Origin: Dyella acidiphila
GTDB taxonomy: Bacteria > Pseudomonadota > Gammaproteobacteria > Xanthomonadales > Rhodanobacteraceae
Assembly: GCF_014863405.1 (NCBI RefSeq)
Contig: NZ_JACZZA010000009.1
Span: forward strand, 1-64,000
Length of the DNA stretch: 64,000 nt
Direction of reading: 5' to 3'
Position 1 is the stretch's first letter; each line of letters opens with the position of its first letter. The position numbers and the translations under genes were made by a program. A model generated the notes under the pieces. It did not search any database. It was not told the DNA's origin and saw only the letters and a list, made by a program, of their open reading frames with translations. Shown piece after piece: positions 1 through 64,000 of the stretch.

Positions 1-139
1 AATGGTGATGCCGGGTGACAACGTGAAGATGAAGGTCGCGTTGATCGCTCCGATCGCGATGCAGGAAGGCCTGCGTTTCGCGATCCGCGAAGGCGGCCGT
101 ACCGTCGGCGCCGGCGTCGTCGCCAAGATCCTCAAGTAA
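1..139 (+). CDS. tuf: Elongation factor Tu, C-terminal end (partial)
   Basis: This is the last 45 codons of EF-Tu, the GTPase that delivers aminoacyl-tRNA to the ribosome. The frame opens at base 2, because the gene starts outside the window. The conserved end of domain 3 is readable ([12 protein letters not shown], then [16 protein letters not shown] and the final KILK). It lies just upstream of the S10 cluster, as in many proteobacteria with a tuf copy at the end of the str operon, and is followed by its own hairpin terminator and a new promoter. Confidence 0.97.
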
Positions 140-150
140 GTTGCTCGACC

Positions 151-178
151 AGAAACCGCCTGCTTGCAGGCGGTTTCT
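151..178 (+). terminator. Hairpin terminator after tuf
   Basis: A perfect 13-bp inverted repeat (AGAAACCGCCTGC at 151-163, its complement at 166-178) begins 11 bases after the tuf stop. The TTTCT comes from the stem itself and no long T run follows, so termination may be partial. Confidence 0.7.
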
Positions 179-187
179 CGCAAGTGC

Positions 188-216
188 TTGTCCTAGGGCG
201 AAAGATCCGCTATAGT
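188..216 (+). promoter_or_regulatory. Sigma-70 type promoter of the S10 cluster
   Basis: TTGTCC at 188-193 and TATAGT at 211-216 are separated by exactly 17 bases, immediately behind the tuf terminator. This is the best promoter-like match upstream of rpsJ. The start site would fall near 223, giving an unusually long leader of about 310 bases before rpsJ. Confidence 0.65.
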
Positions 217-222
217 CGCCCA

Positions 223-535
223 GCTAACCCGCCACATAACTGTCATGTCGTGTGGCTTACCGCGAAATGAGGCGCAGGAAGTGCTTCGAATTCGCTAACA
301 AGGATGTTGCGGGGATTCCCGGTCGTAGAGCTAAGTCTCTGTAGCTGAAAGGGTTTCCGCGTACGTTATATGTCTGGGCAGGCCGGCATACGGCCTGCCC
401 GGCGTTTTGGAGTCTCCTGGACGGCAAAAACGAGCCGGAGATTCGTTGTAGGACTTGCAGTGCTTAAGGGTTGTGCGAGGCGGTGAGAAGCCACCTCGAT
501 TCACAGAATTGTTCTTTAGATAACAGGACACGGTT
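223..535 (+). promoter_or_regulatory. Long S10 operon leader with attenuator-like hairpin
   Basis: About 310 bases without a convincing gene precede rpsJ. The main structure is a perfect 10-bp hairpin (GGGCAGGCCG at 376-385, loop GCATA, complement at 391-400) followed by GGCGTTTT, which resembles an intrinsic terminator. In enteric bacteria ribosomal protein L4 represses the S10 operon through leader hairpins of this general kind. Whether L4 acts on this one is inference. A 78-codon reading frame on the opposite strand here (331-567) has no support. The rpsJ ribosome binding site (AGGA) is near 526. Confidence 0.5.
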
Positions 536-847
536 ATGGCGAACCAAAAGATTCGCATTCGGCTCAAGGCGTTCGATCATCGTCTGATCGACCGTTCGGC
601 CAGCGAGATCGTCGAGACGGCCAAGCGCACCGGCGCTACGGTTCTCGGTCCGATTCCGCTGCCGACCAAGATCGAGCGCTACACCATTCTGGTGTCGCCG
701 CACGTCGACAAAGACGCTCGCGATCAGTACGAAACCCGCACCCACAAGCGCGTGCTGGACATCGTCGATCCCAACGACAAGACCGTGGACGCGCTCATGA
801 AGCTTGATCTCGCCGCTGGCGTTGACGTTCAGATCAAGCTCGGTTGA
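536..847 (+). CDS. rpsJ: 30S ribosomal protein S10
   Basis: The 103-residue protein matches the family length and contains the S10 signature around residues 28-43 ([18 protein letters not shown]). S10 sits in the 30S head and also acts as NusE in transcription antitermination. The ATG follows an AGGA ribosome binding site about 8 bases upstream. It is the first gene of the S10 cluster, with rplC starting 20 bases after its stop, so it should be translated from the long leader mRNA. Confidence 0.98.
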
Positions 848-867
848 GCGATAGACAGGATACGAAC

Positions 868-1509
868 ATGAGTATCGGACTGGTTGGCCGCAAGTGCGGC
901 ATGAGCCGACTCTTCACCGAAGACGGACGCTCGATTCCGGTGACGCTGATTGAAGCGACGCCGAACCGCGTGACGCAGGTGAAGACGGAAGATAACGATG
1001 GTTACAGCGCAGTGCAGGTTGCTGCCGGCGTCAAGCGCGCCAGCTTGCTGACTGCTGCTGAGAAGGGTCATTACGCGAAGGCGAAAGTTGAGCCGGGTCG
1101 TGGCCTCTGGGAATTCCGCTTGAATGCGGCCGACCTCGGCAAGTACGCCGTGGGCGCTGAAATCAAGGCGGAAGAAGTGTTCCAGGTCGGCCAGATCGTT
1201 GACGTCGCTGGCGTCAGCAAGGGTAAGGGCTTCCAGGGCACCATCAAGCGCCACAACTTCAAGATGGGTGACGCTACCCACGGTAACTCGCTGTCGCATC
1301 GCGCGCCGGGTTCTATCGGTCAGCGTCAGACTCCGGGTCGCGTGTTCCCGGGCAAGAAGATGTCGGGCCACATGGGTGCAGTGAACCGCACCACGCAGGG
1401 TCTGGAAGTGGTCAAGGTTGACGCCGAGCGTCATCTGATCGCGGTGAAGGGCGCGGTACCGGGTGCTACCGGTGGCGACGTCATCATTCGCCCGACCACC
1501 AAGGGTTGA
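868..1509 (+). CDS. rplC: 50S ribosomal protein L3
   Basis: L3 binds 23S rRNA early in 50S assembly. The start at 868 gives [16 protein letters not shown], the usual N terminus, and 213 residues; an in-frame start at 844 would overlap rpsJ and add eight unusual residues. [11 protein letters not shown] and [14 protein letters not shown] in the middle mark the conserved extension that reaches the peptidyl transferase region. An AGGA-like site lies at 857-860. The gene is followed 11 bases later by rplD. Confidence 0.97.
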
Positions 1510-1520
1510 GGAGAGACGGC

Positions 1521-2123
1521 ATGGAACTGAATGTTATTGGCGCCAAGCCGCTCAGCGTGTCGGACGATGTGTTCGGCGGCGAGTTCAAGCAGGCCCTGAT
1601 TCACCAAGTGGTCGTCGCCTATCAGGCGGGCGGTCGCGCGGGTACCAAGGCGCAGCTTTCGCGTGGCGAACTGTCCGGTACCACCAAGAAGTTCAAGAAG
1701 CAGAAGGGCGGTGGCGCCCGTCACGGTGACTACCGTGCCCCGATCTTCGTGGGCGGTGGCGTGACGTTCGCAGCCAAGCCCCGCAGCTATGAGCAGAAGG
1801 TCAACCGCAAGGCTTATCGCGTGGCGATCCGCTCCATTCTTTCGGAGCTCAATCGTCAGGGTCGTCTGAAGGTGGTCGAGAGCTTCGGCATCGAAGCCCC
1901 CAAGACCAAGTCGATGATCGCCAAGCTGGCCGAGCTGCAGATTTCCGGTCGCGTGCTGCTGGTGTCGGAAGACGCCAACGAGGCGTTGTACCTGGCTTCG
2001 CGCAACATCCCGTACCTGCATGTGCTGGACGTGATGGCGCTGAATCCGGTCAGCCTGGTGGGCTCCGACCATGTGGTCATGACTGTTGAAGCAGTCAAGA
2101 AGGTCGAGGAGTGGCTGGCATGA
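1521..2123 (+). CDS. rplD: 50S ribosomal protein L4
   Basis: L4 lines the peptide exit tunnel and, in enteric bacteria, represses its own operon through the S10 leader. The ATG at 1521 ([11 protein letters not shown]) gives 200 residues and has a GAGGAGAG site just before it; the frame is open five codons further upstream but that start would sit in the ribosome binding site. The basic tunnel loop around residues 50-75 ([19 protein letters not shown]) is intact. The stop overlaps the rplW start (ATGA). Confidence 0.97.
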
Positions 2124-2413
2124 GCAACGAACGCATTCTGAACACGCTGCGCGCGCCGCATATCTCCGAAAAAGCGGCCCGTCTTGCCGAAAGCAACCAG
2201 TACGTGTTTGTGGTCGCCCCCGAGGCGACCAAGGCCGATGTCCGTCAGGCGGTCGAGAAGATGTTCGACGTAAAGGTCGAGCAGGTGAATCTCGTCAACG
2301 CCAAGGGCAAGGTCAAGTCCTTCCGTTTCCGCGCGGGTAGCCGCCAGGGCAAGCGCAAGGCTTACGTCCGTCTCGCCGAAGGCCAGACGATCGACGTGGC
2401 GGCGAAGGCCTGA
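2120..2413 (+). CDS. rplW: 50S ribosomal protein L23
   Basis: L23 lies at the tunnel exit and is the docking site for trigger factor and SRP. Starting at ATG 2120 gives 97 residues ([19 protein letters not shown]), with the conserved APHISEKA box near the N terminus and [19 protein letters not shown], the basic rRNA-binding loop. The start overlaps the rplD stop by four bases, indicating translational coupling; an alternative GTG at 2111 adds three residues. Confidence 0.96.
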
Positions 2414-2430
2414 GCCAGGAGTTCTGACAG

Positions 2431-3252
2431 ATGGCACTAATTAATCACAAGCCAACCTCGCCGGGTCGTCGCGACGCCGTCAGCGTCCGCACCGAGGGGC
2501 TGCATAAGGGCGCTCCCTACGCGCCGCTGACCGAAAGCCAGTCGAAGACGGGCGGTCGCAACCATTTTGGTCGCATCACCACGCGTCATCGCGGCGGCGG
2601 TCACAAGCAGGCTTACCGCATCATCGATTTCAAGCGCGACAAGGAAGGCATTGCCGCCAAGGTCGAGCGTCTGGAATACGATCCGAACCGCACCGCGCAC
2701 ATCGCGCTGCTGTGCTACGCCGACGGCGAGCGCCGCTACATCATCGCGCCGGCCGGCGTGGCGGTGGGTGATCGCGTGGTCTCGGGTCACGATGCTCCGA
2801 TCAAGGTCGGCAACAGCCTGCCGCTGCGCAATATCCCGGTCGGTTCGACGGTGCATTGCGTGGAAATGAAGCCCGGCAAGGGTGCGCAGATTGCGCGTTC
2901 GGCCGGCGCCTCGGTGCAGCTGATCGCCCGCGAATCCGGTTATGCCACCCTGCGTCTGCGCTCCGGCGAAATGCGCCGCGTGCCGGTCGATTGCCGCGCC
3001 ACCATCGGTGAAGTGGGCAATTCCGAGCACAGCCTGCGCAAGCTGGGCAAGGCCGGCGCCACCCGCTGGAAGGGCATCCGCCCGACCGTCCGCGGTGTGG
3101 TGATGAACCCGGTCGACCATCCGCACGGCGGTGGTGAAGGCCGTACCTCCGGCGGCCGTCATCCGGTCAGCCCGTGGGGCACGCCGACCAAGGGCTACAA
3201 GACCCGTAACAACAAGCGCACGCAGCAGTTCATCGTGCGTCGTCGCAAGTAA
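2431..3252 (+). CDS. rplB: 50S ribosomal protein L2
   Basis: L2 is one of the most conserved 50S proteins and is needed for subunit joining and peptidyl transfer. The 273-residue product has the N-terminal [11 protein letters not shown], the [14 protein letters not shown] stretch and the C-terminal [17 protein letters not shown] signature that contains the conserved histidine. An AGGAG site precedes the ATG. It lies in canonical order between rplW and rpsS. Confidence 0.98.
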
Positions 3253-3264
3253 TAGGAAACCGTC

Positions 3265-3537
3265 ATGCCGCGTTCATTGAAGAAAGGTCCGTTCGTCGAC
3301 CTTCACCTCGTGAAGAAGGTGGAAGCTGCGGTTTCCACCAACTCCAAGCGCCCGATCAAGACCTGGTCGCGTCGCTCCATGATCCTGCCGGAAATGGTGG
3401 GATTGACCATCGCCATCCACAACGGTCGCCAGCACGTGCCGGTGCTCGTCAACGAAAACATGGTCGGGCACAAGCTCGGCGAGTTTGCGGTGACGCGTAC
3501 TTTCAAGGGCCATGGCGGCGATAAGAAGGGCAAGTGA
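3265..3537 (+). CDS. rpsS: 30S ribosomal protein S19
   Basis: S19 forms part of the 30S head near the A-site finger. The 90-residue product begins [15 protein letters not shown] and carries the family motif around residues 52-77 (YNGR-like HNGRQHVPV, then [13 protein letters not shown]). AGGAAA precedes the ATG. Its TGA shares a base with the rplV start codon. Confidence 0.98.
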
Positions 3538-3872
3538 TGAGCACCGAAGCCAAAGCGATCCTGCGCAGCGCTCGCATTTCAGCGCAGAAGGCACGCCTGG
3601 TGGCTGACCTGGTTCGCGGCATGCCCGTGGGCCGAGCCAGCGACGTGCTCCAGTTCACCAACAAGAAGGCGGCGCACATGGTTCGTAAAGTGCTGCTGTC
3701 GGCCGTTGCCAACGCCGAGAACAACCTCGGCGCTGACGTCGACGAACTGAAGGTCTCCAAGATCTTCGTCGACGAAGGTCCGGCGATGAAGCGCATGTAC
3801 GCCCGCGCCAAAGGCCGCGGTTCCCGCATCCTGAAGCGCACCAGCCACATCACTGTGGTCGTTGGTAACTGA
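3537..3872 (+). CDS. rplV: 50S ribosomal protein L22
   Basis: L22 lines the exit tunnel next to L4; its loop is a known site of macrolide resistance changes. Starting at ATG 3537 (TGATG overlap with rpsS) gives 111 residues, close to the usual 110. The conserved tunnel loop ([20 protein letters not shown]) is intact near residues 81-100. An upstream GTG at 3534 would add one residue and is less likely. Confidence 0.97.
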
Positions 3873-3885
3873 GAGGACGTAGACG

Positions 3886-4647
3886 ATGGGTCATAAAGTT
3901 CATCCCACCGGTATCCGCCTCGGCATTGCCAAGGACTGGAACTCGAAGTGGTACGCCAACAAGGGCGAATATGCCCAGTACCTCGCCGCCGACCTGAAGG
4001 TCCGCGAGATGCTGCGCAAGAAGCTGGCTGCCGCCGGTATCTCGAAGATCCAGATCGAGCGCCCGGCCAAGACCGCTCGCGTGACGATCTACACCGCCCG
4101 TCCGGGCGTGGTGATCGGCAAGAAGGGCGAGGACATCGAGAAGCTGCGCAAGGAAGTCAGCACGATGATGGGCGTTCCGGCGCACATCAACGTCAACGAA
4201 GTGCGCAAGCCCGAGATCGATGCCCAGCTGGTGGCCGAGTCGATCGCTCAGCAGCTCGAGCGCCGCATCATGTTCCGTCGTGCGATGAAGCGCGCCGTGG
4301 GCAATGCGATGCGCCTGGGCGCCCTGGGTATCAAGATCAACGTGTCCGGTCGTTTGAACGGCGCCGAAATCGCTCGTTCCGAGTGGAGCCGCGAAGGTCG
4401 CGTGCCGCTGCATACCCTGCGTGCGGACATCGACTACGGCACCGCCGAAGCGAAGACCCAGTACGGCATCATTGGCATCAAGGTCTGGATCTACAAGGGC
4501 GAAATCTTCGACTTGTCCCAGGTCGGCCAGGAGCCGAAGGAAGAGCAGTCCGCGCAGCCGCGCCGCGAGCGCGAGGGTGGCGAAGGCCGTCGTGAAGGTC
4601 GTCGTGATCGCGATGGTGGCGAAGGCCGCCGCGAGCGGACCAAGTAA
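3886..4647 (+). CDS. rpsC: 30S ribosomal protein S3 with charged C-terminal tail
   Basis: S3 guards the mRNA entry channel and has helicase activity with S4 and S5. The 253-residue protein has the KH domain ([17 protein letters not shown], near residues 76-92) and the C-terminal domain ending near residue 211 ([17 protein letters not shown]). After that comes a tail of about 40 residues rich in Arg, Glu and Gly with repeated GGEGRRE units. The Escherichia coli protein is about 233 residues, so the tail is an extension. It starts 13 bases after rplV. Confidence 0.97.
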
Positions 4648-4658
4648 GGAGAGTTGCC

Positions 4659-5072
4659 ATGTTGCAACCCAAGCGAACCAAATACCGCAAGCAGTTCAAG
4701 GGCCGCAATGACGGCCTGGCCTTCAGCGCCAACCTCGTCAGCTTTGGCGAGTACGGCCTCAAGGCCACCACGCACGGTGCACTCACCGCGCGTCAGATCG
4801 AAGCGGCTCGTCGTTGCATCACGCGTTTCGTGAAGCGTGGCGGCAAGCTGTGGATCCGCGTGTTCCCGGACAAGCCGATCACCAAGAAGCCGATCGAAGT
4901 CCGAATGGGCGCCGGTAAGGGTGGCGTGGAGTACTGGGTCGCACCGATCCAGCCGGGCCGCATGCTTTATGAAATCGAGGGTGTCGACGAGGCCACCGCG
5001 CGCGAGGCGTTCCGCCTGGCCGCCGCCAAGTTGTCGGTGCAGACCCAGTTTGTATCCAGGGCGGTGATGTGA
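4659..5072 (+). CDS. rplP: 50S ribosomal protein L16
   Basis: L16 helps position tRNA in the A site. The 137-residue product begins [19 protein letters not shown] and holds both family signatures, the basic [23 protein letters not shown] and [16 protein letters not shown]. The AAGGAG site at 4647-4652 fits the ATG. Its TGA overlaps the first base of rpmC. Confidence 0.98.
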
Positions 5073-5257
5073 TGGCCATCAAAGACCTAACGACCAAGTC
5101 GGCCGAAGAGTTGAAGCAGCATCTGTTGGACCTGCGCAAGGAGCAGTTCAATCTGCGCATGCAGAAGGGTACCGGCCAGCTCAACCAGCCGCATCAGCTG
5201 CGCCGCGTCCGGCGCGATATCGCCCGCACGAAGTTCGTGCTCGGCGGCAAGAAGTAA
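5072..5257 (+). CDS. rpmC: 50S ribosomal protein L29
   Basis: This 61-residue two-helix protein ([31 protein letters not shown]) sits near the tunnel exit beside L23. The signature [18 protein letters not shown] is present near the end. The ATG at 5072 shares one base with the rplP stop; a GTG at 5069 is in frame but is less likely. Confidence 0.97.
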
Positions 5258-5269
5258 GAGGCGGCCGAG

Positions 5270-5530
5270 ATGAGCGACAACAACAAGCAGGTACGCACCC
5301 TCGAGGGTCGCGTTATCAGTAACAAGATGGAAAAGACGGTTACCGTGCTGATCGAGCGCCAGGTGCAGCATCCGCTGCTGGGCAAGATCGTGCGCCGTTC
5401 CACCAAGCTCCACGCGCAGAACGACCTGGGCGCGAACGAGGGCGACGTGGTCCGCATCGCGGAATGCCGTCCGCTGTCCAAAACCAAACATCACCGCGTG
5501 GTCGAAATCGTCACGCGCGCCGAAGCGTAA
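5270..5530 (+). CDS. rpsQ: 30S ribosomal protein S17
   Basis: S17 is a primary 16S rRNA binder with an OB fold. The 86 residues contain [18 protein letters not shown] and the loop [19 protein letters not shown] typical of the family. It begins 12 bases after rpmC, with a GAGGCGGCCGAG site before the ATG. Confidence 0.97.
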
Positions 5531-5545
5531 GGGGAGGGTGCAGAC

Positions 5546-5914
5546 ATGATCCAGATGCAAAGCACGCTTTCCGCCGCCGACAACAGCGGCGCCAAGGAAC
5601 TGATGTGCATCAAGGTGCTCGGCGGCTCCAAGCGCCGTTACGCCGCGATCGGTGACGTGATCAAAGTCACCGTGAAGGATGCCATTCCGCGTGGCAAGGT
5701 GAAGAAGGGTGAGGTGTACAACGCCGTGGTGGTTCGCACCGCCAAGGGCGTACGCCGCGCCGATGGTTCGCTGATCCGTTTCGACGGTAACGCGGCCGTA
5801 CTCCTTAACAACAAGCTCGAGCCGATCGGCACCCGTATCTTCGGGCCCGTGACTCGTGAGCTGCGCGGCGAGAAGTTCATGAAGATCGTCTCGCTCGCAC
5901 CCGAAGTGCTCTGA
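5546..5914 (+). CDS. rplN: 50S ribosomal protein L14
   Basis: L14 contacts 16S rRNA in bridge B8 of the 70S ribosome. It is 122 residues, the usual length, starts [20 protein letters not shown] and has the signature around residues 60-86 ([17 protein letters not shown]). A GGGGAGGG site lies just upstream. It begins the classic spc gene order (rplN, rplX, rplE), but no promoter stands out in the 15-base gap, so S10 and spc genes may be co-transcribed. Confidence 0.98.
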
Positions 5915-5928
5915 GGCGGAGAAGAACT

Positions 5929-6243
5929 ATGAACCGTATCCGCAAAGGTGATCAGGTCCTCGTGATCACCGGCAAAAATAAAGGTCAGCGCGGCGACGTG
6001 CTGCGCGTTGAGGGCGATCGCGTGTTCGTCTCCAACGTCAACCTGGTCAAGCGTCACACCAAGCCGAATCCGCAGGCCAACCAGGCCGGTGGCATCGTCG
6101 AGCGTGAAGCTTCGATCCATATCTCCAATGTGCAGCTGTTCAACCCCGCCACGAACAAGGGTGAACGCGTTGGTGCCAAGACGCTCAGTGATGGGCGCAA
6201 GGTCCGCGTGTTCCGTTCGTCCGGCGAGGTCGTGGACGCGTAA
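5929..6243 (+). CDS. rplX: 50S ribosomal protein L24
   Basis: L24 initiates 50S assembly near the tunnel exit. The 104 residues contain the KOW motif at the N terminus ([24 protein letters not shown]) and [20 protein letters not shown] in the middle. A GGCGGAGAAG site precedes the ATG, and rplE follows 12 bases later. Confidence 0.97.
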
Positions 6244-6255
6244 GGAACACAAGTC

Positions 6256-6795
6256 ATGACGCGCCTTGAAAACTTTTACAAAGAACAGGTCATCCAGAAG
6301 CTCACCGAGCGTTTTGGTTACCAGAACGTGATGCAGGTTCCCCGCATCACCAAGATCACGCTGAACATGGGCGTGGGCGAAGCTGCGGGCAACAAGAAAG
6401 TGCTCGAGAACGCCGTGGCCGATATGGCCAAGATCGCCGGCCAGAAGCCGATTACGACCAAGGCGCGCGTGTCCGTGGCCTCGTTCAAGATCCGCGACGG
6501 CTGGCCGATCGGCTGCAAGGTCACCTTGCGCCGCGCGAACATGTGGGAATTCCTGGATCGCCTGATCAACATCTCGCTGCCCCGCGTCCGCGACTTCCGC
6601 GGCGTGTCGGGTCGCGCCTTCGACGGCCGTGGCAACTACAACTTCGGCGTCAAGGAACAGATCATCTTCCCGGAAATCGACTTCGACGCCATTGACGCCG
6701 TGCGCGGTATGGATATCTCCATCACCACCACCGCCAAGACCGACGAAGAAGCCAAGGCGCTGCTGGAAGCCTTCAGCTTCCCGTTCCGCAACTAA
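6256..6795 (+). CDS. rplE: 50S ribosomal protein L5
   Basis: L5 binds 5S rRNA and contacts P-site tRNA. The 179-residue protein begins [24 protein letters not shown] and has the signature near residues 57-75 ([20 protein letters not shown]) and the C-terminal [19 protein letters not shown]. The AAGGA site at 6242-6246 is placed well for ATG 6256. Confidence 0.98.
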
Positions 6796-6812
6796 GAGAT
6801 CGCGAGAGATTT

Positions 6813-7118
6813 ATGGCAAAGACCTCCATGGTTAACCGCGACATCAAGCGGACCAAGCTCGTCAAGAAGTACGCCGCCAAGCGCGCCGAACTGAAGGCGA
6901 TCGTGCTGAACCCGAAGTCCTCCTACGAGGAAAAGATGGACGCGCAGGCCAAGCTGCAGAAGCTGCCGCGCGATGCCAGCCCGAGCCGCCAGCGCAACCG
7001 CTGCGAGCTGTCCGGTCGTCCCCGTGGCGTGTACCGCAAGTTCGGCCTGGGCCGTAACAAGCTGCGCGAAGCCACCATGCGTGGTGACGTGCCCGGCCTG
7101 CGCAAGGCCAGCTGGTAA
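6813..7118 (+). CDS. rpsN: 30S ribosomal protein S14 (zinc-independent form)
   Basis: S14 is in the 30S head. At 101 residues and with one cysteine ([25 protein letters not shown]), it is the long C-minus form that does not bind zinc. The C terminus ([11 protein letters not shown]) is typical. A 224-base gap with a possible promoter separates it from rpsH, where most gammaproteobacteria have only a short spacer. Confidence 0.98.
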
Positions 7119-7213
7119 ATGTTTTAACGGTTGCCCGGCCCCGGGTGGGCAGGGCAGCCAGACCCGGCGGCGTGGTGACACGCTGCCGTCGATGCGACTT
7201 TGAAGCATCGGTA

Positions 7214-7243
7214 TTCGCAAAAACCGAAAAATGCTGTTATGAT
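7214..7243 (+). promoter_or_regulatory. Possible internal promoter before rpsH
   Basis: In the 224-base gap after rpsN, TTCGCA at 7214-7219 and TATGAT at 7238-7243 are spaced 18 bases apart. The -10 fits well and the -35 fits moderately. It would add transcription of the second half of the spc cluster. The rest of the gap shows only weak inverted repeats. Confidence 0.4.
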
Positions 7244-7342
7244 CGACGGTCTGCATACCGCAGGTCGGCGTTCGTGCCGGCTCACAATCTAGAATTGATT
7301 TCCGGTTTTATCGGATATCGGTGCACTCTGAAGGAAGTTTTC

Positions 7343-7738
7343 ATGAGCATGACTGATCCCATCGCCGATCTGTTTACGCGCATCCGCAATGCCCAGGCTA
7401 CGGGCAAGCAGGCTGTCAGCGTGCCGTCGTCGAAGCTGAAGGTGGCACTGGCCAACCTTCTCAAGAACGAGGGCTACATCCTCGACGCCAAGTCCTCCAC
7501 CCAGGAGGGCAAACCGGTGCTCGAGATCAAGCTCAAGTATTTCGAAGGCCGTCCGGCCATCGAGCGCATCGAGCGCGTCAGCCGCTCGGGTCTGCGCGTG
7601 TACCGTGGCAAGGGCGACCTGCCGAAGGTGCTCGGCGGCCTGGGTATTTCGATTATCTCGACTTCCAACGGTCTGCTGACCGATGCGCAGGCCCGTGCCA
7701 AGGGCGTGGGCGGCGAAGTCATCGGCCTGGTCGCGTAA
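7343..7738 (+). CDS. rpsH: 30S ribosomal protein S8
   Basis: S8 binds the central domain of 16S rRNA and in Escherichia coli represses the spc operon. The start at ATG 7343 ([18 protein letters not shown]) gives 131 residues and is preceded by AAGGAAG. A longer open frame from 7145 has no family match in its extra part. The signature [10 protein letters not shown]... and [14 protein letters not shown] lies in the C-terminal half. rplF follows 10 bases downstream. Confidence 0.97.
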
Positions 7739-7748
7739 GGAGCCTCCG

Positions 7749-8276
7749 ATGTCCCGTGTTGCCAAGAAACCCATTTCCCTGCCGAAGGGCGTCGAGCTCA
7801 AGATCTCGGACGACAGCGTCGCCGTGAAGGGCCCGAAGGGCACTTTGTCCGTGCATGCCCTGCCGGGCGTGACGGTGGTCAACGACAACGGCACGATCAA
7901 CATCCAGGTTGCCGAAGGCACGGATGACAAGTTCGGCGGCACCGCTCGCGCGCTGCTGGCCAACATGATCAAGGGCGTGTCGGAAGGCTATGAGCGCAAG
8001 CTGGAACTGGTCGGCGTGGGTTATCGCGCTTCGATGACCGGCAAGGCGCTGAACCTCAGCCTCGGCTTCTCCCACCCGGTCGTCTTCAATGCGCCGGAAG
8101 GGATCACCCTCGAAACCCCCACGCAGACCGAAATCCTGATCAAGGGTTCGGACAAGCAGGTGGTGGGCGAGGTTGCCGCCAAGATCCGTGGCTATCGTCC
8201 GCCGGAACCCTATAAGGGCAAGGGCGTGCGCTATGCCGGCGAGAAGATCACCCTGAAGGAAGCCAAGAAGGCCTAA
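7749..8276 (+). CDS. rplF: 50S ribosomal protein L6
   Basis: L6 sits near the GTPase-associated centre. ATG 7749 ([19 protein letters not shown]) with an AAGGAG site gives 175 residues. Both alpha/beta repeats are visible, and the signature [16 protein letters not shown] is near the C terminus. The frame is open upstream to 7683 but that part overlaps rpsH and has no match. Confidence 0.97.
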
Positions 8277-8368
8277 GGCGAATCCTCCGCGATGAAGCCG
8301 GCCAGTCATGGCCGGATTCTGCAGAAGATCCAACGTCGAGAGCCGATCCGTTTCCGAGGAATATGACT
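8277..8368 (+). promoter_or_regulatory. Spacer hairpin between rplF and rplR
   Basis: A 7-bp perfect hairpin (CCGGCCA at 8298-8304, loop GTCA, TGGCCGG at 8309-8315) stands in this 92-base spacer. There is no T run, so it is not a clear terminator. The rplR ribosome binding site (GAGGA at 8356-8360) follows. Confidence 0.35.
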
Positions 8369-8722
8369 ATGAACAAGAATGAAGCTCGTCTGCGCCGCGC
8401 CAAGTCCACGCGCGCCCACATCCGCAAGCTTGCGGTGGCCCGCCTGTCGGTGCATCGCACCGGCCAGCATCTCTACGCCCAGGTGTTCGACGCCTCCGGC
8501 GAGAAGGTGGTAGCGGCCGCCTCGACCGTGCAGAAGTCGGTTGCCGAAAGCCTGAAGGGCACCAAGAACCTGACCGCTGCTGCGGCTGTCGGCAAGGCGA
8601 TTGCCGAGCGCGCCAAGGCTGCCGGTATCGAAGCCGTTGCGTTCGATCGCTCCGGTTTCCGCTACCACGGCCGTATCAAGGCACTGGCTGACGCTGCCCG
8701 CGAAGCCGGCCTGAAGTTCTAA
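8369..8722 (+). CDS. rplR: 50S ribosomal protein L18
   Basis: L18 binds 5S rRNA with L5 and L25. Of two ATGs (8363 and 8369) the second is better spaced from GAGGA and gives 117 residues, the usual length. The N terminus [20 protein letters not shown] and the C-terminal [21 protein letters not shown] are typical. Confidence 0.97.
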
Positions 8723-8800
8723 TCAAGCAGTACTACAACAACTCCAAGCGGCTCCGCCGCAAGTAAAAGTCCCGGATGGTTCGGGCATACGGAAAAAGAT

Positions 8801-9310
8801 ATGTCTTCGACTGATCGTGAAAATTCAGACGGCCTGCTCGAGAAGCTGATCGCCGTCAACCGCGTGGCCAAGACCGTCAAGGGCGGCCGCCAGATGAGCT
8901 TCACCGCGCTGACCGTGGTCGGCGACGGCGAAGGCAAGGTCGGTTTCGGCTATGGCAAGGCGCGTGAAGTGCCGGTCGCCATCTCCAAGGCCATGGACCG
9001 TGCCCGCCGCAACATGGTGAACATCGATCTGAACAACGGCACCCTGTGGTACGCCATCAAGGCCAACCACGGCGCAGCCCGCGTGTTCATGCAGCCGGCT
9101 TCCGAAGGTACCGGCGTGATCGCCGGCGGTGCCATGCGCGCCGTGCTGGAAGTGGTCGGTGTGAAGAACGTGCTGGCCAAGGCCGTCGGTTCGCGCAATC
9201 CGATCAACCTGGTGCGCGCCACCATCAAGGGCCTGCAGGCCATTGCCTCGCCGAAGCAGATCGCTGCCAAGCGTGGCAAGACCGTGGAAGAGGTGCTGGG
9301 CAATGGCTAA
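8801..9310 (+). CDS. rpsE: 30S ribosomal protein S5
   Basis: S5 lines the mRNA entry and affects decoding accuracy. The 169-residue product has the double-stranded RNA-binding-like N domain with the signature [21 protein letters not shown] and [18 protein letters not shown], and the C-terminal domain [18 protein letters not shown]. The 78-base spacer before it is longer than normal. rpmD begins inside its last codons. Confidence 0.97.
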
Positions 9311-9491
9311 CAACGAAAAGACCGTCCGCGTCCGCCTGGTCAAGGGTCTGCGCGGTGTACAGAGCCGTCATCGCCTGAGCGTCAAGGCGCTCGGCCTGAA
9401 CAAGCTCAACGACGTCCGTGAATTGAAGGACAGCCCGCAAGTGCGTGGTCTGATCAACACGGTCTATTACCTCGTGCGGGTTGAGGAGTAA
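9303..9491 (+). CDS. rpmD: 50S ribosomal protein L30
   Basis: The ATG at 9303 lies 8 bases inside rpsE and gives 62 residues ([20 protein letters not shown]), the usual size. A longer open frame from 9243 runs through rpsE and is not coding. The motif [19 protein letters not shown] is characteristic. The overlap suggests translational coupling to rpsE. Confidence 0.96.
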
Positions 9492-9496
9492 GCATC

Positions 9497-9928
9497 ATGC
9501 GTCTTAACGACATCAAGCCGGCTGCTGGTTCGCGCAAGACGCGCCTGCGCGTCGGCCGCGGTATCGGCTCGGGCCTGGGCAAGACTGCCGGCCGCGGCCA
9601 CAAGGGTCAGCATGCCCGCGCCGGCGGCACCCACAAGTTCGGTTTCGAAGGCGGCCAGATGCCGCTGCAGCGCCGCCTGCCGAAGGTCGGCTTCCGCTCC
9701 AAGAAGAAGGCCGAGAGCCAGGAAGTGTTCCTGTATCAGCTGGCCAACCTGAAGGCGGACGTGATCGATGCGGTCGTGCTGCACCAGGCCGGCCTGATCG
9801 ACAGCCGCGCCAAGAAGGTCAAGGTCGTCGCCAAGGGCGAAATCGGTCGTTCGGTGAAGCTGTCGGGTCTGCTGGCTACGGCCGGCGCCAAGGCAGCCAT
9901 CGAAGCTGCCGGCGGCAGCGTGGAGTAA
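9497..9928 (+). CDS. rplO: 50S ribosomal protein L15
   Basis: L15 is a late 50S assembly protein. The 143 residues begin [26 protein letters not shown], followed by the glycine-rich [16 protein letters not shown] and the C-terminal signature [16 protein letters not shown]. It starts 5 bases after rpmD and is followed by secY. Confidence 0.98.
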
Positions 9929-9934
9929 TCACAC

Positions 9935-11257
9935 GTGGCCGCAGCCAAGGGCACATCGGTCGGATCGCTCGGTAAATTGACCGAGCTGCGTCAGCGCATC
10001 TTCTTCGTGATCGGTGCGTTGATCGTGTACCGCCTCGGCTCGTTCATCCCGGTGCCGGGCGTGAACCCGGACGCGATGGCCAATCTGATTGGCCAGAGCG
10101 GCGGTCTGCTGGACATGTTCAACATGTTCTCGGGCGGTTCGCTGGGACGTTTTTCAGTGTTTGCGCTGGGCGTGGTGCCCTACATCTCGGCATCCATCGT
10201 GGTGCAGATGATGGGCTCCGTGATCCCGAGCCTGCAGGCGCTGCGTAAGGAAGGGCAGTCCGGCCAGCGTCAGCTGACCACGTATACCCGCATCGGCACG
10301 GTCGGCCTGTCGGCCTTCCAGGCCTTCGGTATCGCCATGGCGCTGATGAAGCAGTCCAGTGGCGGCATGCCGGTGGTGTACATGCCCGGGTTCGGCTTCG
10401 TGCTGTCCTCGGTGGTGGGTCTGACGGCCGGCTCCATGTTCCTGATGTGGCTGGGCGAGCAGATGACCGAGCGCGGCATCGGCAACGGCATTTCGCTGTT
10501 GATCTTCGCCGGTATCGTCGCGGGCCTGCCGGGTGCGGTAGCGCATACGCTGTCGATGTCCGGCAATGGCGAGCTGAGCACGATCAAGCTGGTCATGGTG
10601 GTGGCGCTGGTGCTCGCGGTGACGGCCTTCGTGGTGTTCATGGAGCGTGCGCAGCGGCGCATCACCGTGAATTACGCACGGCGGTCGGGTGGTCAGCGTT
10701 CCTATATGAACCAGACCTCGCATCTGCCGCTCAAGATCAATATGTCGGGCGTTATTCCGCCGATCTTCGCGAACAGTATCCTGATGTTCCCGGCGATGGC
10801 GGCGACCTGGGGCAATGCCAGCCACCAGTCGCGCTGGCTGCAGGACCTGATCCAGGTGCTGACGCCGGGCGAGCCGCTCTACGACATCGTTTATGCAGTG
10901 CTGGTGATCACCTTCGCCTTCTTCTATACGGCGATCGTGTTCAACTCGCAGGACACGGCCGACAACCTCAAGCGGTCTGGCGCGCTGATTCCGGGTATCC
11001 GCCCGGGTCGCTCCACCGCTGACTACATCGATTCCGTGATGACCCGTCTGACTGGCGTGGGTGCCCTCTACCTCGTGCTGGTCTGTCTGGTACCAACGTT
11101 CATGCAGAACGCCTGGCATGTTCCGTTCTACTTCGGCGGCACCTCGCTGCTGATCGTGGTGGTAGTGGTAATGGACTTCACGGCACAGGTGCAGGCGCAT
11201 CTGGTGAGTCACCAGTACGAAGGTTTGCTTAAAAAGGCCAATCTGCGCCGCGGCTGA
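9935..11257 (+). CDS. secY: Protein translocase subunit SecY
   Basis: SecY is the channel of the SecYEG inner-membrane translocon. The 440-residue product shows about ten hydrophobic segments, the plug region after the first one, both family signatures (VVPYISASIVVQMM near residue 75, and NGISLLIFAGI near 185) and the C-terminal IPGIRPGRSTADYID region. It starts with GTG at 9935; GGAG at 9922-9925 is nine bases upstream. No rpmJ follows; the next gene is rpsM after 118 bases. Confidence 0.97.
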   Translation: MAAAKGTSVGSLGKLTELRQRIFFVIGALIVYRLGSFIPVPGVNPDAMANLIGQSGGLLDMFNMFSGGSLGRFSVFALGVVPYISASIVVQMMGSVIPSLQALRKEGQSGQRQLTTYTRIGTVGLSAFQAFGIAMALMKQSSGGMPVVYMPGFGFVLSSVVGLTAGSMFLMWLGEQMTERGIGNGISLLIFAGIVAGLPGAVAHTLSMSGNGELSTIKLVMVVALVLAVTAFVVFMERAQRRITVNYARRSGGQRSYMNQTSHLPLKINMSGVIPPIFANSILMFPAMAATWGNASHQSRWLQDLIQVLTPGEPLYDIVYAVLVITFAFFYTAIVFNSQDTADNLKRSGALIPGIRPGRSTADYIDSVMTRLTGVGALYLVLVCLVPTFMQNAWHVPFYFGGTSLLIVVVVVMDFTAQVQAHLVSHQYEGLLKKANLRRG

Positions 11258-11328
11258 GGCTGCAGGTGGGCTAGGGTGGAAAGAGGGCGGCGGCTGCCGC
11301 AGGGCTTTCCTGACAGTTTGATTAAGGT

Positions 11329-11352
11329 TAGAATTGCGCGTTTACCGCGCAA
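11329..11352 (+). promoter_or_regulatory. Leader hairpin or promoter before rpsM
   Basis: A 7-bp perfect hairpin (TTGCGCG at 11334-11340, loop TTTAC, CGCGCAA at 11346-11352) lies just before the rpsM binding site (GGAGAAAG). It overlaps a good -10 hexamer, TAGAAT at 11329-11334, that lacks a good -35. If the -10 is used, most of the hairpin's left arm would not be transcribed. If mRNA comes from secY, the hairpin could be part of an S4-regulated alpha leader. The sequence cannot decide between them. Confidence 0.4.
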
Positions 11353-11375
11353 GAAAGCATCGGAGAAAGTACATC

Positions 11376-11732
11376 ATGGCGCGCATTGCGGGTGTCAATT
11401 TGCCGGTCCAGAAGCATGTCTGGGTTGGCCTGCAGAGCATCTTTGGCATCGGCCGCAGCCGGGCCAAGAAGGTCTGCGAAGCGGCGGGCGTGAGCCCGAA
11501 CGTGCAGATCAAGTCGCTCAGCGAAGGCGAGGTGGAGAAGATCCGCCACGAGATCGCCAAGTATGTGGTGGAAGGTGACCTGCGCCGCGAAGTCGGTATG
11601 GCCATCAAGCGTTTGATGGACCTGGGTTGCTACCGCGGTCTGCGTCACCGCCGCGGCCTGCCGGTGCGCGGCCAGCGCACGCGTACCAACGCCCGTACCC
11701 GCAAGGGTCCGCGCCGCGCGATCAAGAAGTAA
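11376..11732 (+). CDS. rpsM: 30S ribosomal protein S13
   Basis: S13 forms intersubunit bridges at the top of the 30S head. ATG 11376 ([15 protein letters not shown]) follows GGAGAAAG and gives 118 residues. The helix-hairpin-helix [13 protein letters not shown] and the signature [22 protein letters not shown] are present. It opens the alpha cluster (rpsM, rpsK, rpsD, rpoA, rplQ). Confidence 0.97.
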
Positions 11733-11765
11733 TTGGTCGCTTACTAAGAGATTTGGATTCCGAAC

Positions 11766-12152
11766 ATGGCAAAGCCAGTTAAGACCAAGAAGAAAGTCAA
11801 GCGCGTAGTCACCGATGCGGTGGCCCACGTGCAGGCATCCTTCAACAACACCATCGTCACCATCACCGACCGCCAGGGCAACGCGCTGTCGTGGGCCACT
11901 GCCGGCGGCGCGGGCTTCCGCGGTTCGCGCAAGTCGACCCCGTTCGCTGCCCAGGTTGCCGCCGAAAAGGCCGGCCGTGCTGCAGGCGACTACGGTGTGA
12001 AGACGGTGGAAGTGCGGATCAAGGGCCCCGGCCCGGGCCGCGAGTCGGCGGTGCGTTCGCTGAACGCCCTCGGCTACAAGGTTCTGAACATTATCGATGT
12101 CACGCCGATTCCGCATAACGGCTGCCGTCCCCCCAAGAAGCGTCGCGTCTAA
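11766..12152 (+). CDS. rpsK: 30S ribosomal protein S11
   Basis: S11 is on the 30S platform beside the Shine-Dalgarno helix. It has 128 residues with [20 protein letters not shown] and the C-terminal signature [21 protein letters not shown]. The start ([13 protein letters not shown]) is 33 bases after rpsM. Confidence 0.98.
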
Positions 12153-12163
12153 GGAGCACAACC

Positions 12164-12790
<627 letters not shown>

Positions 12791-12806
12791 TCAACCGGAG
12801 CCCTGC

Positions 12807-13805
12807 ATGGCAGTTTCGTCAACTAGCGTGCTGCGGCCTCGCGGCCTCAGCGTCGAGCAGCTCGGACCGAATCGCGCCAAGGTCGTGGTGGAGCCGCTTG
12901 AACGTGGTTTTGGTCACACCCTGGGCAATGCGCTGCGCCGCGTGCTGCTTTCCTCGATCCCTGGCAGTGCCATTGTCGAGGTGGAAATCGATGGCGTGCT
13001 GCACGAATACACCACGCTGGAAGGTCTGCAGGAGGACGTGATCGAAGTCCTGCTGAACCTCAAGGAAGTGGCCATTCGTCAGCACACGGGTGATGAAGTC
13101 ACCCTGACCTTGTCCAAAAAGGGCAAGGGCGTAGTGACCGCGGGTGACATTACCGTGGATCACACGGTGGAGATCATCAATCCGGAACACGTGATCTGCC
13201 ACCTGACCAAGGACATCGCGCTGAACATGCGCCTGAAGGTGCGTCGGGGCGTCGGCTACCAGCCGGCCAGCCTGCGCCAGCACCCGGACGACGAAGCGCG
13301 TCCGATCGGTCGCCTGCAGCTCGATGCCTCGTTTGCGCCGGTGCTGCGCGTGGCTTACGAAGTGGACGCGGCTCGTGTCGAGCAGCGCACCAACCTCGAT
13401 AAGCTCGTGCTCGACATCGAGACCAACGGCACCATCGGTGCGGAAGACGCGGTTCGCAAGGCCGCTGAAATCCTCAACGACCAGCTGTCGGTGTTCGGTG
13501 ACTTCTCGCGCCGCGAAAGCGCCACGGACAAGGCGGAGAAGGGCGGTTTCGATCCGCTGCTGCTGCGTCCGATCGACGATCTGGAGCTCACCGTGCGTTC
13601 GGCAAACTGCCTGAAGGCCGAGAGCATCTACTACATCGGCGATCTGGTGCAGAAGACCGAAGTGGAGCTGCTGAAGACGCCGAACCTCGGCAAGAAGTCG
13701 CTCACGGAAATCAAGGATGTCCTCGGCGTGCGTGGTCTCGCCCTGGGCATGAAGCTGGAAAACTGGCCGCCGCCGGGCCTCTCGCACGGCATGCAGCTGG
13801 GCTGA
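12807..13805 (+). CDS. rpoA: RNA polymerase alpha subunit
   Basis: The 332-residue protein has the N-terminal dimerisation domain ([20 protein letters not shown] near residue 35), a linker, and the C-terminal domain that binds UP elements and activators ([21 protein letters not shown], including the conserved Arg, then [15 protein letters not shown]). An AACCGGAG site precedes the ATG. Unlike most relatives, a 203-base hairpin-rich spacer separates it from rplQ. Confidence 0.98.
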
Positions 13806-13812
13806 TCTACCG

Positions 13813-13953
13813 CAGCCGCAGTCGAACATCGACTGCGGCTGTTGGTTTGTGAGGCGATCACCTTTGATCGCCGTGTTGGTTAAATGCGGCCATGCCTGGC
13901 CGCACTCTTATAAGAGCCCGTTTCAGCAAGGGCTTCGATAGCGGGAAACCCGC
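13813..13953 (+). promoter_or_regulatory. Series of hairpins between rpoA and rplQ
   Basis: Within 141 bases there are four perfect hairpins: a 12-bp stem (13813-13824 with 13830-13841, then TTGGTTTG), an 8-bp stem (GGCGATCA 13853-13860 with 13865-13872), an 8-bp stem (TGCGGCCA 13885-13892 with 13897-13904) and a 5-bp stem (13941-13953). The first resembles a terminator with a poor T tract. The cluster could lower rplQ expression relative to rpoA. That role is inference. Confidence 0.5.
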
Positions 13954-14008
13954 GGGAAGCCGGCCATAAGGACCGGTTTTTCATAACAACAGACAAGAGA
14001 GTCTCATC

Positions 14009-14395
14009 ATGCGTCATATGAAATCCGGGCGTAAGCTCAACCGTACCAGCAGTCATCGCGAAGCGATGTTCAAGAACATGGCCGCGTCGCTGATCAAGCA
14101 CGAGCTGATCCGCACGACCCTGCCCAAGGCGAAGGAACTGCGCCGCGTGGCCGAGCCGCTGATCACCCTGGCCAAGACCGATGGCGTTGCCAACCGCCGC
14201 CTCGCCTTCGCGCGTCTGCGCGACAAGCAGGCCGTGGGCAAGCTGTTCGTGGAACTGGGCCCGCGTTACCGCGAGCGTCCCGGCGGCTACCTGCGCATCC
14301 TCAAGTGCGGCTTCCGCCCGGGCGACAATGCGCCGATGGCGTATGTCGAACTGGTTGACCGTCCGCGCACCACCGAGGCGGTCGACGCCGAGTAA
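14009..14395 (+). CDS. rplQ: 50S ribosomal protein L17
   Basis: L17 is near the tunnel exit. The 128 residues begin [25 protein letters not shown], with the signature [19 protein letters not shown]. It is the last gene of the alpha cluster and is followed by a strong terminator. Confidence 0.98.
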
Positions 14396-14429
14396 GCCGC
14401 GCCCGGCGCGATCTGGACGTCCAAATGCC

Positions 14430-14461
14430 AAAACCCCGGCCGGGCAACCTGCCGGGGTTTT
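14430..14461 (+). terminator. Intrinsic terminator of the ribosomal cluster
   Basis: An 11-bp perfect stem (AAAACCCCGGC at 14430-14440, complement at 14451-14461) with a 10-base loop is followed by GCTTTTC, 35 bases after the rplQ stop. Confidence 0.9.
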
Positions 14462-14546
14462 GCTTTTCCGGAACGCCACGCACGGCAGCTGACAGCGCCC
14501 CGGCGAGCGGGTAATGTCAGCGTCCCGCCCCCCACTCCGTCCCGCC

Positions 14547-15059
14547 ATGAACCCCCTCCGCTGGTCCTACCGCGTCAGCTTTCTCGTTGGCTTTCTGATC
14601 TGCGTCGCCCTGCTCGCGTTTGCGCTGTATGCCGAATACGGGCTGGGTATGGAACCGTGTCCGCTGTGCATCTTCCAGCGCATCGGCTTTATGGTGATGG
14701 CGGTGTTTTTCCTGCTTGGCGCGATTCACGGTCCCAAGGCCGGCGGCCGCTGGTTCTATACCGGCCTGGTGCTGGTAGGCGCGCTGTTCGGTATGGCGGT
14801 GGCCGGCCGGCATCTGTGGATCCAGTCGCTGCCGGCGGACCAGATCCCTGCCTGCGGCCCCAATCTGGCCTATATGTTCGATGCGTTTCCGCTGGCCAAG
14901 GTGCTGAAGCTGGTGTTCACCGGTTCCGGCGAATGCGCCAAGGTGCAGCCGATTCTTGGGCTGCCGATGCCGTTCTGGACCTTGTTGTGGTTCATCCTTT
15001 TGTCTGTGCTGGCGATTCGCGCGACCCTGCAGCGCGCGGCGCCGAGGTTGCGTCTATGA
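14547..15059 (+). CDS. dsbB: Disulfide bond formation protein DsbB
   Basis: DsbB is an inner-membrane protein that reoxidises periplasmic DsbA and passes electrons to quinone. From ATG 14547 (MNPLRWSYRVSFLVGF) it has 170 residues and four hydrophobic segments. Both redox pairs are present: C38-P-L-C41 in the first periplasmic loop, and C103 and C130 in the second, at nearly the same positions as in the Escherichia coli protein. A start at 14514 is also open and has a weak GAGCGGG site, but the shorter form fits the family N terminus better. Its stop overlaps the next gene (ATGA). Confidence 0.93.
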   Translation: MNPLRWSYRVSFLVGFLICVALLAFALYAEYGLGMEPCPLCIFQRIGFMVMAVFFLLGAIHGPKAGGRWFYTGLVLVGALFGMAVAGRHLWIQSLPADQIPACGPNLAYMFDAFPLAKVLKLVFTGSGECAKVQPILGLPMPFWTLLWFILLSVLAIRATLQRAAPRLRL

Positions 15060-16417
15060 ATGATGTAGTCACGGCGTTGCCGCCGAACTGGTCGCCGCTC
15101 TCCTGGCAGCAGCGCGTGGCGCTGCAACAGCCCAAGTATGAGGATTCGGCCGAGCTGACCCATGCGATCGCCGAGCTGGCGCAGCTGCCGCCGCTGGTCA
15201 CCTCCTGGGAAGTGCTGGCGCTGAAGCAGGCTTTGGCCGAAGCGCAGGAAGGCAAGCGCTTCCTGCTGCAAGGCGGCGACTGCGCGGAAAGCTTTGCCGA
15301 CTGCAGCAGTCCGATCATTTCCAACCGCCTGAAAGTGCTGCTGCAGATGAGCCTGGTGCTGGTGCACGGACTCAAGCGGCCGGTGCTGCGTGTAGGCCGC
15401 TTTGCCGGGCAGTACGCCAAGCCCCGTTCTATCGATACCGAAACCCGCGACGGGGTGACGCTGCCGAGTTTCCGCGGCGATGTGATCAACGGTCCGGAAT
15501 TCACCCCCGAAGCACGTCGCGCCGACCCGCAGCGCCTGATCCGCGCCCACGCGCATTCGGCGCTGACCATGAACTTCGTGCGCGCCCTGATCGACGGCGG
15601 CTTCGCCGATCTGCATCACCCGGAATACTGGGATCTGGCCTGGGTGGAACATTCGCCGCTGGCTGCCGAGTACCGGCGCATGGTGCAGGGCATCGGCGAT
15701 TCCCTGCGCTTCATGGAAACCCTGGCCGGCCCCATCGCCGGCTTCACCCGGGTGGATTTTTTCACCTCGCACGAAGCGCTGCTGCTGCACTACGAGCAGG
15801 CTTTGACACGTCAGGTGCCGCGTCATCGCGGTTGGTTCAATCTGTCCACGCACTTTCCGTGGATCGGCATGCGCACGGCCGCCCTGGATGGCGCGCATGC
15901 GGAATATTTCCGTGGCATTCGCAATCCGATCGCGGTGAAGGTCGGCCCATCGGTGACGCCGGAACAATTGCTGCCGCTGATCGAGCTGCTCAATCCCGAG
16001 GACGAGCCCGGCCGCCTCACACTGATTCACCGCATGGGCAATGCGCAGATCGCCAGTGCACTGCCGTCGCTGCTGGAAGCAGTAAAACGCGAAGGACGGC
16101 GCGTGCTATGGGTGGCCGATCCGATGCACGGCAATACCGAAAGCACTTCGATCGGCTACAAGACGCGCCGCTTCGACAATATCCGCGGTGAGCTGGAGCA
16201 GGCGTTCGATATTCACGCAGCGGCCGGTACACGCCTGGGCGGCGTGCATCTGGAGCTGACCGGCGAGGATGTCACCGAGTGCATGGGCGGCGCGCGCGAT
16301 CTCAGCGAAGCGGATCTGCAGCGTGCGTACAAATCGATGGTCGATCCACGCTTGAATTACGAGCAGTCGCTGGAGCTGGCGATGCTGATCGTGCGCAAGT
16401 CGGAGCATGTAGCCTGA
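15056..16417 (+). CDS. Class II 3-deoxy-7-phosphoheptulonate synthase
   Basis: This enzyme condenses phosphoenolpyruvate and erythrose 4-phosphate, the first step of the shikimate pathway. The 453-residue product is the plant/mycobacterial class II type. Visible motifs are LQGGDCAESF (with the metal-binding Cys), RVGRFAGQYAKPRS, ADPMHGNT and HLELTGEDVTECMGG, with metal and substrate ligands. The start ATG overlaps the dsbB stop by four bases; the frame runs open through dsbB upstream, but that portion is not coding. No regulatory domain is seen. A perfect 13-bp terminator follows. Confidence in function is high; the gene symbol for this class varies. Confidence 0.94.
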   Translation: MNDVVTALPPNWSPLSWQQRVALQQPKYEDSAELTHAIAELAQLPPLVTSWEVLALKQALAEAQEGKRFLLQGGDCAESFADCSSPIISNRLKVLLQMSLVLVHGLKRPVLRVGRFAGQYAKPRSIDTETRDGVTLPSFRGDVINGPEFTPEARRADPQRLIRAHAHSALTMNFVRALIDGGFADLHHPEYWDLAWVEHSPLAAEYRRMVQGIGDSLRFMETLAGPIAGFTRVDFFTSHEALLLHYEQALTRQVPRHRGWFNLSTHFPWIGMRTAALDGAHAEYFRGIRNPIAVKVGPSVTPEQLLPLIELLNPEDEPGRLTLIHRMGNAQIASALPSLLEAVKREGRRVLWVADPMHGNTESTSIGYKTRRFDNIRGELEQAFDIHAAAGTRLGGVHLELTGEDVTECMGGARDLSEADLQRAYKSMVDPRLNYEQSLELAMLIVRKSEHVA

Positions 16418-16424
16418 CTTGCAG

Positions 16425-16455
16425 CCGCGTCATTCCGGCCTTCGGAATGACGCGG
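16425..16455. terminator. Bidirectional hairpin between convergent genes
   Basis: A perfect 13-bp stem (CCGCGTCATTCCG at 16425-16437, complement at 16443-16455) with a five-base loop sits between the stops of the DAHP synthase (plus) and the amidase (minus). T runs are missing on both sides. The core resembles dispersed hairpins common in Xanthomonadales genomes. Confidence 0.6.
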
Positions 16456-16508
16456 CAGTAACAGTGGATCACGCACGCGAGTGCCTGCGCGCATAACTCG
16501 CTGGATGC

Positions 16509-18125
16509 TCAGCGTCCGGCTGCTACCGGCGCATACGATTGCGCATCCACCGTCGGCAAGAACTTTGGCGCCTGCCACGCATGCGTATGCTGCTCGAAGC
16601 CATAGGCGATCGAGATCAGCGTGGGCTCGCTCCACTTCGTACCGAAGAACACGATCCCAACCGGCAAATCGTGCGCCCATCCGGCGGGTACGGTAATCGA
16701 CGGATAACCTGCCACCGCCGCCGGTTGCGAAGCGCCACCGATGGTGGGATTGCCGCTGACGACGTGATCGCCCAGCACCAGGTCCGTCAGATAGGCCGGG
16801 CCCCATGACGGCGCCAGCAGTGCGTCGAGGTGATCGGCTTGCAGCGCGGCATCGATACCCTGCGGTCCGGAAAGCTGCTTCGCTTTCGCCAGCGCATCGG
16901 TATAGGCCTTGTCGGTCAACGGCCCCTTGGCTTGCGCCTGCTCGAACAGATCCTGCCCAAACCACGGCATTTCCTGCGCCGCATGCTGGTTGTTGTAGGC
17001 GATCAGATCGGCCAGCGTTTTCACCTGCAGTTGCGGGCGGCCGGCAAGATAAGCGTTGAGGTCGTGCTTGAAGTCGTACAGCATCACGGTCATTTCCGGC
17101 TCGCCCAGCTCGGCCAGATGCGGCAGGGCGACCGGGTCGACGATGATCGCGCCCTGTGCCTTCATCGCCGCGATGGCTTCGTCGAGCACGCGATCGGCAT
17201 TAGGTTCGCTGCCGGCCAGCTGGCGCACTACGCCGATGCGCTTGCCGCGCAGGCCGTTCGGATCGAGGAAGCGCGTGTAATCGGTGGCGTGCTGGTTCGC
17301 CTCGGCGGTGGCCGGATCGCGCGGATCGCTGCCGGCGATGGCACTGAGCAGAATCGCCGCATCGGTCACGTTGCGCGCCAGCGGTCCGGCGGTGTCCTGG
17401 TTGTGGCTGATGGGAATGATGCCGCTGCGGCTGACTAGCCCCAGCGTCGGCTTGATGCCGACGATGCCGTTCATCGAGGCGGGGCAAATGATCGAGCCAT
17501 CGGTTTCGCTGCCCACTGCCACCGGCACCAGGCCTGCCGCCACCGCCACCGCCGAACCCGAGCTGGAGCCGCAGGGATTGCGATCCAATGCATACGGGTT
17601 GCGCGTCTGGCCGCCACGGCCGGTCCAGCCGCTGCTGGCGTGGCTGGAGCGGAAGTCGGCCCATTCGCTGAGGTTGGTCTTGCCCAGGATCACTGCGCCC
17701 GCCTGGCGCAGGCGAGCGACCAGGGGCGCATCGGCAGGTGCGGGTGCGCCGGCCAGGGCCAGCGAGCCGGCGGTGGTCAGGGTGCGGTCGCCGGTATCGA
17801 TATTGTCTTTCAGCAGTACCGGAATGCCGTACAGCGGTCCATGCGAGGCGCTGCGCTTGGCATCGAGCGTGCCGGCGATTTTCGCCGCATCGGGATTGAG
17901 TTCCAGCACCGAACGCAGGGTCGGTCCAGCTTGATCAAGCCGGTGGATACGCGCGATATCGTCCTGGACCAGGCTCTTGCTGCTGAGCTTGCCGGCATCC
18001 ATGCGCTGCTGCAGCTGGCCGATGCTTTGCCAGGCGACACCGCCGTCATCCTGAGTCGTTGATGCAAGGGCCGGAAAAACCGCCAGCGCAAGCGCGGCGC
18101 ACAACAGCGACGGACGACGATGCAT
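16509..18125 (-). CDS. Exported amidase (amidase signature family)
   Basis: Amidase-signature hydrolases cleave amide bonds with a Ser-cisSer-Lys triad. The 538-residue product shows the Lys motif (GIPVLLKDNID near residue 100), the GSSSGSA glycine-serine core and the nucleophile region GSETDGSIICPAS. From ATG 18125 the N terminus (MHRRPSLLCAALALAVFPALAS) is a signal peptide, so it acts in the periplasm or outside. The start 19 codons further upstream would hide that signal. Substrate is unknown; it is not a GatA subunit, because no gatB or gatC is near and GatA is cytoplasmic. Confidence 0.88.
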   Translation of the reverse strand: MHRRPSLLCAALALAVFPALASTTQDDGGVAWQSIGQLQQRMDAGKLSSKSLVQDDIARIHRLDQAGPTLRSVLELNPDAAKIAGTLDAKRSASHGPLYGIPVLLKDNIDTGDRTLTTAGSLALAGAPAPADAPLVARLRQAGAVILGKTNLSEWADFRSSHASSGWTGRGGQTRNPYALDRNPCGSSSGSAVAVAAGLVPVAVGSETDGSIICPASMNGIVGIKPTLGLVSRSGIIPISHNQDTAGPLARNVTDAAILLSAIAGSDPRDPATAEANQHATDYTRFLDPNGLRGKRIGVVRQLAGSEPNADRVLDEAIAAMKAQGAIIVDPVALPHLAELGEPEMTVMLYDFKHDLNAYLAGRPQLQVKTLADLIAYNNQHAAQEMPWFGQDLFEQAQAKGPLTDKAYTDALAKAKQLSGPQGIDAALQADHLDALLAPSWGPAYLTDLVLGDHVVSGNPTIGGASQPAAVAGYPSITVPAGWAHDLPVGIVFFGTKWSEPTLISIAYGFEQHTHAWQAPKFLPTVDAQSYAPVAAGR

Positions 18126-18187
18126 GAGAACCCCCGGATGCGGACAGCAGTGACGTGGCAGGATGCCGCAGCATAACGGCACGCTGC

Positions 18188-18216
18188 CTGCCGCGCGCGT
18201 GCGGCGCGCCTATACT
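18188..18216 (+). promoter_or_regulatory. Possible promoter of the cytochrome operon
   Basis: TATACT at 18211-18216 is a good -10, with CTGCCG at 18188-18193 as a weak -35 at 17 bases. It lies in the 112-base gap between the divergent amidase and cytochrome genes, just before the GAGGAGGA ribosome binding site at 18225-18232. Confidence 0.4.
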
Positions 18217-18237
18217 CGCGGCATGAGGAGGACTGCC

Positions 18238-18969
18238 ATGCCGGTTCAGCCCAGTCTTGCCACGAAGTGGATACTGTCGCTCGTACTGCTGCTGTGGGCG
18301 GCCACGGCGCTGGCCGATCAGCCGTCCATACCCGATACGCTGCAACAGCGTATCGCTGCCTGCACCAGCTGCCACGGCACGCATGGCGAAGGTTCGCCGG
18401 GCGATGGTTTCTTTCCGCGCCTGGCCGGCAAACCGGCGGCGTATCTTGCATTGCAATTGCAGAACTTCCAGCGCGGACTGCGCAAATACGCACCGATGGA
18501 ATACACCGTGCGCCAGCTCAGTCCCGCATATATGCACGAGATTGCCGATTACTTCGCCGCGCAGCAGGTGCCGTACGAGCGCAAGCCGGTACCGGCGCTG
18601 GCGCCGGCGATGTTGCAGCGTGGCCAGCAACTGGTGACCTCCGGCGATCCATCGCTGCAGGTGCCGCCATGCCAGGCCTGCCATGGCAAGCAATTGACCG
18701 GCACCGAACCGTCGGTGCCGGGCCTGGTCGGCTTGCCGTATGACTACCTCAGCGCCCAGCTCGGTTCCTGGCGTACCGGCACGCGTGCATCGGCAGCGTC
18801 CGATTGCATGGCCACGATCGCCAATCGTCTTACCCCCGCCGATATCACCGCGGTGGCGGCGTGGCTGGCCAGTCATGAAGTGCCGCCGGATACGCACCCG
18901 CAGCCGGCCGGTTCGATTACGCCGCCCTTGCATTGCGGAGTGCTCGAAACGCGGGGAGGTGGTGCATGA
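18238..18969 (+). CDS. Periplasmic di-haem cytochrome c
   Basis: The 243-residue protein has an N-terminal signal segment (residues 1-30, ending in TALADQ) and two CXXCH haem sites: CTSCH with the typical HGEG-P extension, and CQACH about 100 residues later, so two cytochrome c553-like domains. The ATG at 18238 is chosen because GAGGAGGA lies directly upstream; the frame is open 25 codons further up. It overlaps the next cytochrome gene (ATGA), so the two should be co-translated and may form one electron-transfer unit. Confidence 0.9.
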   Translation: MPVQPSLATKWILSLVLLLWAATALADQPSIPDTLQQRIAACTSCHGTHGEGSPGDGFFPRLAGKPAAYLALQLQNFQRGLRKYAPMEYTVRQLSPAYMHEIADYFAAQQVPYERKPVPALAPAMLQRGQQLVTSGDPSLQVPPCQACHGKQLTGTEPSVPGLVGLPYDYLSAQLGSWRTGTRASAASDCMATIANRLTPADITAVAAWLASHEVPPDTHPQPAGSITPPLHCGVLETRGGGA

Positions 18970-20255
18970 AATCGCTGCGCCTGCTGTGGATTCCCTGCGT
19001 GCTGGCGATCGTGCTGCTGGCGGTATGGTGGTGGCTGGGGCATCGGCGTCCGGCTGCCGCGGCGAACGAAGATCCTGCTGTGGCGGCGATGCTGAAAGAT
19101 CCCGCCGTGATCGCGCAGGGAAAGTATCTCGCGCTGGCCGGCGACTGCGTGTCCTGCCATACCGCTCAAGGCGGCCAGCCGTATGCCGGCGGTCGCGCGT
19201 TGCCGACGCCGTTCGGCAGCATTCCCGCGCCGAATATCACGCCCGATCCGGATACCGGTCTCGGCCGCTGGCGCTTCGACGATTTCTGGCGCGCGTTGCA
19301 CACCGGCGTCGGCCACGATGGAGAACTGCTTTATCCGGCCTTTTCGTATACCGCGTTCACCAAAGTCACGCACGACGATGCACTGGCCATCTTCGCGTAT
19401 CTGCAATCACTGCCGCCGGTGCGGCAGGCAAGGCAGCCGCTGGGCCTGCGTTTTCCCTACAACGTGCGCAGCGCGCTGGCGGCCTGGCGCACGGTGTATT
19501 TCAAGCCGGGTGTGTATCGCCCCGATTCCCGCCAGAGCGCTGCCTGGAATCGCGGCGCCTATCTGGTGCAGGGTCTGGGGCACTGCAACGAGTGTCATGC
19601 CGCGCGCGATCTGTGGGGTGGTGTCAGTGCACCCGCGCCGTTGTCCGGCGGCCAGATTCCCGCGCAGGACTGGTATGCCCCCGATCTTTCGACGCAGGCC
19701 AACGGCGCCCTGCACGGGTGGAGCGCGCAGGATATCGTCGACCTGCTCAAAACCGGGCAATCCGCCAAAGGCGTGGCGCTGGGGCCGATGGCCGATATCG
19801 TGGCGAACAGCACGCAGCATCTGAGCGACGATGACCTGCAGGCGATCGCCCAATATCTGCAGTCATTGCCGTCACGCCCGCAGGCAGCTGTTGCGCCGGC
19901 TGCCTTCGACAGCAAGCCGCTGGCCGATCGCGGCGAAGACATCTACACGCATCGCTGCATGGATTGCCACGGACGCAATGGCGAGGGCGTGGCCGGCGTG
20001 TATCCGCCGCTGGACGGCAATGTTTCCGTGCTCGAACCTACCGGCATCAACGCGATGCGCGCGGTATTGCTGGGCGGTTTTGCGCCGGTGACGGCGACCA
20101 ATGCACGGCCGTACTCGATGCCGCCGTTCGCGCAGCAGTTGAACGATGCAGATGTGGCCGCGGTGGTGAGCTATATCCGCCAGGCCTGGAGCAATCGCGC
20201 GCCGTTGGTGTTGGAGCGCGATGTGATCAAGTATCGGCGCACGCCGACCGACTAG
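18966..20255 (+). CDS. Membrane-anchored tri-haem cytochrome c, alcohol dehydrogenase subunit type
   Basis: The 429-residue product has one N-terminal membrane helix (LLWIPCVLAIVLLAVWWWLG) and three haem sites in order: CVSCH, CNECH and CMDCH. This three-domain layout is that of the cytochrome c subunits of quinoprotein alcohol dehydrogenase and of gluconate and aldehyde dehydrogenases, which pass electrons to ubiquinone or an oxidase. No dehydrogenase gene is adjacent, so the electron donor is unknown. The ATG overlaps the stop of the di-haem gene. Confidence 0.9.
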   Translation: MKSLRLLWIPCVLAIVLLAVWWWLGHRRPAAAANEDPAVAAMLKDPAVIAQGKYLALAGDCVSCHTAQGGQPYAGGRALPTPFGSIPAPNITPDPDTGLGRWRFDDFWRALHTGVGHDGELLYPAFSYTAFTKVTHDDALAIFAYLQSLPPVRQARQPLGLRFPYNVRSALAAWRTVYFKPGVYRPDSRQSAAWNRGAYLVQGLGHCNECHAARDLWGGVSAPAPLSGGQIPAQDWYAPDLSTQANGALHGWSAQDIVDLLKTGQSAKGVALGPMADIVANSTQHLSDDDLQAIAQYLQSLPSRPQAAVAPAAFDSKPLADRGEDIYTHRCMDCHGRNGEGVAGVYPPLDGNVSVLEPTGINAMRAVLLGGFAPVTATNARPYSMPPFAQQLNDADVAAVVSYIRQAWSNRAPLVLERDVIKYRRTPTD

Positions 20256-20263
20256 GTGCCGGC

Positions 20264-21442
20264 TTACTTGCCGGCGCGCGAGGGTATCGACGGCGCCGTG
20301 ATATTCACCTGCTGCCCCTCGGCCAGCGAATCGGGCGGGCTGAGCACGATGCGGTCCTGCTCGCTGAGGCCGTCGGTCACTTCCACCGTGCTGCCGAAAT
20401 CGCGGCCGAGCGTGACCGGCTGCAAGTGCACGTGCCGCGTGCCGTCGACCAGCGCCACGCGCAAGCCTTCGCTGCGGAACAGCAAGGTGTTGGCGGGCAC
20501 TATGTAGTTGTGCGTGGCGGTGGCGACGGCCAGCTTCACATTGGCGTACACGCCCGGCACCAGTTCCTGTGCGCGATTGTCCACGTCGATTTCAGTGCGC
20601 AGGGTGCGGGTGGTCGCATCCAGTGCATCGGCCGTGCGCGCCACCGTGCCGGTGATCGGCTTGGCGCCATAGGTGTTCAGGCCCACTTCGGCCGGCATGC
20701 CGATCTTCACGCTGGCCGCGTAGGTCTCGGGCACATCGACGTAGACACGCAAGGTGCTGGTGTCGGCGATAACGAACAAGTTGGAGCCGGTGGAGCCGGC
20801 ATCGACCAGGGCGCCCACGTCGAGATTGCGCTGCGTGATCACACCGTCGAACGGCGCGGCGATGTATTTGAAATCTTCCAGATTCTGCAGGTGCGCGACA
20901 TTCGCTTCGTCCGCCTGCACGGTGGCGACGTCCGCCTTGTATTGCGCTTCGTATTGATCGCCGGTCTGGGTGGCGACCAGGCCCTGCTTGACCAGCTTTT
21001 CGTAGCGGTCGGCCGTGACCTTGGCGAAGTTCATGTTGGCGATGTCGGTGCGCATCTGCGCCTTGCCTTGCAGCAACTGGTTGTCGACATCCGGCGTATC
21101 CAGGTCGGCCAGGCGCTGGCCTTTCTTCACGCGGGCGCCGATATCCACGTACCACTTGGCGACGTAGCCGGTCGTGCGCGCATAGATCTGCGCGTCCTGC
21201 CAGGACGCGACCGTGCCGGGCAGGGTGAGCGCCTGATCCATGGGCGCGGCTTTGGGTGTCATCGTGGCCACGGTGGCGATGGCGTCACGCTGGGTCTCTT
21301 GGGTCAATTCATGGCGTGCATGCACGCGCCTGACGATACCGAAGACACCCAGGCCGACCAGGACGACACCGAGGCCGATCAGGACCAGCCGCGCGCCGTG
21401 CGAAGGCTGGCCGGGATGATGCGAAACGTTTGCGCTAGACAT
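20264..21442 (-). CDS. RND efflux periplasmic adaptor (membrane fusion protein)
   Basis: Adaptor subunits link an RND pump to an outer-membrane channel. The 392-residue product has an N-terminal membrane helix (RLVLIGLGVVLVGLGVFGIV), a first lipoyl half (YVAKWYVDIGARVKKGQRLADLD), an alpha-helical hairpin, a second lipoyl half (APFDGVITQRNLDVGALV) and beta-barrel and proximal domains. The start at 21442 lies 10 bases after the pump's stop, with GAGAG before it; an alternative at 21469 would overlap the pump gene. No outer-membrane factor gene is adjacent, so it presumably uses a TolC-like protein made elsewhere. Confidence 0.92.
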   Translation of the reverse strand: MSSANVSHHPGQPSHGARLVLIGLGVVLVGLGVFGIVRRVHARHELTQETQRDAIATVATMTPKAAPMDQALTLPGTVASWQDAQIYARTTGYVAKWYVDIGARVKKGQRLADLDTPDVDNQLLQGKAQMRTDIANMNFAKVTADRYEKLVKQGLVATQTGDQYEAQYKADVATVQADEANVAHLQNLEDFKYIAAPFDGVITQRNLDVGALVDAGSTGSNLFVIADTSTLRVYVDVPETYAASVKIGMPAEVGLNTYGAKPITGTVARTADALDATTRTLRTEIDVDNRAQELVPGVYANVKLAVATATHNYIVPANTLLFRSEGLRVALVDGTRHVHLQPVTLGRDFGSTVEVTDGLSEQDRIVLSPPDSLAEGQQVNITAPSIPSRAGK

Positions 21443-21452
21443 ATTGGTGCTC

Positions 21453-24400
21453 TCACGCGGTTGCTGCATCGTGTTTGGCCTTGTGGCCGCGATGCATCAA
21501 GCTGAAGAAAGTGGGTACGAAAAACAGGGTGGCGGCGGTGGCCAGCAGCAGGCCGCCGATCACGGCGCGGCCCAGCGGTGCGTTCTGTTCGCCGCCTTCG
21601 CCCATGCCCAGGGCCATCGGCACCATGCCGATGATCATCGCCAGGGCGGTCATCAAGACCGGACGGAAACGCTGGAAACCGGCTTCGATCGCGGCCCGTA
21701 CCGGGTCGTCGTGATGTTCCAGGCGCTCGCGCGCAAAGCTGATCACCAGGATCGAGTTGGCCGTGGCCACGCCCATGCACATGATCGCGCCCATCAGCGC
21801 CGGCACCGACAGCCGCGTGCCGGTGAGGAACAGCATCCACACCAGGCCGGCCAGGGCGGCGGGCAACGCGGCGATGATGATCATCGGATCCAGCCAGCTC
21901 TGGAAATTCACCACGATCAGCAGATACACCAGCACGATCGCGAACAGCAGTCCGCCGATCAGGCCCTTGTACGACGCCTGCATGGTCTGCACCTGGCCGC
22001 GCACGTCGATATTCACGTCGCGCGGCAGATGCTTGGAATGTTCGTCCACGATCTTCTGCACATCGCGTGCGACGCTGCCCAGGTCGGTCTTGTCGACCGA
22101 GCCGTAGATATCCATGGTGGGGCGCGTGCTGTAGTGCGTGACCACCGCCGGACCGTCGCTGCGCGCGAAGCTGGCCAGGTTTTCCAGGATCTGGTTCGAC
22201 GCGCCGGCCGCGCCGGTGGTGCTGGTGATGGACAGGTTCTTCAGTTCCTGCAGTGTGTCGATGCGGTACTGCGGCGCCTGGGTGGCAACCGAGTAGCTGA
22301 TGCCGGTGCGCGGGTCGACCCAGAAGGTAGGGTTGACCTGGGTAGAACCGGCCAGCGCAGTCAACAGATTGCTCGCCACGTCATTGGTGGTGAGCCCGAC
22401 CAGGCTGGCGCGTGTGCGATCCACGTTGACGTTGATCTGCGGCAGGTTCTGCGCCTGCTGGATACGCAGATCCACCAGGCCCGGCACGCTGAGCAGATCG
22501 CCGTACAGCTCCTTGGCGACCTTGGCCGAGGCATTCGCATCGTGGCTGGAGACCTGCACGTCGATCGGTGCGGGAGCACCAAAGTTGAGGATCTGGCCCA
22601 CGATGTCCGCCGGCAGGAACGAGAACACCACGCTGGGATATTTGTGCCGCAGCTGATTGCGCAGGTTGCGCACATAGTCGATGGTGGGATGGTGATCTTC
22701 GTTGAGCGTCACGAAGATGTCGCCGTCGGAGGTGCCCACCACGCCGGTATTGCTATAGGAAAGATTGATGCCGCTGTACGGCAGGCCCAGCGTATCGACG
22801 ATGCTGTTCAATTCCGACTTCGGAATGGTTTGCCGGATCATGTCCTCGATGCCGTCGGCCAGGCGTGCGGTTTCCTCGATGCGCAGGCCGGTGGGTGCGC
22901 GGAAATGCAATTTGATCTGGCCGCCGTCCACGTACGGGAAGAAGTCGCGGCCCAGCCATGGCACCAGCAGGGCGATCGACAGCGCGCAGCTGGCGAAGAA
23001 CAGCATGGCGAACAGGCCACGATGGCGCTCGGTGGTTTCCAGCGCGCCGCGATAGCCTTCACGCAGACGTTCGAAGCGGTTCTCGAAACCACGCTGGAAA
23101 TGGCCGAACGGGCCCTTCGGCGGGGCGTCGTGCTCATGCTTCTTCAGCCAGAACAGCGACAGCGTCGGCACCAGCGTTCGCGACAGCACATAGGAGGCCA
23201 TCATCGCGAATACCACCGCCTCGGCCAGCGGTGCGAACAGATATTTGGCTACGCCGCCGAGGAAGAAGATCGGCACGAACACGATACAGATCGACAAGGT
23301 CGACACGAAGGCGGGAATGGCGATCTGCTGCGCGCCTTCCATGATCGCGTCGTAGACCTCCTTGCCTTCTTCCAGATGCGAGTTGATGTTCTCGATCGTC
23401 ACCGTGGCGTCGTCGACCAGGATGCCCACTGCCAGCGCCAGGCCGCCCAGGGTCATGATGTTGATCGTCTCGCCCAGTGCCGACAGCGCGATGATCGAGG
23501 CCAGGATGGAAAGCGGAATCGAAATGGCGATGATCAGGGTCGAGCGCCACGAGCCCAGGAACAACAGAATCATCAGGCCGGTGAGGCCGGCGGCGATCGC
23601 GCCTTCGCGGATCACGCCGGAAATCGCCGCACGCACGAACAGTGATTGGTCGGAGAGCGAGTTGATTTCAAGGTTCTGCGGCACCGCGGCGCGGATCGCC
23701 GGCAGCATGCCTTGCAGCGTGTCCACGATATCGAGGGTGGAGGCATCGCCGATTTTCAGGATCGACATCAGCACCGCGCGCTGGCCGTTCACGCGCACCA
23801 CGTTGGTCTGCGGCGGCGAGCCATCGTGCACGTGCGCCACGTCGCGGATATAGGTAGTGACGCCGTTGACGGTTTTGAGCGGCGCGTTGTTGAGTTCGTC
23901 GATCTGCTCGGGACTGCCGTTCAACTTGATGCTGTATTCGGTATCGCCGATTTTCTCGGTGCCGGCCGGCAGGATCAGGTTCTGGTTGGCGATCGCCTGC
24001 ACCACGCTGCTGGGCGAGAGGCCGTGCGCGAGCAGCGCCTGCGGATTGAGGTCCACCTGCACCTGGCGCTGCTTGCCGCCGTAGGGATATGGCGTAGCTG
24101 CACCGCGCACCGACGTAATGAAGGTGCGCACGATCTGGTTGGCGTCGTCGAAAATGGTGGTTTCCGACAGTTCCTTCGAGGACAGCGCGAACTGCAGCAC
24201 CGGGACCGTGGATGCGTTGTAGACCAGCACCAGCGGCGGCGTCACACCTTGCGGCATCGAGCGCAGCACCGTCTGCGAGATCGCCGTGACCTGGGCCACG
24301 GCCATGTCGATCTTCACGTTCGGCTGGAAAAACACCTTCACCAGGCCCACGCCGTTGAGCGAGGTGGTCTCGGTGTGCTCGACGTCGTTCACCGTGGTAG

Positions 24401-24614
24401 TGAGCGATCGCTCGAAACCGGTGACGATGCGGTTGTTCATGTCCTCGGCGGGCAGGCCGGTGTAGTTCCACACCACCGAGACCACCGGAATATCGATGTT
24501 GGGGAAGATATCGGTCGGTGTGCGCAGGATCGCCAGCGGACCGAGTATCAACAACAGCAGCGCCAGAACGATAAAGGTGAGCGGCCGCTCAAGCGCAATT
24601 TTGACGATCCACAT
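21453..24614 (-). CDS. RND multidrug/solute efflux pump inner-membrane subunit
   Basis: The 1053-residue product is a full-length HAE1-type RND pump: a first helix at the extreme N terminus (IALERPLTFIVLALLLLILG), two large periplasmic loops, and twelve membrane segments. The NIMTLGGLALAVGILVDDATVTIEN stretch around residue 400 carries the conserved Asp pair of the proton relay. The sequence resembles MdtB/MdtC-like pumps more than AcrB, but the substrate cannot be told. It is first in a two-gene operon with the adaptor gene, and no regulator gene is beside it. Confidence 0.93.
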   Translation of the reverse strand: MWIVKIALERPLTFIVLALLLLILGPLAILRTPTDIFPNIDIPVVSVVWNYTGLPAEDMNNRIVTGFERSLTTTVNDVEHTETTSLNGVGLVKVFFQPNVKIDMAVAQVTAISQTVLRSMPQGVTPPLVLVYNASTVPVLQFALSSKELSETTIFDDANQIVRTFITSVRGAATPYPYGGKQRQVQVDLNPQALLAHGLSPSSVVQAIANQNLILPAGTEKIGDTEYSIKLNGSPEQIDELNNAPLKTVNGVTTYIRDVAHVHDGSPPQTNVVRVNGQRAVLMSILKIGDASTLDIVDTLQGMLPAIRAAVPQNLEINSLSDQSLFVRAAISGVIREGAIAAGLTGLMILLFLGSWRSTLIIAISIPLSILASIIALSALGETINIMTLGGLALAVGILVDDATVTIENINSHLEEGKEVYDAIMEGAQQIAIPAFVSTLSICIVFVPIFFLGGVAKYLFAPLAEAVVFAMMASYVLSRTLVPTLSLFWLKKHEHDAPPKGPFGHFQRGFENRFERLREGYRGALETTERHRGLFAMLFFASCALSIALLVPWLGRDFFPYVDGGQIKLHFRAPTGLRIEETARLADGIEDMIRQTIPKSELNSIVDTLGLPYSGINLSYSNTGVVGTSDGDIFVTLNEDHHPTIDYVRNLRNQLRHKYPSVVFSFLPADIVGQILNFGAPAPIDVQVSSHDANASAKVAKELYGDLLSVPGLVDLRIQQAQNLPQINVNVDRTRASLVGLTTNDVASNLLTALAGSTQVNPTFWVDPRTGISYSVATQAPQYRIDTLQELKNLSITSTTGAAGASNQILENLASFARSDGPAVVTHYSTRPTMDIYGSVDKTDLGSVARDVQKIVDEHSKHLPRDVNIDVRGQVQTMQASYKGLIGGLLFAIVLVYLLIVVNFQSWLDPMIIIAALPAALAGLVWMLFLTGTRLSVPALMGAIMCMGVATANSILVISFARERLEHHDDPVRAAIEAGFQRFRPVLMTALAMIIGMVPMALGMGEGGEQNAPLGRAVIGGLLLATAATLFFVPTFFSLMHRGHKAKHDAATA

Positions 24615-24854
24615 AACCGATGTTTTCCATCAGCCCTGGGGACGGAGCACCATCGCCGCAGGCTGACATAGAGGTTGCCGGGAAGATAGCAGCCTAGACA
24701 ATTTTCTTGTCGGCAACCATATGCCATAGGCAATTAATTAGTTCGCATGGAATTACGCTTTTTGCCTGAAATAACGGCGTTTTATGGCAAGGCGCAGCTG
24801 TTTCAAAGCGCTTTGCCGGCTCGAAAATTCCTGCAGCCTACGGGTTGCGCCGTA
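24615..24854 (-). promoter_or_regulatory. Upstream region of the RND operon
   Basis: This AT-richer 240-base gap lies between the Mug-like gene and the pump. It holds an 8-bp inverted repeat, GGTTGCCG at 24673-24680 and CGGCAACC at 24711-24718, and a short one, GACAA (24697-24701) and TTGTC (24707-24711). These are candidate regulator sites; no convincing -35/-10 pair could be fixed. Confidence 0.3.
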
Positions 24855-25376
24855 TCAGCGGTGCATCGAAATCATCGACACGTATTTCGCCAGCGCGATC
24901 CACGGCGCGAGGGTCCAGTGGCCGCGGGCCTGGCCGGAGGGCGACGGCAACACGAACACGGCGGTGGTGCCGAACTGCTGCGCCTGCAATCCATAGTTCG
25001 CGGGCGCGCCGAGCGCGGCGCGCGCCGCGTTCTTGCTGGTGAAGGCCAGCACCCCCGGCGCATGCCGCCTGATCTTGGCGATCAGGCCGGGCGCGTCAAA
25101 GGCATCGCCGGGCAGTTCGTCGTCATTGCCGGCATGCCGCTTGGCCAGATCGGTGAGCCCGATGCCGAATTGCGGCAACAGCGGGAATTCCGCTGGCGCC
25201 AGCAGCCGCGGCGTCAGGCCGCACTGGAACAGGGCGCGCCAGAACATGTTGCCGGGGTGGGCGTAATAGGCGCCTTCCGCGGCCGAGCGCTTGCCGGCGG
25301 CGGTGCCGCAGAACACCAGCCGCAGGCCGGGCTGCAGCACGTCGGGCAGGATCGGGGGCTGGGGCTTGCTGGGCAT
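24855..25376 (-). CDS. Mug/TDG-like mismatch-specific DNA glycosylase
   Basis: The 173-residue protein from ATG 25376 (MPSKPQPPILPDVLQPGLRL) fits the Mug family, which removes uracil or ethenocytosine from mismatches. Visible are VFCGTAAGKRSAAEGAYYAHPGN plus FW near residues 21-45, GIGLTDLAKR, and GVLAFTSKNAA in the C-terminal half. In Escherichia coli Mug the first motif is GINPG, with the catalytic Asn; here it reads GTAAG, so that Asn is absent. Activity may therefore differ. A longer frame upstream to 25610 lacks any match. Confidence 0.82.
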   Translation of the reverse strand: MPSKPQPPILPDVLQPGLRLVFCGTAAGKRSAAEGAYYAHPGNMFWRALFQCGLTPRLLAPAEFPLLPQFGIGLTDLAKRHAGNDDELPGDAFDAPGLIAKIRRHAPGVLAFTSKNAARAALGAPANYGLQAQQFGTTAVFVLPSPSGQARGHWTLAPWIALAKYVSMISMHR

Positions 25377-25542
25377 CGCGCGGAAGGTCAAGCGGGGACA
25401 AGGTCCGGGCACTTTACCGAACGCGTCAGTACAGCAGGAGATGTGCGATGCGCATCGACAGATTTCGCCTACAACCGCTATAAAGACCGGCATCGGGATG
25501 CCGGGCTGAGCCCCAGGCATCCCCAGACCTTCGGGGAAGTCG

Positions 25543-27033
25543 GTGAGCGAAGAAATTCTGATCAATATGACCCCGCGCGAGACCCGGGTCGGCGTGGTGG
25601 AGAACGGCATGCTGCAGGAATTGCATGTCGAGCGGACCTCCCGCCGCGGCTATGTCGGCAATGTGTACAAGGGGCGGGTGCAGCGGGTGATGCCCGGCAT
25701 GCAGGCGGTGTTCGTGGACATCGGCCTGGAGCGGGCCGCCTTCCTGCACGCCTCCGACATCGTGCGCCCGCCGTTGCCGGAGGGCGCCGAAGTGGCGTCC
25801 GCCGGGGGCGGCAACGGCAACAGCCACGTGCCCTCGATCAGCGAGCTGGTGCACGAGGGGCAGGAAATCGTGGTGCAGGTGGTCAAGGACCCGATCGGCA
25901 CCAAGGGCGCGCGGCTGTCCACCCATTTGTCGATTCCGTCGCGCTACCTGGTGCTGCTGCCGCATGCGCGCACGCTAGGCATTTCCACCCGCATTGAGGA
26001 CGAGTCCGAGCGACAGCGCCTCAAGGACGTACTCACCCCCCTGCTCGGCGAGACCCCGCTGGGCTACATCGTGCGCACCAATGCCGAAGGCCAGTCGGCC
26101 GAATCGCTGGCCTTCGACGTCACCTACCTGGGCAAGGTGTGGCGCGTGGTGCAGGAGAACATCGCCAAGGCCAAAGTGGGCGAGCGCGTGTACGAGGAAC
26201 TTTCACTGCCGCTGCGCGCACTACGTGATCTACTCAACGACGATATCGAGAAAGTACGCGTGGATTCGCGCGAAACCTTCGAGAAGGTGGTCAAGTTCGT
26301 GCACAAGTTCATGCCGAACCTGGACGACCGCGTAGAACATTACGCCGGCGAGCGGCCGATCTTCGACCTGTACGGCGTGGAAGACGAAATCCAGCGCGCG
26401 CTGCGCAAGGAAGTGCCGCTGAAGTCCGGCGGCTACCTGATCGTCGATCAGACCGAGGCGATGACCACCATCGATGTGAATACCGGCGGCTACCTGGGTA
26501 CGCGCAACCTGGAGGAAACCGTCTACCGCACCAACCTGGAAGCCGCGCAGGCGGCTGCGCGGCAACTGCGCCTGCGCAACCTGGGCGGGATCATCATCAT
26601 CGACTTCATCGACATGACCGACGAGGAACACAAGCGCCAGGTCATCCGCATGCTGGAGAAAGGGCTGAGCCGCGACCACGCCAAGACCACGGTGTATCCG
26701 ATGTCGCAACTGGGCCTGGTGGAGATGACCCGCAAGCGCACTACCGAAAGCCTGGAGCGCCAGCTGTGCGAGCCGTGTCCGGCCTGCATGGGACGCGGCA
26801 CGGTGAAGACCGCCGAAACCGTCACCTACGAAATTTTCCGCGAGATCACCCGCGCGGTGCGCCAGTTCAACGCGCAGAAGCTGCTGGTGATGGCCAGTCC
26901 CAAGGTAGTTGGCCGCATTCTGGAAGAAGAATCCACGGCAGTGGCGGAACTGGAGGAATTCATTTCCAAGAGCATTCGTTTTCAAGCCGAGGAGCATTAC
27001 TCGCAGGAGCAGTTCGATGTCGTACTTCTTTAA
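25543..27033 (+). CDS. rng: Ribonuclease G
   Basis: RNase G is an endoribonuclease of the RNase E/G family that matures the 5' end of 16S rRNA and degrades some mRNAs. The 496-residue product has the S1 domain (residues 35-130, RGYVGNVYKGRVQRVMPGMQAVFVDIG), the catalytic domain with TIDVNTGGY and IDFIDM supplying the metal-binding Asp residues, and the zinc-link motif CEPCPACMGRG near residue 410. It lacks the long degradosome tail of RNase E. The start is GTG. yhdP follows 15 bases later, as in other gammaproteobacteria. Confidence 0.96.
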   Translation: MSEEILINMTPRETRVGVVENGMLQELHVERTSRRGYVGNVYKGRVQRVMPGMQAVFVDIGLERAAFLHASDIVRPPLPEGAEVASAGGGNGNSHVPSISELVHEGQEIVVQVVKDPIGTKGARLSTHLSIPSRYLVLLPHARTLGISTRIEDESERQRLKDVLTPLLGETPLGYIVRTNAEGQSAESLAFDVTYLGKVWRVVQENIAKAKVGERVYEELSLPLRALRDLLNDDIEKVRVDSRETFEKVVKFVHKFMPNLDDRVEHYAGERPIFDLYGVEDEIQRALRKEVPLKSGGYLIVDQTEAMTTIDVNTGGYLGTRNLEETVYRTNLEAAQAAARQLRLRNLGGIIIIDFIDMTDEEHKRQVIRMLEKGLSRDHAKTTVYPMSQLGLVEMTRKRTTESLERQLCEPCPACMGRGTVKTAETVTYEIFREITRAVRQFNAQKLLVMASPKVVGRILEEESTAVAELEEFISKSIRFQAEEHYSQEQFDVVLL

Positions 27034-27048
27034 CCGCCTGGTCGCTTG

Positions 27049-30000
27049 GTGAGCGTGCGTTGGCAATCATGGCTGCAGCGTGCAGCGCGTGGAATCGGTT
27101 GGGTGCTGGGCATACTGGTCATCACGCTCGCGCTCAGCGCCGCGCTGGCGCAGGTGCTGTTGCCGATGCTGGCCAAGCACCCGCAATGGGTGGCGGCCGA
27201 ACTTAGCGCCAAGTTTCATCGTGAGGTGCGTTTTGCCTCGCTGGATGGCCGCTGGGAGCCTTCGGGACCGCGCTTCGTGATGCGCGACTTTGCCGTGGCG
27301 CAAGATGGCAGCAATGCGCCGCTGCAGGTGCCGGAGGTGGATCTCAAGCTGGATTTCGGCGGCTGGCTGTTTCCCTCCAGGCATCTGTTGAACCTCGAGG
27401 CGCGCGGGCTGGAGCTCGACCTCAGCCGCGATGCGGACGGCGCCTGGCATATCAACGGCTTCGGCGTAGCCGGCGGTTCGCAGCGGCAGAATGTTTCGTT
27501 CGGCAATTTGTCGGTCGAGCTGTGGCTGGACGATCTGCGGGTGAACATCACCGACCTGCATTTGAACCAGCAATACACCTTGCTGGCCGATCAGTTGCGC
27601 ATCACGCATCAAGGCAATCACGTGCGCGTCGGCGCACGCCTGCACCGGCTCGGCGCAACCGGCCAATTGCAGGCGGCAGGACGTTTCCGCGACGACGGCG
27701 CCGCCGGCCAGTTCTGGTTCGCCACCAAGAATGCGGATCTGCGCGGCATGCTGGCCGGCATCGACCTGGGCGGCTACTCGGTCGACAGCGGCAGCGGCGA
27801 CCTGGCCGCGTGGCTGGACTGGCGGCGCGGCAAGGTGGTGCGCGATCTGTTCCAGTTCGATCTGCAAAACCTGGCCGTGACCAATCCGGACCAGGTGAAA
27901 GTAAGCGTGCCGGCCTGGAGCGGCCTGGCCGAACTGGCCCGCAACGACAAGGGTTATACCGTGCGCTGGGGCGGTAACGACGGCAGCGCCTTGCGCGCAC
28001 AGTTCGATCAGCTGGGCACCCCGCAGGCACGGCTCGATGTGCAGGCCAGCAACCTGCAGCTTGCACCGCTGTTGCCGTGGCTAGGCCTGAAGCCGGGGCT
28101 GTCGCCCGGCGTAGCGCAGTGGCTGGCGACCGGGCAGCCGCATGGCCGCGTGCGGCAGGCGGTGGTGCATTGGACTGCGGCAGACGGTTTGCAACAGCTG
28201 GATGGCACGTTCGACAACCTGGGCATTGCCTCGGTCGGGAAATTGCCGGGCGTGGATGCGTTGCAAGGCGAAGTGCGCGGCGATGCCGAAGCCGTTTCGC
28301 TGGAGTTGCCGGCACAAGCCACCGCGATCAGCCTGCCGCATACATTTCGCCAGCCGTTCGCGATGAGTCGTTTTTCCGGCGATTTCGCCTTCTGGCGCGA
28401 CGCCGATGCCACCCATATCGGCATCGCCCAGCTCGATGTCGAAGGGCAGGGTTATGGCGGCAATGCGCAGGGCGAGATCCAGTTGCCGAGTGCGGGTGGC
28501 CGTCCTTTCATGGATATCTATGCCGCAGTGACGCATGCCGATGTCACCGCCGCGAAACTGTTCTGGCCGGTCGACTCCACGCCGCCGCCGGCCGTGGCGT
28601 GGCTGGACCAGGCCTTCGTCGCCGGCACCATGGATGCCGATGTCACGCTGCGCGGCAGCCTTGCCGACTGGCCGTTTCACCATAACGAAGGCCGCTTCGA
28701 GGCACGCGCGAACCTGCACGATCTCAGCCTCAGCTACGGCAAGAGCTGGCCGGTGGCCGACCATATCCAGGCGGTCGCCAGCTTTATCGATGCCGGCCTG
28801 CTGGTGCAAGCAAGCGGCGGCGATTCGCTGGGCGTGAAAATTACCAATGCCGTGGCGCTGATTCCGCTGCTGGCGCATACCACGCTCGATCTCAACGTCA
28901 GTGGCAACGGCAATGCGCAGGATCTGCTCAACTTCGTCGCCAAGAGCCCGATCGCCAACAAACATGCCGACGTGCTGAGCAAATTGCAGCTTGGCGGTAC
29001 CGGCAATTTCGATTTCCATCTGTCGCTGCCCACGCACGACATGCAGCAAAGTTTCCTGCTCGACGGCACGGCGCAATTGCAGGATGTCGACCTCAACGCA
29101 CAGGCCTGGAATCTGCAGTTGAGCAAGCTCAATGGACCGGCCACCTTCGATCGGCATGGCTTCCATGCGGGCCCGCTTGTCGGCGGATTCCGCGGCGAGC
29201 CCTCGCAAGTGGACCTGGCCATTGCGCAGGCTACCGGCGATCCGAACACTGCGCTGGCCGCCACTATCAGCGGCAATTACACCGTGCAGGAATTGCTGCA
29301 GGGCTATCCGGAATTGAAATGGCTGGGCGATATCGCCAGCGGCCGCGGCCAGTTCAACATCGGCTACCAGATCGCGCATGCCAGCGATGGCGGCGCTGAC
29401 TTGCAGACGCTGAGCATCGATTCGCCAATGTCCGGCGTCGCACTCAATTTTCCGGTGCCGTTGAACAAGCCGGCCGACAGCAGCCTGCCGCTGCATGCGA
29501 CCGTGGGCCTGCCGACCGGCGGCAGCATGCTGCAGATTTCGCTGGGCTCGGTCATGCGCGGAAGGCTGCGTCTGCCGCTGGCCGGCCAGTCGCCGCTGGC
29601 GGCGACCTTCGCGTTCGGCGACCAGATGCCCGATACGCTGCCCACGCAAGGCCTGCGCATTCGCGGCGAGGCGCCGGAGCTGGACGTTACCGGCTGGGTC
29701 AAGCAGTCGATCGGCGGCAGCGCTGCCAATAACGGCATGAGCCTGGAAACCATCGACGTCAGCACCGCGCATGCGGAAATGTTCGGACGCGACTTCGACC
29801 AGATGCACATCACCGCAGCACCGAAGACCGACACGCTCGAACTGGATGTCGACAGCAAATCCGCCGCCGGCCATTTCAGCGTGCCGACCAAGGATCTGAA
29901 CAAGCGTGGCGTCACCGCGCGCCTGCAGCGCATGTACTGGCCGAAAGAGCCCACGGCGCCGCCGAAGAAGCCGGGCGCCGCGCCGGTGCCGGTGATCGAT

Positions 30001-30924
30001 CCGGCCAATACCGGCATCGACCCTGCCGCAATGCCGCCGCAACATATCTGGGTGCACGACCTGCGCCTGGGCGATACCCGGCTTGGCGAAGCACGCCTGG
30101 AAACCTGGCCGACCGCGACCGGCATGCATATCGACCAGCTCTCGACCCAGTCCCGCAGCGTGCAGCTCAATGCCGGCGGCGACTGGAACGGTTCGGCCAG
30201 CAACAGCAGCACGCATCTGCGGGTGGATTTCGGCTCCGACAATATCGGCGACATGCTCACCACCTTCGGTTACCAGGGGCTGTTCGAGGGCGGCAAGACC
30301 CAGGCCGAACTCAATGCCACCTGGCCGGGCGGCCCGTGGTCGTTCGAGCTGGGCAATATGGACGGCACGCTGAAAGTGGATGTCACCCACGGCAGCATTC
30401 CCAAAGCCTCGCCCGGCGTCACCGGCCGCTTCTTCGGACTGGCGTCGATCGTGGAATTTCCGCGCCGCCTGTCGCTGGATTTCGGCGACGTGTTCGGCAA
30501 GGGCTTCGGCTTCGATTCGATCACCGGCGATTTCCGGCTGAAAGACGGTAACGCGGTCACCAATAATCTGAAGGTGAAGGGGCCGGCGGCGGATATCAGC
30601 GTCAGCGGCCGCACCGGCCTGCATGCCCGCGACTACGACCAACAGGTGGTGGTGCTGCCGCACGTCGGCAGCAGCCTGCCGGTGGTCGGCGCGGTGATCG
30701 GCGGCCCGATCGGCGCGGCAGCGGGTTTTGCGGTGCAGGGTGTGCTGGGGCGCGGCCTCAGTCATGTGGCCACGCAGCGCTATCACGTTGGAGGCACCTG
30801 GGATAAACCGGTGATCACCTCGGGCGGAACCACCCCAGTGGCACCGGCCGCTGCCGGTTCAGCGCCGGCACCTGCCGCCTCGGCGCCTGCGCCTGCCGCC
30901 GCCAGTTCCGCCGCAGGGCGCTAG
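27049..30924 (+). CDS. yhdP: YhdP family AsmA-like envelope protein
   Basis: YhdP is a large inner-membrane-anchored periplasmic bridge protein, related to TamB and AsmA, implicated in phospholipid transport to the outer membrane. The 1291-residue product has one N-terminal membrane helix ([24 protein letters not shown]) followed by long beta-rich repeats and the conserved C-terminal region ([31 protein letters not shown]). It ends in an Ala/Pro-rich low-complexity tail. GTG 27049 is the preferred start; TTG 27046 and GTG 27055 are possible. It sits between rng and tldD in conserved order. Confidence 0.9.
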
Positions 30925-31004
30925 CAGCGCTTGTGAGGCGGCTCTTTAAGGGCCAGGATTCGCCCTTACGTTTATTCACTCAGCTTTGTCACGGTAGCCA
31001 ACGC

Positions 31005-32444
31005 ATGAATTCCCTGATCGCACAGGCCGAGCACCGCCTGCTTACGCCCGGCGGCCTCGCCACCGGCGACCTCGACCGCGTGTTTGCGCAGTTGATGGGA
31101 CCGTCCATCGATGCGGCCGATCTGTATTTCCAGCATTCGCGCAGCGAGTCCTGGCTGCTGGAGGAAGGCATCGTCAAGGACGGTAGCCATGCGATCGAGC
31201 AGGGCGTGGGCGTGCGTGCGATCAGCGGCGAGAAAACCGGTTTCGCCTATTCCGACGAAATCGTGCTGCCGCAGCTGCTGGACGCCTCCAAGGCGGCGCG
31301 CGCGATCGCGCAGGGCGGCAACGGCAGCGGCAAGCCGCTGGCGGTGCACGGCGCCAAGGCGCTGTATCCGGCGATCGATCCGGTCGACAGCCTGCCCAAT
31401 CCGGAAAAGATCGCCGTGCTGCGCGAAGTGGATGCGTATGCGCGCGCGCGCGATCCGCGCGTGAAGCAGGTGATCGTCAGCCTCAACGCCACCCTCGATA
31501 CGGTGTTGATCGCCGCCTCCGACGGCACGCTGGCCGCCGATGTGCGCCCGCTGGTGCGCCTGAGCGTGCAGGTGATCGCCGAACACCATGGTCGCCGCGA
31601 GCAGGGTTATGCCGGTGGCGGTGGCCGCTACGGCTATCGCGAGCTGCTGGAAAACGGCCGCGCCATGGCTTTCGCCGACGAAGCGGTGCGCCAGGCACTG
31701 GTCAATCTCGATGCGGTGGATGCGCCGGCCGGCAGCATGACCGTAGTGCTCGGCCCGGGCTGGCCCGGCGTGCTGCTGCACGAAGCGATCGGCCACGGCC
31801 TGGAAGGCGATTTCAACCGCAAGGGCAGCTCCGCCTTCGCCGGCCGCATGGGCCAGCGCGTGGCGGCGCCCGGCGTCACCGTGGTGGACGACGGCACCCT
31901 GTTCGGCCGCCGCGGCTCGCTCAGCGTGGACGACGAAGGCACGCCGACCGAGTGCACCACCTTGATCGAGGACGGCATCCTCAAGGGCTACATGCAGGAC
32001 AAGCTCAACGCACGCCTGATGGGCATGGCGCCCACCGGCAACGGCCGTCGCGAATCCTTCGCGCAACTGCCGATGCCGCGCATGACCAATACCTACATGC
32101 TGGCCGGCCAGCACGATCCGCAGGACATCATCCGTTCGGTGAAAAAGGGCCTGTACGCGGTGAATTTCGGTGGCGGCCAGGTCGACATCACCAACGGCAA
32201 GTTCGTGTTCTCCGCCAGTGAGGCCTATCTGATCGAAGACGGCAAGATCACCGCGCCAGTGAAGGGCGCCACCCTGGTCGGCAGTGGCCCGGACGTGCTG
32301 ACGCGCGTGTCGATGATCGGCAACGACCTTGCGCTGGACGAGGGCATCGGCGTGTGTGGCAAGGATGGGCAGAGCGTGCCCGTAGGCGTGGGCCAGCCGA
32401 CGCTGCGCGTGGAAAGCATGACGGTAGGCGGTACCGCTTCGTAA
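31005..32444 (+). CDS. tldD: TldD, metalloprotease subunit
   Basis: TldD and its partner TldE (PmbA) form a cytoplasmic heterodimeric metalloprotease that processes peptides such as microcin B17 and acts on CcdA. From ATG 31005 the protein has 479 residues. The zinc motif [12 protein letters not shown] lies at residues 259-270. The frame is open 24 codons upstream, but the chosen start ([13 protein letters not shown]) fits the family. The partner gene pmbA lies 1 kb downstream. Confidence 0.95.
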
Positions 32445-32454
32445 GCGCGGATGG

Positions 32455-32540
32455 GTAGGTTGGGTTAGCGCAGCGTAACCCAACCCATCTCCATCGAAGC
32501 GGCAAGTATCGTTGGGTTACGCTGCGCTAACCCAACCTAC
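32455..32540. repeat. REPIN: two inverted REP elements
   Basis: Two perfect 30-base copies in opposite orientation (32455-32484 and 32511-32540) flank a 26-base centre. Each copy begins with GTAG followed by an imperfect palindrome (GTTGGGTTA, 8-base loop, TAACCCAAC). GTAG plus hairpin is the layout of REP elements mobilised by RAYT (TnpA-REP) proteins, and an inverted pair is a REPIN. It lies between convergent tldD and yjgA, where it could also act as a terminator. Confidence 0.85.
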
Positions 32541-32543
32541 GCG

Positions 32544-33074
32544 CTATGCATCTTCCGCGTCGCTGCCCAACTGCTTCAGCAGCTGAAAAATCTCTCGATA
32601 AGCCCGCGGCGGCTTGTTGCCGTCGCGCTCCAGCCGCGCCTGGCGGATCAGCGAGCGCACATGCTGGCGATCGATTTCCGGATGCTGGTCGATCAGTTCC
32701 TGTAGCGCCTCATCGCTGTCCAGCAGTTTTTCGCGCAGCGCTTCCAGCCGATGCATGGCGGCGGTTTCCTTGCGCTGCTGGTCGCGATTCTCACCGAGCA
32801 GTGTCCTCACCCCATCGAAGGCCTGGTCGTCATGGCGGCGCATCACCTTGGCCAGAAAAGCCAACTGCCGCTTGCGTGCGATATGCGAGTTGATGCGGCG
32901 CAAATTGTCGAGCTCGCGCAGCACATCCTCCGGCAGTTCGGCACGGGCGAGCTTGCTTGCCGGCATTTCTGACAGCTGCGTGGCAAGCGCCAGCACGGCC
33001 AGCGCATCGCGCCGCTGTTGCGTGCGGGTGGGGCCGTAGTCGTGTTCGGGATCGTCGGTGTACGTGCGGTTCAC
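32544..33074 (-). CDS. yjgA: YjgA family (DUF615) ribosome-associated protein
   Basis: The 176-residue acidic/basic helical protein has the family pattern: an N-terminal QQRRDALAVLALATQL, then RIxSHIARKRQLAFLAKVMRR and the C-terminal RQARLERDGNKPPRAYREIFQLLK. YjgA (also called DarP) binds 50S precursors in Escherichia coli. The start is probably GTG 33074 (MNRTYTDDPEHDYGPTRTQ), because the upstream open frame shows no match. Its usual neighbour pmbA is close by on the other strand. Confidence 0.88.
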   Translation of the reverse strand: MNRTYTDDPEHDYGPTRTQQRRDALAVLALATQLSEMPASKLARAELPEDVLRELDNLRRINSHIARKRQLAFLAKVMRRHDDQAFDGVRTLLGENRDQQRKETAAMHRLEALREKLLDSDEALQELIDQHPEIDRQHVRSLIRQARLERDGNKPPRAYREIFQLLKQLGSDAEDA

Positions 33075-33079
33075 AATGC

Positions 33080-33316
33080 TTACTCGGAGGAAAGGGCGCC
33101 GGGCTGGGCCTCGATCAGGGCGAAGCGCGGGATGGGTTCGCCATCCAGTTCCACGCTTTCGGCGAACATCGCCGCGGGGCGCACCCATAGCCCGAAATCG
33201 CCATACAGCGCCTGGTAGACCACCAGCTCTTCCATCGTCTCGCTGTGGCGGGCGATGCCCAGCACGCGATAGCTCTGGCCCTTGTAGTGACGATAGATAC
33301 CGGTGGCTATGGACAT
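33080..33316 (-). CDS. DUF1653 domain protein
   Basis: This 78-residue protein consists of one DUF1653 domain: YRHYKGQSYRVLGIARHSE, VVYQALYGDFGLWVRP and a C-terminal PRF. An AGGAG site precedes ATG 33316. It is 5 bases upstream of yjgA and should be co-transcribed with it. The function of the family is not known; the fold is expected to be a small beta barrel. Confidence 0.88.
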   Translation of the reverse strand: MSIATGIYRHYKGQSYRVLGIARHSETMEELVVYQALYGDFGLWVRPAAMFAESVELDGEPIPRFALIEAQPGALSSE

Positions 33317-33416
33317 GGGCCGCTCCTGTGGCAACCTTTGAAATTCAGCGTTGGCAATGGGTGTGGGCGGCCCTATGTCTGCGTATTGTAGCCACTAACC
33401 CCGCAGGAAACCCCTC

Positions 33417-34787
33417 GTGAGCAATGTTGCGATCAGCCAGGACGCCAGCCGGCGCGAACTCGACCGCTTGGCTGAACTGGCCGAGGACGTGATCCGCCGC
33501 GCACGCGCCGCCGGCGCCAGCCAGGCCGAGGTATCGGCCAGCATCGATACCGGCCTCAACGTCAACGTGCGCCTGGGCGAGGTGGAAACGGTCGAGCACA
33601 CCCGCGACCGCGGCTTTGGGCTGACCGTGTATTTCGGCCAGCGCAAGGGTTCGGCCAGCACCGCGGACCTGCATGCCGATTCGATCCAGGCCACGCTGGA
33701 ACAGGCCTGCGCGATCGCCCGCTACACCGAGGAAGACCCCGCCGCCGGGCTCGCCGATCCGGCGCGCATGGCCACCCAGTTTCCGGATCTGGACCTGTGG
33801 CATCCGTGGGCGATCGATACCAGCGACGCGATCCTGCTGGGCCAGCAGGTCGAAGCCGCGGGCCGCGCGCATGCGGGCATCACCAATTCCGAGGGCGCCA
33901 GCGTGCAGGCCGGCGAGAATCTGTCGGTGTATGCCAATTCGCATGGTTTCATCGGCCGCGAGCGCGGTACGCGGCATTCACTGTCGCTGTCGCTGATTGC
34001 CGGCGAGGAAGCCAGCATGCAGCGCGATTACTGGTACGACAGCGTACGCAGCGCCAACGATTTCATCAGCGCCCAGGTGTTGGGCGACAAGGCTGCGGAA
34101 CGCACGCTGGCACGCGTCGGCGCCCGCCGCCTGACCACCCGGCAGAGTCCGGTGCTGTTTGCACCGGAAACCGCGCGCGGGCTGATCGGCCATCTGCTCG
34201 GCGCCGTCAGCGGCGGCGCGCTGTATCGGCGCGCCAGCTTCCTGGTCGATCACGCCGGCAAGCAGATCATGCCGGGCTGGCTGAATATCGTGGAGCGCCC
34301 GCATTTGCTGCGCGGCCAGGGCTCCGGCGCGTTCGATGCCGAGGGCGTGGCCAGCCGCGACAGCGTGCTGGTAGAGAACGGCGTGCTGGCGCGTTATGTC
34401 CTGGGCAGCTATTCCGCCCGCAAGCTGGGGCTGGAATCCACCGGCAACGCCGGCGGCATCCACAACCTGGTGGTCGAGTCGGGCAATGCGGACGGCGGCG
34501 CGGCCGATGATTTCCAGGGCATGCTCAAGCGACTGGGCACCGGCCTGCTGCTCACCGAAGTGATGGGGCAGGGCGTGAATGCGATTACCGGCGACTATTC
34601 GCGCGGCGCCGCCGGGTTCTGGGTGGAAAACGGCGAAATCGCCTATCCGGTGGAGGAAATCACCATCGCCGCCAACCTGCGCGACATGTTCACCGGCATC
34701 CGCGCCATCGGCAGCGATGTGGATCGCCGCTCGCATCTGCTCACCGGTTCGATCCTGCTCGACAACATGACCATCGCCGGCGAATAA
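33417..34787 (+). CDS. pmbA: TldE/PmbA, partner of the TldD protease
   Basis: PmbA is the non-zinc subunit of the TldD/TldE protease. The 456-residue product from GTG 33417 (with CAGGAAA upstream) contains GFGLTVYFGQRKGSAST, the NSEGASV box, and the C-terminal GAAGFWVENGEIAYPVEEIT, and has no HEXXXH motif, as expected. It diverges from the DUF1653-yjgA pair. Confidence 0.95.
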   Translation: MSNVAISQDASRRELDRLAELAEDVIRRARAAGASQAEVSASIDTGLNVNVRLGEVETVEHTRDRGFGLTVYFGQRKGSASTADLHADSIQATLEQACAIARYTEEDPAAGLADPARMATQFPDLDLWHPWAIDTSDAILLGQQVEAAGRAHAGITNSEGASVQAGENLSVYANSHGFIGRERGTRHSLSLSLIAGEEASMQRDYWYDSVRSANDFISAQVLGDKAAERTLARVGARRLTTRQSPVLFAPETARGLIGHLLGAVSGGALYRRASFLVDHAGKQIMPGWLNIVERPHLLRGQGSGAFDAEGVASRDSVLVENGVLARYVLGSYSARKLGLESTGNAGGIHNLVVESGNADGGAADDFQGMLKRLGTGLLLTEVMGQGVNAITGDYSRGAAGFWVENGEIAYPVEEITIAANLRDMFTGIRAIGSDVDRRSHLLTGSILLDNMTIAGE

Positions 34788-34884
34788 GGGCGCCGCGGCA
34801 CTTTGCAGCAAGATGTTGCGGGCCCTGCTAGGATGCCCGCAACCGGCCGCGCCGGTGCTTTGCACGACTTGAAGGGAGATGCAT

Positions 34885-35319
34885 ATGAGCGTTCCGCCCG
34901 AGTCTGCTGTACCTCCGCCGAGCAGTTCTTCGCCTGCCAGCGATATTCCTGCCCAGGAACGCACCTGGGCCATGATGGCCCACCTTTCCGCCTTGCTGGG
35001 CGCCCTGCTGAGTTCGGTGCACGGCGCGGGCTGGGCCTGTTTCCTCGGCCCGCTGGTGGTGTGGCTGATCAAGAAAGACAGCATGCCGTTCGTCGCCGAC
35101 CAGGCGAAGGAAGCGCTGAATTTCAATATCAGCGTAGCCATCGCGACGCTTGCCCTGCTGCTGCTTTCCCTGCTCACCTTCGGCATCGGCTTCATCATCG
35201 CCATTCCGATGTGGGTAGTGATCGGCGTGGGCTGGCTGGTGCTCACGATCGTTGCGGGGGTGAAAGCCAATGAAGGCGTGCGTTATCGCTATCCGTTTAC
35301 GCTGCGGCTGATCAAGTAG
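34885..35319 (+). CDS. DUF4870 membrane protein, copy 1
   Basis: The 144-residue product has a Pro/Ser-rich N terminus and three to four hydrophobic segments, with the family pattern TWAMMAHLSALLGAL, FLGPLVVWLIKKDSMPFVADQAKEALNFNIS and a C-terminal YRYPFTLRLIK. ATG 34885 is chosen because GAAGGGAG lies 6 bases upstream; the ATG at 34879 is too close. Function is unknown. It is followed by a second gene of the same family. Confidence 0.87.
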   Translation: MSVPPESAVPPPSSSSPASDIPAQERTWAMMAHLSALLGALLSSVHGAGWACFLGPLVVWLIKKDSMPFVADQAKEALNFNISVAIATLALLLLSLLTFGIGFIIAIPMWVVIGVGWLVLTIVAGVKANEGVRYRYPFTLRLIK

Positions 35320-35392
35320 CCGCATTGATGCATACGCGCCACCCGCTGCCGACAGCGGGCCGGTCGGTTACCGCCATGCAAGGAGGAAGCTG

Positions 35393-35764
35393 ATGAGCAC
35401 GCCGTCCGATCAGATCACCCCGCCGTCCGAGCCGGTTGCATCCAGCAACGATCGCAACCTGGCCATGCTTACTCATCTTTCGGGTTTTGTGCTTTCCGTC
35501 ATCGTGCCGCTGATCGTGTGGCTGCTGCACAAAGATCGTCCGGACAAGGCCTATCTCACCACCGAAGCCAAGGAAGCGCTGAATTTCCAGATCACCGTGC
35601 TGCTGGCCTGGGTGATCAGCTGGGTGCTGTTGATCATCCTGATCGGCGGCCTGCTGATGACCGTGGTGTGGCTGGCGAACCTGGTCTTCTGCATTGTCGC
35701 GGCAGTGAAGGTGAGCTCGGACGGACACTATCGCTATCCGTTTGCGCTGCGCCTGGTGAATTGA
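35393..35764 (+). CDS. DUF4870 membrane protein, copy 2
   Basis: This 123-residue paralogue of the preceding gene has the same core: NLAMLTHLSGFVLSVIVPLIVWLLHKD, EAKEALNFQI, and the ending YRYPFALRLVN. An AAGGAGGA site precedes the ATG. The tandem pair ends at a strong terminator. Function is unknown. Confidence 0.87.
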   Translation: MSTPSDQITPPSEPVASSNDRNLAMLTHLSGFVLSVIVPLIVWLLHKDRPDKAYLTTEAKEALNFQITVLLAWVISWVLLIILIGGLLMTVVWLANLVFCIVAAVKVSSDGHYRYPFALRLVN

Positions 35765-35794
35765 ACGGCGCTGGTTCACGCCACGCCATAAACA

Positions 35795-35822
35795 GAAAAG
35801 CCCGTGCTAGCACGGGCTTTTC
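35795..35822. terminator. Bidirectional terminator, DUF4870 and xseB
   Basis: A perfect 28-base palindrome (GAAAAGCCCGTGCT and its complement) sits between the stops of the convergent DUF4870 gene and xseB. The A and T runs at its ends make it work as an intrinsic terminator in both directions. Confidence 0.9.
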
Positions 35823-35841
35823 AATGCGCAGGCGGCGGCTC

Positions 35842-36099
35842 TCAAAGCTCGGGCTGGAACGGCTCCGCGTGCTCCGGCGCATCGGGGTCGAGCAGCAGGC
35901 GTACGCGCAGTTCGGCCTGGTCGAGGGCCTGCTGGCAGTGGCGATACAGGCCGATGCCGCGTTCGAAGGCGCTCAGCGACTCATCCAGACTCATCTCGCC
36001 GCCTTCCATGCGCGCGACCAGTTGCTCGAGTTCGTCCAGCGACTGCTCGAAATCGGCGACGGGTGCGGTGGCTGCGGGGGCGGAAGTGGGTTTGGCCAT
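35842..36099 (-). CDS. xseB: Exodeoxyribonuclease VII small subunit
   Basis: XseB pairs with XseA in ExoVII, which degrades single-stranded DNA. The 85-residue product has the family core [33 protein letters not shown]. The start at 36099 ([18 protein letters not shown]) is preferred over one three codons upstream. In many relatives ispA and dxs follow xseB; here a terminator follows instead. Confidence 0.95.
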
Positions 36100-36207
36100 G
36101 GGCCGCAACGCTAACGCAGGGCCGGGGCGGAATCAATCATCGTCACAATTCAATGTGATGCAGCGTCAGGATAGGCCACCGCCGCGCCGTCATGACTATC
36201 GGCAGGC

Positions 36208-36236
36208 TTGATTTCGATATATCGAAATACTATTGT
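36208..36236 (+). promoter_or_regulatory. MFS promoter with palindromic operator
   Basis: TTGATT at 36208-36213 and TATTGT at 36231-36236 are spaced 17 bases. A perfect 18-base palindrome, ATTTCGATATATCGAAAT (36211-36228), fills the spacer. A repressor bound here would block RNA polymerase, so the downstream transporter is probably induced by a ligand. No regulator gene is adjacent. Confidence 0.6.
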
Positions 36237-36293
36237 GCGACCATCCTCAAAACCGCGCGAACCGATGGATCTGGTTCGCTCATGGAGTTCTTC

Positions 36294-37577
36294 GTGACCA
36301 ATCCTTCATCCTCGCCCGCCGCTGCATCCGGTGGCATGGGCTTTTCCGGCTATCAGAAATTCGTGGTGGGCGTGCTGGCATTCCTGCAGTTCACCATCGT
36401 GCTGGATTTCATGCTGCTGGCGCCGCTGGGCGCGATCGTCATTCCGGCGCTGAAGATCACGCCAGGCCAGTTCGGCGACGTGGTTTCGGCGTATGCCTTT
36501 GCGGCCGGCGTATCGGGCATTCTCGCGGCAGGTTTCGCCGATCGCTTCGACCGGAAGAAACTGCTGCTGTTTTTCTACAGCGGCTTCATGCTCGGCACGC
36601 TGTGCTGCGCATTGGCGCATACCTATAACGAGCTGCTGCTGGCACGCATGGTGACCGGCCTGTTTGCCGGCGTGGTGGGCGCCGCCTCGATGGCGATCGT
36701 CACCGATCTGTTCCCGATGGCGATGCGCGGCCGCGTGATGGGCTTTATCCAGTCCGCGTTCGCCGCCAGTACGGTGCTGGGCTTGCCGCTCAGTCTGGCA
36801 CTGTCTAGCCGCTGGAACTGGAACGCGCCGTTTTTCATGATCGTGGTGGTGTGCACGCTGGTTGGCGCAGCCATCTTCAGCCGCCTGCGGCCGGTGAATG
36901 CACACCTGACCCTGCATCCGGATCGCAATCCGGTGCATCACTTGCGACAGACGTTGACCACGCGTTCCTACCTGATCGGCTACATCACCACCGCCATGCT
37001 CACCATGGGCGGTTTTCTGCTGATGCCGTATTCCACCTTGTTCATCGTGCACAACGTGGGCATTCCGGTGGAGCAGTTGTCGCTGGTGTATCTGATTACC
37101 GGCACGGTGTCGGCGATCATGGGGCCGCTGATCGGCCGGGCCAGCGATACCTTCGGCAAGTTCCGCGTGTTTGCCTTTGGCTGTGCGGCGACGATCGTGA
37201 TGGTGCTGGTTTATACGCGCATGTCGCATGTGGGCTTGTGGGTACTGATCGTGATCAGCGCCTTGCTGCAGATCGGTATTTTCTCGCGCATGATTTCATC
37301 TTCGGCCTTGATGTCGGCGTTGCCGAAGCCGGCTGATCGTGGTGCGTATATGTCGATCAGTTCGTCGCTGCAGCAGATGTCGGGCGGGATTGCGGCGATG
37401 CTTGGCGGGCTGGTGGTGAAGGAGGCGGCGGATGGGCGGCTGCTGCACTTCGAGGTGCTGGGCGATGTGCTGGTGTGTACGACGCTGCTGTCGTTTGTGT
37501 TGATGTTTTTTGTCAATCGGCGGGTGTCGGCTGCTGCGGTGCCGGTGTTGCCGGGCAATGCTGGGCAGGAGTCGTGA
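36294..37577 (+). CDS. MFS transporter, probably drug or metabolite efflux
   Basis: The 427-residue product has about twelve hydrophobic segments and the MFS loop motif (AAGFADRFDRKKLLLFFYSGFM) between segments 2 and 3. GTG 36294 is preferred because GGAG lies 6 bases upstream; ATG 36282 is possible, and longer frames run into the promoter. The sequence suggests the drug:H+ antiporter group, but the substrate is unknown. The operator-type palindrome in its promoter suggests repression. Confidence 0.85.
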   Translation: MTNPSSSPAAASGGMGFSGYQKFVVGVLAFLQFTIVLDFMLLAPLGAIVIPALKITPGQFGDVVSAYAFAAGVSGILAAGFADRFDRKKLLLFFYSGFMLGTLCCALAHTYNELLLARMVTGLFAGVVGAASMAIVTDLFPMAMRGRVMGFIQSAFAASTVLGLPLSLALSSRWNWNAPFFMIVVVCTLVGAAIFSRLRPVNAHLTLHPDRNPVHHLRQTLTTRSYLIGYITTAMLTMGGFLLMPYSTLFIVHNVGIPVEQLSLVYLITGTVSAIMGPLIGRASDTFGKFRVFAFGCAATIVMVLVYTRMSHVGLWVLIVISALLQIGIFSRMISSSALMSALPKPADRGAYMSISSSLQQMSGGIAAMLGGLVVKEAADGRLLHFEVLGDVLVCTTLLSFVLMFFVNRRVSAAAVPVLPGNAGQES

Positions 37578-38033
37578 GCGCTGTGCTCGCGTAGGTTGGA
37601 TGTCTGTTCCCTCCTTTGACCTGGCGTGCATGTCGCGTTGATCTGTGCGATTGCCTGCGGCGCTTTCGGCCCCTGCGGGCTCGAGAGAAAGTAACCAAAG
37701 AGAAGGGCACCCCGAGGGAGCGCTTGATGGGCGTCCTGCCCATCAAGTGCGTGAAGGATGGGAGGGGCTTTTCGACAGCACATCCTGTGCTGACGAAAAG
37801 GCATGGGCGTCGTGCCCATGCCCCCTGCGGGGCCTTGTCCTCCCACCCTTCACCGCTCCCTAGGGGCCCCGGGTAGAGCGGCGCGCCATCCTGGCGCGCA
37901 CTCTGTGACGGCGCGTTGCGCCGGTAAAGGCGTGGAGCTCTTCGCATGCGTGATCGAGTGCGCAAGGCACGCTCTGCCCCCTCTCCCCTGCGGGGAGAGG
38001 GGGCACTCTTGCGATGAAGACGATGCGAGGCAT
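37578..38033. repeat. Gene-free region of dispersed hairpin repeats
   Basis: No supported gene lies here. Perfect stems include CTTGATGGGC (37723-37732 with 37738-37747), a 14-bp stem with one mismatch (37768-37800), GCATGGGC (37801-37808 with 37814-37821), GCGCGCCA (37881-37888 with 37892-37899) and a 14-bp GC-rich stem (37975-37988 with 37992-38005). The part near 37680-37720, which can be read as ESNQREGHP, is a stretch I know as a dispersed intergenic element that is often wrongly annotated as a protein in proteobacteria. Confidence 0.65.
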
Positions 38034-38063
38034 GTAGGTTGGGTTAGCGCAGCGTAACCCAAC
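38034..38063 (+). repeat. Solitary REP element
   Basis: This 30-base sequence is identical to both arms of the REPIN near 32.5 kb, in the orientation of its left arm. It starts with GTAG and contains the same GTTGGGTTA/TAACCCAAC hairpin. It lies at the edge of the repeat-rich gap before tilS. Confidence 0.85.
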
Positions 38064-38147
38064 AAAATCCGCACCCACGCCGCACATTTCAATGCTTGCG
38101 CACATGCATTTGCTGCGCTTCCCGGACCAAGTTCGGGATGGTCCAGC

Positions 38148-39452
38148 CTACGTGGCTGCAATCCAGCGCGGACGCGTACCGATCTGACCAAAGATCACCT
38201 CAGCCCGCTCGCTAAGCCAACGATCGCCAACGGCAATCAATGCATCGCCTTCATAAATCAACGGACAATCAGCACGCTGCCACGGCGGAACAGCACCAGC
38301 CTGAAACAACGCACGCAGTTCGCGGGTATATCGATCGCCAGCGGGCTTGATGCGTTCACCGCCGCGGCGTGGACGAACGGTCAGCGTCATTGGCAGCTGC
38401 GCAGCAGGTTCCAATTGGAGCCGGCCGCCCCCTGGCAGCATCAGCGTTTCACCCTGCCAACGCAGATCGCCGGGCCATTCGGCAGTGGCCCGGGGCGCCA
38501 ATGCCCATAGGCGATGTTTCCACACGTGCACTTCAGCACCGGGCCACTGGATGCAGGGCAGTTGGCCATCCTGCGCGACGCATTGGCGTTCGATCTGCTG
38601 GCGTTGCGCGGTGGTCGGCGCGGTCAGTCCCTGGGTGTGCAGCCAATGGGCGAGCAGAGGTTCGCGCAAGGCGGCGGGGAGGGCGAGCCAGCTGCGTGCG
38701 TCGAGGCTGTTGCTGCTGTCGTCGCGCAAGGTTTCGTAGGCGGCGAGCCAATCCTGCTGCAAGGTATCGGCCGCCTTGCGGCAGAGCATCGCGCTATGCG
38801 CGATGGAGATGGCCGCTTGCGGCCAGTGCGATTGCAGGCGCGGCATGATCTCGTGCCGCAGCTGGTTGCGCGCCAGCTGGCGATCGTCGTTGGAGGGATC
38901 GTGGATGCACGGCAGTGCGTGCGCGGTCACGTAGTCGCGCAGCACCTGTCGGGGCAGTGCGAGTAAGGGGCGCCAGACGATGCCGTGGCCGAGCGGACGT
39001 TCGGTGCGCATGCCGCCCAGGCCTTCCGGCCCCGCGCCGCGCAGCAATTTCATCAGCACGGTTTCTGCCTGGTCGTCCTGGTGATGGCCGAAGATCAGCC
39101 GTTCGCCAGTATGTAGATGCGCGGCGAAGGCGCCGTAGCGTGCGTGTCGTGCGGCGGCTTCCAGGCCGATGCCGGCTGCGCGGTCGACTTTCACAGTGTG
39201 CACGTCGCAGGGAAGCCCCAGCGTGGCGCAGAAGGCGCGGCAATGCGCAGCCCAGCGTGCGCTGTCTGCATGCAGGCCGTGATCGATATGCATGGCGCGC
39301 AGGCCGCGTGCCTGCGCCGCCGGCAATTGGGCGAGGGCGTGCAGCAGGGCGGTGGAGTCGGGGCCGCCGCTGTAGGCGACGCAGAGTGTTCCGTGCGGCT
39401 GGGTGTACAGGGCTTGCCGCAAGGTATCGAGCAAGGCGGCGTGGTCAGTCAC
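38148..39452 (-). CDS. tilS: tRNA(Ile)-lysidine synthase
   Basis: TilS modifies C34 of tRNA-Ile(CAU) to lysidine with ATP, which changes its decoding from Met to Ile and is essential. The 434-residue product from GTG 39452 has the PP-loop SGGPDS at residues 28-33, the HIDHGLHADS and FGHHQDDQAETVLMKLLRG motifs, and the C-terminal domain (PRRGGERIKPAG). The start overlaps the stop of the NYN gene by eight bases. Confidence 0.95.
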   Translation of the reverse strand: MTDHAALLDTLRQALYTQPHGTLCVAYSGGPDSTALLHALAQLPAAQARGLRAMHIDHGLHADSARWAAHCRAFCATLGLPCDVHTVKVDRAAGIGLEAAARHARYGAFAAHLHTGERLIFGHHQDDQAETVLMKLLRGAGPEGLGGMRTERPLGHGIVWRPLLALPRQVLRDYVTAHALPCIHDPSNDDRQLARNQLRHEIMPRLQSHWPQAAISIAHSAMLCRKAADTLQQDWLAAYETLRDDSSNSLDARSWLALPAALREPLLAHWLHTQGLTAPTTAQRQQIERQCVAQDGQLPCIQWPGAEVHVWKHRLWALAPRATAEWPGDLRWQGETLMLPGGGRLQLEPAAQLPMTLTVRPRRGGERIKPAGDRYTRELRALFQAGAVPPWQRADCPLIYEGDALIAVGDRWLSERAEVIFGQIGTRPRWIAAT

Positions 39453-40203
39453 GTGCTGCCGGCTTCCTCTTGTTGCGCACGTAGATTGCCCTGGGCCGGC
39501 CATCGCCGGGGCTGCGCCGGTCCAGTTCGAACAGCTTGATCGCGTCGATCAGTTCGCTCAGCTTGGCATAGCCGTAGCTGCGCGAGTCGAAGTCCGGCCG
39601 CTGCTTGGTGATGATGGAGCCGACGCCGCCCAGGCCGGCCCAGCCTTCGTCGTCGTCATCGGACGAGGATTCGATGGCATTGCGCAGCAAGTTGATCAGG
39701 CCGCTGTCCTGTTTCAGCTGCGCAGTGGTACGCGGTTTCAACGGCTGTTCTTCGTCGAGTTTGGTGACGAGGTTTTCGGTGTAGATGAATTTGTCGCAGG
39801 CGGCGACGAAGGGCTCGGGCGTCTTGCGTTCGCCCAGGCCGTAGACGATCAGTCCGGATTCGCGGATGCGTGCGGCCAGGCGGGTGAAGTCGCTGTCGCT
39901 GGAGACGATGCAGAAGCCATCGAAGCGGCCCGAATAAAGCAGATCCATCGCGTCGATGATCATGGCCGAATCGGTGGCGTTCTTGCCGCTGGTATAGCCG
40001 AATTGCTGGATCGGCTGGATCGACTGCATCAGCAGCTGGTCTTTCCAGCCTTTCAGATGGTTGCTGGTCCAGTCGCCATAGGCGCGCTTGACGTGCGCGG
40101 TGCCGTACTTGGCTACTTCGGCGAGCAGGCCGTCGGCGATGCCGGGTTGTGCATTGTCCGCATCGATCAGCACGGCGAGCTTGGTGGCATGGTTGTTGGC
40201 CAT
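39445..40203 (-). CDS. NYN domain protein with C-terminal OST-HTH
   Basis: The 252-residue protein has an N-terminal NYN (PIN-like) domain with acidic residues in VLIDADNAQ (D14, D16), GKNATDSAMIIDAMDLL and IVSSDSDFTRLA, a likely metal-dependent RNase centre. The last 60 residues (RPDFDSRSYGYAKLSELIDAI) fit an OST-HTH/LOTUS RNA-binding domain. A short acidic linker (SSSDDDDE) joins them. Its targets are unknown; coupling to tilS by overlap hints at RNA metabolism. Confidence 0.88.
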   Translation of the reverse strand: MANNHATKLAVLIDADNAQPGIADGLLAEVAKYGTAHVKRAYGDWTSNHLKGWKDQLLMQSIQPIQQFGYTSGKNATDSAMIIDAMDLLYSGRFDGFCIVSSDSDFTRLAARIRESGLIVYGLGERKTPEPFVAACDKFIYTENLVTKLDEEQPLKPRTTAQLKQDSGLINLLRNAIESSSDDDDEGWAGLGGVGSIITKQRPDFDSRSYGYAKLSELIDAIKLFELDRRSPGDGRPRAIYVRNKRKPAARD

Positions 40204-40254
40204 GGATGCGGCTCCCGGTGAGGTTGGCTGGATGGTATCGCTAATCGGCGCTAT

Positions 40255-41793
40255 TTAGTGTGCGGCCTCGAAGACCTGCAGGCGGCGTTCCAGTTCCCAT
40301 TGCGCGCTGGCCTTGGCGCTGTGTTCGAGCAGCTGGCGGCAGGCGGCAGTGAGGTGATCGCTGCCCGGCAACGGGTCCCGGCATGCGGCCGATGCCCACA
40401 GGCTGTCGCCGGGCAGGAAGCTGTAGCTGAGGCTGTTGCGTGCCATCTGCTTGAGCGTGGGATAGTCGAGCGCGAAATCTTCCGCGGCACGCACGTATTC
40501 GTGCGTGAGGTCGATGCGCGACACACCTTCGTCGTCGGTGGACAGCGCTACCGGCACGTGGTGCTTGAGGTACATCGGCAGGGGATGATCGGCTTTCTGG
40601 ATGCCGAGGATCACGTCGTTGCTGGTGAGGTTGATTTCCACCAGCACGTGGCGCGCAGCCAGTTCGTCCAGCAGTGCTTCGGGACGATCCTCATACATCA
40701 CGTCCACGCCGTGCCCGATGCGCTCGGCATGGCCGATGTCCACCGCCTCGCGGATGTGGAAACGCAGCCCATCCGGCGGCACCAGGCCTGGCGCCAGTTC
40801 GCCGGCGTGCAGGCTGATATGCACCTTGGGATAGTGCTGGTGCAGGTAATCGAGCATGTGCATCTGCAGGCTGTAGTCGCGCATGGACAGATAGCCGTCT
40901 TCGGGCATCACGAAATTGATGCCGACCCAGCGTGCATCGACCGAGGCCAGTTCGAAGCCAAGCAAGGTCTGCGCGAAGACGCGTTCGGGCGCCGCGCCGC
41001 GCAATACCTGGTACAGGAAGCGGATCTGCACCTTGCACGCAGCATCGGCCTGCGCGCTATCGCAATGCTGCTGGCGCTTGCGCTCGGCCAGGGCGCTGGT
41101 GAGCAACTGTTCGTCGGCGGCGATTTCGTCTTTCAATCCGTGCGCCAGCAATTGCCGGCGCAAAGCATCGAAATCGTTTTGCCAGCCCAGCGTGCGCGCG
41201 AGTTCTGCTGCATGCGCAAAGGGCGGCGTCACCATCAGTTCCAGGTATTGCTCGTTCTGTGTACTGGCGCGCGCACTGACTTCGTTGAGCCAGTCGCCCA
41301 TGTGCTGCTGCGGGCTGATGTTGTCGAAGCGGCCAAAGGTGTCGAAGAACTGGTCGTGGCCGGAGCGCCCCGCCGAAGGCACGAAGCTGCGCATGGAAAA
41401 CGCATCGACCAGTGCATCGTAAAAATGCTGGTCTTTGAGCGCATCTGCCGCGGGACGTTGTCCCGCACCGCAGTTCGGTGCGCTGGCTGCGTGCTTTTCC
41501 AGCAAGCTGGAGGTGGCGATGTCTACGCACAGTCCGTCGGCGGCAGCCTGCGCAATCCACGATTCGGCATATACCGCGCCGCTGAGATGGTTATGCAGGT
41601 CGCCGCCCTTGGGCATGCCGGCCAGGAACGCGTGCAGTGCAAGCGGCCCTTGCTGGCGCGCGGCTTCGAAGGCCTGCGCGGTGCGCACTTCGGCGGAGCC
41701 GGCCTGCACTGCGGCGGCCTGGGCCGCCGCGTGCGTGGCACAAACCAGGGCCGCGCCGGCGAGGGCGCGACGCAAAAGGGAGCGAGCCTGCAT
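40255..41793 (-). CDS. Exported adenosine deaminase-like protein
   Basis: Adenosine deaminases convert adenosine to inosine. The 512-residue product has the metal and catalytic motifs: DLHNHLSGA, SLHAGE, GHGVDV and STDDEG. The first about 25 residues (RRALAGAALVCATHAAAQA) form a signal peptide, so it acts outside the cytoplasm. It is much longer than the cytoplasmic enzyme (about 330 residues), with an insert between residues 100 and 270 as in the secreted ADGF group. Substrate is not proven. Confidence 0.87.
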   Translation of the reverse strand: MQARSLLRRALAGAALVCATHAAAQAAAVQAGSAEVRTAQAFEAARQQGPLALHAFLAGMPKGGDLHNHLSGAVYAESWIAQAAADGLCVDIATSSLLEKHAASAPNCGAGQRPAADALKDQHFYDALVDAFSMRSFVPSAGRSGHDQFFDTFGRFDNISPQQHMGDWLNEVSARASTQNEQYLELMVTPPFAHAAELARTLGWQNDFDALRRQLLAHGLKDEIAADEQLLTSALAERKRQQHCDSAQADAACKVQIRFLYQVLRGAAPERVFAQTLLGFELASVDARWVGINFVMPEDGYLSMRDYSLQMHMLDYLHQHYPKVHISLHAGELAPGLVPPDGLRFHIREAVDIGHAERIGHGVDVMYEDRPEALLDELAARHVLVEINLTSNDVILGIQKADHPLPMYLKHHVPVALSTDDEGVSRIDLTHEYVRAAEDFALDYPTLKQMARNSLSYSFLPGDSLWASAACRDPLPGSDHLTAACRQLLEHSAKASAQWELERRLQVFEAAH

Positions 41794-41853
41794 GGAAGAA
41801 CCGCGTCAGTGAGATGTCGGGCGATTCTTCAGCAAAACGTGGAATGCCGCCAG

Positions 41854-42810
41854 TTATTCGTGGAAGGCGCCGTAGCCGCGCAGGCGGCGATAGCGCAGTT
41901 CCAGCAACTCGTTGGCGGGGACGGCTTGGAGCTTGTCCAGCTCGTTGAGCAGCACGGCCTTCAGGCGCACCGCCATCGCATGCGGATTGCGATGCGCGCC
42001 GCCCAGCGGCTCGCGCACCACCTTGTCGATCAGGCCCAGCTCCAGCAGGCGCGGGGCGGTCATGCCCAGCGCTTCGGCGGCATCCTTGGTTTTCTCGCCG
42101 CTCTTCCACAGGATCGAGGCGCAGCCCTCGGGCGTGATCACCGAGTAAGTGGAGTACTGCAGCATCACCGTGCGGTCGCCCACGCCGATCGCCAGTGCGC
42201 CGCCGGAGCCGCCTTCGCCGATCACGGTGCAGATGATCGGGGTTTTCAGTTCGGCCATTTCCAGCAGGTTGCGCGCAATGGCTTCGCTCTGGCCGCGTTC
42301 TTCCGCGCCGACGCCCGGGTAGGCACCCATGGTGTCGATGAAGGTGAACAGCGGCAGCTTGAAACGTTCGGCCATCTTCATCAGCCGCAGCGCCTTGCGA
42401 TAACCCTCCGGGCGCGGCATGCCGAAGTTGCGCTTGAGCTTGCCCTTGGTATCGCGCGCCTTCTGGTGGCCGATGATCATCACCGGCCGCCCGTTGATGC
42501 GGCCCAGGCCGCCGACAATGGCGCCGTCATCGGCAAACGCGCGGTCGCCGGCCAGCTCGTGGAACTCCTCGCAGATCACGCTGATGTAGTCGAGCGTGTA
42601 CGGGCGCGCCGGGTGGCGCGACAGCTGGGTGGTCTGCCAGGAATCCAGGTTGCGGAAGATGTCGGCGGTCTTGATCTTGAGCTTTTCGCGCAAGCGCCGG
42701 ATCTCGTCGTCGATGTTGACCGACTGCCCGCTGCTCGCAAAGCGCAGCTCCTCGATCTTGGCTTCCAGATCGGCAATCGGCTGTTCGAAGTCGAGGAAAT
42801 TGGGGTTCAT
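41854..42810 (-). CDS. accA: Acetyl-CoA carboxylase carboxyltransferase subunit alpha
   Basis: AccA with AccD transfers the carboxyl group from biotin to acetyl-CoA, the first step of fatty acid synthesis. The 318-residue product begins [22 protein letters not shown] and has [31 protein letters not shown] across the middle, [21 protein letters not shown] and [17 protein letters not shown], the oxyanion-hole region. It lies downstream of dnaE, as in other gammaproteobacteria. Confidence 0.97.
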
Positions 42811-42905
42811 TCCGGTCTTGGGATGGCACAGAAGCGGGGCAGTATACCGGGGGCGCTAAAAACGCGGAAACGGGGCCGTATGGGTGCTGTCGGGAGGGCC
42901 TGGGG

Positions 42906-45900
42906 CTAGTCGCCGCCCCCTGTTTTCACCAGCCTGACCCCCGCGGCGATCACACCGGGCATGCCGCGCACGGTCCGCAACAGCTCCGGAATGGCGTTGA
43001 CATGCCATTCCTCGCCCAGCTCGAAATCGGCCTGCGCCTTGGCATTGTGATAACCGCTGAGGATGACACTGGCGCGACCGCCGCGATGCCCGGCCAGCGC
43101 CTGGCGGAATTGCGGGATGAAGTCGGCGCCGATGCCGTTCACCTTCACGCGCAGCAGGCGCGCGTAGCGGCGGCAGGCGTCGGCCAGGGTGTAGGCGCTG
43201 CGGGCGCGTACCTGGAAGCCGCCGCCGGAGAATTCGTCGATGCGCAGGCCGCCTTCCACCACCAGCATTTCGTCGCGCGTGAGCAGCGGCGCCACCTGCT
43301 GGTACAGCTCGCCGAAGAAGCTCACCTCGATGATGCCGCTGCCGTCTTCCAGGCGCACGAAGGCGTCGCTGTCGCCGCGCTTGCGCACGGCGGTGACCAT
43401 GCCGGCGACGGTCCAGGGCGTATCGGGGCCGCGGCGGAAGCGGTTGCCGTCGTCGCCGTCGTTCTTGCGCGGGCGCGGCGGCTGGTAACGGTCGGCGATC
43501 TCACCCAGCGGGCACGTGGCGAGCTGGGCCAGTTCCTCGCGCCAGGGGTCGGTGGGGTGGCCGGAGAGGTAATGGCCGAGCGTCTCGCGCTCGCCCTGCA
43601 GCTTCTGCTCCAGCGGCCACTCCGGCGCGGTGGGCAGCTCGACCTGCACGACCGGGGCGACCGCCCCCATCATGGCGCCGAACATGTCGTTCTGGCCGGA
43701 CTGGCGATCGCGCAGATGCTGCTCGGCTGCCTTCATCGCCCCCGGCAGCTGCAGCATCAGGCTGGCGCGGTTGGGCGCCAGCGCATCCAGCGCGCCGGAC
43801 AGGATCAAGGCCTCCAGCACGCGGCGGTTGAGCTTGGTGCTGTCGACGCGGCGGCAGAAGTCGGCCAGGTCCTTGTAGGCGCCGCCGTTGCGGCGTTCGT
43901 CGGCGATCGCCTCGCAGGCACCCTGGCCCACGCCCTTGATCGCGCCCAGGCCGTAGCGGATTACCCGGGGCTCTACCGCGACGAACATGAATTCCGACGC
44001 GTTCACGTCGGGCGCCAGCACGGTCAGGCCGATCGCGCGCGATTCGTCGAGGAAGGTCACCGCCTTGTCGGTGTTGTCCATGTCCGACGAGATCGTCGCG
44101 GCCATGAATTCGGCGGGGTAGTGGGCCTTCAGCCAGGCGGTCTGATAGGAGACCAGCGCATACGCGGCGGCGTGCGACTTGTTGAAGCCGTAGCCGGCGA
44201 ATTTTTCCATCAGGTCGAAGATGGAGTCGGCTTTTTCTCCGCTCAGTCCATCCTTGGCGGCGCCTTCGCGGAACTTGGCGCGCTCCTTGGCCATTTCCTC
44301 GAGTTTCTTCTTGCCCATCGCGCGGCGCAGCAGGTCGGCGCCGCCGAGCGAGTAGCCGCCGACGATCTGCGCCATCTGCATCACCTGCTCCTGGTAGACC
44401 ATGATGCCGTAGGTCTCTTTCAGGATCGGCTCGACGCGCGGGTCGGGATATTCCACTTCCTCGCGCCCGTGCTTGCGCGCGACGAAGCTGGGGATCAGGT
44501 CCATCGGGCCGGGACGGTACAACGCCACCAGCGCGATGATGTCCTCGAAGCGGTCGGGCTTGGCGTCCTTCAGCATGCGCTGCATGCCGGAGGATTCGAG
44601 CTGGAACACGGCCACGGTCTGGGCGCGCTTGAGCAGCTCGTAGGATTCTTTGTCGTCCAGCGGTAGCGCGGCGATATCCAGCAGCGCTTCGTCGGTCTGG
44701 GCGCGACGTTCGTTGATCGCTTTCACCGCCCAGTCGATGATGGTGAGCGTGCGCAGGCCGAGGAAGTCGAACTTCACCAGGCCGACCGCTTCCACGTCGT
44801 CCTTGTCGTACTGCGTCACCACGCCGGCGCCGCCCGGTTCGCAGTACAGCGGGGCGAATTCGGTCAGCGGCTTGGGCCCGATCACCACGCCGCCGGCGTG
44901 TTTGCCGGCGTTGCGGGTCAGGCTTTCCAGCTTCAGCGCGAGGTCGATCAGCGTGCGTGCTTCTTCGTCCTGCGCGTAGAGATCGCAGAACTCCTTGACC
45001 ACGCGATCGGGTTCTTTCTGCGCCTTCTCCGAACGGCCGAGCGCGCAGGACAAGGTGAGATCGAGCGGGCGCGGCGGAATCAGCTTGGCGATGCGGTCGA
45101 CCGCGTTGTAGCCCATGCCCAGCACGCGACCGGAATCGCGCAGCACCGCCTTCGCCGCCATCGAACCATAGGTGATGATCTGGCTGACGTGATCGCGGCC
45201 GTATTTGCGCGCGACGTAGTCGATCACCTCGTCGCGGCGATCCATGCAGAAGTCGATGTCGAAGTCGGGCATCGACACACGTTCGGGATTGAGGAAGCGC
45301 TCGAACAGCAGGTTGAACTGCAGCGGATCCAGATCGGTGATCTTCAGCACCCAGGCTACCAGCGAGCCTGCGCCCGAGCCGCGGCCCGGACCCACCGGGA
45401 TGCCGTTCTGCTTACCCCAGTTGATGAAGTCCGCCACGATCAGGAAGTAGCCGGGGAAGCCCATCTTGACGATCACGTCCAGCTCGCGTTCCAGGCGTGC
45501 TTCGTAATCGGCCAGCGTGTAGCCCTCGGCCAGCGGCGCACCGGCAAGGCGCTCCTTCAGGCCGTCGCGGGCAAGCTCGCGGATGTAGCTGGCCAGGTCA
45601 TGGCCGTCGGGCACCGGGAAATTCGGCAGGTAATAGGTGCCGAAGTTCAGTTCCAGATTGCAGCGCTTGGCCAGTTCGACGGTGTTTTCCAGCGCTTCGG
45701 GAATATCCGCGAAGAGCGTGGCCATGTCTTCCGGCGTCTTCAGGTATTGCTGTTCGCTGTAGTCGCGCGGGCGCTTGGGATCGGCCAGCACGCGGCCTTG
45801 ATGAATGCACACGCGTGCTTCATGTGCCTCGAAGTCTTCCTGCTTGAGGAAGCGCATGTCGTTGCTGGCAATGACCGGCAGATCCAGTTCGGTGGCCAGC

Positions 45901-46454
45901 AACAGTGCGGCGTTGTTCCAGGATTCCTCGCCCTCGCGACCGGTGCGGGTGAGCTCAAGGTAGAGGCGATCGGCAAACAGCTGCATCAGCGAGCGCAGGC
46001 GCGGTGTGGCCGCCTCGGTGCCCTGGTTGACGGCGCTGCGGGCCACCTCGCTTTCGCGTCCGAGCACGGCGATCAGGCCGGCGGTGGCGTCGGGCGTCAG
46101 CCACGCGGCTTCGGTAAGCGCGCGTCCGCCCTGCTGGCCTTCGCGCCAGGCGCGCGAAACCATGCGCGACAGATTCAGGTAGCCCTCGTGGTTCTGGCAC
46201 AGCACGGTGAGACGCCAGGGGCGCGGATCATCCGGCGAGCTGATCCACAGGTCGCAGCCGCCGATCGGCTTGATGCCGGCCGCGCTGCACGCCTTGTAGA
46301 ACTTCACCAGGGCGAACATGTTGCATTCGTCGGTGAGGGCGACCGCGGGCACGCCGGCCTGCACGCAGGCAGCCACCAGCGCCTTGATGCGGATGGTCGA
46401 GTCCACCAGCGAATATTCGCTGTGCAGATGCAGATGAGCGAAACGGAGGGACAT
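42906..46454 (-). CDS. dnaE: DNA polymerase III alpha subunit
   Basis: This is the replicative polymerase. The 1182-residue product from ATG 46454 has the N-terminal PHP domain ([15 protein letters not shown]), the palm with [18 protein letters not shown] carrying the catalytic Asp residues, the fingers ([30 protein letters not shown]), a helix-hairpin-helix and the C-terminal OB fold ([14 protein letters not shown]). Length is close to the Escherichia coli protein (1160). Confidence 0.97.
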   Translation of the reverse strand: [1182 protein letters not shown]

Positions 46455-46606
46455 GGCTCGCACGCGAAGCAATGGCCCAGCCTAGCGGGGCGGTCTGAAG
46501 CGGGCAAGAATTGACAAGCGCGGGGATCGGGGAACCGGAAACGGGGAACGCATGGGTTACGGCGAACTTAACGTTCGGCGCTCCGTTTTCCCGGTCCTGC
46601 GGCTGG

Positions 46607-46807
46607 CTAATGCACCCGGAACCGTTCCTCATCCACGGTCGGTTCAATGTAGTGCGACAGGCTCTCTACATTGAGAGGCTGCAGGTTGTAGTCGAGGTGT
46701 TTCAGTCCGATTTCAATTTTGCAGGACTGGGGTTCGCCGCTATCGGCAGCCGGTGTGGCGGCGGTCTGTTTGGGCGAGTTGGGGCGGCGGCGGAAAGGAA
46801 GCATCAT
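46607..46807 (-). CDS. Small protein of unknown function
   Basis: A 66-residue frame (MMLPFRRRPNSPKQTAA at the start, EERFRVH at the end) is preceded by a strong GGAGGG site five bases from ATG 46807. The N terminus is basic and Pro-rich; the C-terminal half (IEIGLKHLDYNLQPLNVESL) looks structured. I do not recognise it. It lies between rnhB and dnaE on the same strand. The frame is open further upstream without support. Confidence 0.5.
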   Translation of the reverse strand: MMLPFRRRPNSPKQTAATPAADSGEPQSCKIEIGLKHLDYNLQPLNVESLSHYIEPTVDEERFRVH

Positions 46808-47072
46808 GACACCCTCCAGTTCCGGTGCTCGAAGCCGGGCAGGCGTTCCGCGGCTAGTCACCGGACAGCTACGTTGGCGTCCTTGCGAGGCGGTCGTGGC
46901 GGCAGTGCATGCGGTCTGCCGCAGCGGCTTTCCGAATCCATTCCTATACCTGCTCTGATGCAGATGCAATAGGAAGCGTTGCATGGGTCGGAAGTCATCG
47001 CGCGTAATCGGATCTGCGGCGTGAAGCTGCCGTGACGCGCATGACCTGCACGCACTATCGGCACAGACTTCG

Positions 47073-47702
47073 CTAAAAAAGCCGACCCTGATCGAGCCAT
47101 TCTTTTACCGGTGCAAAACTGCGCCGGTGCTGGCTGCATGGACCCAGTTGCTGCAACGCGGCCAGATGTGCGGGCGTGCCGTAGCCTTTGTGGGTGGCGA
47201 AACCGTAGCCTGGATGCAGCGCTTCCATCGCCACCATCAGGCGATCGCGGCTGACCTTGGCGAGGATCGACGCGGCGCTGATCGCCGGTTCCAGTGCATC
47301 GCCGCCGATGATGGCGCGGCCGGGGCAGGGCAACTGCTTGGGCACGTAGTTGCCGTCGATCAAGGCCTCCGTGGCGGCAGGCATCAGGCCGGCCACGGCG
47401 CGGCTCATACCGACCATGGTGGCCTGGAAAATATTCAGGCGATCGATTTCTTCGGTCTCGATCACCACCACGCAATGCGCCAGCGCGCGCTCCATGATCA
47501 GCGGATAAAGCCGCTCGCGCTTGGCTTCGCTGAGCTTTTTCGAATCGTCCAGGCCGTCGATCGGTTTGCGCGGATCCAGCACCACCGCAGCGACCACTAC
47601 CGGGCCGGCCAGCGGCCCACGGCCGGCTTCATCGACACCGGCAATGCGCAGTTCCTCGATCGACGGCAGCGCAGCTTTGCGGCGGCGATCAGTGCTGGTC
47701 AT
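47073..47702 (-). CDS. rnhB: Ribonuclease HII
   Basis: RNase HII cuts RNA in RNA-DNA hybrids and removes single ribonucleotides. The 209-residue product has [15 protein letters not shown] with the first catalytic Asp-Glu, [30 protein letters not shown], and [13 protein letters not shown]. Its start overlaps lpxB by 14 bases. Confidence 0.96.
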
Positions 47703-48903
47703 GCGCCGTGCCGTTCAACAGATCCACGATCGCCGCGGCAGCATGATCGCCGGCGTGGCCATGCAGATTGCCACGCAGGGCATCGTGCAATTGCTCGAAC
47801 GCCGCCACGATCGCGCCGCGCCGTTCGCTGTCGCGGAACAGCGTCAAGGTGGCTTCGGTCAATTTGGCGGCGGTGCAGTTGTCCTGCATCAGCTCGGGCA
47901 CCAGCAGGGCGTCTTTGCCCATGCCGCAGGCGCGGGCCAGGATGTTCGGCAACGCGTATACATCCGTCTTGAGCATTTTCAGCATGCGCGCAATGCGATA
48001 GCTCAGCGGCGACACGCGATAGCCCACCACCATCGGCCGCTTGGCCAGCATCGCCTCCAGCGTGGCGGTGCCGGAGGCGAGCATCACCACATCGGCAGCG
48101 AGCATGGCATCGTGTGCGTGGCCGTCCAGCAGGATCGGCGCCATGTCGTCGTGCGGTCCGCGTGCAAGCAAGGTCTTGAGCGTGGCCAGGGCCCGCGAAT
48201 TGGCCGCGGGGATCACCACGCGCAGGCCGGGCAGTGCGGCGCTGAGGCGTCGCGCTGCATCCAGGAACGGCACGGCCAGCCGCTCCAGCTCGGAATGGCG
48301 ACTGCCCGGCAGCACCGCCAGCACCGGCACATCCAGCGGCAGCTGCAACGCGCGGCGTGCCGGGATGCGATCGGATACCAGCGGAAAGCGATCGGCCAGA
48401 GGATGGCCGACGAAGCGCGCATCGATGCCGTGTCGCGCATAGATCGGCGGCTCCATCGGGAACAGGCACAGCACGCGGCTGACGCTGGCGCCGATCTTGT
48501 CGGCGCGTTTTTCGCGCCAGGCCCAGATCGATGGACTGACGTAATGCACGGTCGGCAGACCGGCCTGCTTGATGCGCCGTTCGACGCCGAGATTGAAATC
48601 GGGAGCATCGATGCCGATCACCACCATCGGTTTTTCGGCGATGAGTCGGGCCACCAGTTCCTTGCGCAGCCGGAGCAGGCGCGGCAGGTGACTCACCACT
48701 TCGGCGAAACCGAACAGCGACAGCTCGCGCATGTCGTACCACGACACGAAGTCCTGCGCTTGCATGCGGCTGCCGCCGATGCCGGCGAAGCGGGCGTTCG
48801 GGTAGTGGCGGCGTAGTGCGGGGATCAGGTCGGCGCCGAGTTGGTCGCCGGATTCTTCGCCGGCGATGATGGCGATCAGGGGCCGGTGGTTGTCGTCATG
48901 CAT
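47689..48903 (-). CDS. lpxB: Lipid-A-disaccharide synthase
   Basis: LpxB joins UDP-diacylglucosamine and lipid X in lipid A synthesis at the inner membrane. The 404-residue product has the N-terminal [39 protein letters not shown] and the nucleotide-binding [22 protein letters not shown]. It lies between lpxA and rnhB in the canonical lipid A cluster. Confidence 0.96.
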
Positions 48904-48960
48904 GAGGACACCCCAAGCAAGAGCTCGTGTTTGATTTGGTCCTATGCGGGGCGCATAGGA

Positions 48961-49734
48961 TCAACGCGCCAACCCCCGCTCGCTGCGGTCGAGGAAGTCG
49001 AGCATATGGCGTACGTCTTCGCTGTCCTTGGCCTGCGTCGCCAGTTGCTCGCGCGCCTCGGCCAGCGACAGGCCCGAGGTGTACAGCGTGCGGTAGGCGC
49101 GCTTGATCGCCGTGATGCGTTCCGGCTCGAAGCCGCGGCGCTTCAGGCCGGTGGTGTTGAGGCCGCGCGGACGACCGTTCTGCTCGTTGGCCATCATCAG
49201 GAACGGCGGCACGTCGGCGCCGAGCAGGCAGCCCATGGCGATAAAGGCGTGCTCGCCGATCTTGCAGAACTGATGTGCGCCGGAATAGCCGGAGAACACC
49301 GTCCAGTCGCCCACTTCCACATGCCCGGCCAGCGCGGAGTAGTTGGAGAAGATGGTGTGGTTGCCGATCTTGCAATCGTGCGCCACGTGCACGTAGGCAA
49401 GCAGCCAGTTGTCGTTGCCGATCTGGGTCATGCCACCGCCGTCGCCGGTGCCACGGTTGATGGTGACGAATTCGCGGATCAGATTGCGGTCGCCGATGAC
49501 CAGCTCGGTGCTCTCGCCGCTGAACTTCATGTCCTGCGGATCGCCGCCGAGCGAGGCGAACTGCGCAATGCGATTGTCGCGTCCGATCCGGGTGGGGCCT
49601 TCGATCACCACGTGCGGGCCGATCACGGTGCCGTCGCCGATCTGCACGCGGGCGCCGATAACGGTATAGGCGCCGATGCTGACGTTATTGCCGATAACGG
49701 CAGAGGGATCGATCTGCGCGGTCGGATGGATCAT
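48961..49734 (-). CDS. lpxA: UDP-N-acetylglucosamine acyltransferase
   Basis: LpxA acylates UDP-GlcNAc, the first step of lipid A synthesis. The 257-residue product is a left-handed beta helix of hexapeptide repeats, with the catalytic His in [16 protein letters not shown] 49734 overlaps the fabZ stop by four bases (ATGA); a start seven codons upstream is less likely. Confidence 0.96.
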
Positions 49735-50204
49735 TTTTCGGACCTCGCTGCGCACATCAGCTCGCAGCTGGCCACTTCCTTGCCGTCGACCAGGGTGCGC
49801 GCCTCGAACAGGCCCATGCTGCGCAGCAGGCGCTTCAGGCGCACTTCCATGCGCAGCTGGTCGCCCGGCACCACCGGCGCGTTGAAGCGGGCGTTGTCGA
49901 CCTTGGCCAGGTAGAACAGCGCGCTGGGCGAGCCGCCTTTCAGGCGCGCGCTGAGCTGCGTGAGCAGGCCGGCCGACTGCGCCATGGCTTCCACGATCAG
50001 CACGCCCGGCATGACCGGGTGGCCCGGGAAATGGCCGTTGAAGAACGGTTCGTTGATGGTGACGTTCTTCAGCGTCACCACGCTCTGATCCGGCACGATC
50101 TCGATCACGCGATCGACCAGCAGGAACGGGTAGCGATGCGGCAGCAGTTGTTGGATCTGCTCCACGGTCACCGGCAGCGCGATCGGAGCGGTGTTGTCAG
50201 TCAT
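49731..50204 (-). CDS. fabZ: 3-hydroxyacyl-ACP dehydratase FabZ
   Basis: FabZ dehydrates 3-hydroxyacyl-ACP in fatty acid elongation and competes with LpxA for hydroxymyristoyl-ACP. The 157-residue product has [14 protein letters not shown] and [21 protein letters not shown], with the catalytic His and Glu. The start at 50204 lies 8 bases inside lpxD, and the stop overlaps lpxA. Confidence 0.96.
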
Positions 50205-51225
50205 CGTTCTTATCCTTTTCCAGCGCCGACAGCCGGCGCGCGTACTCGTCGAGATGCTTGAAGCGCGCGGCATTGCGGCGCCATTGACGGTTTTCCTGCA
50301 GCGGTACGCCGGAGGAGTATTCGCCGGCCTCCCGAATCGAATGGGTTACCAGGCTCTTGGCGGTAATGGTAACCCGGTCGGCCAGTTCCAGATGGCCCAG
50401 CACGCCGGCATTGCCGCCGATCATGCAATAGCGGCCGATTTTCGCGCTGCCGGCCACCGCCGCGCAGCCGGCCATCGCCGTGTGTGCGCCCACATACACG
50501 TTGTGGGCGATCTGGATCTGGTTATCCAGGCGCACGTCTTCTTCCAGCACCGTGTCGTCCAGGGCGCCGCGGTCGATGGTGGTGTTGGCGCCGATCTCGC
50601 AATCGTCGCCGATGCGCACGCCGCCCAGCTGCGGCAGCTTCACCCAATGGTCGCGGTCGAAAGCGAGGCCGAATCCATCCGAGCCGATCACCGCCCCCGG
50701 ATGCACCAGTACGCGCTTGCCCAGCGTGACGCGGGTGACCAGGGTGACCCGTGCTACCAGCCGCGACTGGGCCCCCACCACGCATTCGGCGCCGATGATG
50801 CAGTGCGGCCCAAGCACCACGCCTTCCTCGATGACGGCGCCGTCATCGACCACGCAGCAGGGGCCGATGCTTGCGCTGGGATGGACGCGGGCGCCGGCTG
50901 CGACCACTGCGCTTGGATGGATGCCCGGCACGGCGGCCGGCAGGCGTTCGAACAGGGCGGCAATATGTGCATACGCCACATACGGATCGCGCGCGACCAG
51001 CGCCGCCGTGGGGCAGGCTTCGGCGGCGTCCTGGTGCAGTACGACCACGCCGGCGCGCGTATTGCCCAGCTGCACGGCGTATTTGCTGTTGGAAAGAAAG
51101 CTCAGCTGGCTGGGCCCTGCGCCAGCGAGCGTACCCACGCCGTCGATGATGCGCGTGCCGTCGCCACGGAATTCCAGGCTGAAACGTTCGGCCAGTTCGG
51201 CCACGCTGTATTGGATCTTGCTCAT
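50197..51225 (-). CDS. lpxD: UDP-3-O-acylglucosamine N-acyltransferase
   Basis: LpxD adds the N-linked hydroxyacyl chain in lipid A synthesis. The 342-residue product has the N-terminal uridine-binding domain (SVAELAERFSLEFRGDG and LSFLSNSKY) and a hexapeptide-repeat helix with the catalytic His in DNQIQIAHNVYVG. ATG 51225 is preferred to an open start 16 codons upstream. A terminator separates it from bamA and no skp gene lies between. Confidence 0.95.
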   Translation of the reverse strand: MSKIQYSVAELAERFSLEFRGDGTRIIDGVGTLAGAGPSQLSFLSNSKYAVQLGNTRAGVVVLHQDAAEACPTAALVARDPYVAYAHIAALFERLPAAVPGIHPSAVVAAGARVHPSASIGPCCVVDDGAVIEEGVVLGPHCIIGAECVVGAQSRLVARVTLVTRVTLGKRVLVHPGAVIGSDGFGLAFDRDHWVKLPQLGGVRIGDDCEIGANTTIDRGALDDTVLEEDVRLDNQIQIAHNVYVGAHTAMAGCAAVAGSAKIGRYCMIGGNAGVLGHLELADRVTITAKSLVTHSIREAGEYSSGVPLQENRQWRRNAARFKHLDEYARRLSALEKDKNDD

Positions 51226-51300
51226 GCAGGGCTCCACGGCATCCGCGGCATTGTACGGGCTGGGCCCGGACAACGTGCGGCAGCATGCGGCTTCAAAAGA

Positions 51301-51321
51301 AAGCGCGGCCAGGCCGCGCTT
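51301..51321 (-). terminator. Terminator after bamA
   Basis: A 10-bp inverted repeat (AAGCGCGGCC at 51301-51310, complement at 51312-51321) is followed on the minus strand by TTTCTTTTG. It begins 28 bases after the bamA stop, so lpxD probably has its own promoter or relies on read-through. Confidence 0.75.
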
Positions 51322-51348
51322 GCTGTGGACCTATCCGTGCAGGCCGGC

Positions 51349-53793
51349 TTAGAACTGGCTGCCGAAGGTGAACTGGATGCGTTCTTCGTACTGGTTGTCG
51401 CCAGGCTGGGTGCGGAACGGCATGCCCAGGCTGATGATCAGCGGACCGATCGGCGCCTGCCAGTGCAGCGAGATACCGGCGGAGGCGTCGAGCTGCTTGG
51501 CGCGGAAGCTGCTGATGTCCTGGTAGGCCTGGCCGACGTCCATGAACAGCGAGACGCGGGCGGTGTTGATGTCCTTCAGGAACGGCAGCGGCAGGTAGAT
51601 TTCCGCGGTGCCCAGCACCTTGAACGCACCGCCGATCGGCTGCGCATAGGAGTAGGTGCTGTTGGCGCAGTAGCCGTTGGACGACGGCAAGATCGGGCCG
51701 CCGCTGGCGTTGGTGCCGGCGCAGGCGCGCGGGCCCAGGGTGTTGTCCTGGAAGCCGCGCAGGTCGGTCACGCCGCCGGCGTAGAAGTTCATCCAGAACG
51801 GGAAGGTGACCTGCTGGCCAGCCTTGTAGCCGACCTGGCTGCTGGTGCTGGTGGCGGCGGTGTAGTCGTCGGTGGTGTTGGCAAAGGTCTTGCCGCCATA
51901 GGTGCTGCCGTAGCCGACCTTGCCGTCCAGGTACAGCACGAAACCGCCGCCGATCGGCCAGTAATGGTTGGCCTCGCCGTTGAAGGTCCAGTACTGCACG
52001 GTGGAGCCGGGCAGCGCCGCGTTCACCGTGGCGGTGAGCTGGCCGCCGTGGGTCGGCGCCCAGTAGGAGTTGCGCGTGTCGTGCACCCAGCTCAGCGAGC
52101 CGTTCCAGGTGTGGATGGTCTTGTGGTCCAGCGCATTCATGTAGTCGATCAGGATCTGCGGGGTGTAGCCCACATACGTATTGATCGTGGTGCTGCTGAT
52201 GCCGAGGCTGCCGCTGAGGCGGTCGAAGTCGGTGATCGGGATGCCCAGCGTGGTGGAGAACGACTTGGTGCTGTTGGAGTAGCTGGCGTACTCGCTGCCC
52301 AGGTCGGTGTAGTCCGCACGCGAGAAGCTGGCGTTGTAGCCGATGCCGATGCCGCTGTCGGTCAGATAGGGGTTGGAGTAGCTCGCATTGATCTGGGTGA
52401 GGTAGTCGCTGCGTTCCGCACCGATCGAGAACTGGTCGCCGGTACCGAGGAAGTTTCGCTGCGACACCGAGCTGGACAGGATGATGCCCGAATACTGCGA
52501 GTAGCCCACGCCGAAGGTCAGGCTGCCGGCGGACTGTTCTTCCACCTTCACGGTCAGGTCGACTTCGTCATCGGTGCCCGGCACGGTCTGCTTGTCGATC
52601 TTGACCGTCTTGAAGAAGCCCAGCTGCTGCAGGCGGATCTTGGAACGGTCGATCGCCGCCTGCGAGTACCAGGAGCCTTCGAGCTGGCGCATTTCGCGGC
52701 GCAGCACGTCGTCTTCGGTACGGGTGTTGCCCTGGAAGATCACGCGGCGCACGTAGACGCGCGGACCTGGCTGGATGTACCAGGTCACGTCGACGGTCTT
52801 CTTTTCCTTGTCGAGCTTCGGTACCGAATTGACCTTGGCGAAGGCGTAGCCGATGTTCGCCAGCAGGGCCTTGATCGAGTCGGAGGTGGCTTCGATGGCG
52901 CGGCGGTTGAACAGGTCGCCGTTCTTCACGAACACCAGCCTGCGCAGCGTGTCTTCCGGCAGGATCAGCTGGCCGAGCAGGTGCGTGTCGGAGATGTGGT
53001 AGATCTCGCCCTGGGTGACGTCGGCGGCGATGTACATCGCGCGCTTGTCGGGCGCAATGGTGACCTGGGTGGAATCGATGCCGAAGTCGGCGTAGCCGCG
53101 GTCCATGTAGTAGGACTGCAGCTTCTTCAGGTCGCCCGAGAGCTTGTCCTGCGAATACTGGTCGTTCTTCGAATACCAGGACAGCCAGTTGGTGGTGCCG
53201 GATTCGAAATCTTTCTCGATGTCGTGGGTGGTGAACGCCGTATTGCCGACGATGTTCACTTCCTTGAGCTTGGCGACCTTGCCTTCGCGGATTTCGATGT
53301 CGATGGACACGCGGTTGCGGTCGAGCTCGGTCACGTGCGGGCTGACCGACACGTTGTACTTGCCGCGGTTGTAGTACTGGCGGATCAGTTCCTGCTGCAC
53401 GCGGTCGAGCGCGAGGCGGTCGAAGGTTTCGCCTTCGGACAGGCCGATGTCCTTCAGGCCCTTCTTCAGGTCGTCGGTCTTGATGTCGCTGTTGCCGCGA
53501 ATGGTCAGCTTGGTGATCGACGGGCGTTCCACCACCTTGACCACCAGGATGTCGCCATCGCGCTCCAGTTCCACATCGCTGAAGAACTTGGTGTTGTACA
53601 GGGCGCGGATGGCCTGCTGGGCTTCTTCGTTGGTGAGGCGGTCGCCCTTGTTGATCTGCAGGTAGTTGAACACCGTGCCTGCGGAGATGCGGCTGAGACC
53701 TTCGATACGGATATCGGAAACGACGAATGGTTCGAGAGCGAGCACGCTCGTAGATAGGGAGGCAAGCAAAATCAGGGCGGCGATACGCTTCAT
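51349..53793 (-). CDS. bamA: Outer membrane protein assembly factor BamA
   Basis: BamA is the essential outer-membrane insertase. The 814-residue product has a signal peptide (residues 1-20), five POTRA domains to about residue 420, and a 16-strand barrel. The loop-6 motif reads TDLRGF, and the last residue is Phe (FTFGSQF), the usual beta-signal. It follows rseP and dxr in canonical order. Confidence 0.97.
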   Translation of the reverse strand: MKRIAALILLASLSTSVLALEPFVVSDIRIEGLSRISAGTVFNYLQINKGDRLTNEEAQQAIRALYNTKFFSDVELERDGDILVVKVVERPSITKLTIRGNSDIKTDDLKKGLKDIGLSEGETFDRLALDRVQQELIRQYYNRGKYNVSVSPHVTELDRNRVSIDIEIREGKVAKLKEVNIVGNTAFTTHDIEKDFESGTTNWLSWYSKNDQYSQDKLSGDLKKLQSYYMDRGYADFGIDSTQVTIAPDKRAMYIAADVTQGEIYHISDTHLLGQLILPEDTLRRLVFVKNGDLFNRRAIEATSDSIKALLANIGYAFAKVNSVPKLDKEKKTVDVTWYIQPGPRVYVRRVIFQGNTRTEDDVLRREMRQLEGSWYSQAAIDRSKIRLQQLGFFKTVKIDKQTVPGTDDEVDLTVKVEEQSAGSLTFGVGYSQYSGIILSSSVSQRNFLGTGDQFSIGAERSDYLTQINASYSNPYLTDSGIGIGYNASFSRADYTDLGSEYASYSNSTKSFSTTLGIPITDFDRLSGSLGISSTTINTYVGYTPQILIDYMNALDHKTIHTWNGSLSWVHDTRNSYWAPTHGGQLTATVNAALPGSTVQYWTFNGEANHYWPIGGGFVLYLDGKVGYGSTYGGKTFANTTDDYTAATSTSSQVGYKAGQQVTFPFWMNFYAGGVTDLRGFQDNTLGPRACAGTNASGGPILPSSNGYCANSTYSYAQPIGGAFKVLGTAEIYLPLPFLKDINTARVSLFMDVGQAYQDISSFRAKQLDASAGISLHWQAPIGPLIISLGMPFRTQPGDNQYEERIQFTFGSQF

Positions 53794-53818
53794 CGTCGAA
53801 TCCGTTGTGTTATTCGGA

Positions 53819-53886
53819 CGGGCCGGTCATGCGACCGGCCCGCTGTATTTTTTTGCGAGGCCGGCCTGGTGCCGGTCTCGTGTTTT
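53819..53886. promoter_or_regulatory. Tandem hairpins with T runs before bamA
   Basis: A perfect 10-bp stem (CGGGCCGGTC at 53819-53828, complement at 53833-53842) is followed on the plus strand by CTGTATTTTTTTG. A second, imperfect stem (GAGGCCGGC near 53857, GCCGGTCTC ending near 53880) is followed by GTGTTTTT. Both read as terminators for plus-strand transcription, although all genes here are on the minus strand. In bamA mRNA they would be leader hairpins. Confidence 0.5.
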
Positions 53887-54013
53887 TAACCGCACTGCGC
53901 CTGGCCTGCCCGTAGCGTTCGCCGCGGACGCCGCGCGATGCGGGTGGGTTGCCATGCGATCGGGAAGCCGCGGCCAGCGTCCAACCAGAGGTTGTCAGCG
54001 GCGCGCATCCGTA

Positions 54014-55363
54014 TCACGAGGGCAGGATGATGCGATGGATGTCGTTGTAGAACGCCAACCCCATCAGCGTGAACAACAAAGCGATGCCCACATACTGGCC
54101 CGCGATCATGGTCCGTTCGCTGACCGGGCTGCCTTTGATCAGCTCGATAAGGTAATACAGCAGGTGCCCCCCGTCCAAGATCGGGATGGGCAGCAGGTTG
54201 ATGATCGCCAGGCTGAGCGACACCAGGCCGAGGAATTCCAGGAAACGGTCCAGCCCCGCCTGCGCCGACATGTTGGCCGCCTGCGCGATGCCGATCACGC
54301 CGGACAGGTTCTTGGTCGAGGCCTGCCCGGTCAGCATCTTGCTGACCATGGTGAAGGTGTCGGTGGTGCGCTGCCAGGTAAGGTCGAGCGACTCGCTGAA
54401 CGCCTTGAGCGGGCCGTAATGCTGGATCGCCGCTTCCGAGGCTGCCGGCGTTACGCCGATCACCCAGCGCGCCGCGCCGCCCTCGGGCGACTCCATGCGT
54501 GCGGTAACGCTGAACTGCATCGGCCGGTGGTTGCGTTCCACTTCGACGCTGAGCTTGGGCGACTTGGCCGCCGCTGCCACGATCTGCTTGCCCAGATCGT
54601 TGAAATCCTTCACGGCCACGCCATCGATGCTGAGGATCTTGTCGCCGGCCTGCAGGCCGGCCAGCGCGGCCGGGTCGCCCGGCGACACGGTGGCGGCGAC
54701 GGCAGGGGCGGCGGCCAGTTCCAGGCCGAGCTTGTCCATGTACTGGCCGATATCTTGCCCGGCCGGCAACCGATCCAGCGGCAGCACCAGCGAGCGCTGG
54801 CTGCCGTCGGTGCCGCGCACGGTGACCGGCAGCGCGGTACGGCCGAGCATGGCGTTGGCGATCGCGTCGAGCGAGCCCGTCCAGGTGGTGACCTGCTCGC
54901 CGCCGAGGCTCAGCAGCCGGTCGCCGGGACGGATGCCGGCCTGGGCAGCGATGCTCTGCGGCTCCGCGGTGACTACCGGCGCGTAATCGGTGCGGCCCAG
55001 CACGAACATCAGCCAGAACGCAGCCACGGTAAAGATGATGTTGAAGCCGGGGCCTGCAGCAACGATGGCGATGCGCTTCCAGATCGGCTGCGCGGTGAAT
55101 TCCTGCTCGCGCAGCGCCGGGTCGACTTCGCCCTCGCGCGCATCGAGCATTTTGACGTAGCCGCCCAGCGGAATGGCAGCCACCTGGTATTCGGTGCCGT
55201 CACGCGCAACGTGCTTCCAGATGGCGCGGCCGAAGCCGACCGAGAAGCGCAGCACCTTCACGCCGCAGCGGCGTGCGACCCAGTAGTGTCCGAATTCGTG
55301 AAAGGTCACCAGCACGCCAAGCGTGACCAGCAACCAAAACACCGAGCCGAAAAAGGGATTCAT
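54014..55363 (-). CDS. rseP: Site-2 protease RseP
   Basis: RseP cleaves anti-sigma-E inside the membrane to release sigma-E. The 449-residue product has the zinc motif HEFGH at residues 22-26 in the first membrane helix, two PDZ domains (AGIRPGDRLLSLGG and AGLQAGDKILSIDG) and the C-terminal NLLPIPILDGGHL that supplies the third zinc ligand. It lies between dxr and bamA as usual. Confidence 0.96.
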   Translation of the reverse strand: MNPFFGSVFWLLVTLGVLVTFHEFGHYWVARRCGVKVLRFSVGFGRAIWKHVARDGTEYQVAAIPLGGYVKMLDAREGEVDPALREQEFTAQPIWKRIAIVAAGPGFNIIFTVAAFWLMFVLGRTDYAPVVTAEPQSIAAQAGIRPGDRLLSLGGEQVTTWTGSLDAIANAMLGRTALPVTVRGTDGSQRSLVLPLDRLPAGQDIGQYMDKLGLELAAAPAVAATVSPGDPAALAGLQAGDKILSIDGVAVKDFNDLGKQIVAAAAKSPKLSVEVERNHRPMQFSVTARMESPEGGAARWVIGVTPAASEAAIQHYGPLKAFSESLDLTWQRTTDTFTMVSKMLTGQASTKNLSGVIGIAQAANMSAQAGLDRFLEFLGLVSLSLAIINLLPIPILDGGHLLYYLIELIKGSPVSERTMIAGQYVGIALLFTLMGLAFYNDIHRIILPS

Positions 55364-55398
55364 CAAGGCAGGTACGTCTCTAGGGAACTCAAAGCTTA

Positions 55399-56553
55399 TC
55401 AGCAAGCGTTGCGAAGTACCCGCCGGGCGGCGCCCCGGGCGGCCCGATCGCGTTCGCTGAGGGTTTGGGTATCGACCACGGGCATCGGCGGCAGTTCCAT
55501 CAGAATCTGCTCGACCAGGTCGGCAACCGACGGCAGCGACAGGGAGCCGGCGAGGAAGGCCTCTACCGCCACCTCGTAAGCCGCGTTCAGGATGGTTGCC
55601 GCGTCGCCGCCTGCGCGCATGGCGTGGTAGGCGAGCGCAAGGCAGCGGAAGCTGGCCAGGTCCGGTTGCTCGATGGCCGGCGCGGTGGCGTCCGGCGTGT
55701 TGACCGCCGTTTCAGCCGATGCCGGCCACGCCAATGCGCGGGCAAGCACCTCCGGCAGCATTGCCGCGCCGGGCTGGATTCGCAGCTGGCCGTCGTCGTA
55801 CTCGATCCGCACGTGGGTTTGCGCCTGCGGTTGGATCATCGCCTCGATCCGATCGGGCGCATCTCGCAGCAAGGCTTTGGCGGCGATCGCCAGCAGGCCG
55901 TCGCGCATCAGGCAGGCTGCACCCACCGCGGCGCCAAGTTCACGGGGGTTGCGCGAGGTGCCGAGTTGCGCCGGAGTGACCCGCACTAACTGGGCTCGGC
56001 TCAAACCGGCGAGCGGCCCTCCCGCTCCAGCCAGCACGAGCCGTTCGGGGCGGCTTCCCGGGGCGGCCTCACCGAAGCCGACGAAGGCCGCGAATAGCTC
56101 CGATTGCAGCGGGATCAGCCCACCGCCGCCTTGATCGAGCGCCTGGCGCAATAGCGGGCCAGCGACGACGGCCGATTCTCGATTGCCCAGCAACAGATGC
56201 TTGCCGCTGCGTGCGGCGGCCAGGCTGGCCTCAATGCCGCTGGAACCGGCGATGCCGACGATCACCGTATCGCAGCCGCCTGAAGCCGCCGATGCGGCCA
56301 GGGCGCCCGGGCCGCTGGCGATATCGCAAGTCACGCCGGCTGCTGCCAGGCGGCGCGCCAGCGCACCTTCCAGGGCGGGATCCGCAATGACGGCGAGTTC
56401 GGGTCGATGGCGGACGCATTGCGCGGCCAGCGCGTCGACGTCGCGATACGCCGTCAGCACGCGTGCGCGGTAGCGCTCCGGATGGCCATGGATGAGCTTG
56501 AGCGCGCTGCTGCCGATCGCGCCGGTTGCACCCAATACGGCAACCTGGCGCAT
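55399..56553 (-). CDS. dxr: DXP reductoisomerase homologue with degenerate active site
   Basis: By position (between cdsA and rseP), length (384 residues) and overall similarity this is the dxr gene of the MEP isoprenoid pathway. The NADPH motif GATGAIGSS and the C-terminal LNAAYEVAVEAFLAG are kept. The active site is not: K125 of NKES is Arg (GNRES), the metal ligand D150 is Gln and H153 is Leu (PLQSEL in place of PVDSEH), and the segment that normally holds HP-W-MG, KISVDSAT and NKGLE reads TSRNPRELGA and LMRDGLL. So E231, S222, N227, K228 and H209 equivalents are lost. It is an intact frame, so it may be an active variant or a pseudoenzyme; see findings. Confidence 0.85.
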   Translation of the reverse strand: MRQVAVLGATGAIGSSALKLIHGHPERYRARVLTAYRDVDALAAQCVRHRPELAVIADPALEGALARRLAAAGVTCDIASGPGALAASAASGGCDTVIVGIAGSSGIEASLAAARSGKHLLLGNRESAVVAGPLLRQALDQGGGGLIPLQSELFAAFVGFGEAAPGSRPERLVLAGAGGPLAGLSRAQLVRVTPAQLGTSRNPRELGAAVGAACLMRDGLLAIAAKALLRDAPDRIEAMIQPQAQTHVRIEYDDGQLRIQPGAAMLPEVLARALAWPASAETAVNTPDATAPAIEQPDLASFRCLALAYHAMRAGGDAATILNAAYEVAVEAFLAGSLSLPSVADLVEQILMELPPMPVVDTQTLSERDRAARGAARRVLRNAC

Positions 56554-56565
56554 CGCCGGAATTAC

Positions 56566-57387
56566 TCAGAAGCCCAGCAGCAGCTTGCCGAGGGCGAAGA
56601 AGGGCAGCGCCGCAAAAACGCTGTCGAGGCGGTCCAGCAGGCCGCCATGGCCGGGGAACAGCACGCCGGAGTCTTTCACGTTGGCGTGCCGCTTCATCAG
56701 GCTTTCCAGCAGGTCGCCGACGATCGAGCTGGCCACGGTCACCACCGTCACCACCACCAGGCCGGCTAGGCGCGCGTCGCGCACACCGAGCAGCCAGCCG
56801 CCCGCCGCGATCACCACGGCGCTGGCGGCGAAGGCGCCGTACACGCCGGCCCAGGTCTTGCCCGGGCTGATCTGCGGCGCCAGCTTGCGCTTGCCGAAGA
56901 AGCGGCCGGAGAAATAAGCGCCCGTATCGGCGGTCCAGACCAGCAGCATGGCCAGAAACGCCCACACGTGGCCGTGCGGCTGGCTGCCATGGATGCTCAG
57001 GGCGGCCACCCAGGCCGGGAAGATCACGAACACACCGGCCAGCAATTTCAGATTGCGGTTCTCAGGGGTGGGCGCGGCAGCGAAGGCGAAATGGCGCAGC
57101 CACATGCAAACCACCAGCCACCAGGCCACCCCGGCGGCGATCAGCGCCGGCCACAGCCACGCCGAGGCACGCACCAGCCACAACAACACGAACAGCACCG
57201 CCGCCACGCCCAGCACCACACCGCGGGTGCGGCGGTCCTTCATGCCGGACAGCCGGGTCCACTCCCAGGTGGCCGCCAGGAACGCCGCGGCCAGCAGCCA
57301 GGCGAACAAGTCCGTCGGCACGAACAGGATCAGCAGGATGGCTAGCGGCGCAAGGAGCAGGGCGGTTAGAACGCGCTGTCGCAGCAT
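56566..57387 (-). CDS. cdsA: Phosphatidate cytidylyltransferase
   Basis: CdsA makes CDP-diacylglycerol, the precursor of all phospholipids, in the inner membrane. The 273-residue product has about eight hydrophobic segments and the family signature near the C terminus (SLMKRHANVKDSGVLFPGHG, then GLLDRLDS). It begins 16 bases after uppS and ends 12 bases before dxr. Confidence 0.95.
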   Translation of the reverse strand: MLRQRVLTALLLAPLAILLILFVPTDLFAWLLAAAFLAATWEWTRLSGMKDRRTRGVVLGVAAVLFVLLWLVRASAWLWPALIAAGVAWWLVVCMWLRHFAFAAAPTPENRNLKLLAGVFVIFPAWVAALSIHGSQPHGHVWAFLAMLLVWTADTGAYFSGRFFGKRKLAPQISPGKTWAGVYGAFAASAVVIAAGGWLLGVRDARLAGLVVVTVVTVASSIVGDLLESLMKRHANVKDSGVLFPGHGGLLDRLDSVFAALPFFALGKLLLGF

Positions 57388-57403
57388 GAAGGCTCCTTAA
57401 TGG

Positions 57404-58141
57404 TCAGGCCTGGGCGACCTGATCACCGGTACGGCCAAAGCGGCGCTCGCGGCGGGCAAAGTCATTGATGGCGTGCTGCAGCGAGATCTGGTTGAAGTCC
57501 GGCCACAGCGTATCGGTGAAATACAGCTCCGCATAGGCCAGCTGCCACAGCAGAAAATTGCTGACGCGGCGATCGCCGCCGGTGCGGATGAACAGGTCCA
57601 GCGGGGGCAGTTCGGCCAGGCTGGTGGAGGCATCGAAGGCGGTTTCGTCGATGGCGTCCATCGACAGCTCGCCCTGCGCCACGGCGGCGGCGAGCTTGCG
57701 TGCGGCCTGCACGATGTCCCAGCGGCCGCCGTAGTTCACCGCGATGCTCATCTGCAGCTTGCTGTTGCCGGCGGTGCGCTTCATGGCGCCCAGCATGCGC
57801 TGCTGCAGCGGCTTCTCGAACGCGCCCAGATCGCCGATGAAGCGCAGACGCACGCCGTTTTCGTCCAGCTCGTCGACTTCTTTGTCGAGCGCGCGCACGA
57901 ACAGGTCCAGCAGGGCGCCGACTTCTTCCGCCGGGCGCTGCCAGTTCTCGCTGGAGAAGGCAAACAAGGTCAGTGCTTCCACGCCTTGCCGCAGGCAGCC
58001 TTCCACCACTTCGCGCACAGCCTTGCGGCCGGCGTTATGGCCGAAGCTGCGCGGGCGATGGCGTGCTTTCGCCCAGCGGCCGTTGCCATCCATTACGATG
58101 CCGATGTGGCGAGGTAGGTAGGTTTGGGAAGTCGTGGTCAT
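57404..58141 (-). CDS. uppS: Undecaprenyl diphosphate synthase
   Basis: UppS extends farnesyl diphosphate with eight isopentenyl units to make the lipid carrier for peptidoglycan and O-antigen. The 245-residue product has HIGIVMDGNGRWAKARHRPR with the catalytic Asp, FAFSSENWQRP, and the C-terminal LFIRTGGDRRVSNFLLWQ with the family Arg residues. It needs isoprenoid precursors, which bears on the odd dxr two genes downstream. Confidence 0.96.
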   Translation of the reverse strand: MTTTSQTYLPRHIGIVMDGNGRWAKARHRPRSFGHNAGRKAVREVVEGCLRQGVEALTLFAFSSENWQRPAEEVGALLDLFVRALDKEVDELDENGVRLRFIGDLGAFEKPLQQRMLGAMKRTAGNSKLQMSIAVNYGGRWDIVQAARKLAAAVAQGELSMDAIDETAFDASTSLAELPPLDLFIRTGGDRRVSNFLLWQLAYAELYFTDTLWPDFNQISLQHAINDFARRERRFGRTGDQVAQA

Positions 58142-58449
58142 GGATGAAGCGTAGCGTCGACGACGATAGTTGCCTCGCTGGGGCGGGGGCGGAGCGCGCG
58201 TTCGTCAGGAAACGGCCACTTTTGGTCGCCGCTTGGCCTTTTGAAGGATGCAGCTTGCCACGGAAAGTTCCAGTGGGCCGATGCCGGCAGGGTGCCGGCC
58301 TGATACCCGCGGGAATGTCGCCTTGAGCTGGTGCGAACCTTCACCTGTGGCCCTCTCCCCTGTCCGAGAGCACGGAGCATAGCGTGCCGTGCGGCTTCGT
58401 TCCCATGTAATGGCGTGCCCACTGGCGGGCCGTGGCCGGTGGCGATGGA
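58142..58449 (-). promoter_or_regulatory. Intergenic region with possible sigma-E site before uppS
   Basis: No supported gene is in this 308-base gap. On the minus strand GGAACTT (58265-58271) is a full match to the sigma-E -35 consensus; 16 bases later TCCTT (58244-58248) is only a partial match to the -10 (TCTRA). If used, it would drive uppS, cdsA, dxr, rseP and bamA, some of which are sigma-E targets in Escherichia coli. The rest holds fragments of GC-rich hairpin repeats. Confidence 0.3.
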
Positions 58450-59007
58450 TCACATCGCCATCAGCTCTTCTTCCTTGGTCTTGGCCACCGCATCCACTTC
58501 CTTCACGAAGCGGTCGGTGAGCTTCTGGATCTCTTCGTCGGCCTTGCGCTCTTCGTCTTCGGTGATCTGCTTTTCTTTCAGCAGGTCCTTGACGTGCTGC
58601 AGGGCGTCGCGGCGCACGTTGCGGATCGCGATCTTGGCGTTTTCGCCCTCATGCGAGACGTGCTTGGCCAGCTCGCGGCGGCGCTCCTCGGTGAGCGGCG
58701 GCATGTTGAGGCGGATCACCGTGCCGGCGGTGGTCGGGGTAATGCCGATGTCGGAGGCCAGCAGCGCCTTCTCGATCGGGGCGACCATGTTCTTTTCGAA
58801 CGGCGTGATGATGATCGAGCGACCATCCGCCAGCGACACCGATGCAACCTGGTTCAGCGCCGTGTCCGAGCCGTAGTAGGGCACCTTGATGTGGTCGACC
58901 AGCGAGGTGCTGGCGCGGCCGGTGCGCAGGCGGGACAAGTCGTGCTTGAGGGCATCGATGCTCTTGCCCATGCGGGTCTGGGCATCGTTCTTGATGTCGT
59001 TGAGCAT
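58450..59007 (-). CDS. frr: Ribosome recycling factor
   Basis: RRF with EF-G splits post-termination ribosomes. The 185-residue product, the normal length, has the tRNA-shaped helical pattern: MLNDIKNDAQTRMGKSIDAL, LRTGRASTSLVDHIKVPYYG, and the C-terminal KADEEIQKLTDRFVKEVD. It lies between pyrH and uppS. Confidence 0.97.
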   Translation of the reverse strand: MLNDIKNDAQTRMGKSIDALKHDLSRLRTGRASTSLVDHIKVPYYGSDTALNQVASVSLADGRSIIITPFEKNMVAPIEKALLASDIGITPTTAGTVIRLNMPPLTEERRRELAKHVSHEGENAKIAIRNVRRDALQHVKDLLKEKQITEDEERKADEEIQKLTDRFVKEVDAVAKTKEEELMAM

Positions 59008-59128
59008 GAGTAAATCACCCGGTGGCGTGCAAGCCGGTCATTATAGCAGGGGGCCAAAGAGCGGGACGAGCGCCGGACCGCACCAGGCTGGATTTGCCCG
59101 TGCCGGCGGCCGCTCGTGCCGCTGGTGT

Positions 59129-59851
59129 TCAGCCAGCGTCGACCAGGGTGCCCACCTGTTCGCCGCGCATGATGCGCATCAGGTTGCCGGGCACGGTCAT
59201 GTCGTAGATGCGCAGGGGCATGCGGTGATCGCGGCACAGCGCGATGGCGGCGGTGTCCATCACCGCCAGCTTGCGTTCGATCACCTGGTCGTAGCTCAGC
59301 TGCTCGAAGCGCACCGCGTCGTGCACCTTGGCCGGGTCGGCGTTGTACACGCCGTCGACCTTGGTGGCCTTGAGCAGCAGGTCTGCACTCGTTTCGATCG
59401 CACGCAGCGCGGCGGCGGAATCGGTGGTGAAGAACGGATTGCCGGTACCGGCGGCAAACAGCACGATGCGGCCCTTTTCGATATGCCGGATGGCGCGGCG
59501 GCGGATGAAGTCCTCGGCCACGTCGTGGATCTGGATGGCGCTCATGACGCGGGCGAAGCCGCCGCGCTTCTCGATGGAATCCTGCATGGCCAGCGCGTTC
59601 ATCACGGTGGCCAGCATGCCCATGTGGTCGCCGGTGACGCGGTCCATGCCGGCCGCCGCCAGGCCGGCGCCGCGGAAGATGTTGCCGCCGCCGATCACCA
59701 CGCCGATCTGCACGCCGTAGCGCTGGATTTCAATGATTTCGTCGGCCAGGCGGCCGATGACTTTCGGGTCGATGCCGTAGTCGGCATCACCCATCAATGC
59801 TTCGCCGGAGAGCTTGAGCAGGATGCGTTGATACTTTAGCTGTTCGCTCAT
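59129..59851 (-). CDS. pyrH: Uridylate kinase
   Basis: PyrH phosphorylates UMP to UDP and belongs to the amino acid kinase family. The 240-residue product from ATG 59851 has [51 protein letters not shown] and a C-terminal [12 protein letters not shown] start twelve codons upstream is open but unsupported. tsf, the usual upstream neighbour, is displaced by two inserted genes. Confidence 0.96.
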
Positions 59852-59916
59852 GGAGGCTCCGGATTGTGAGATGCAAAACGGACGCATTGTAGCGGAGCCC
59901 GCCTGCCACGTCAGCG

Positions 59917-59940
59917 CATCCTCCCCACACGGGGAGGATG
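59917..59940 (-). terminator. Hairpin after the permease gene
   Basis: A perfect 10-bp stem (CATCCTCCCC at 59917-59926, complement at 59931-59940) with an ACAC loop lies 7 bases beyond the stop of the permease gene. There is no T run, so it may act with Rho or as an mRNA end protector. Confidence 0.5.
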
Positions 59941-59947
59941 TGAAGCC

Positions 59948-61291
59948 TCACAACTCCAACTGGACTTCGCGCTTGAGTACGCGCGTGCTTACCAGGTAGT
60001 AGGCGATGCCCAGGCCCAGCCAGGCCAGGCCGATCGCCTTGGCCTGCCAGTCCATCTGCCACAGCACATAGCCGATGATCAGCAGCCCGATCAGCGGAAA
60101 CACCAGGTGCAGCACCCAGCGCCTGGAGCGCTGGCGGATCATGTAGTGGTTGATCACCGACAGATGCAGCACCAGGAAGCCGCTGAGCGCACCGAAGTTG
60201 ACGATGCGGCTGAGGCTGTCGATATGGCTGGCGAAGGCCAGTCCGACCGCCAGCGACACCGCCGCCACCAGCAGCGTGCTGACATATGGCGTCTGGTATT
60301 TGGGGTGCACCTTGGCCAGCACATGCGGCAATTTGCGGTCGCGGCCCATGGCATACAGGATGCGCGAGATGGCCGCCTGCGCCACCAGCGCGTTGGCGAT
60401 GCCCCACGACAGTGCCGTGGCCCACATGGTGGCGTACTTGAGCGTGTTGCCGCCGGCCCGGGCGGCGGTTTCGTAGAAAGCCACGTCGTTATTGCTGAAC
60501 GACATGCCGCGGGCCAGGTCCACGGCAATCCAGGTCTGCAGGATGAACAGGGCGCCCACCACCAGCAACGCAACCAGGGACGCCTTGCCGACGCTGTCCA
60601 CGCCGTCGCGGCTTTCCTCCGACAACGTGGAGATGCCGTCGAAGCCGAGGAAGGACAGCACCGCGATCGACACCGCGCCGACCACCACCGACAGGCTGAA
60701 TTTCTCGGGGTTGTACAGCGGCGCCAGGGTGAGGCCGGTCGGATGGTCGCCGGAATACAGCGCAACCAGGCCGAGCACGATGAACACCGCCAGGATGATG
60801 CCTTCGGCAACCAGGATGTAGCGGTTGGCCTTGGCGGTGAATTCCACCCCGAACAGATTGATCAGCGTGTTGACGGCGATAAAGCCGGTCAGCCAGGCCC
60901 AGGCCGGCACACCGGGCACCATCGGCTGCAGGGCCGCCGCGCTGACGATATACAGCAGCGCCGGCACCAGGATGTAGTCGAGCAGGATCAACCAGCCGGA
61001 AAAGAAGCCGACCACTTCGTGAATGCCGCGCTGCGCATAGGCATACACCGAGCCTGCTACCGGAAAGGCGCGCGACATCGACCAGTAGCTCATCGCGGTG
61101 AAGAACATCGCGACCATGCCGATCAGATACGCCAGCGGCACCATGCCGCGCGCATCTTCGTACACATAGCCGAACACGCCGAACGGTGCGATCGGCACCA
61201 TGAAGATCATGCCGTACACGACCAGGTCGCGGATGCTGAGTGCGCGCTTGAGTTCCTGCTTGTAACCGAAGTTCTGTTCGACCGGCATCAT
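59948..61291 (-). CDS. APC family amino acid/polyamine permease
   Basis: The 447-residue product has about twelve hydrophobic segments and the APC pattern MIFMVPIAPFGVFGYV, MSRAFPVAGSVYAYAQRGI and LSFLGFDGISTLSEESRD in segment 6-7. It is closest in feel to the putrescine importer group (PuuP/YfnA-like). It overlaps the acetamidase gene by four bases (ATGA), so the two are co-translated, which suggests import of an amine or amide linked to that enzyme. Substrate is not proven. Confidence 0.88.
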   Translation of the reverse strand: MMPVEQNFGYKQELKRALSIRDLVVYGMIFMVPIAPFGVFGYVYEDARGMVPLAYLIGMVAMFFTAMSYWSMSRAFPVAGSVYAYAQRGIHEVVGFFSGWLILLDYILVPALLYIVSAAALQPMVPGVPAWAWLTGFIAVNTLINLFGVEFTAKANRYILVAEGIILAVFIVLGLVALYSGDHPTGLTLAPLYNPEKFSLSVVVGAVSIAVLSFLGFDGISTLSEESRDGVDSVGKASLVALLVVGALFILQTWIAVDLARGMSFSNNDVAFYETAARAGGNTLKYATMWATALSWGIANALVAQAAISRILYAMGRDRKLPHVLAKVHPKYQTPYVSTLLVAAVSLAVGLAFASHIDSLSRIVNFGALSGFLVLHLSVINHYMIRQRSRRWVLHLVFPLIGLLIIGYVLWQMDWQAKAIGLAWLGLGIAYYLVSTRVLKREVQLEL

Positions 61292-62193
61292 GCGTCCTGC
61301 AGGCTGATGTTGAGTTGGCGGGCAATCGACTTGGGCAGTGCGTAACGGCAGGTTTTCTGCGGATCGACCACCTGGCAGATCTGCAGATCGCCGGCAACGG
61401 AGAGCAGGTTCACCGCATCGTCGATGGACATGCCGGCGCGCTTGCTGACGAAGGACGCCATGTTGCGCGCCGCCAGATTGGCGGCATCGTCGAGCAAAGG
61501 CGCCGATGCGATGGTGTAGATCGCATCGGCGGTCTGTGCCATCGGCGTGGGCAGCTCGTGGTTTTTGAGCACCGCCACGCGCACGGTGACTTCTCCGGCG
61601 ATCTCCATGCCGCATACCGACACTTCGCCGTCGCCCATCGCCGCATGCAGATCACCCATTGCCAGCAATGCGCCGGGCACGTTCACCGGCAGATAGAGCG
61701 TGGTGCCCTCGGCGATGATCTTGCAGTCCATATTGCCGCCGTGGGCGTCGGGCGTGCCGCACGACACCGGCGCGCCGGCCGGCGCCGTGCCGATCACGCC
61801 GATCATCGGATTGAGCGGCACGCGCACGCCTTGCGGGAGCGTGGCGTGGCCATCGGCGATGGGAATGACGCGGATGGTCGGTGCGCTGATCTGGTCGCCG
61901 CATACGCCGAGCTTGGGCGCGGTCACCATCACGGCCTGGCGGTTCAGTGCGATGCGCTCGATATGCACGGCGAGCACGTCGCCGGGCTGTGCCTCGTCGA
62001 TATACACCGGACCGGTGGCGGGATTGACGCGCTGCCAGTCCAGCTCGCCGAACGCAGCATCGGCCGACTGGATCTGATCCTCGAAACAGTCGCAGGTCTC
62101 GAATACCAGGGTGCCGGGGCCGGCGATGCGCAATGCCGGCGCCTGCTCGGGGCCCATGGCGTAAATCAGATGGTTGCGGGTGACGCGATGCAC
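61288..62193 (-). CDS. Acetamidase/formamidase family protein
   Basis: FmdA/AmdA enzymes hydrolyse short amides to ammonia and the acid. The 301-residue product has PVYIDEAQPGDVLAVHIERI, PNPMIGVIG-like PLNPMIGVIGTAP, the GNMDCKII motif and GDLHAAMGDGEVSVCGMEI. The start is GTG 62193, supported by an excellent AAGGAGGT site five bases upstream. It is the first gene of a two-gene operon with the permease, inserted between tsf and pyrH. Confidence 0.9.
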   Translation of the reverse strand: MHRVTRNHLIYAMGPEQAPALRIAGPGTLVFETCDCFEDQIQSADAAFGELDWQRVNPATGPVYIDEAQPGDVLAVHIERIALNRQAVMVTAPKLGVCGDQISAPTIRVIPIADGHATLPQGVRVPLNPMIGVIGTAPAGAPVSCGTPDAHGGNMDCKIIAEGTTLYLPVNVPGALLAMGDLHAAMGDGEVSVCGMEIAGEVTVRVAVLKNHELPTPMAQTADAIYTIASAPLLDDAANLAARNMASFVSKRAGMSIDDAVNLLSVAGDLQICQVVDPQKTCRYALPKSIARQLNISLQDA

Positions 62194-62242
62194 AGGACCT
62201 CCTTGCGGCGATCGACTTTCGCCGACAGATCAGAACCAACGA

Positions 62243-62321
62243 TACCTAGGTGTCCGCCTACGGTGCAGGAAGGGCTTTGGGCAAGATATAAGTCAGATCC
62301 TAAATGCAGCTACCTAGGTGT
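62243..62321 (-). promoter_or_regulatory. Acetamidase promoter with paired ACCTAGGT boxes
   Basis: TACCTAGGTGT occurs twice in the same direction (62243-62253 and 62311-62321). On the minus strand TTATAT (62286-62291) is a possible -10 without a good -35. The upstream box would be centred roughly 35-40 bases before the start site, where an activator replaces a missing -35. The second box would be about 30 bases into the transcript. Confidence 0.45.
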
Positions 62322-62334
62322 AGAACGCGGGCAT

Positions 62335-62365
62335 AAAAAAAGCCGCGGAGATCCGCGGCTTTTTT
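62335..62365 (-). terminator. Terminator of the rpsB-tsf operon
   Basis: An 8-bp stem (GCCGCGGA at 62342-62349, complement at 62352-62359) is flanked by seven A and six T residues, giving a classic bidirectional terminator 20 bases after the tsf stop. Confidence 0.95.
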
Positions 62366-62384
62366 CGTAGGCGTTGCCCGGTTA

Positions 62385-63266
62385 TCAGGCGAGGCCGGCT
62401 TGCTTCATCACTTCGGCGGCGAAGTCGTCCTGCACCTTCTCGATGCCTTCGCCCACGGCCAGGCGGGCCACCGAGATCACGTCGGCGCCTTCCTTCTTCA
62501 GGGCGTCGCCAACCGTGGTGTTGGTGTCCAGCACATAGGCCTGGCCGAGCAGGGTCACTTCGGAAATGATCTTGCTGACCTTGCCGCCGACGATCTTTTC
62601 CAGGATCTCGGCCGGCTTGGCCTTGTCCTTCTCGGACATCTGGCTCAGCGCGATGTCCTTTTCCTTGGCCAGGAAGTCGGCCGGCACCTCTTCGGCGCGC
62701 ACATAGGCCGGGTTCATCGCCGCCACGTGCATGGCGATGCCCTTGGCCAGGTCTTCCGAGCCGCCCTTCAGGGCCACCAGCACGCCGATGCGGCCGCCGT
62801 GGATGTAGGCGGCGGTCACGCCGTCATTGGCCACGCGCGCCATGCGGCGCACCTGGATGTTCTCGCCGATGGTGGCGACCAGGGCCTTGGCGGCTTCTTC
62901 GACCGTGCCGCCGCCCGGATAGGCAGCAGCCTTCAGCGCGTCGATGTCGCTGGCGCCGGACTTCAGCGCCACGTCGGCGACGTTGTCGCTGAACTTCACG
63001 AAATCGGGGTTCTTGGTGACGAAGTCGGTTTCGCAGTTCACTTCCACCAGCACGGCGGCGCCGTTGCCCTGGGCGGTGACGATGCGGCCTTCGGCGGCCA
63101 CGCGGCCGGCCTTCTTGTCGGCCTTGGCCAGACCCGACTTGCGCAGCCATTCCATGGCGACTTCGATGTCGCCATTGTTTTCAACCAGTGCCTTCTTGCA
63201 CTCCATCATGCCGGCGCCGGAGCGCTCGCGCAGTTCCTTGACCAGTTGGGCGGAGATATCAGCCAT
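62385..63266 (-). CDS. tsf: Elongation factor Ts
   Basis: EF-Ts recycles EF-Tu from GDP to GTP. The 293-residue product has the UBA-like N terminus ([20 protein letters not shown]), the conserved [13 protein letters not shown], and [22 protein letters not shown]. It lies 63 bases after rpsB and ends at a strong terminator. Confidence 0.97.
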
Positions 63267-63329
63267 TGCAAAGTTCCTCGGGAATCTTGGTGATGCCGCG
63301 GCGGGATCCCGCCGCGGCAGCGGAGAGGC

Positions 63330-64000
63330 TTAGTCGGCGTCGCCGGCTTCCTGCGAACGGCCGCCACGGCCGCCGCGACCGCCACGGCGATCGTCGCGGT
63401 CGCCGCCGCGCGGGCCGCCCTTCTTGGCCGGCGGGTTGCGGCGCGGTGCTGCGGCGCGGCGCTCGTCGTCCTTGGCGACCGGGTTGCCTTCTTCGTCCAG
63501 TTCGACGAATTCGTTGGCATCGCCCTGGGCGGCGGCCGGAGCGGCAGCCTTGCCTTCAAGGATCGAGTCGGCAGCGGCGCGGGCGTACAGCTGGATCGCG
63601 CGGATGGCGTCGTCGTTGCCCGGGATGGCGTAGTCGACCAGTTCCGGGTTGTAGTTGGTATCGACCACGGCGATCACCGGGATGCCGAGCTTCTTGGCTT
63701 CCTGCACGGCGATGTTTTCATGGCCGATATCGACCACGAACAGCGCGTCGGGCAGGCGGTTCATGTTCTTGATGCCGCCCAGCGAGTTTTCCAGCTTGGC
63801 GCGCTCGCGGCGCAGCGACAGCACTTCGTGCTTGACCAGCTTCTCGAAGCTGCCGTCGGTTTCAGCTGCTTCCAGCTCCTTCAGGCGGGCGACCGACTGC
63901 TTGACGGTGCGGAAGTTGGTCAGCATGCCGCCGAGCCAGCGGGCGGTGACGAAGGGCATGCCGGCGCGGCTGGCTTCTTCGGCCAGGGCTTCGCGGGCGG
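63330..64000 (-). CDS. rpsB: 30S ribosomal protein S2, partial, with RGG-rich tail
   Basis: The gene runs past the right edge, so its start is missing. Visible are [26 protein letters not shown], the coiled-coil segment, and the signature [33 protein letters not shown] in two parts. The core ends near [10 protein letters not shown]. After it comes an extension of about 75 residues, acidic first and then rich in Arg and Gly ([10 protein letters not shown]), not found in the Escherichia coli protein. Confidence 0.96.

Follow-up and report, generated by a model that had tools for sequence, protein, structure and literature searches.

The window, by which we mean the whole stretch of 64,000 nucleotides of Dyella acidiphila DNA analysed here (its genome is referred to as G000), contains the gene order frr, uppS, cdsA, dxr, rseP, bamA-like, and lpxD-like, in which the identities of frr, uppS, cdsA, and rseP are supported by Pfam, and the bamA-like and lpxD-like genes were named by eye. 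The dxr-derived open frame (55399-56553, minus strand; 384 codons plus stop) starts with ATG, has no internal stop, and lies downstream of the isoprenoid user uppS (57404-58141, minus strand) and of its immediate neighbor cdsA (56566-57387, minus strand; assigned by Pfam), and upstream of rseP (54014-55363, minus strand), which probably starts with ATG and encodes Peptidase_M50 and PDZ domains. Elsewhere in the window, genes for an amino-acid permease and an acetamidase/formamidase-family protein (59948-62193, minus strand) are found between the tsf-like and pyrH-like genes, a region that is usually a tight cluster. Among the best 80 of 575 RseP matches, a set that may leave out the window genome itself, Dyella flava reaches 86%; D. 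flava, D. acidisoli, D. nitratireducens, D. lipolytica, D. dinghuensis, D. choica, and D. psychrodurans fall at 78-86%, and other Rhodanobacteraceae at 74% and below.

Homology to Dxr spans the full length of the window protein (TIGR00243 positions 1 to 386), and all 29 of its sequence matches in the PDB are named DXP reductoisomerases (best E 1.9e-53). Its score against TIGR00243 is 203.6 bits, below the curated equivalog cut-off of 315.7 bits. In a wider sample of the class, Dxr was matched in 301 of 369 genomes and 293 of these matches passed the cut-off, so that a sub-threshold Dxr is rare. The protein matches Pfam DXP_reductoisom and DXPR_C, and its middle part matched no Pfam model at E ≤ 0.001. 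It is divided into an N-terminal NADPH-binding (Rossmann) domain (residues 1-150; 56104-56553, minus strand), a middle connective/catalytic part (residues 151-296; 55666-56103, minus strand), and a C-terminal helical domain (residues 297-384; 55402-55665, minus strand). A report on the Toxoplasma DXR structure describes an N-terminal NADPH Rossmann domain, a connective domain with the dimer interface, and a C-terminal helical bundle, and it lists comparable ligands (Glu, His, Asn, Lys, and Trp) in the numbering of that enzyme (PMC11346426).

Judging from its residues, the window copy is catalytically dead. Aligned to E. coli Dxr (from NC_000913), whose numbering is used throughout, it is changed at the substrate residues (K125R, S186A, H209S, S222A, N227R, and K228D), at two of the three metal ligands (D150Q and E231L, with E152 kept), and at H153 (H153L), and W212 is also lost, while S151 is retained; here we take D150, E152, and E231 to bind the metal and the others to bind the substrate. 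Only two of the 10 substrate and metal residues of the middle part are kept, while near-invariant residues are kept at 19 of 23 positions in the N-terminal domain and 13 of 18 in the C-terminal domain. The first-pass annotation, made from the sequence of the window, had described a full-length frame of 384 codons between cdsA and rseP with Arg at K125, Gln at D150, and Leu at H153 and with the NADPH motif and C-terminal domain kept, all of which agrees with the alignment. Its statement that the metal-binding residues were lost holds for D150 and E231 but not for E152, and the segment from H209 to E231, which it called unrelated, has indeed changed at each of the residues it named but keeps V220, A223, M226, G229, and L230. 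The window protein has very probably lost DXP reductoisomerase activity. It is similar to pseudoenzymes in general in that the catalytic motif is lost and the family fold is apparently retained, but differs from them in that its role is only putative and the gene is lost outright in sister species.

Profile searches of the window genome found a single Dxr match and no second dxr. DXR type II, or DRL (PF21135), is an alternative DXP reductoisomerase; no DRL_cat match was found in the window genome, in a search in which no control matched, and this model matched one of 119 relatives and none in the genus. The expectation of the first-pass annotation that a true DXP reductoisomerase, either another dxr or a DRL-type protein, is encoded elsewhere finds no support in these results, while the mevalonate genes that it had proposed to look for are present. 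The mevalonate cluster of the window genome (contig C11, about 649-655 kb) holds a type 1 IDI (IDI-1), an HMG-CoA reductase-mevalonate kinase fusion (759 amino acids; scores of 416 and 233 bits, each above its cut-off), a PMK-like protein that at 88.8 bits falls short of its cut-off of 165.7 bits, and MvaD (294.5 bits). With HMGR, MVK, the sub-threshold PMK-like protein, MvaD, and IDI all present, D. acidiphila is a mevalonate-pathway organism. The cluster lies near hpnH, hpnI, hpnJ, hpnK, and hpnA and an hpnB-like gene just under its cut-off, and the HMGR-MVK protein (L069 5845-8124, minus strand) is a natural fusion near these hopanoid genes. MvaD is over cut-off in all 16 genus genomes, and a matching kinase hit lies within open frames of 761-796 codons in 16 of 16.

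The later MEP enzymes IspG, IspF, and IspH have disappeared from the genus almost completely. IspG (GcpE) and IspF were each found in none of the 16 genus genomes (control matches in 9 of 14 known genomes for both), and IspH was found in one, G008 (control matches in 10 of 14). G008 is a draft, 91% complete and 4% contaminated; its IspH (LytB) gene (C222, L184; 2754-3716, minus strand) is either a last MEP remnant or contamination, and next to it on the contig of 4.7 kb an lspA-like frame and the terminal part of an ileS-like frame were recognised by eye. Because mevalonate genes are present and the later MEP enzymes that were searched for are gone, DXP reductoisomerase is unneeded for isoprenoids. 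Three models were each run on 119 genomes; dxr went unmatched in 21 of them, and MvaD exceeded its cut-off in all 20 of these 21 that were listed. Two genomes of the same family, G052 and G056, carry Dxr, GcpE, and MvaD together, which indicates that both pathways can coexist, and these are possible intermediates of the swap. Our best reading is that dxr is an orphan of a replaced pathway in a soil-bacterial Dyella group that switched to the mevalonate route, and we have little doubt that this is a dead Dxr in a mevalonate cell. The window copy resembles type I Dxr/IspC (TIGR00243) in its usual place between cdsA and rseP, its full length, its N- and C-terminal domains, and its best solved-structure matches, but is unlike it in its score below the curated cut-off, in the loss of most substrate and metal residues, and in that the pathway it served is gone.

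Pathway replacement as such is already known, since a 2023 survey counts 541 of 4,400 species as having mevalonate genes while their MEP pathway is absent or incomplete (PMC10663253). Listeria is described, in a 2026 review of isoprenoid pathway diversity, as likewise keeping leftover MEP genes in a mevalonate organism, but its remaining steps run to MEcDP (PMC13001223), while in D. acidiphila IspF is gone and Dxr looks dead. The word Dyella is absent from the main text of that review as far as it was available (PMC13001223). Among the matches listed by our literature search, none joined Dyella to a swap between the MEP and mevalonate pathways, and no Dxr pseudoenzyme, or graded series of them, was recognisable.

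A second relic of the MEP pathway is IspE, which survives in 10 of the 16 genus genomes behind an acetyltransferase (GNAT) domain in one frame, an arrangement verified at the domain level for G000 and G001. The IspE score is 275 bits for D. lipolytica and 149.7 bits for the window genome, the latter still above the cut-off of 138.7. The ATP-loop motif is degraded in six genomes (G000, G006, G007, G009, G010, and G015) and intact or nearly so in four (G001, G008, G011, and G013). The GNAT-IspE gene is located at L172 1133-2623, minus strand, in the window genome (C11, about 5.6-7.1 kb), and at L174-L182 in relatives; conservation of its 3' part extends to silent sites, as would be expected of a downstream regulatory element.

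Within the genus, dxr was matched in 7 of 16 genomes. The copy of D. lipolytica (G001) scores 437 bits and has an intact active site except for W212S. Five full-length copies are dead and score 204-256 bits, namely those of G000, D. flava (G007), G009, D. dinghuensis (G010), and D. psychrodurans (G011). In G013, an 86%-complete draft, a frameshift divides dxr into two overlapping frames, nearly all of which is still translatable. Eight genomes have lost dxr and show a cdsA-rseP gap of only 122-224 nt, and in G008 this region is unassembled, the RseP match covering residues 235-463 only. Placed on a tree of rseP and cdsA (support 54 for the G009-G015 node and 39-69 for deeper nodes), the losses fall on at least three branches, that is, G003, G015, and the clade of G002, G004, G005, G006, G012, and G014, and judging from this tree the deletion of dxr is an event that occurred at least three times independently. 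The dead copies differ from each other at K125, D150, E152, H153, K228, and E231, and the group of G000, G007, and G009 has H153L and a three-codon deletion in common. Because the nearly intact copy of G001 lies inside the group, inactivation appears to have been separate in the G000/G007/G009 group, G010, G011, and G013. The D. lipolytica Dxr (L068 / L098), in which the lid residue W212 is Ser, has a tip omega of about 0.08, and this species is without a match to IspF, IspG, or IspH despite a nearly intact Dxr under strong purifying selection.

Selection on the dead copies was analysed in 12 genomes, six of the seven genus copies (G013 was omitted for its frameshift) and six outgroups, with branch times fixed from cdsA and rseP because free-rate regional omegas had saturated silent sites. 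Omega, the estimation of which the first-pass annotation had suggested, turned out to be uneven, low at both ends and high in the middle. On the five dead tips it was 0.20-0.31 by window for codons 1-150, then 0.91, 0.61, 0.45, 0.94, and 0.86 in successive windows of codons 151-302, and 0.15, 0.07, and 0.07 for codons 303-391, compared with 0.02-0.11 on background branches and 0.04-0.09 in D. lipolytica. The N- and C-terminal windows are far from omega 1 (2dlnL 73-241); the N-terminal domain is under purifying selection, the C-terminal domain is constrained, and the middle part, which lost the active site, is relaxed. All five dead lineages, taken singly, show this mosaic (omega of 0.16-0.31 in the N-terminal part, 0.57-0.77 in the middle, and 0.04-0.18 in the C-terminal part). 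Pairwise estimates agree in direction (dN middle > N > C), although pairwise silent divergence is higher in the middle, and the omega contrast may be overstated. Homogenisation by recombination from the conserved flanks was considered: it is not favored for the N-terminal part, where silent divergence is not reduced, and may apply to the C-terminal part.

In 200 neutral simulations per lineage from the D. lipolytica dxr to the observed identity, without indels, 2-22 runs escaped a nonsense hit, depending on lineage and base composition, which makes the joint absence of stops across five lineages improbable under neutrality. Of the columns that are near-invariant in 37 reference Dxr, 97 are also kept in D. 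lipolytica; at these, the five dead copies together keep 99/115 residues in the N-terminal domain, 77/90 in the C-terminal domain, and 119/225 in the rest of the middle, against 7/55 substrate and metal residues. Identity-matched neutral simulation gave 90.5 ± 6.4 for the structural invariants of the middle, and none of 300 runs reached the observed 119/225; for substrate and metal residues of the middle it gave 18.0 ± 3.5 against the observed 7/50, and none of 300 runs was as low. With independent triplets (one of G000, G007, and G009 plus G010 and G011), the structural excess stands (0/400 runs reach it) but the active-site deficit is weaker (0 to 34/400 runs as low). Whole-gene HMM scores, on the other hand, were reached or passed by 174-191 of 200 neutral runs for G000, G007, and G010, by 64-103 for G009, and by 21-40 for G011, the number varying with base composition, and thus indicate no constraint in four of the five copies and a slight excess at most in G011.

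About ten indel events (12 rows, one common to three genomes) fall in codons 166-299, and every indel of the dead copies lies in the middle part. All are multiples of three; because translations of open frames were aligned, this follows from the frames being open, and the in-frame indels were withdrawn as a test of selection. A nucleotide alignment permits off-frame stretches of 3-30 nt in all five dead copies, amounting to 63-84 nt each, compared with 11 and 0 nt in two working copies. At such low identity these stretches may just be alignment noise, or they may represent compensated frameshifts; if the latter are real, they account for part of the amino-acid change in the middle, which is then inflated. 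The stops, frameshifts, and omega near 1 throughout that mark a pseudogene are not found in the window copy, and only G013 is frameshifted, though compensated frameshifts are possible. The pattern expected of a pseudoenzyme, with the catalytic motif lost and the rest constrained, is observed, though the whole-gene HMM scores speak against it. The earlier view that the gene is not simply decaying gains support from the open frames, the structural invariants kept above the neutral level, and the purifying selection on both ends.

AlphaFold, given only four dead copies, modelled no more than the N-terminal domain with confidence (blocks of 77-95 up to residue 120; 57.4 overall). Given 37 sequences, it produced a Dxr fold (89.0; TM 0.90 to 4zn6), which is no independent evidence of the fold because working homologues make up most of the alignment.

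The 3' end of dxr contains a sigma-E-like promoter motif, GGAACT-N15-GGTCGA (55472-55498, minus strand), within its last 33 codons and 109-135 nt upstream of the rseP ATG; it resembles the sigma-E consensus. It is the single such site in the window, where none is expected by chance. In all eight genus genomes without dxr, GGAAC-N16-GGTCG is kept 123-136 nt before the conserved rseP ATG. These deletion genomes are the real test of the motif, because in genomes that retain dxr the same nucleotides also code for conserved residues. Under a looser rule the motif was present in 85 of 95 rows, some species being counted twice. Silent sites change more slowly in the last 34 codons of dxr (scale 0.42) and, to a smaller extent, in the 27 preceding codons (0.74). 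The 3' end of dxr seems to serve as a promoter of rseP. The longest rseP frame overlaps dxr, and, with a conserved ATG 42 nt downstream, overlaps annotated here may be wrong. The ATG at 55363 occupies the same column in all 21 aligned genomes and is probably the real start of rseP, rather than the TTG at 55405. Overlap and translational coupling of dxr with rseP was rejected, as this TTG is absent in G003, G004, G005, and G006 and the ATG is universal (21/21).

We consider that there is about an even chance that the dead Dxr is retained as a passenger locked in an essential operon. Isoprenoid precursors from the mevalonate pathway would have removed the need for the MEP pathway, and with the later MEP enzymes gone, Dxr activity would be useless and possibly harmful, since turnover by Dxr in a cell lacking IspF or IspG would consume DXP and NADPH to no purpose. 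DXP is needed for thiamine and pyridoxal, and Dxr would drain it from their supply. Useless or harmful activity would explain the loss of the substrate and metal site, which took a different course in each lineage, and a wasteful Dxr fits an active site lost as fast as, or faster than, expected under neutrality. Its place in the tightly packed operon cdsA-dxr-rseP-bamA would keep the dxr frame open, as a stop or frameshift would put a stretch of untranslated RNA before rseP and a misfolded product would be costly. Selection would then hold a translatable and foldable protein until a clean deletion removes the gene, and such deletions, of which there were at least three, spared the sigma-E-like motif. 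The pathway swap, the lost active site, the lineage-specific losses, the open frames, the uneven constraint, and the conserved promoter-like motif were computed; polarity and the cost of misfolding are what we infer as the reason for retention. Several results speak against this passenger reading. Omega of 0.07-0.15 in the C-terminal part is near that of a working gene, a constraint above what a misfolding cost would lead us to expect, and a middle much freer than the ends, together with this strong C-terminal constraint, favors a real function for the ends. An rseP promoter inside dxr should make polarity matter less and weakens the argument from the operon. The frameshift of G013 persists, though in a draft and with nearly all of the gene translatable, and the whole-gene HMM scores also count against an operon-locked gene.

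The next reading, a repurposed pseudoenzyme in which the Rossmann and C-terminal helical domains carry a non-catalytic role (e.g., NADPH-binding sensor or scaffold) and the active site is freed, we regard as tentative and clearly less probable than the passenger. It accounts for the same omega mosaic in all five dead lineages, for the near-invariants kept at both ends and lost at the substrate and metal site, for E126 and N124 being kept in five and four of the five dead copies beside the ever-changing K125, and for residues 1-120 being confidently modelled from dead copies alone. Any such role would be dispensable, as the gene was lost at least three times and frameshifted once in the genus. 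In addition, G009 has lost G8 of the NADPH motif, and residues 37/38, presumably the 2'-phosphate-binding pair, are changed in four of the five dead copies; NADPH binding is a prediction. A version that we hold equally tentatively is that Dxr in this Dyella group had, or acquired, a second and non-catalytic role borne by its NADPH-binding and C-terminal domains (e.g., signalling the NADPH state to its own envelope-stress operon). This role would have outlasted the MEP pathway, with nothing but the active site dissolving, in parallel, in at least three lineages. The nearly intact, constrained Dxr of D. lipolytica would then be the starting point.

Plain neutral decay of a relic that is still open by chance is improbable. 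Identity-matched simulations do reach similar whole-gene HMM scores, one copy (G013) is frameshifted, three of the five middle windows are near omega 0.9, and short compensated frameshifts are possible; but few neutral runs stayed free of stops in any of the five lineages, the N- and C-terminal windows are far from omega 1, and structural invariants are kept above neutral. Still less probable is an enzyme with changed chemistry using the NADPH domain, an option raised by the first-pass annotation: the NADPH motif is largely kept and the alignment-driven model has a Dxr fold, but the option is unlikely, as the substitutions vary from one lineage to another, the dead copies having no new active-site residues in common, and parts of the middle evolve almost freely. 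That the protein is still a DXP reductoisomerase with migrated ligands is hardly credible despite a predicted Dxr fold (TM about 0.9 to known Dxr), as the downstream IspF and IspG are absent and D150, E231, H209, and W212 are lost in the window copy.

One genus thus spans a nearly intact orphan, several copies that died independently, one broken by a frameshift, and losses that spare the downstream promoter motif. With this series it can be tested what holds the frame and the structural residues of a dead enzyme under selection, and whether Dxr does anything besides serving isoprenoid synthesis. The series is also a warning for annotation, in that a low-scoring dxr in this group should not be read as a sign of an MEP pathway or of a target for fosmidomycin.
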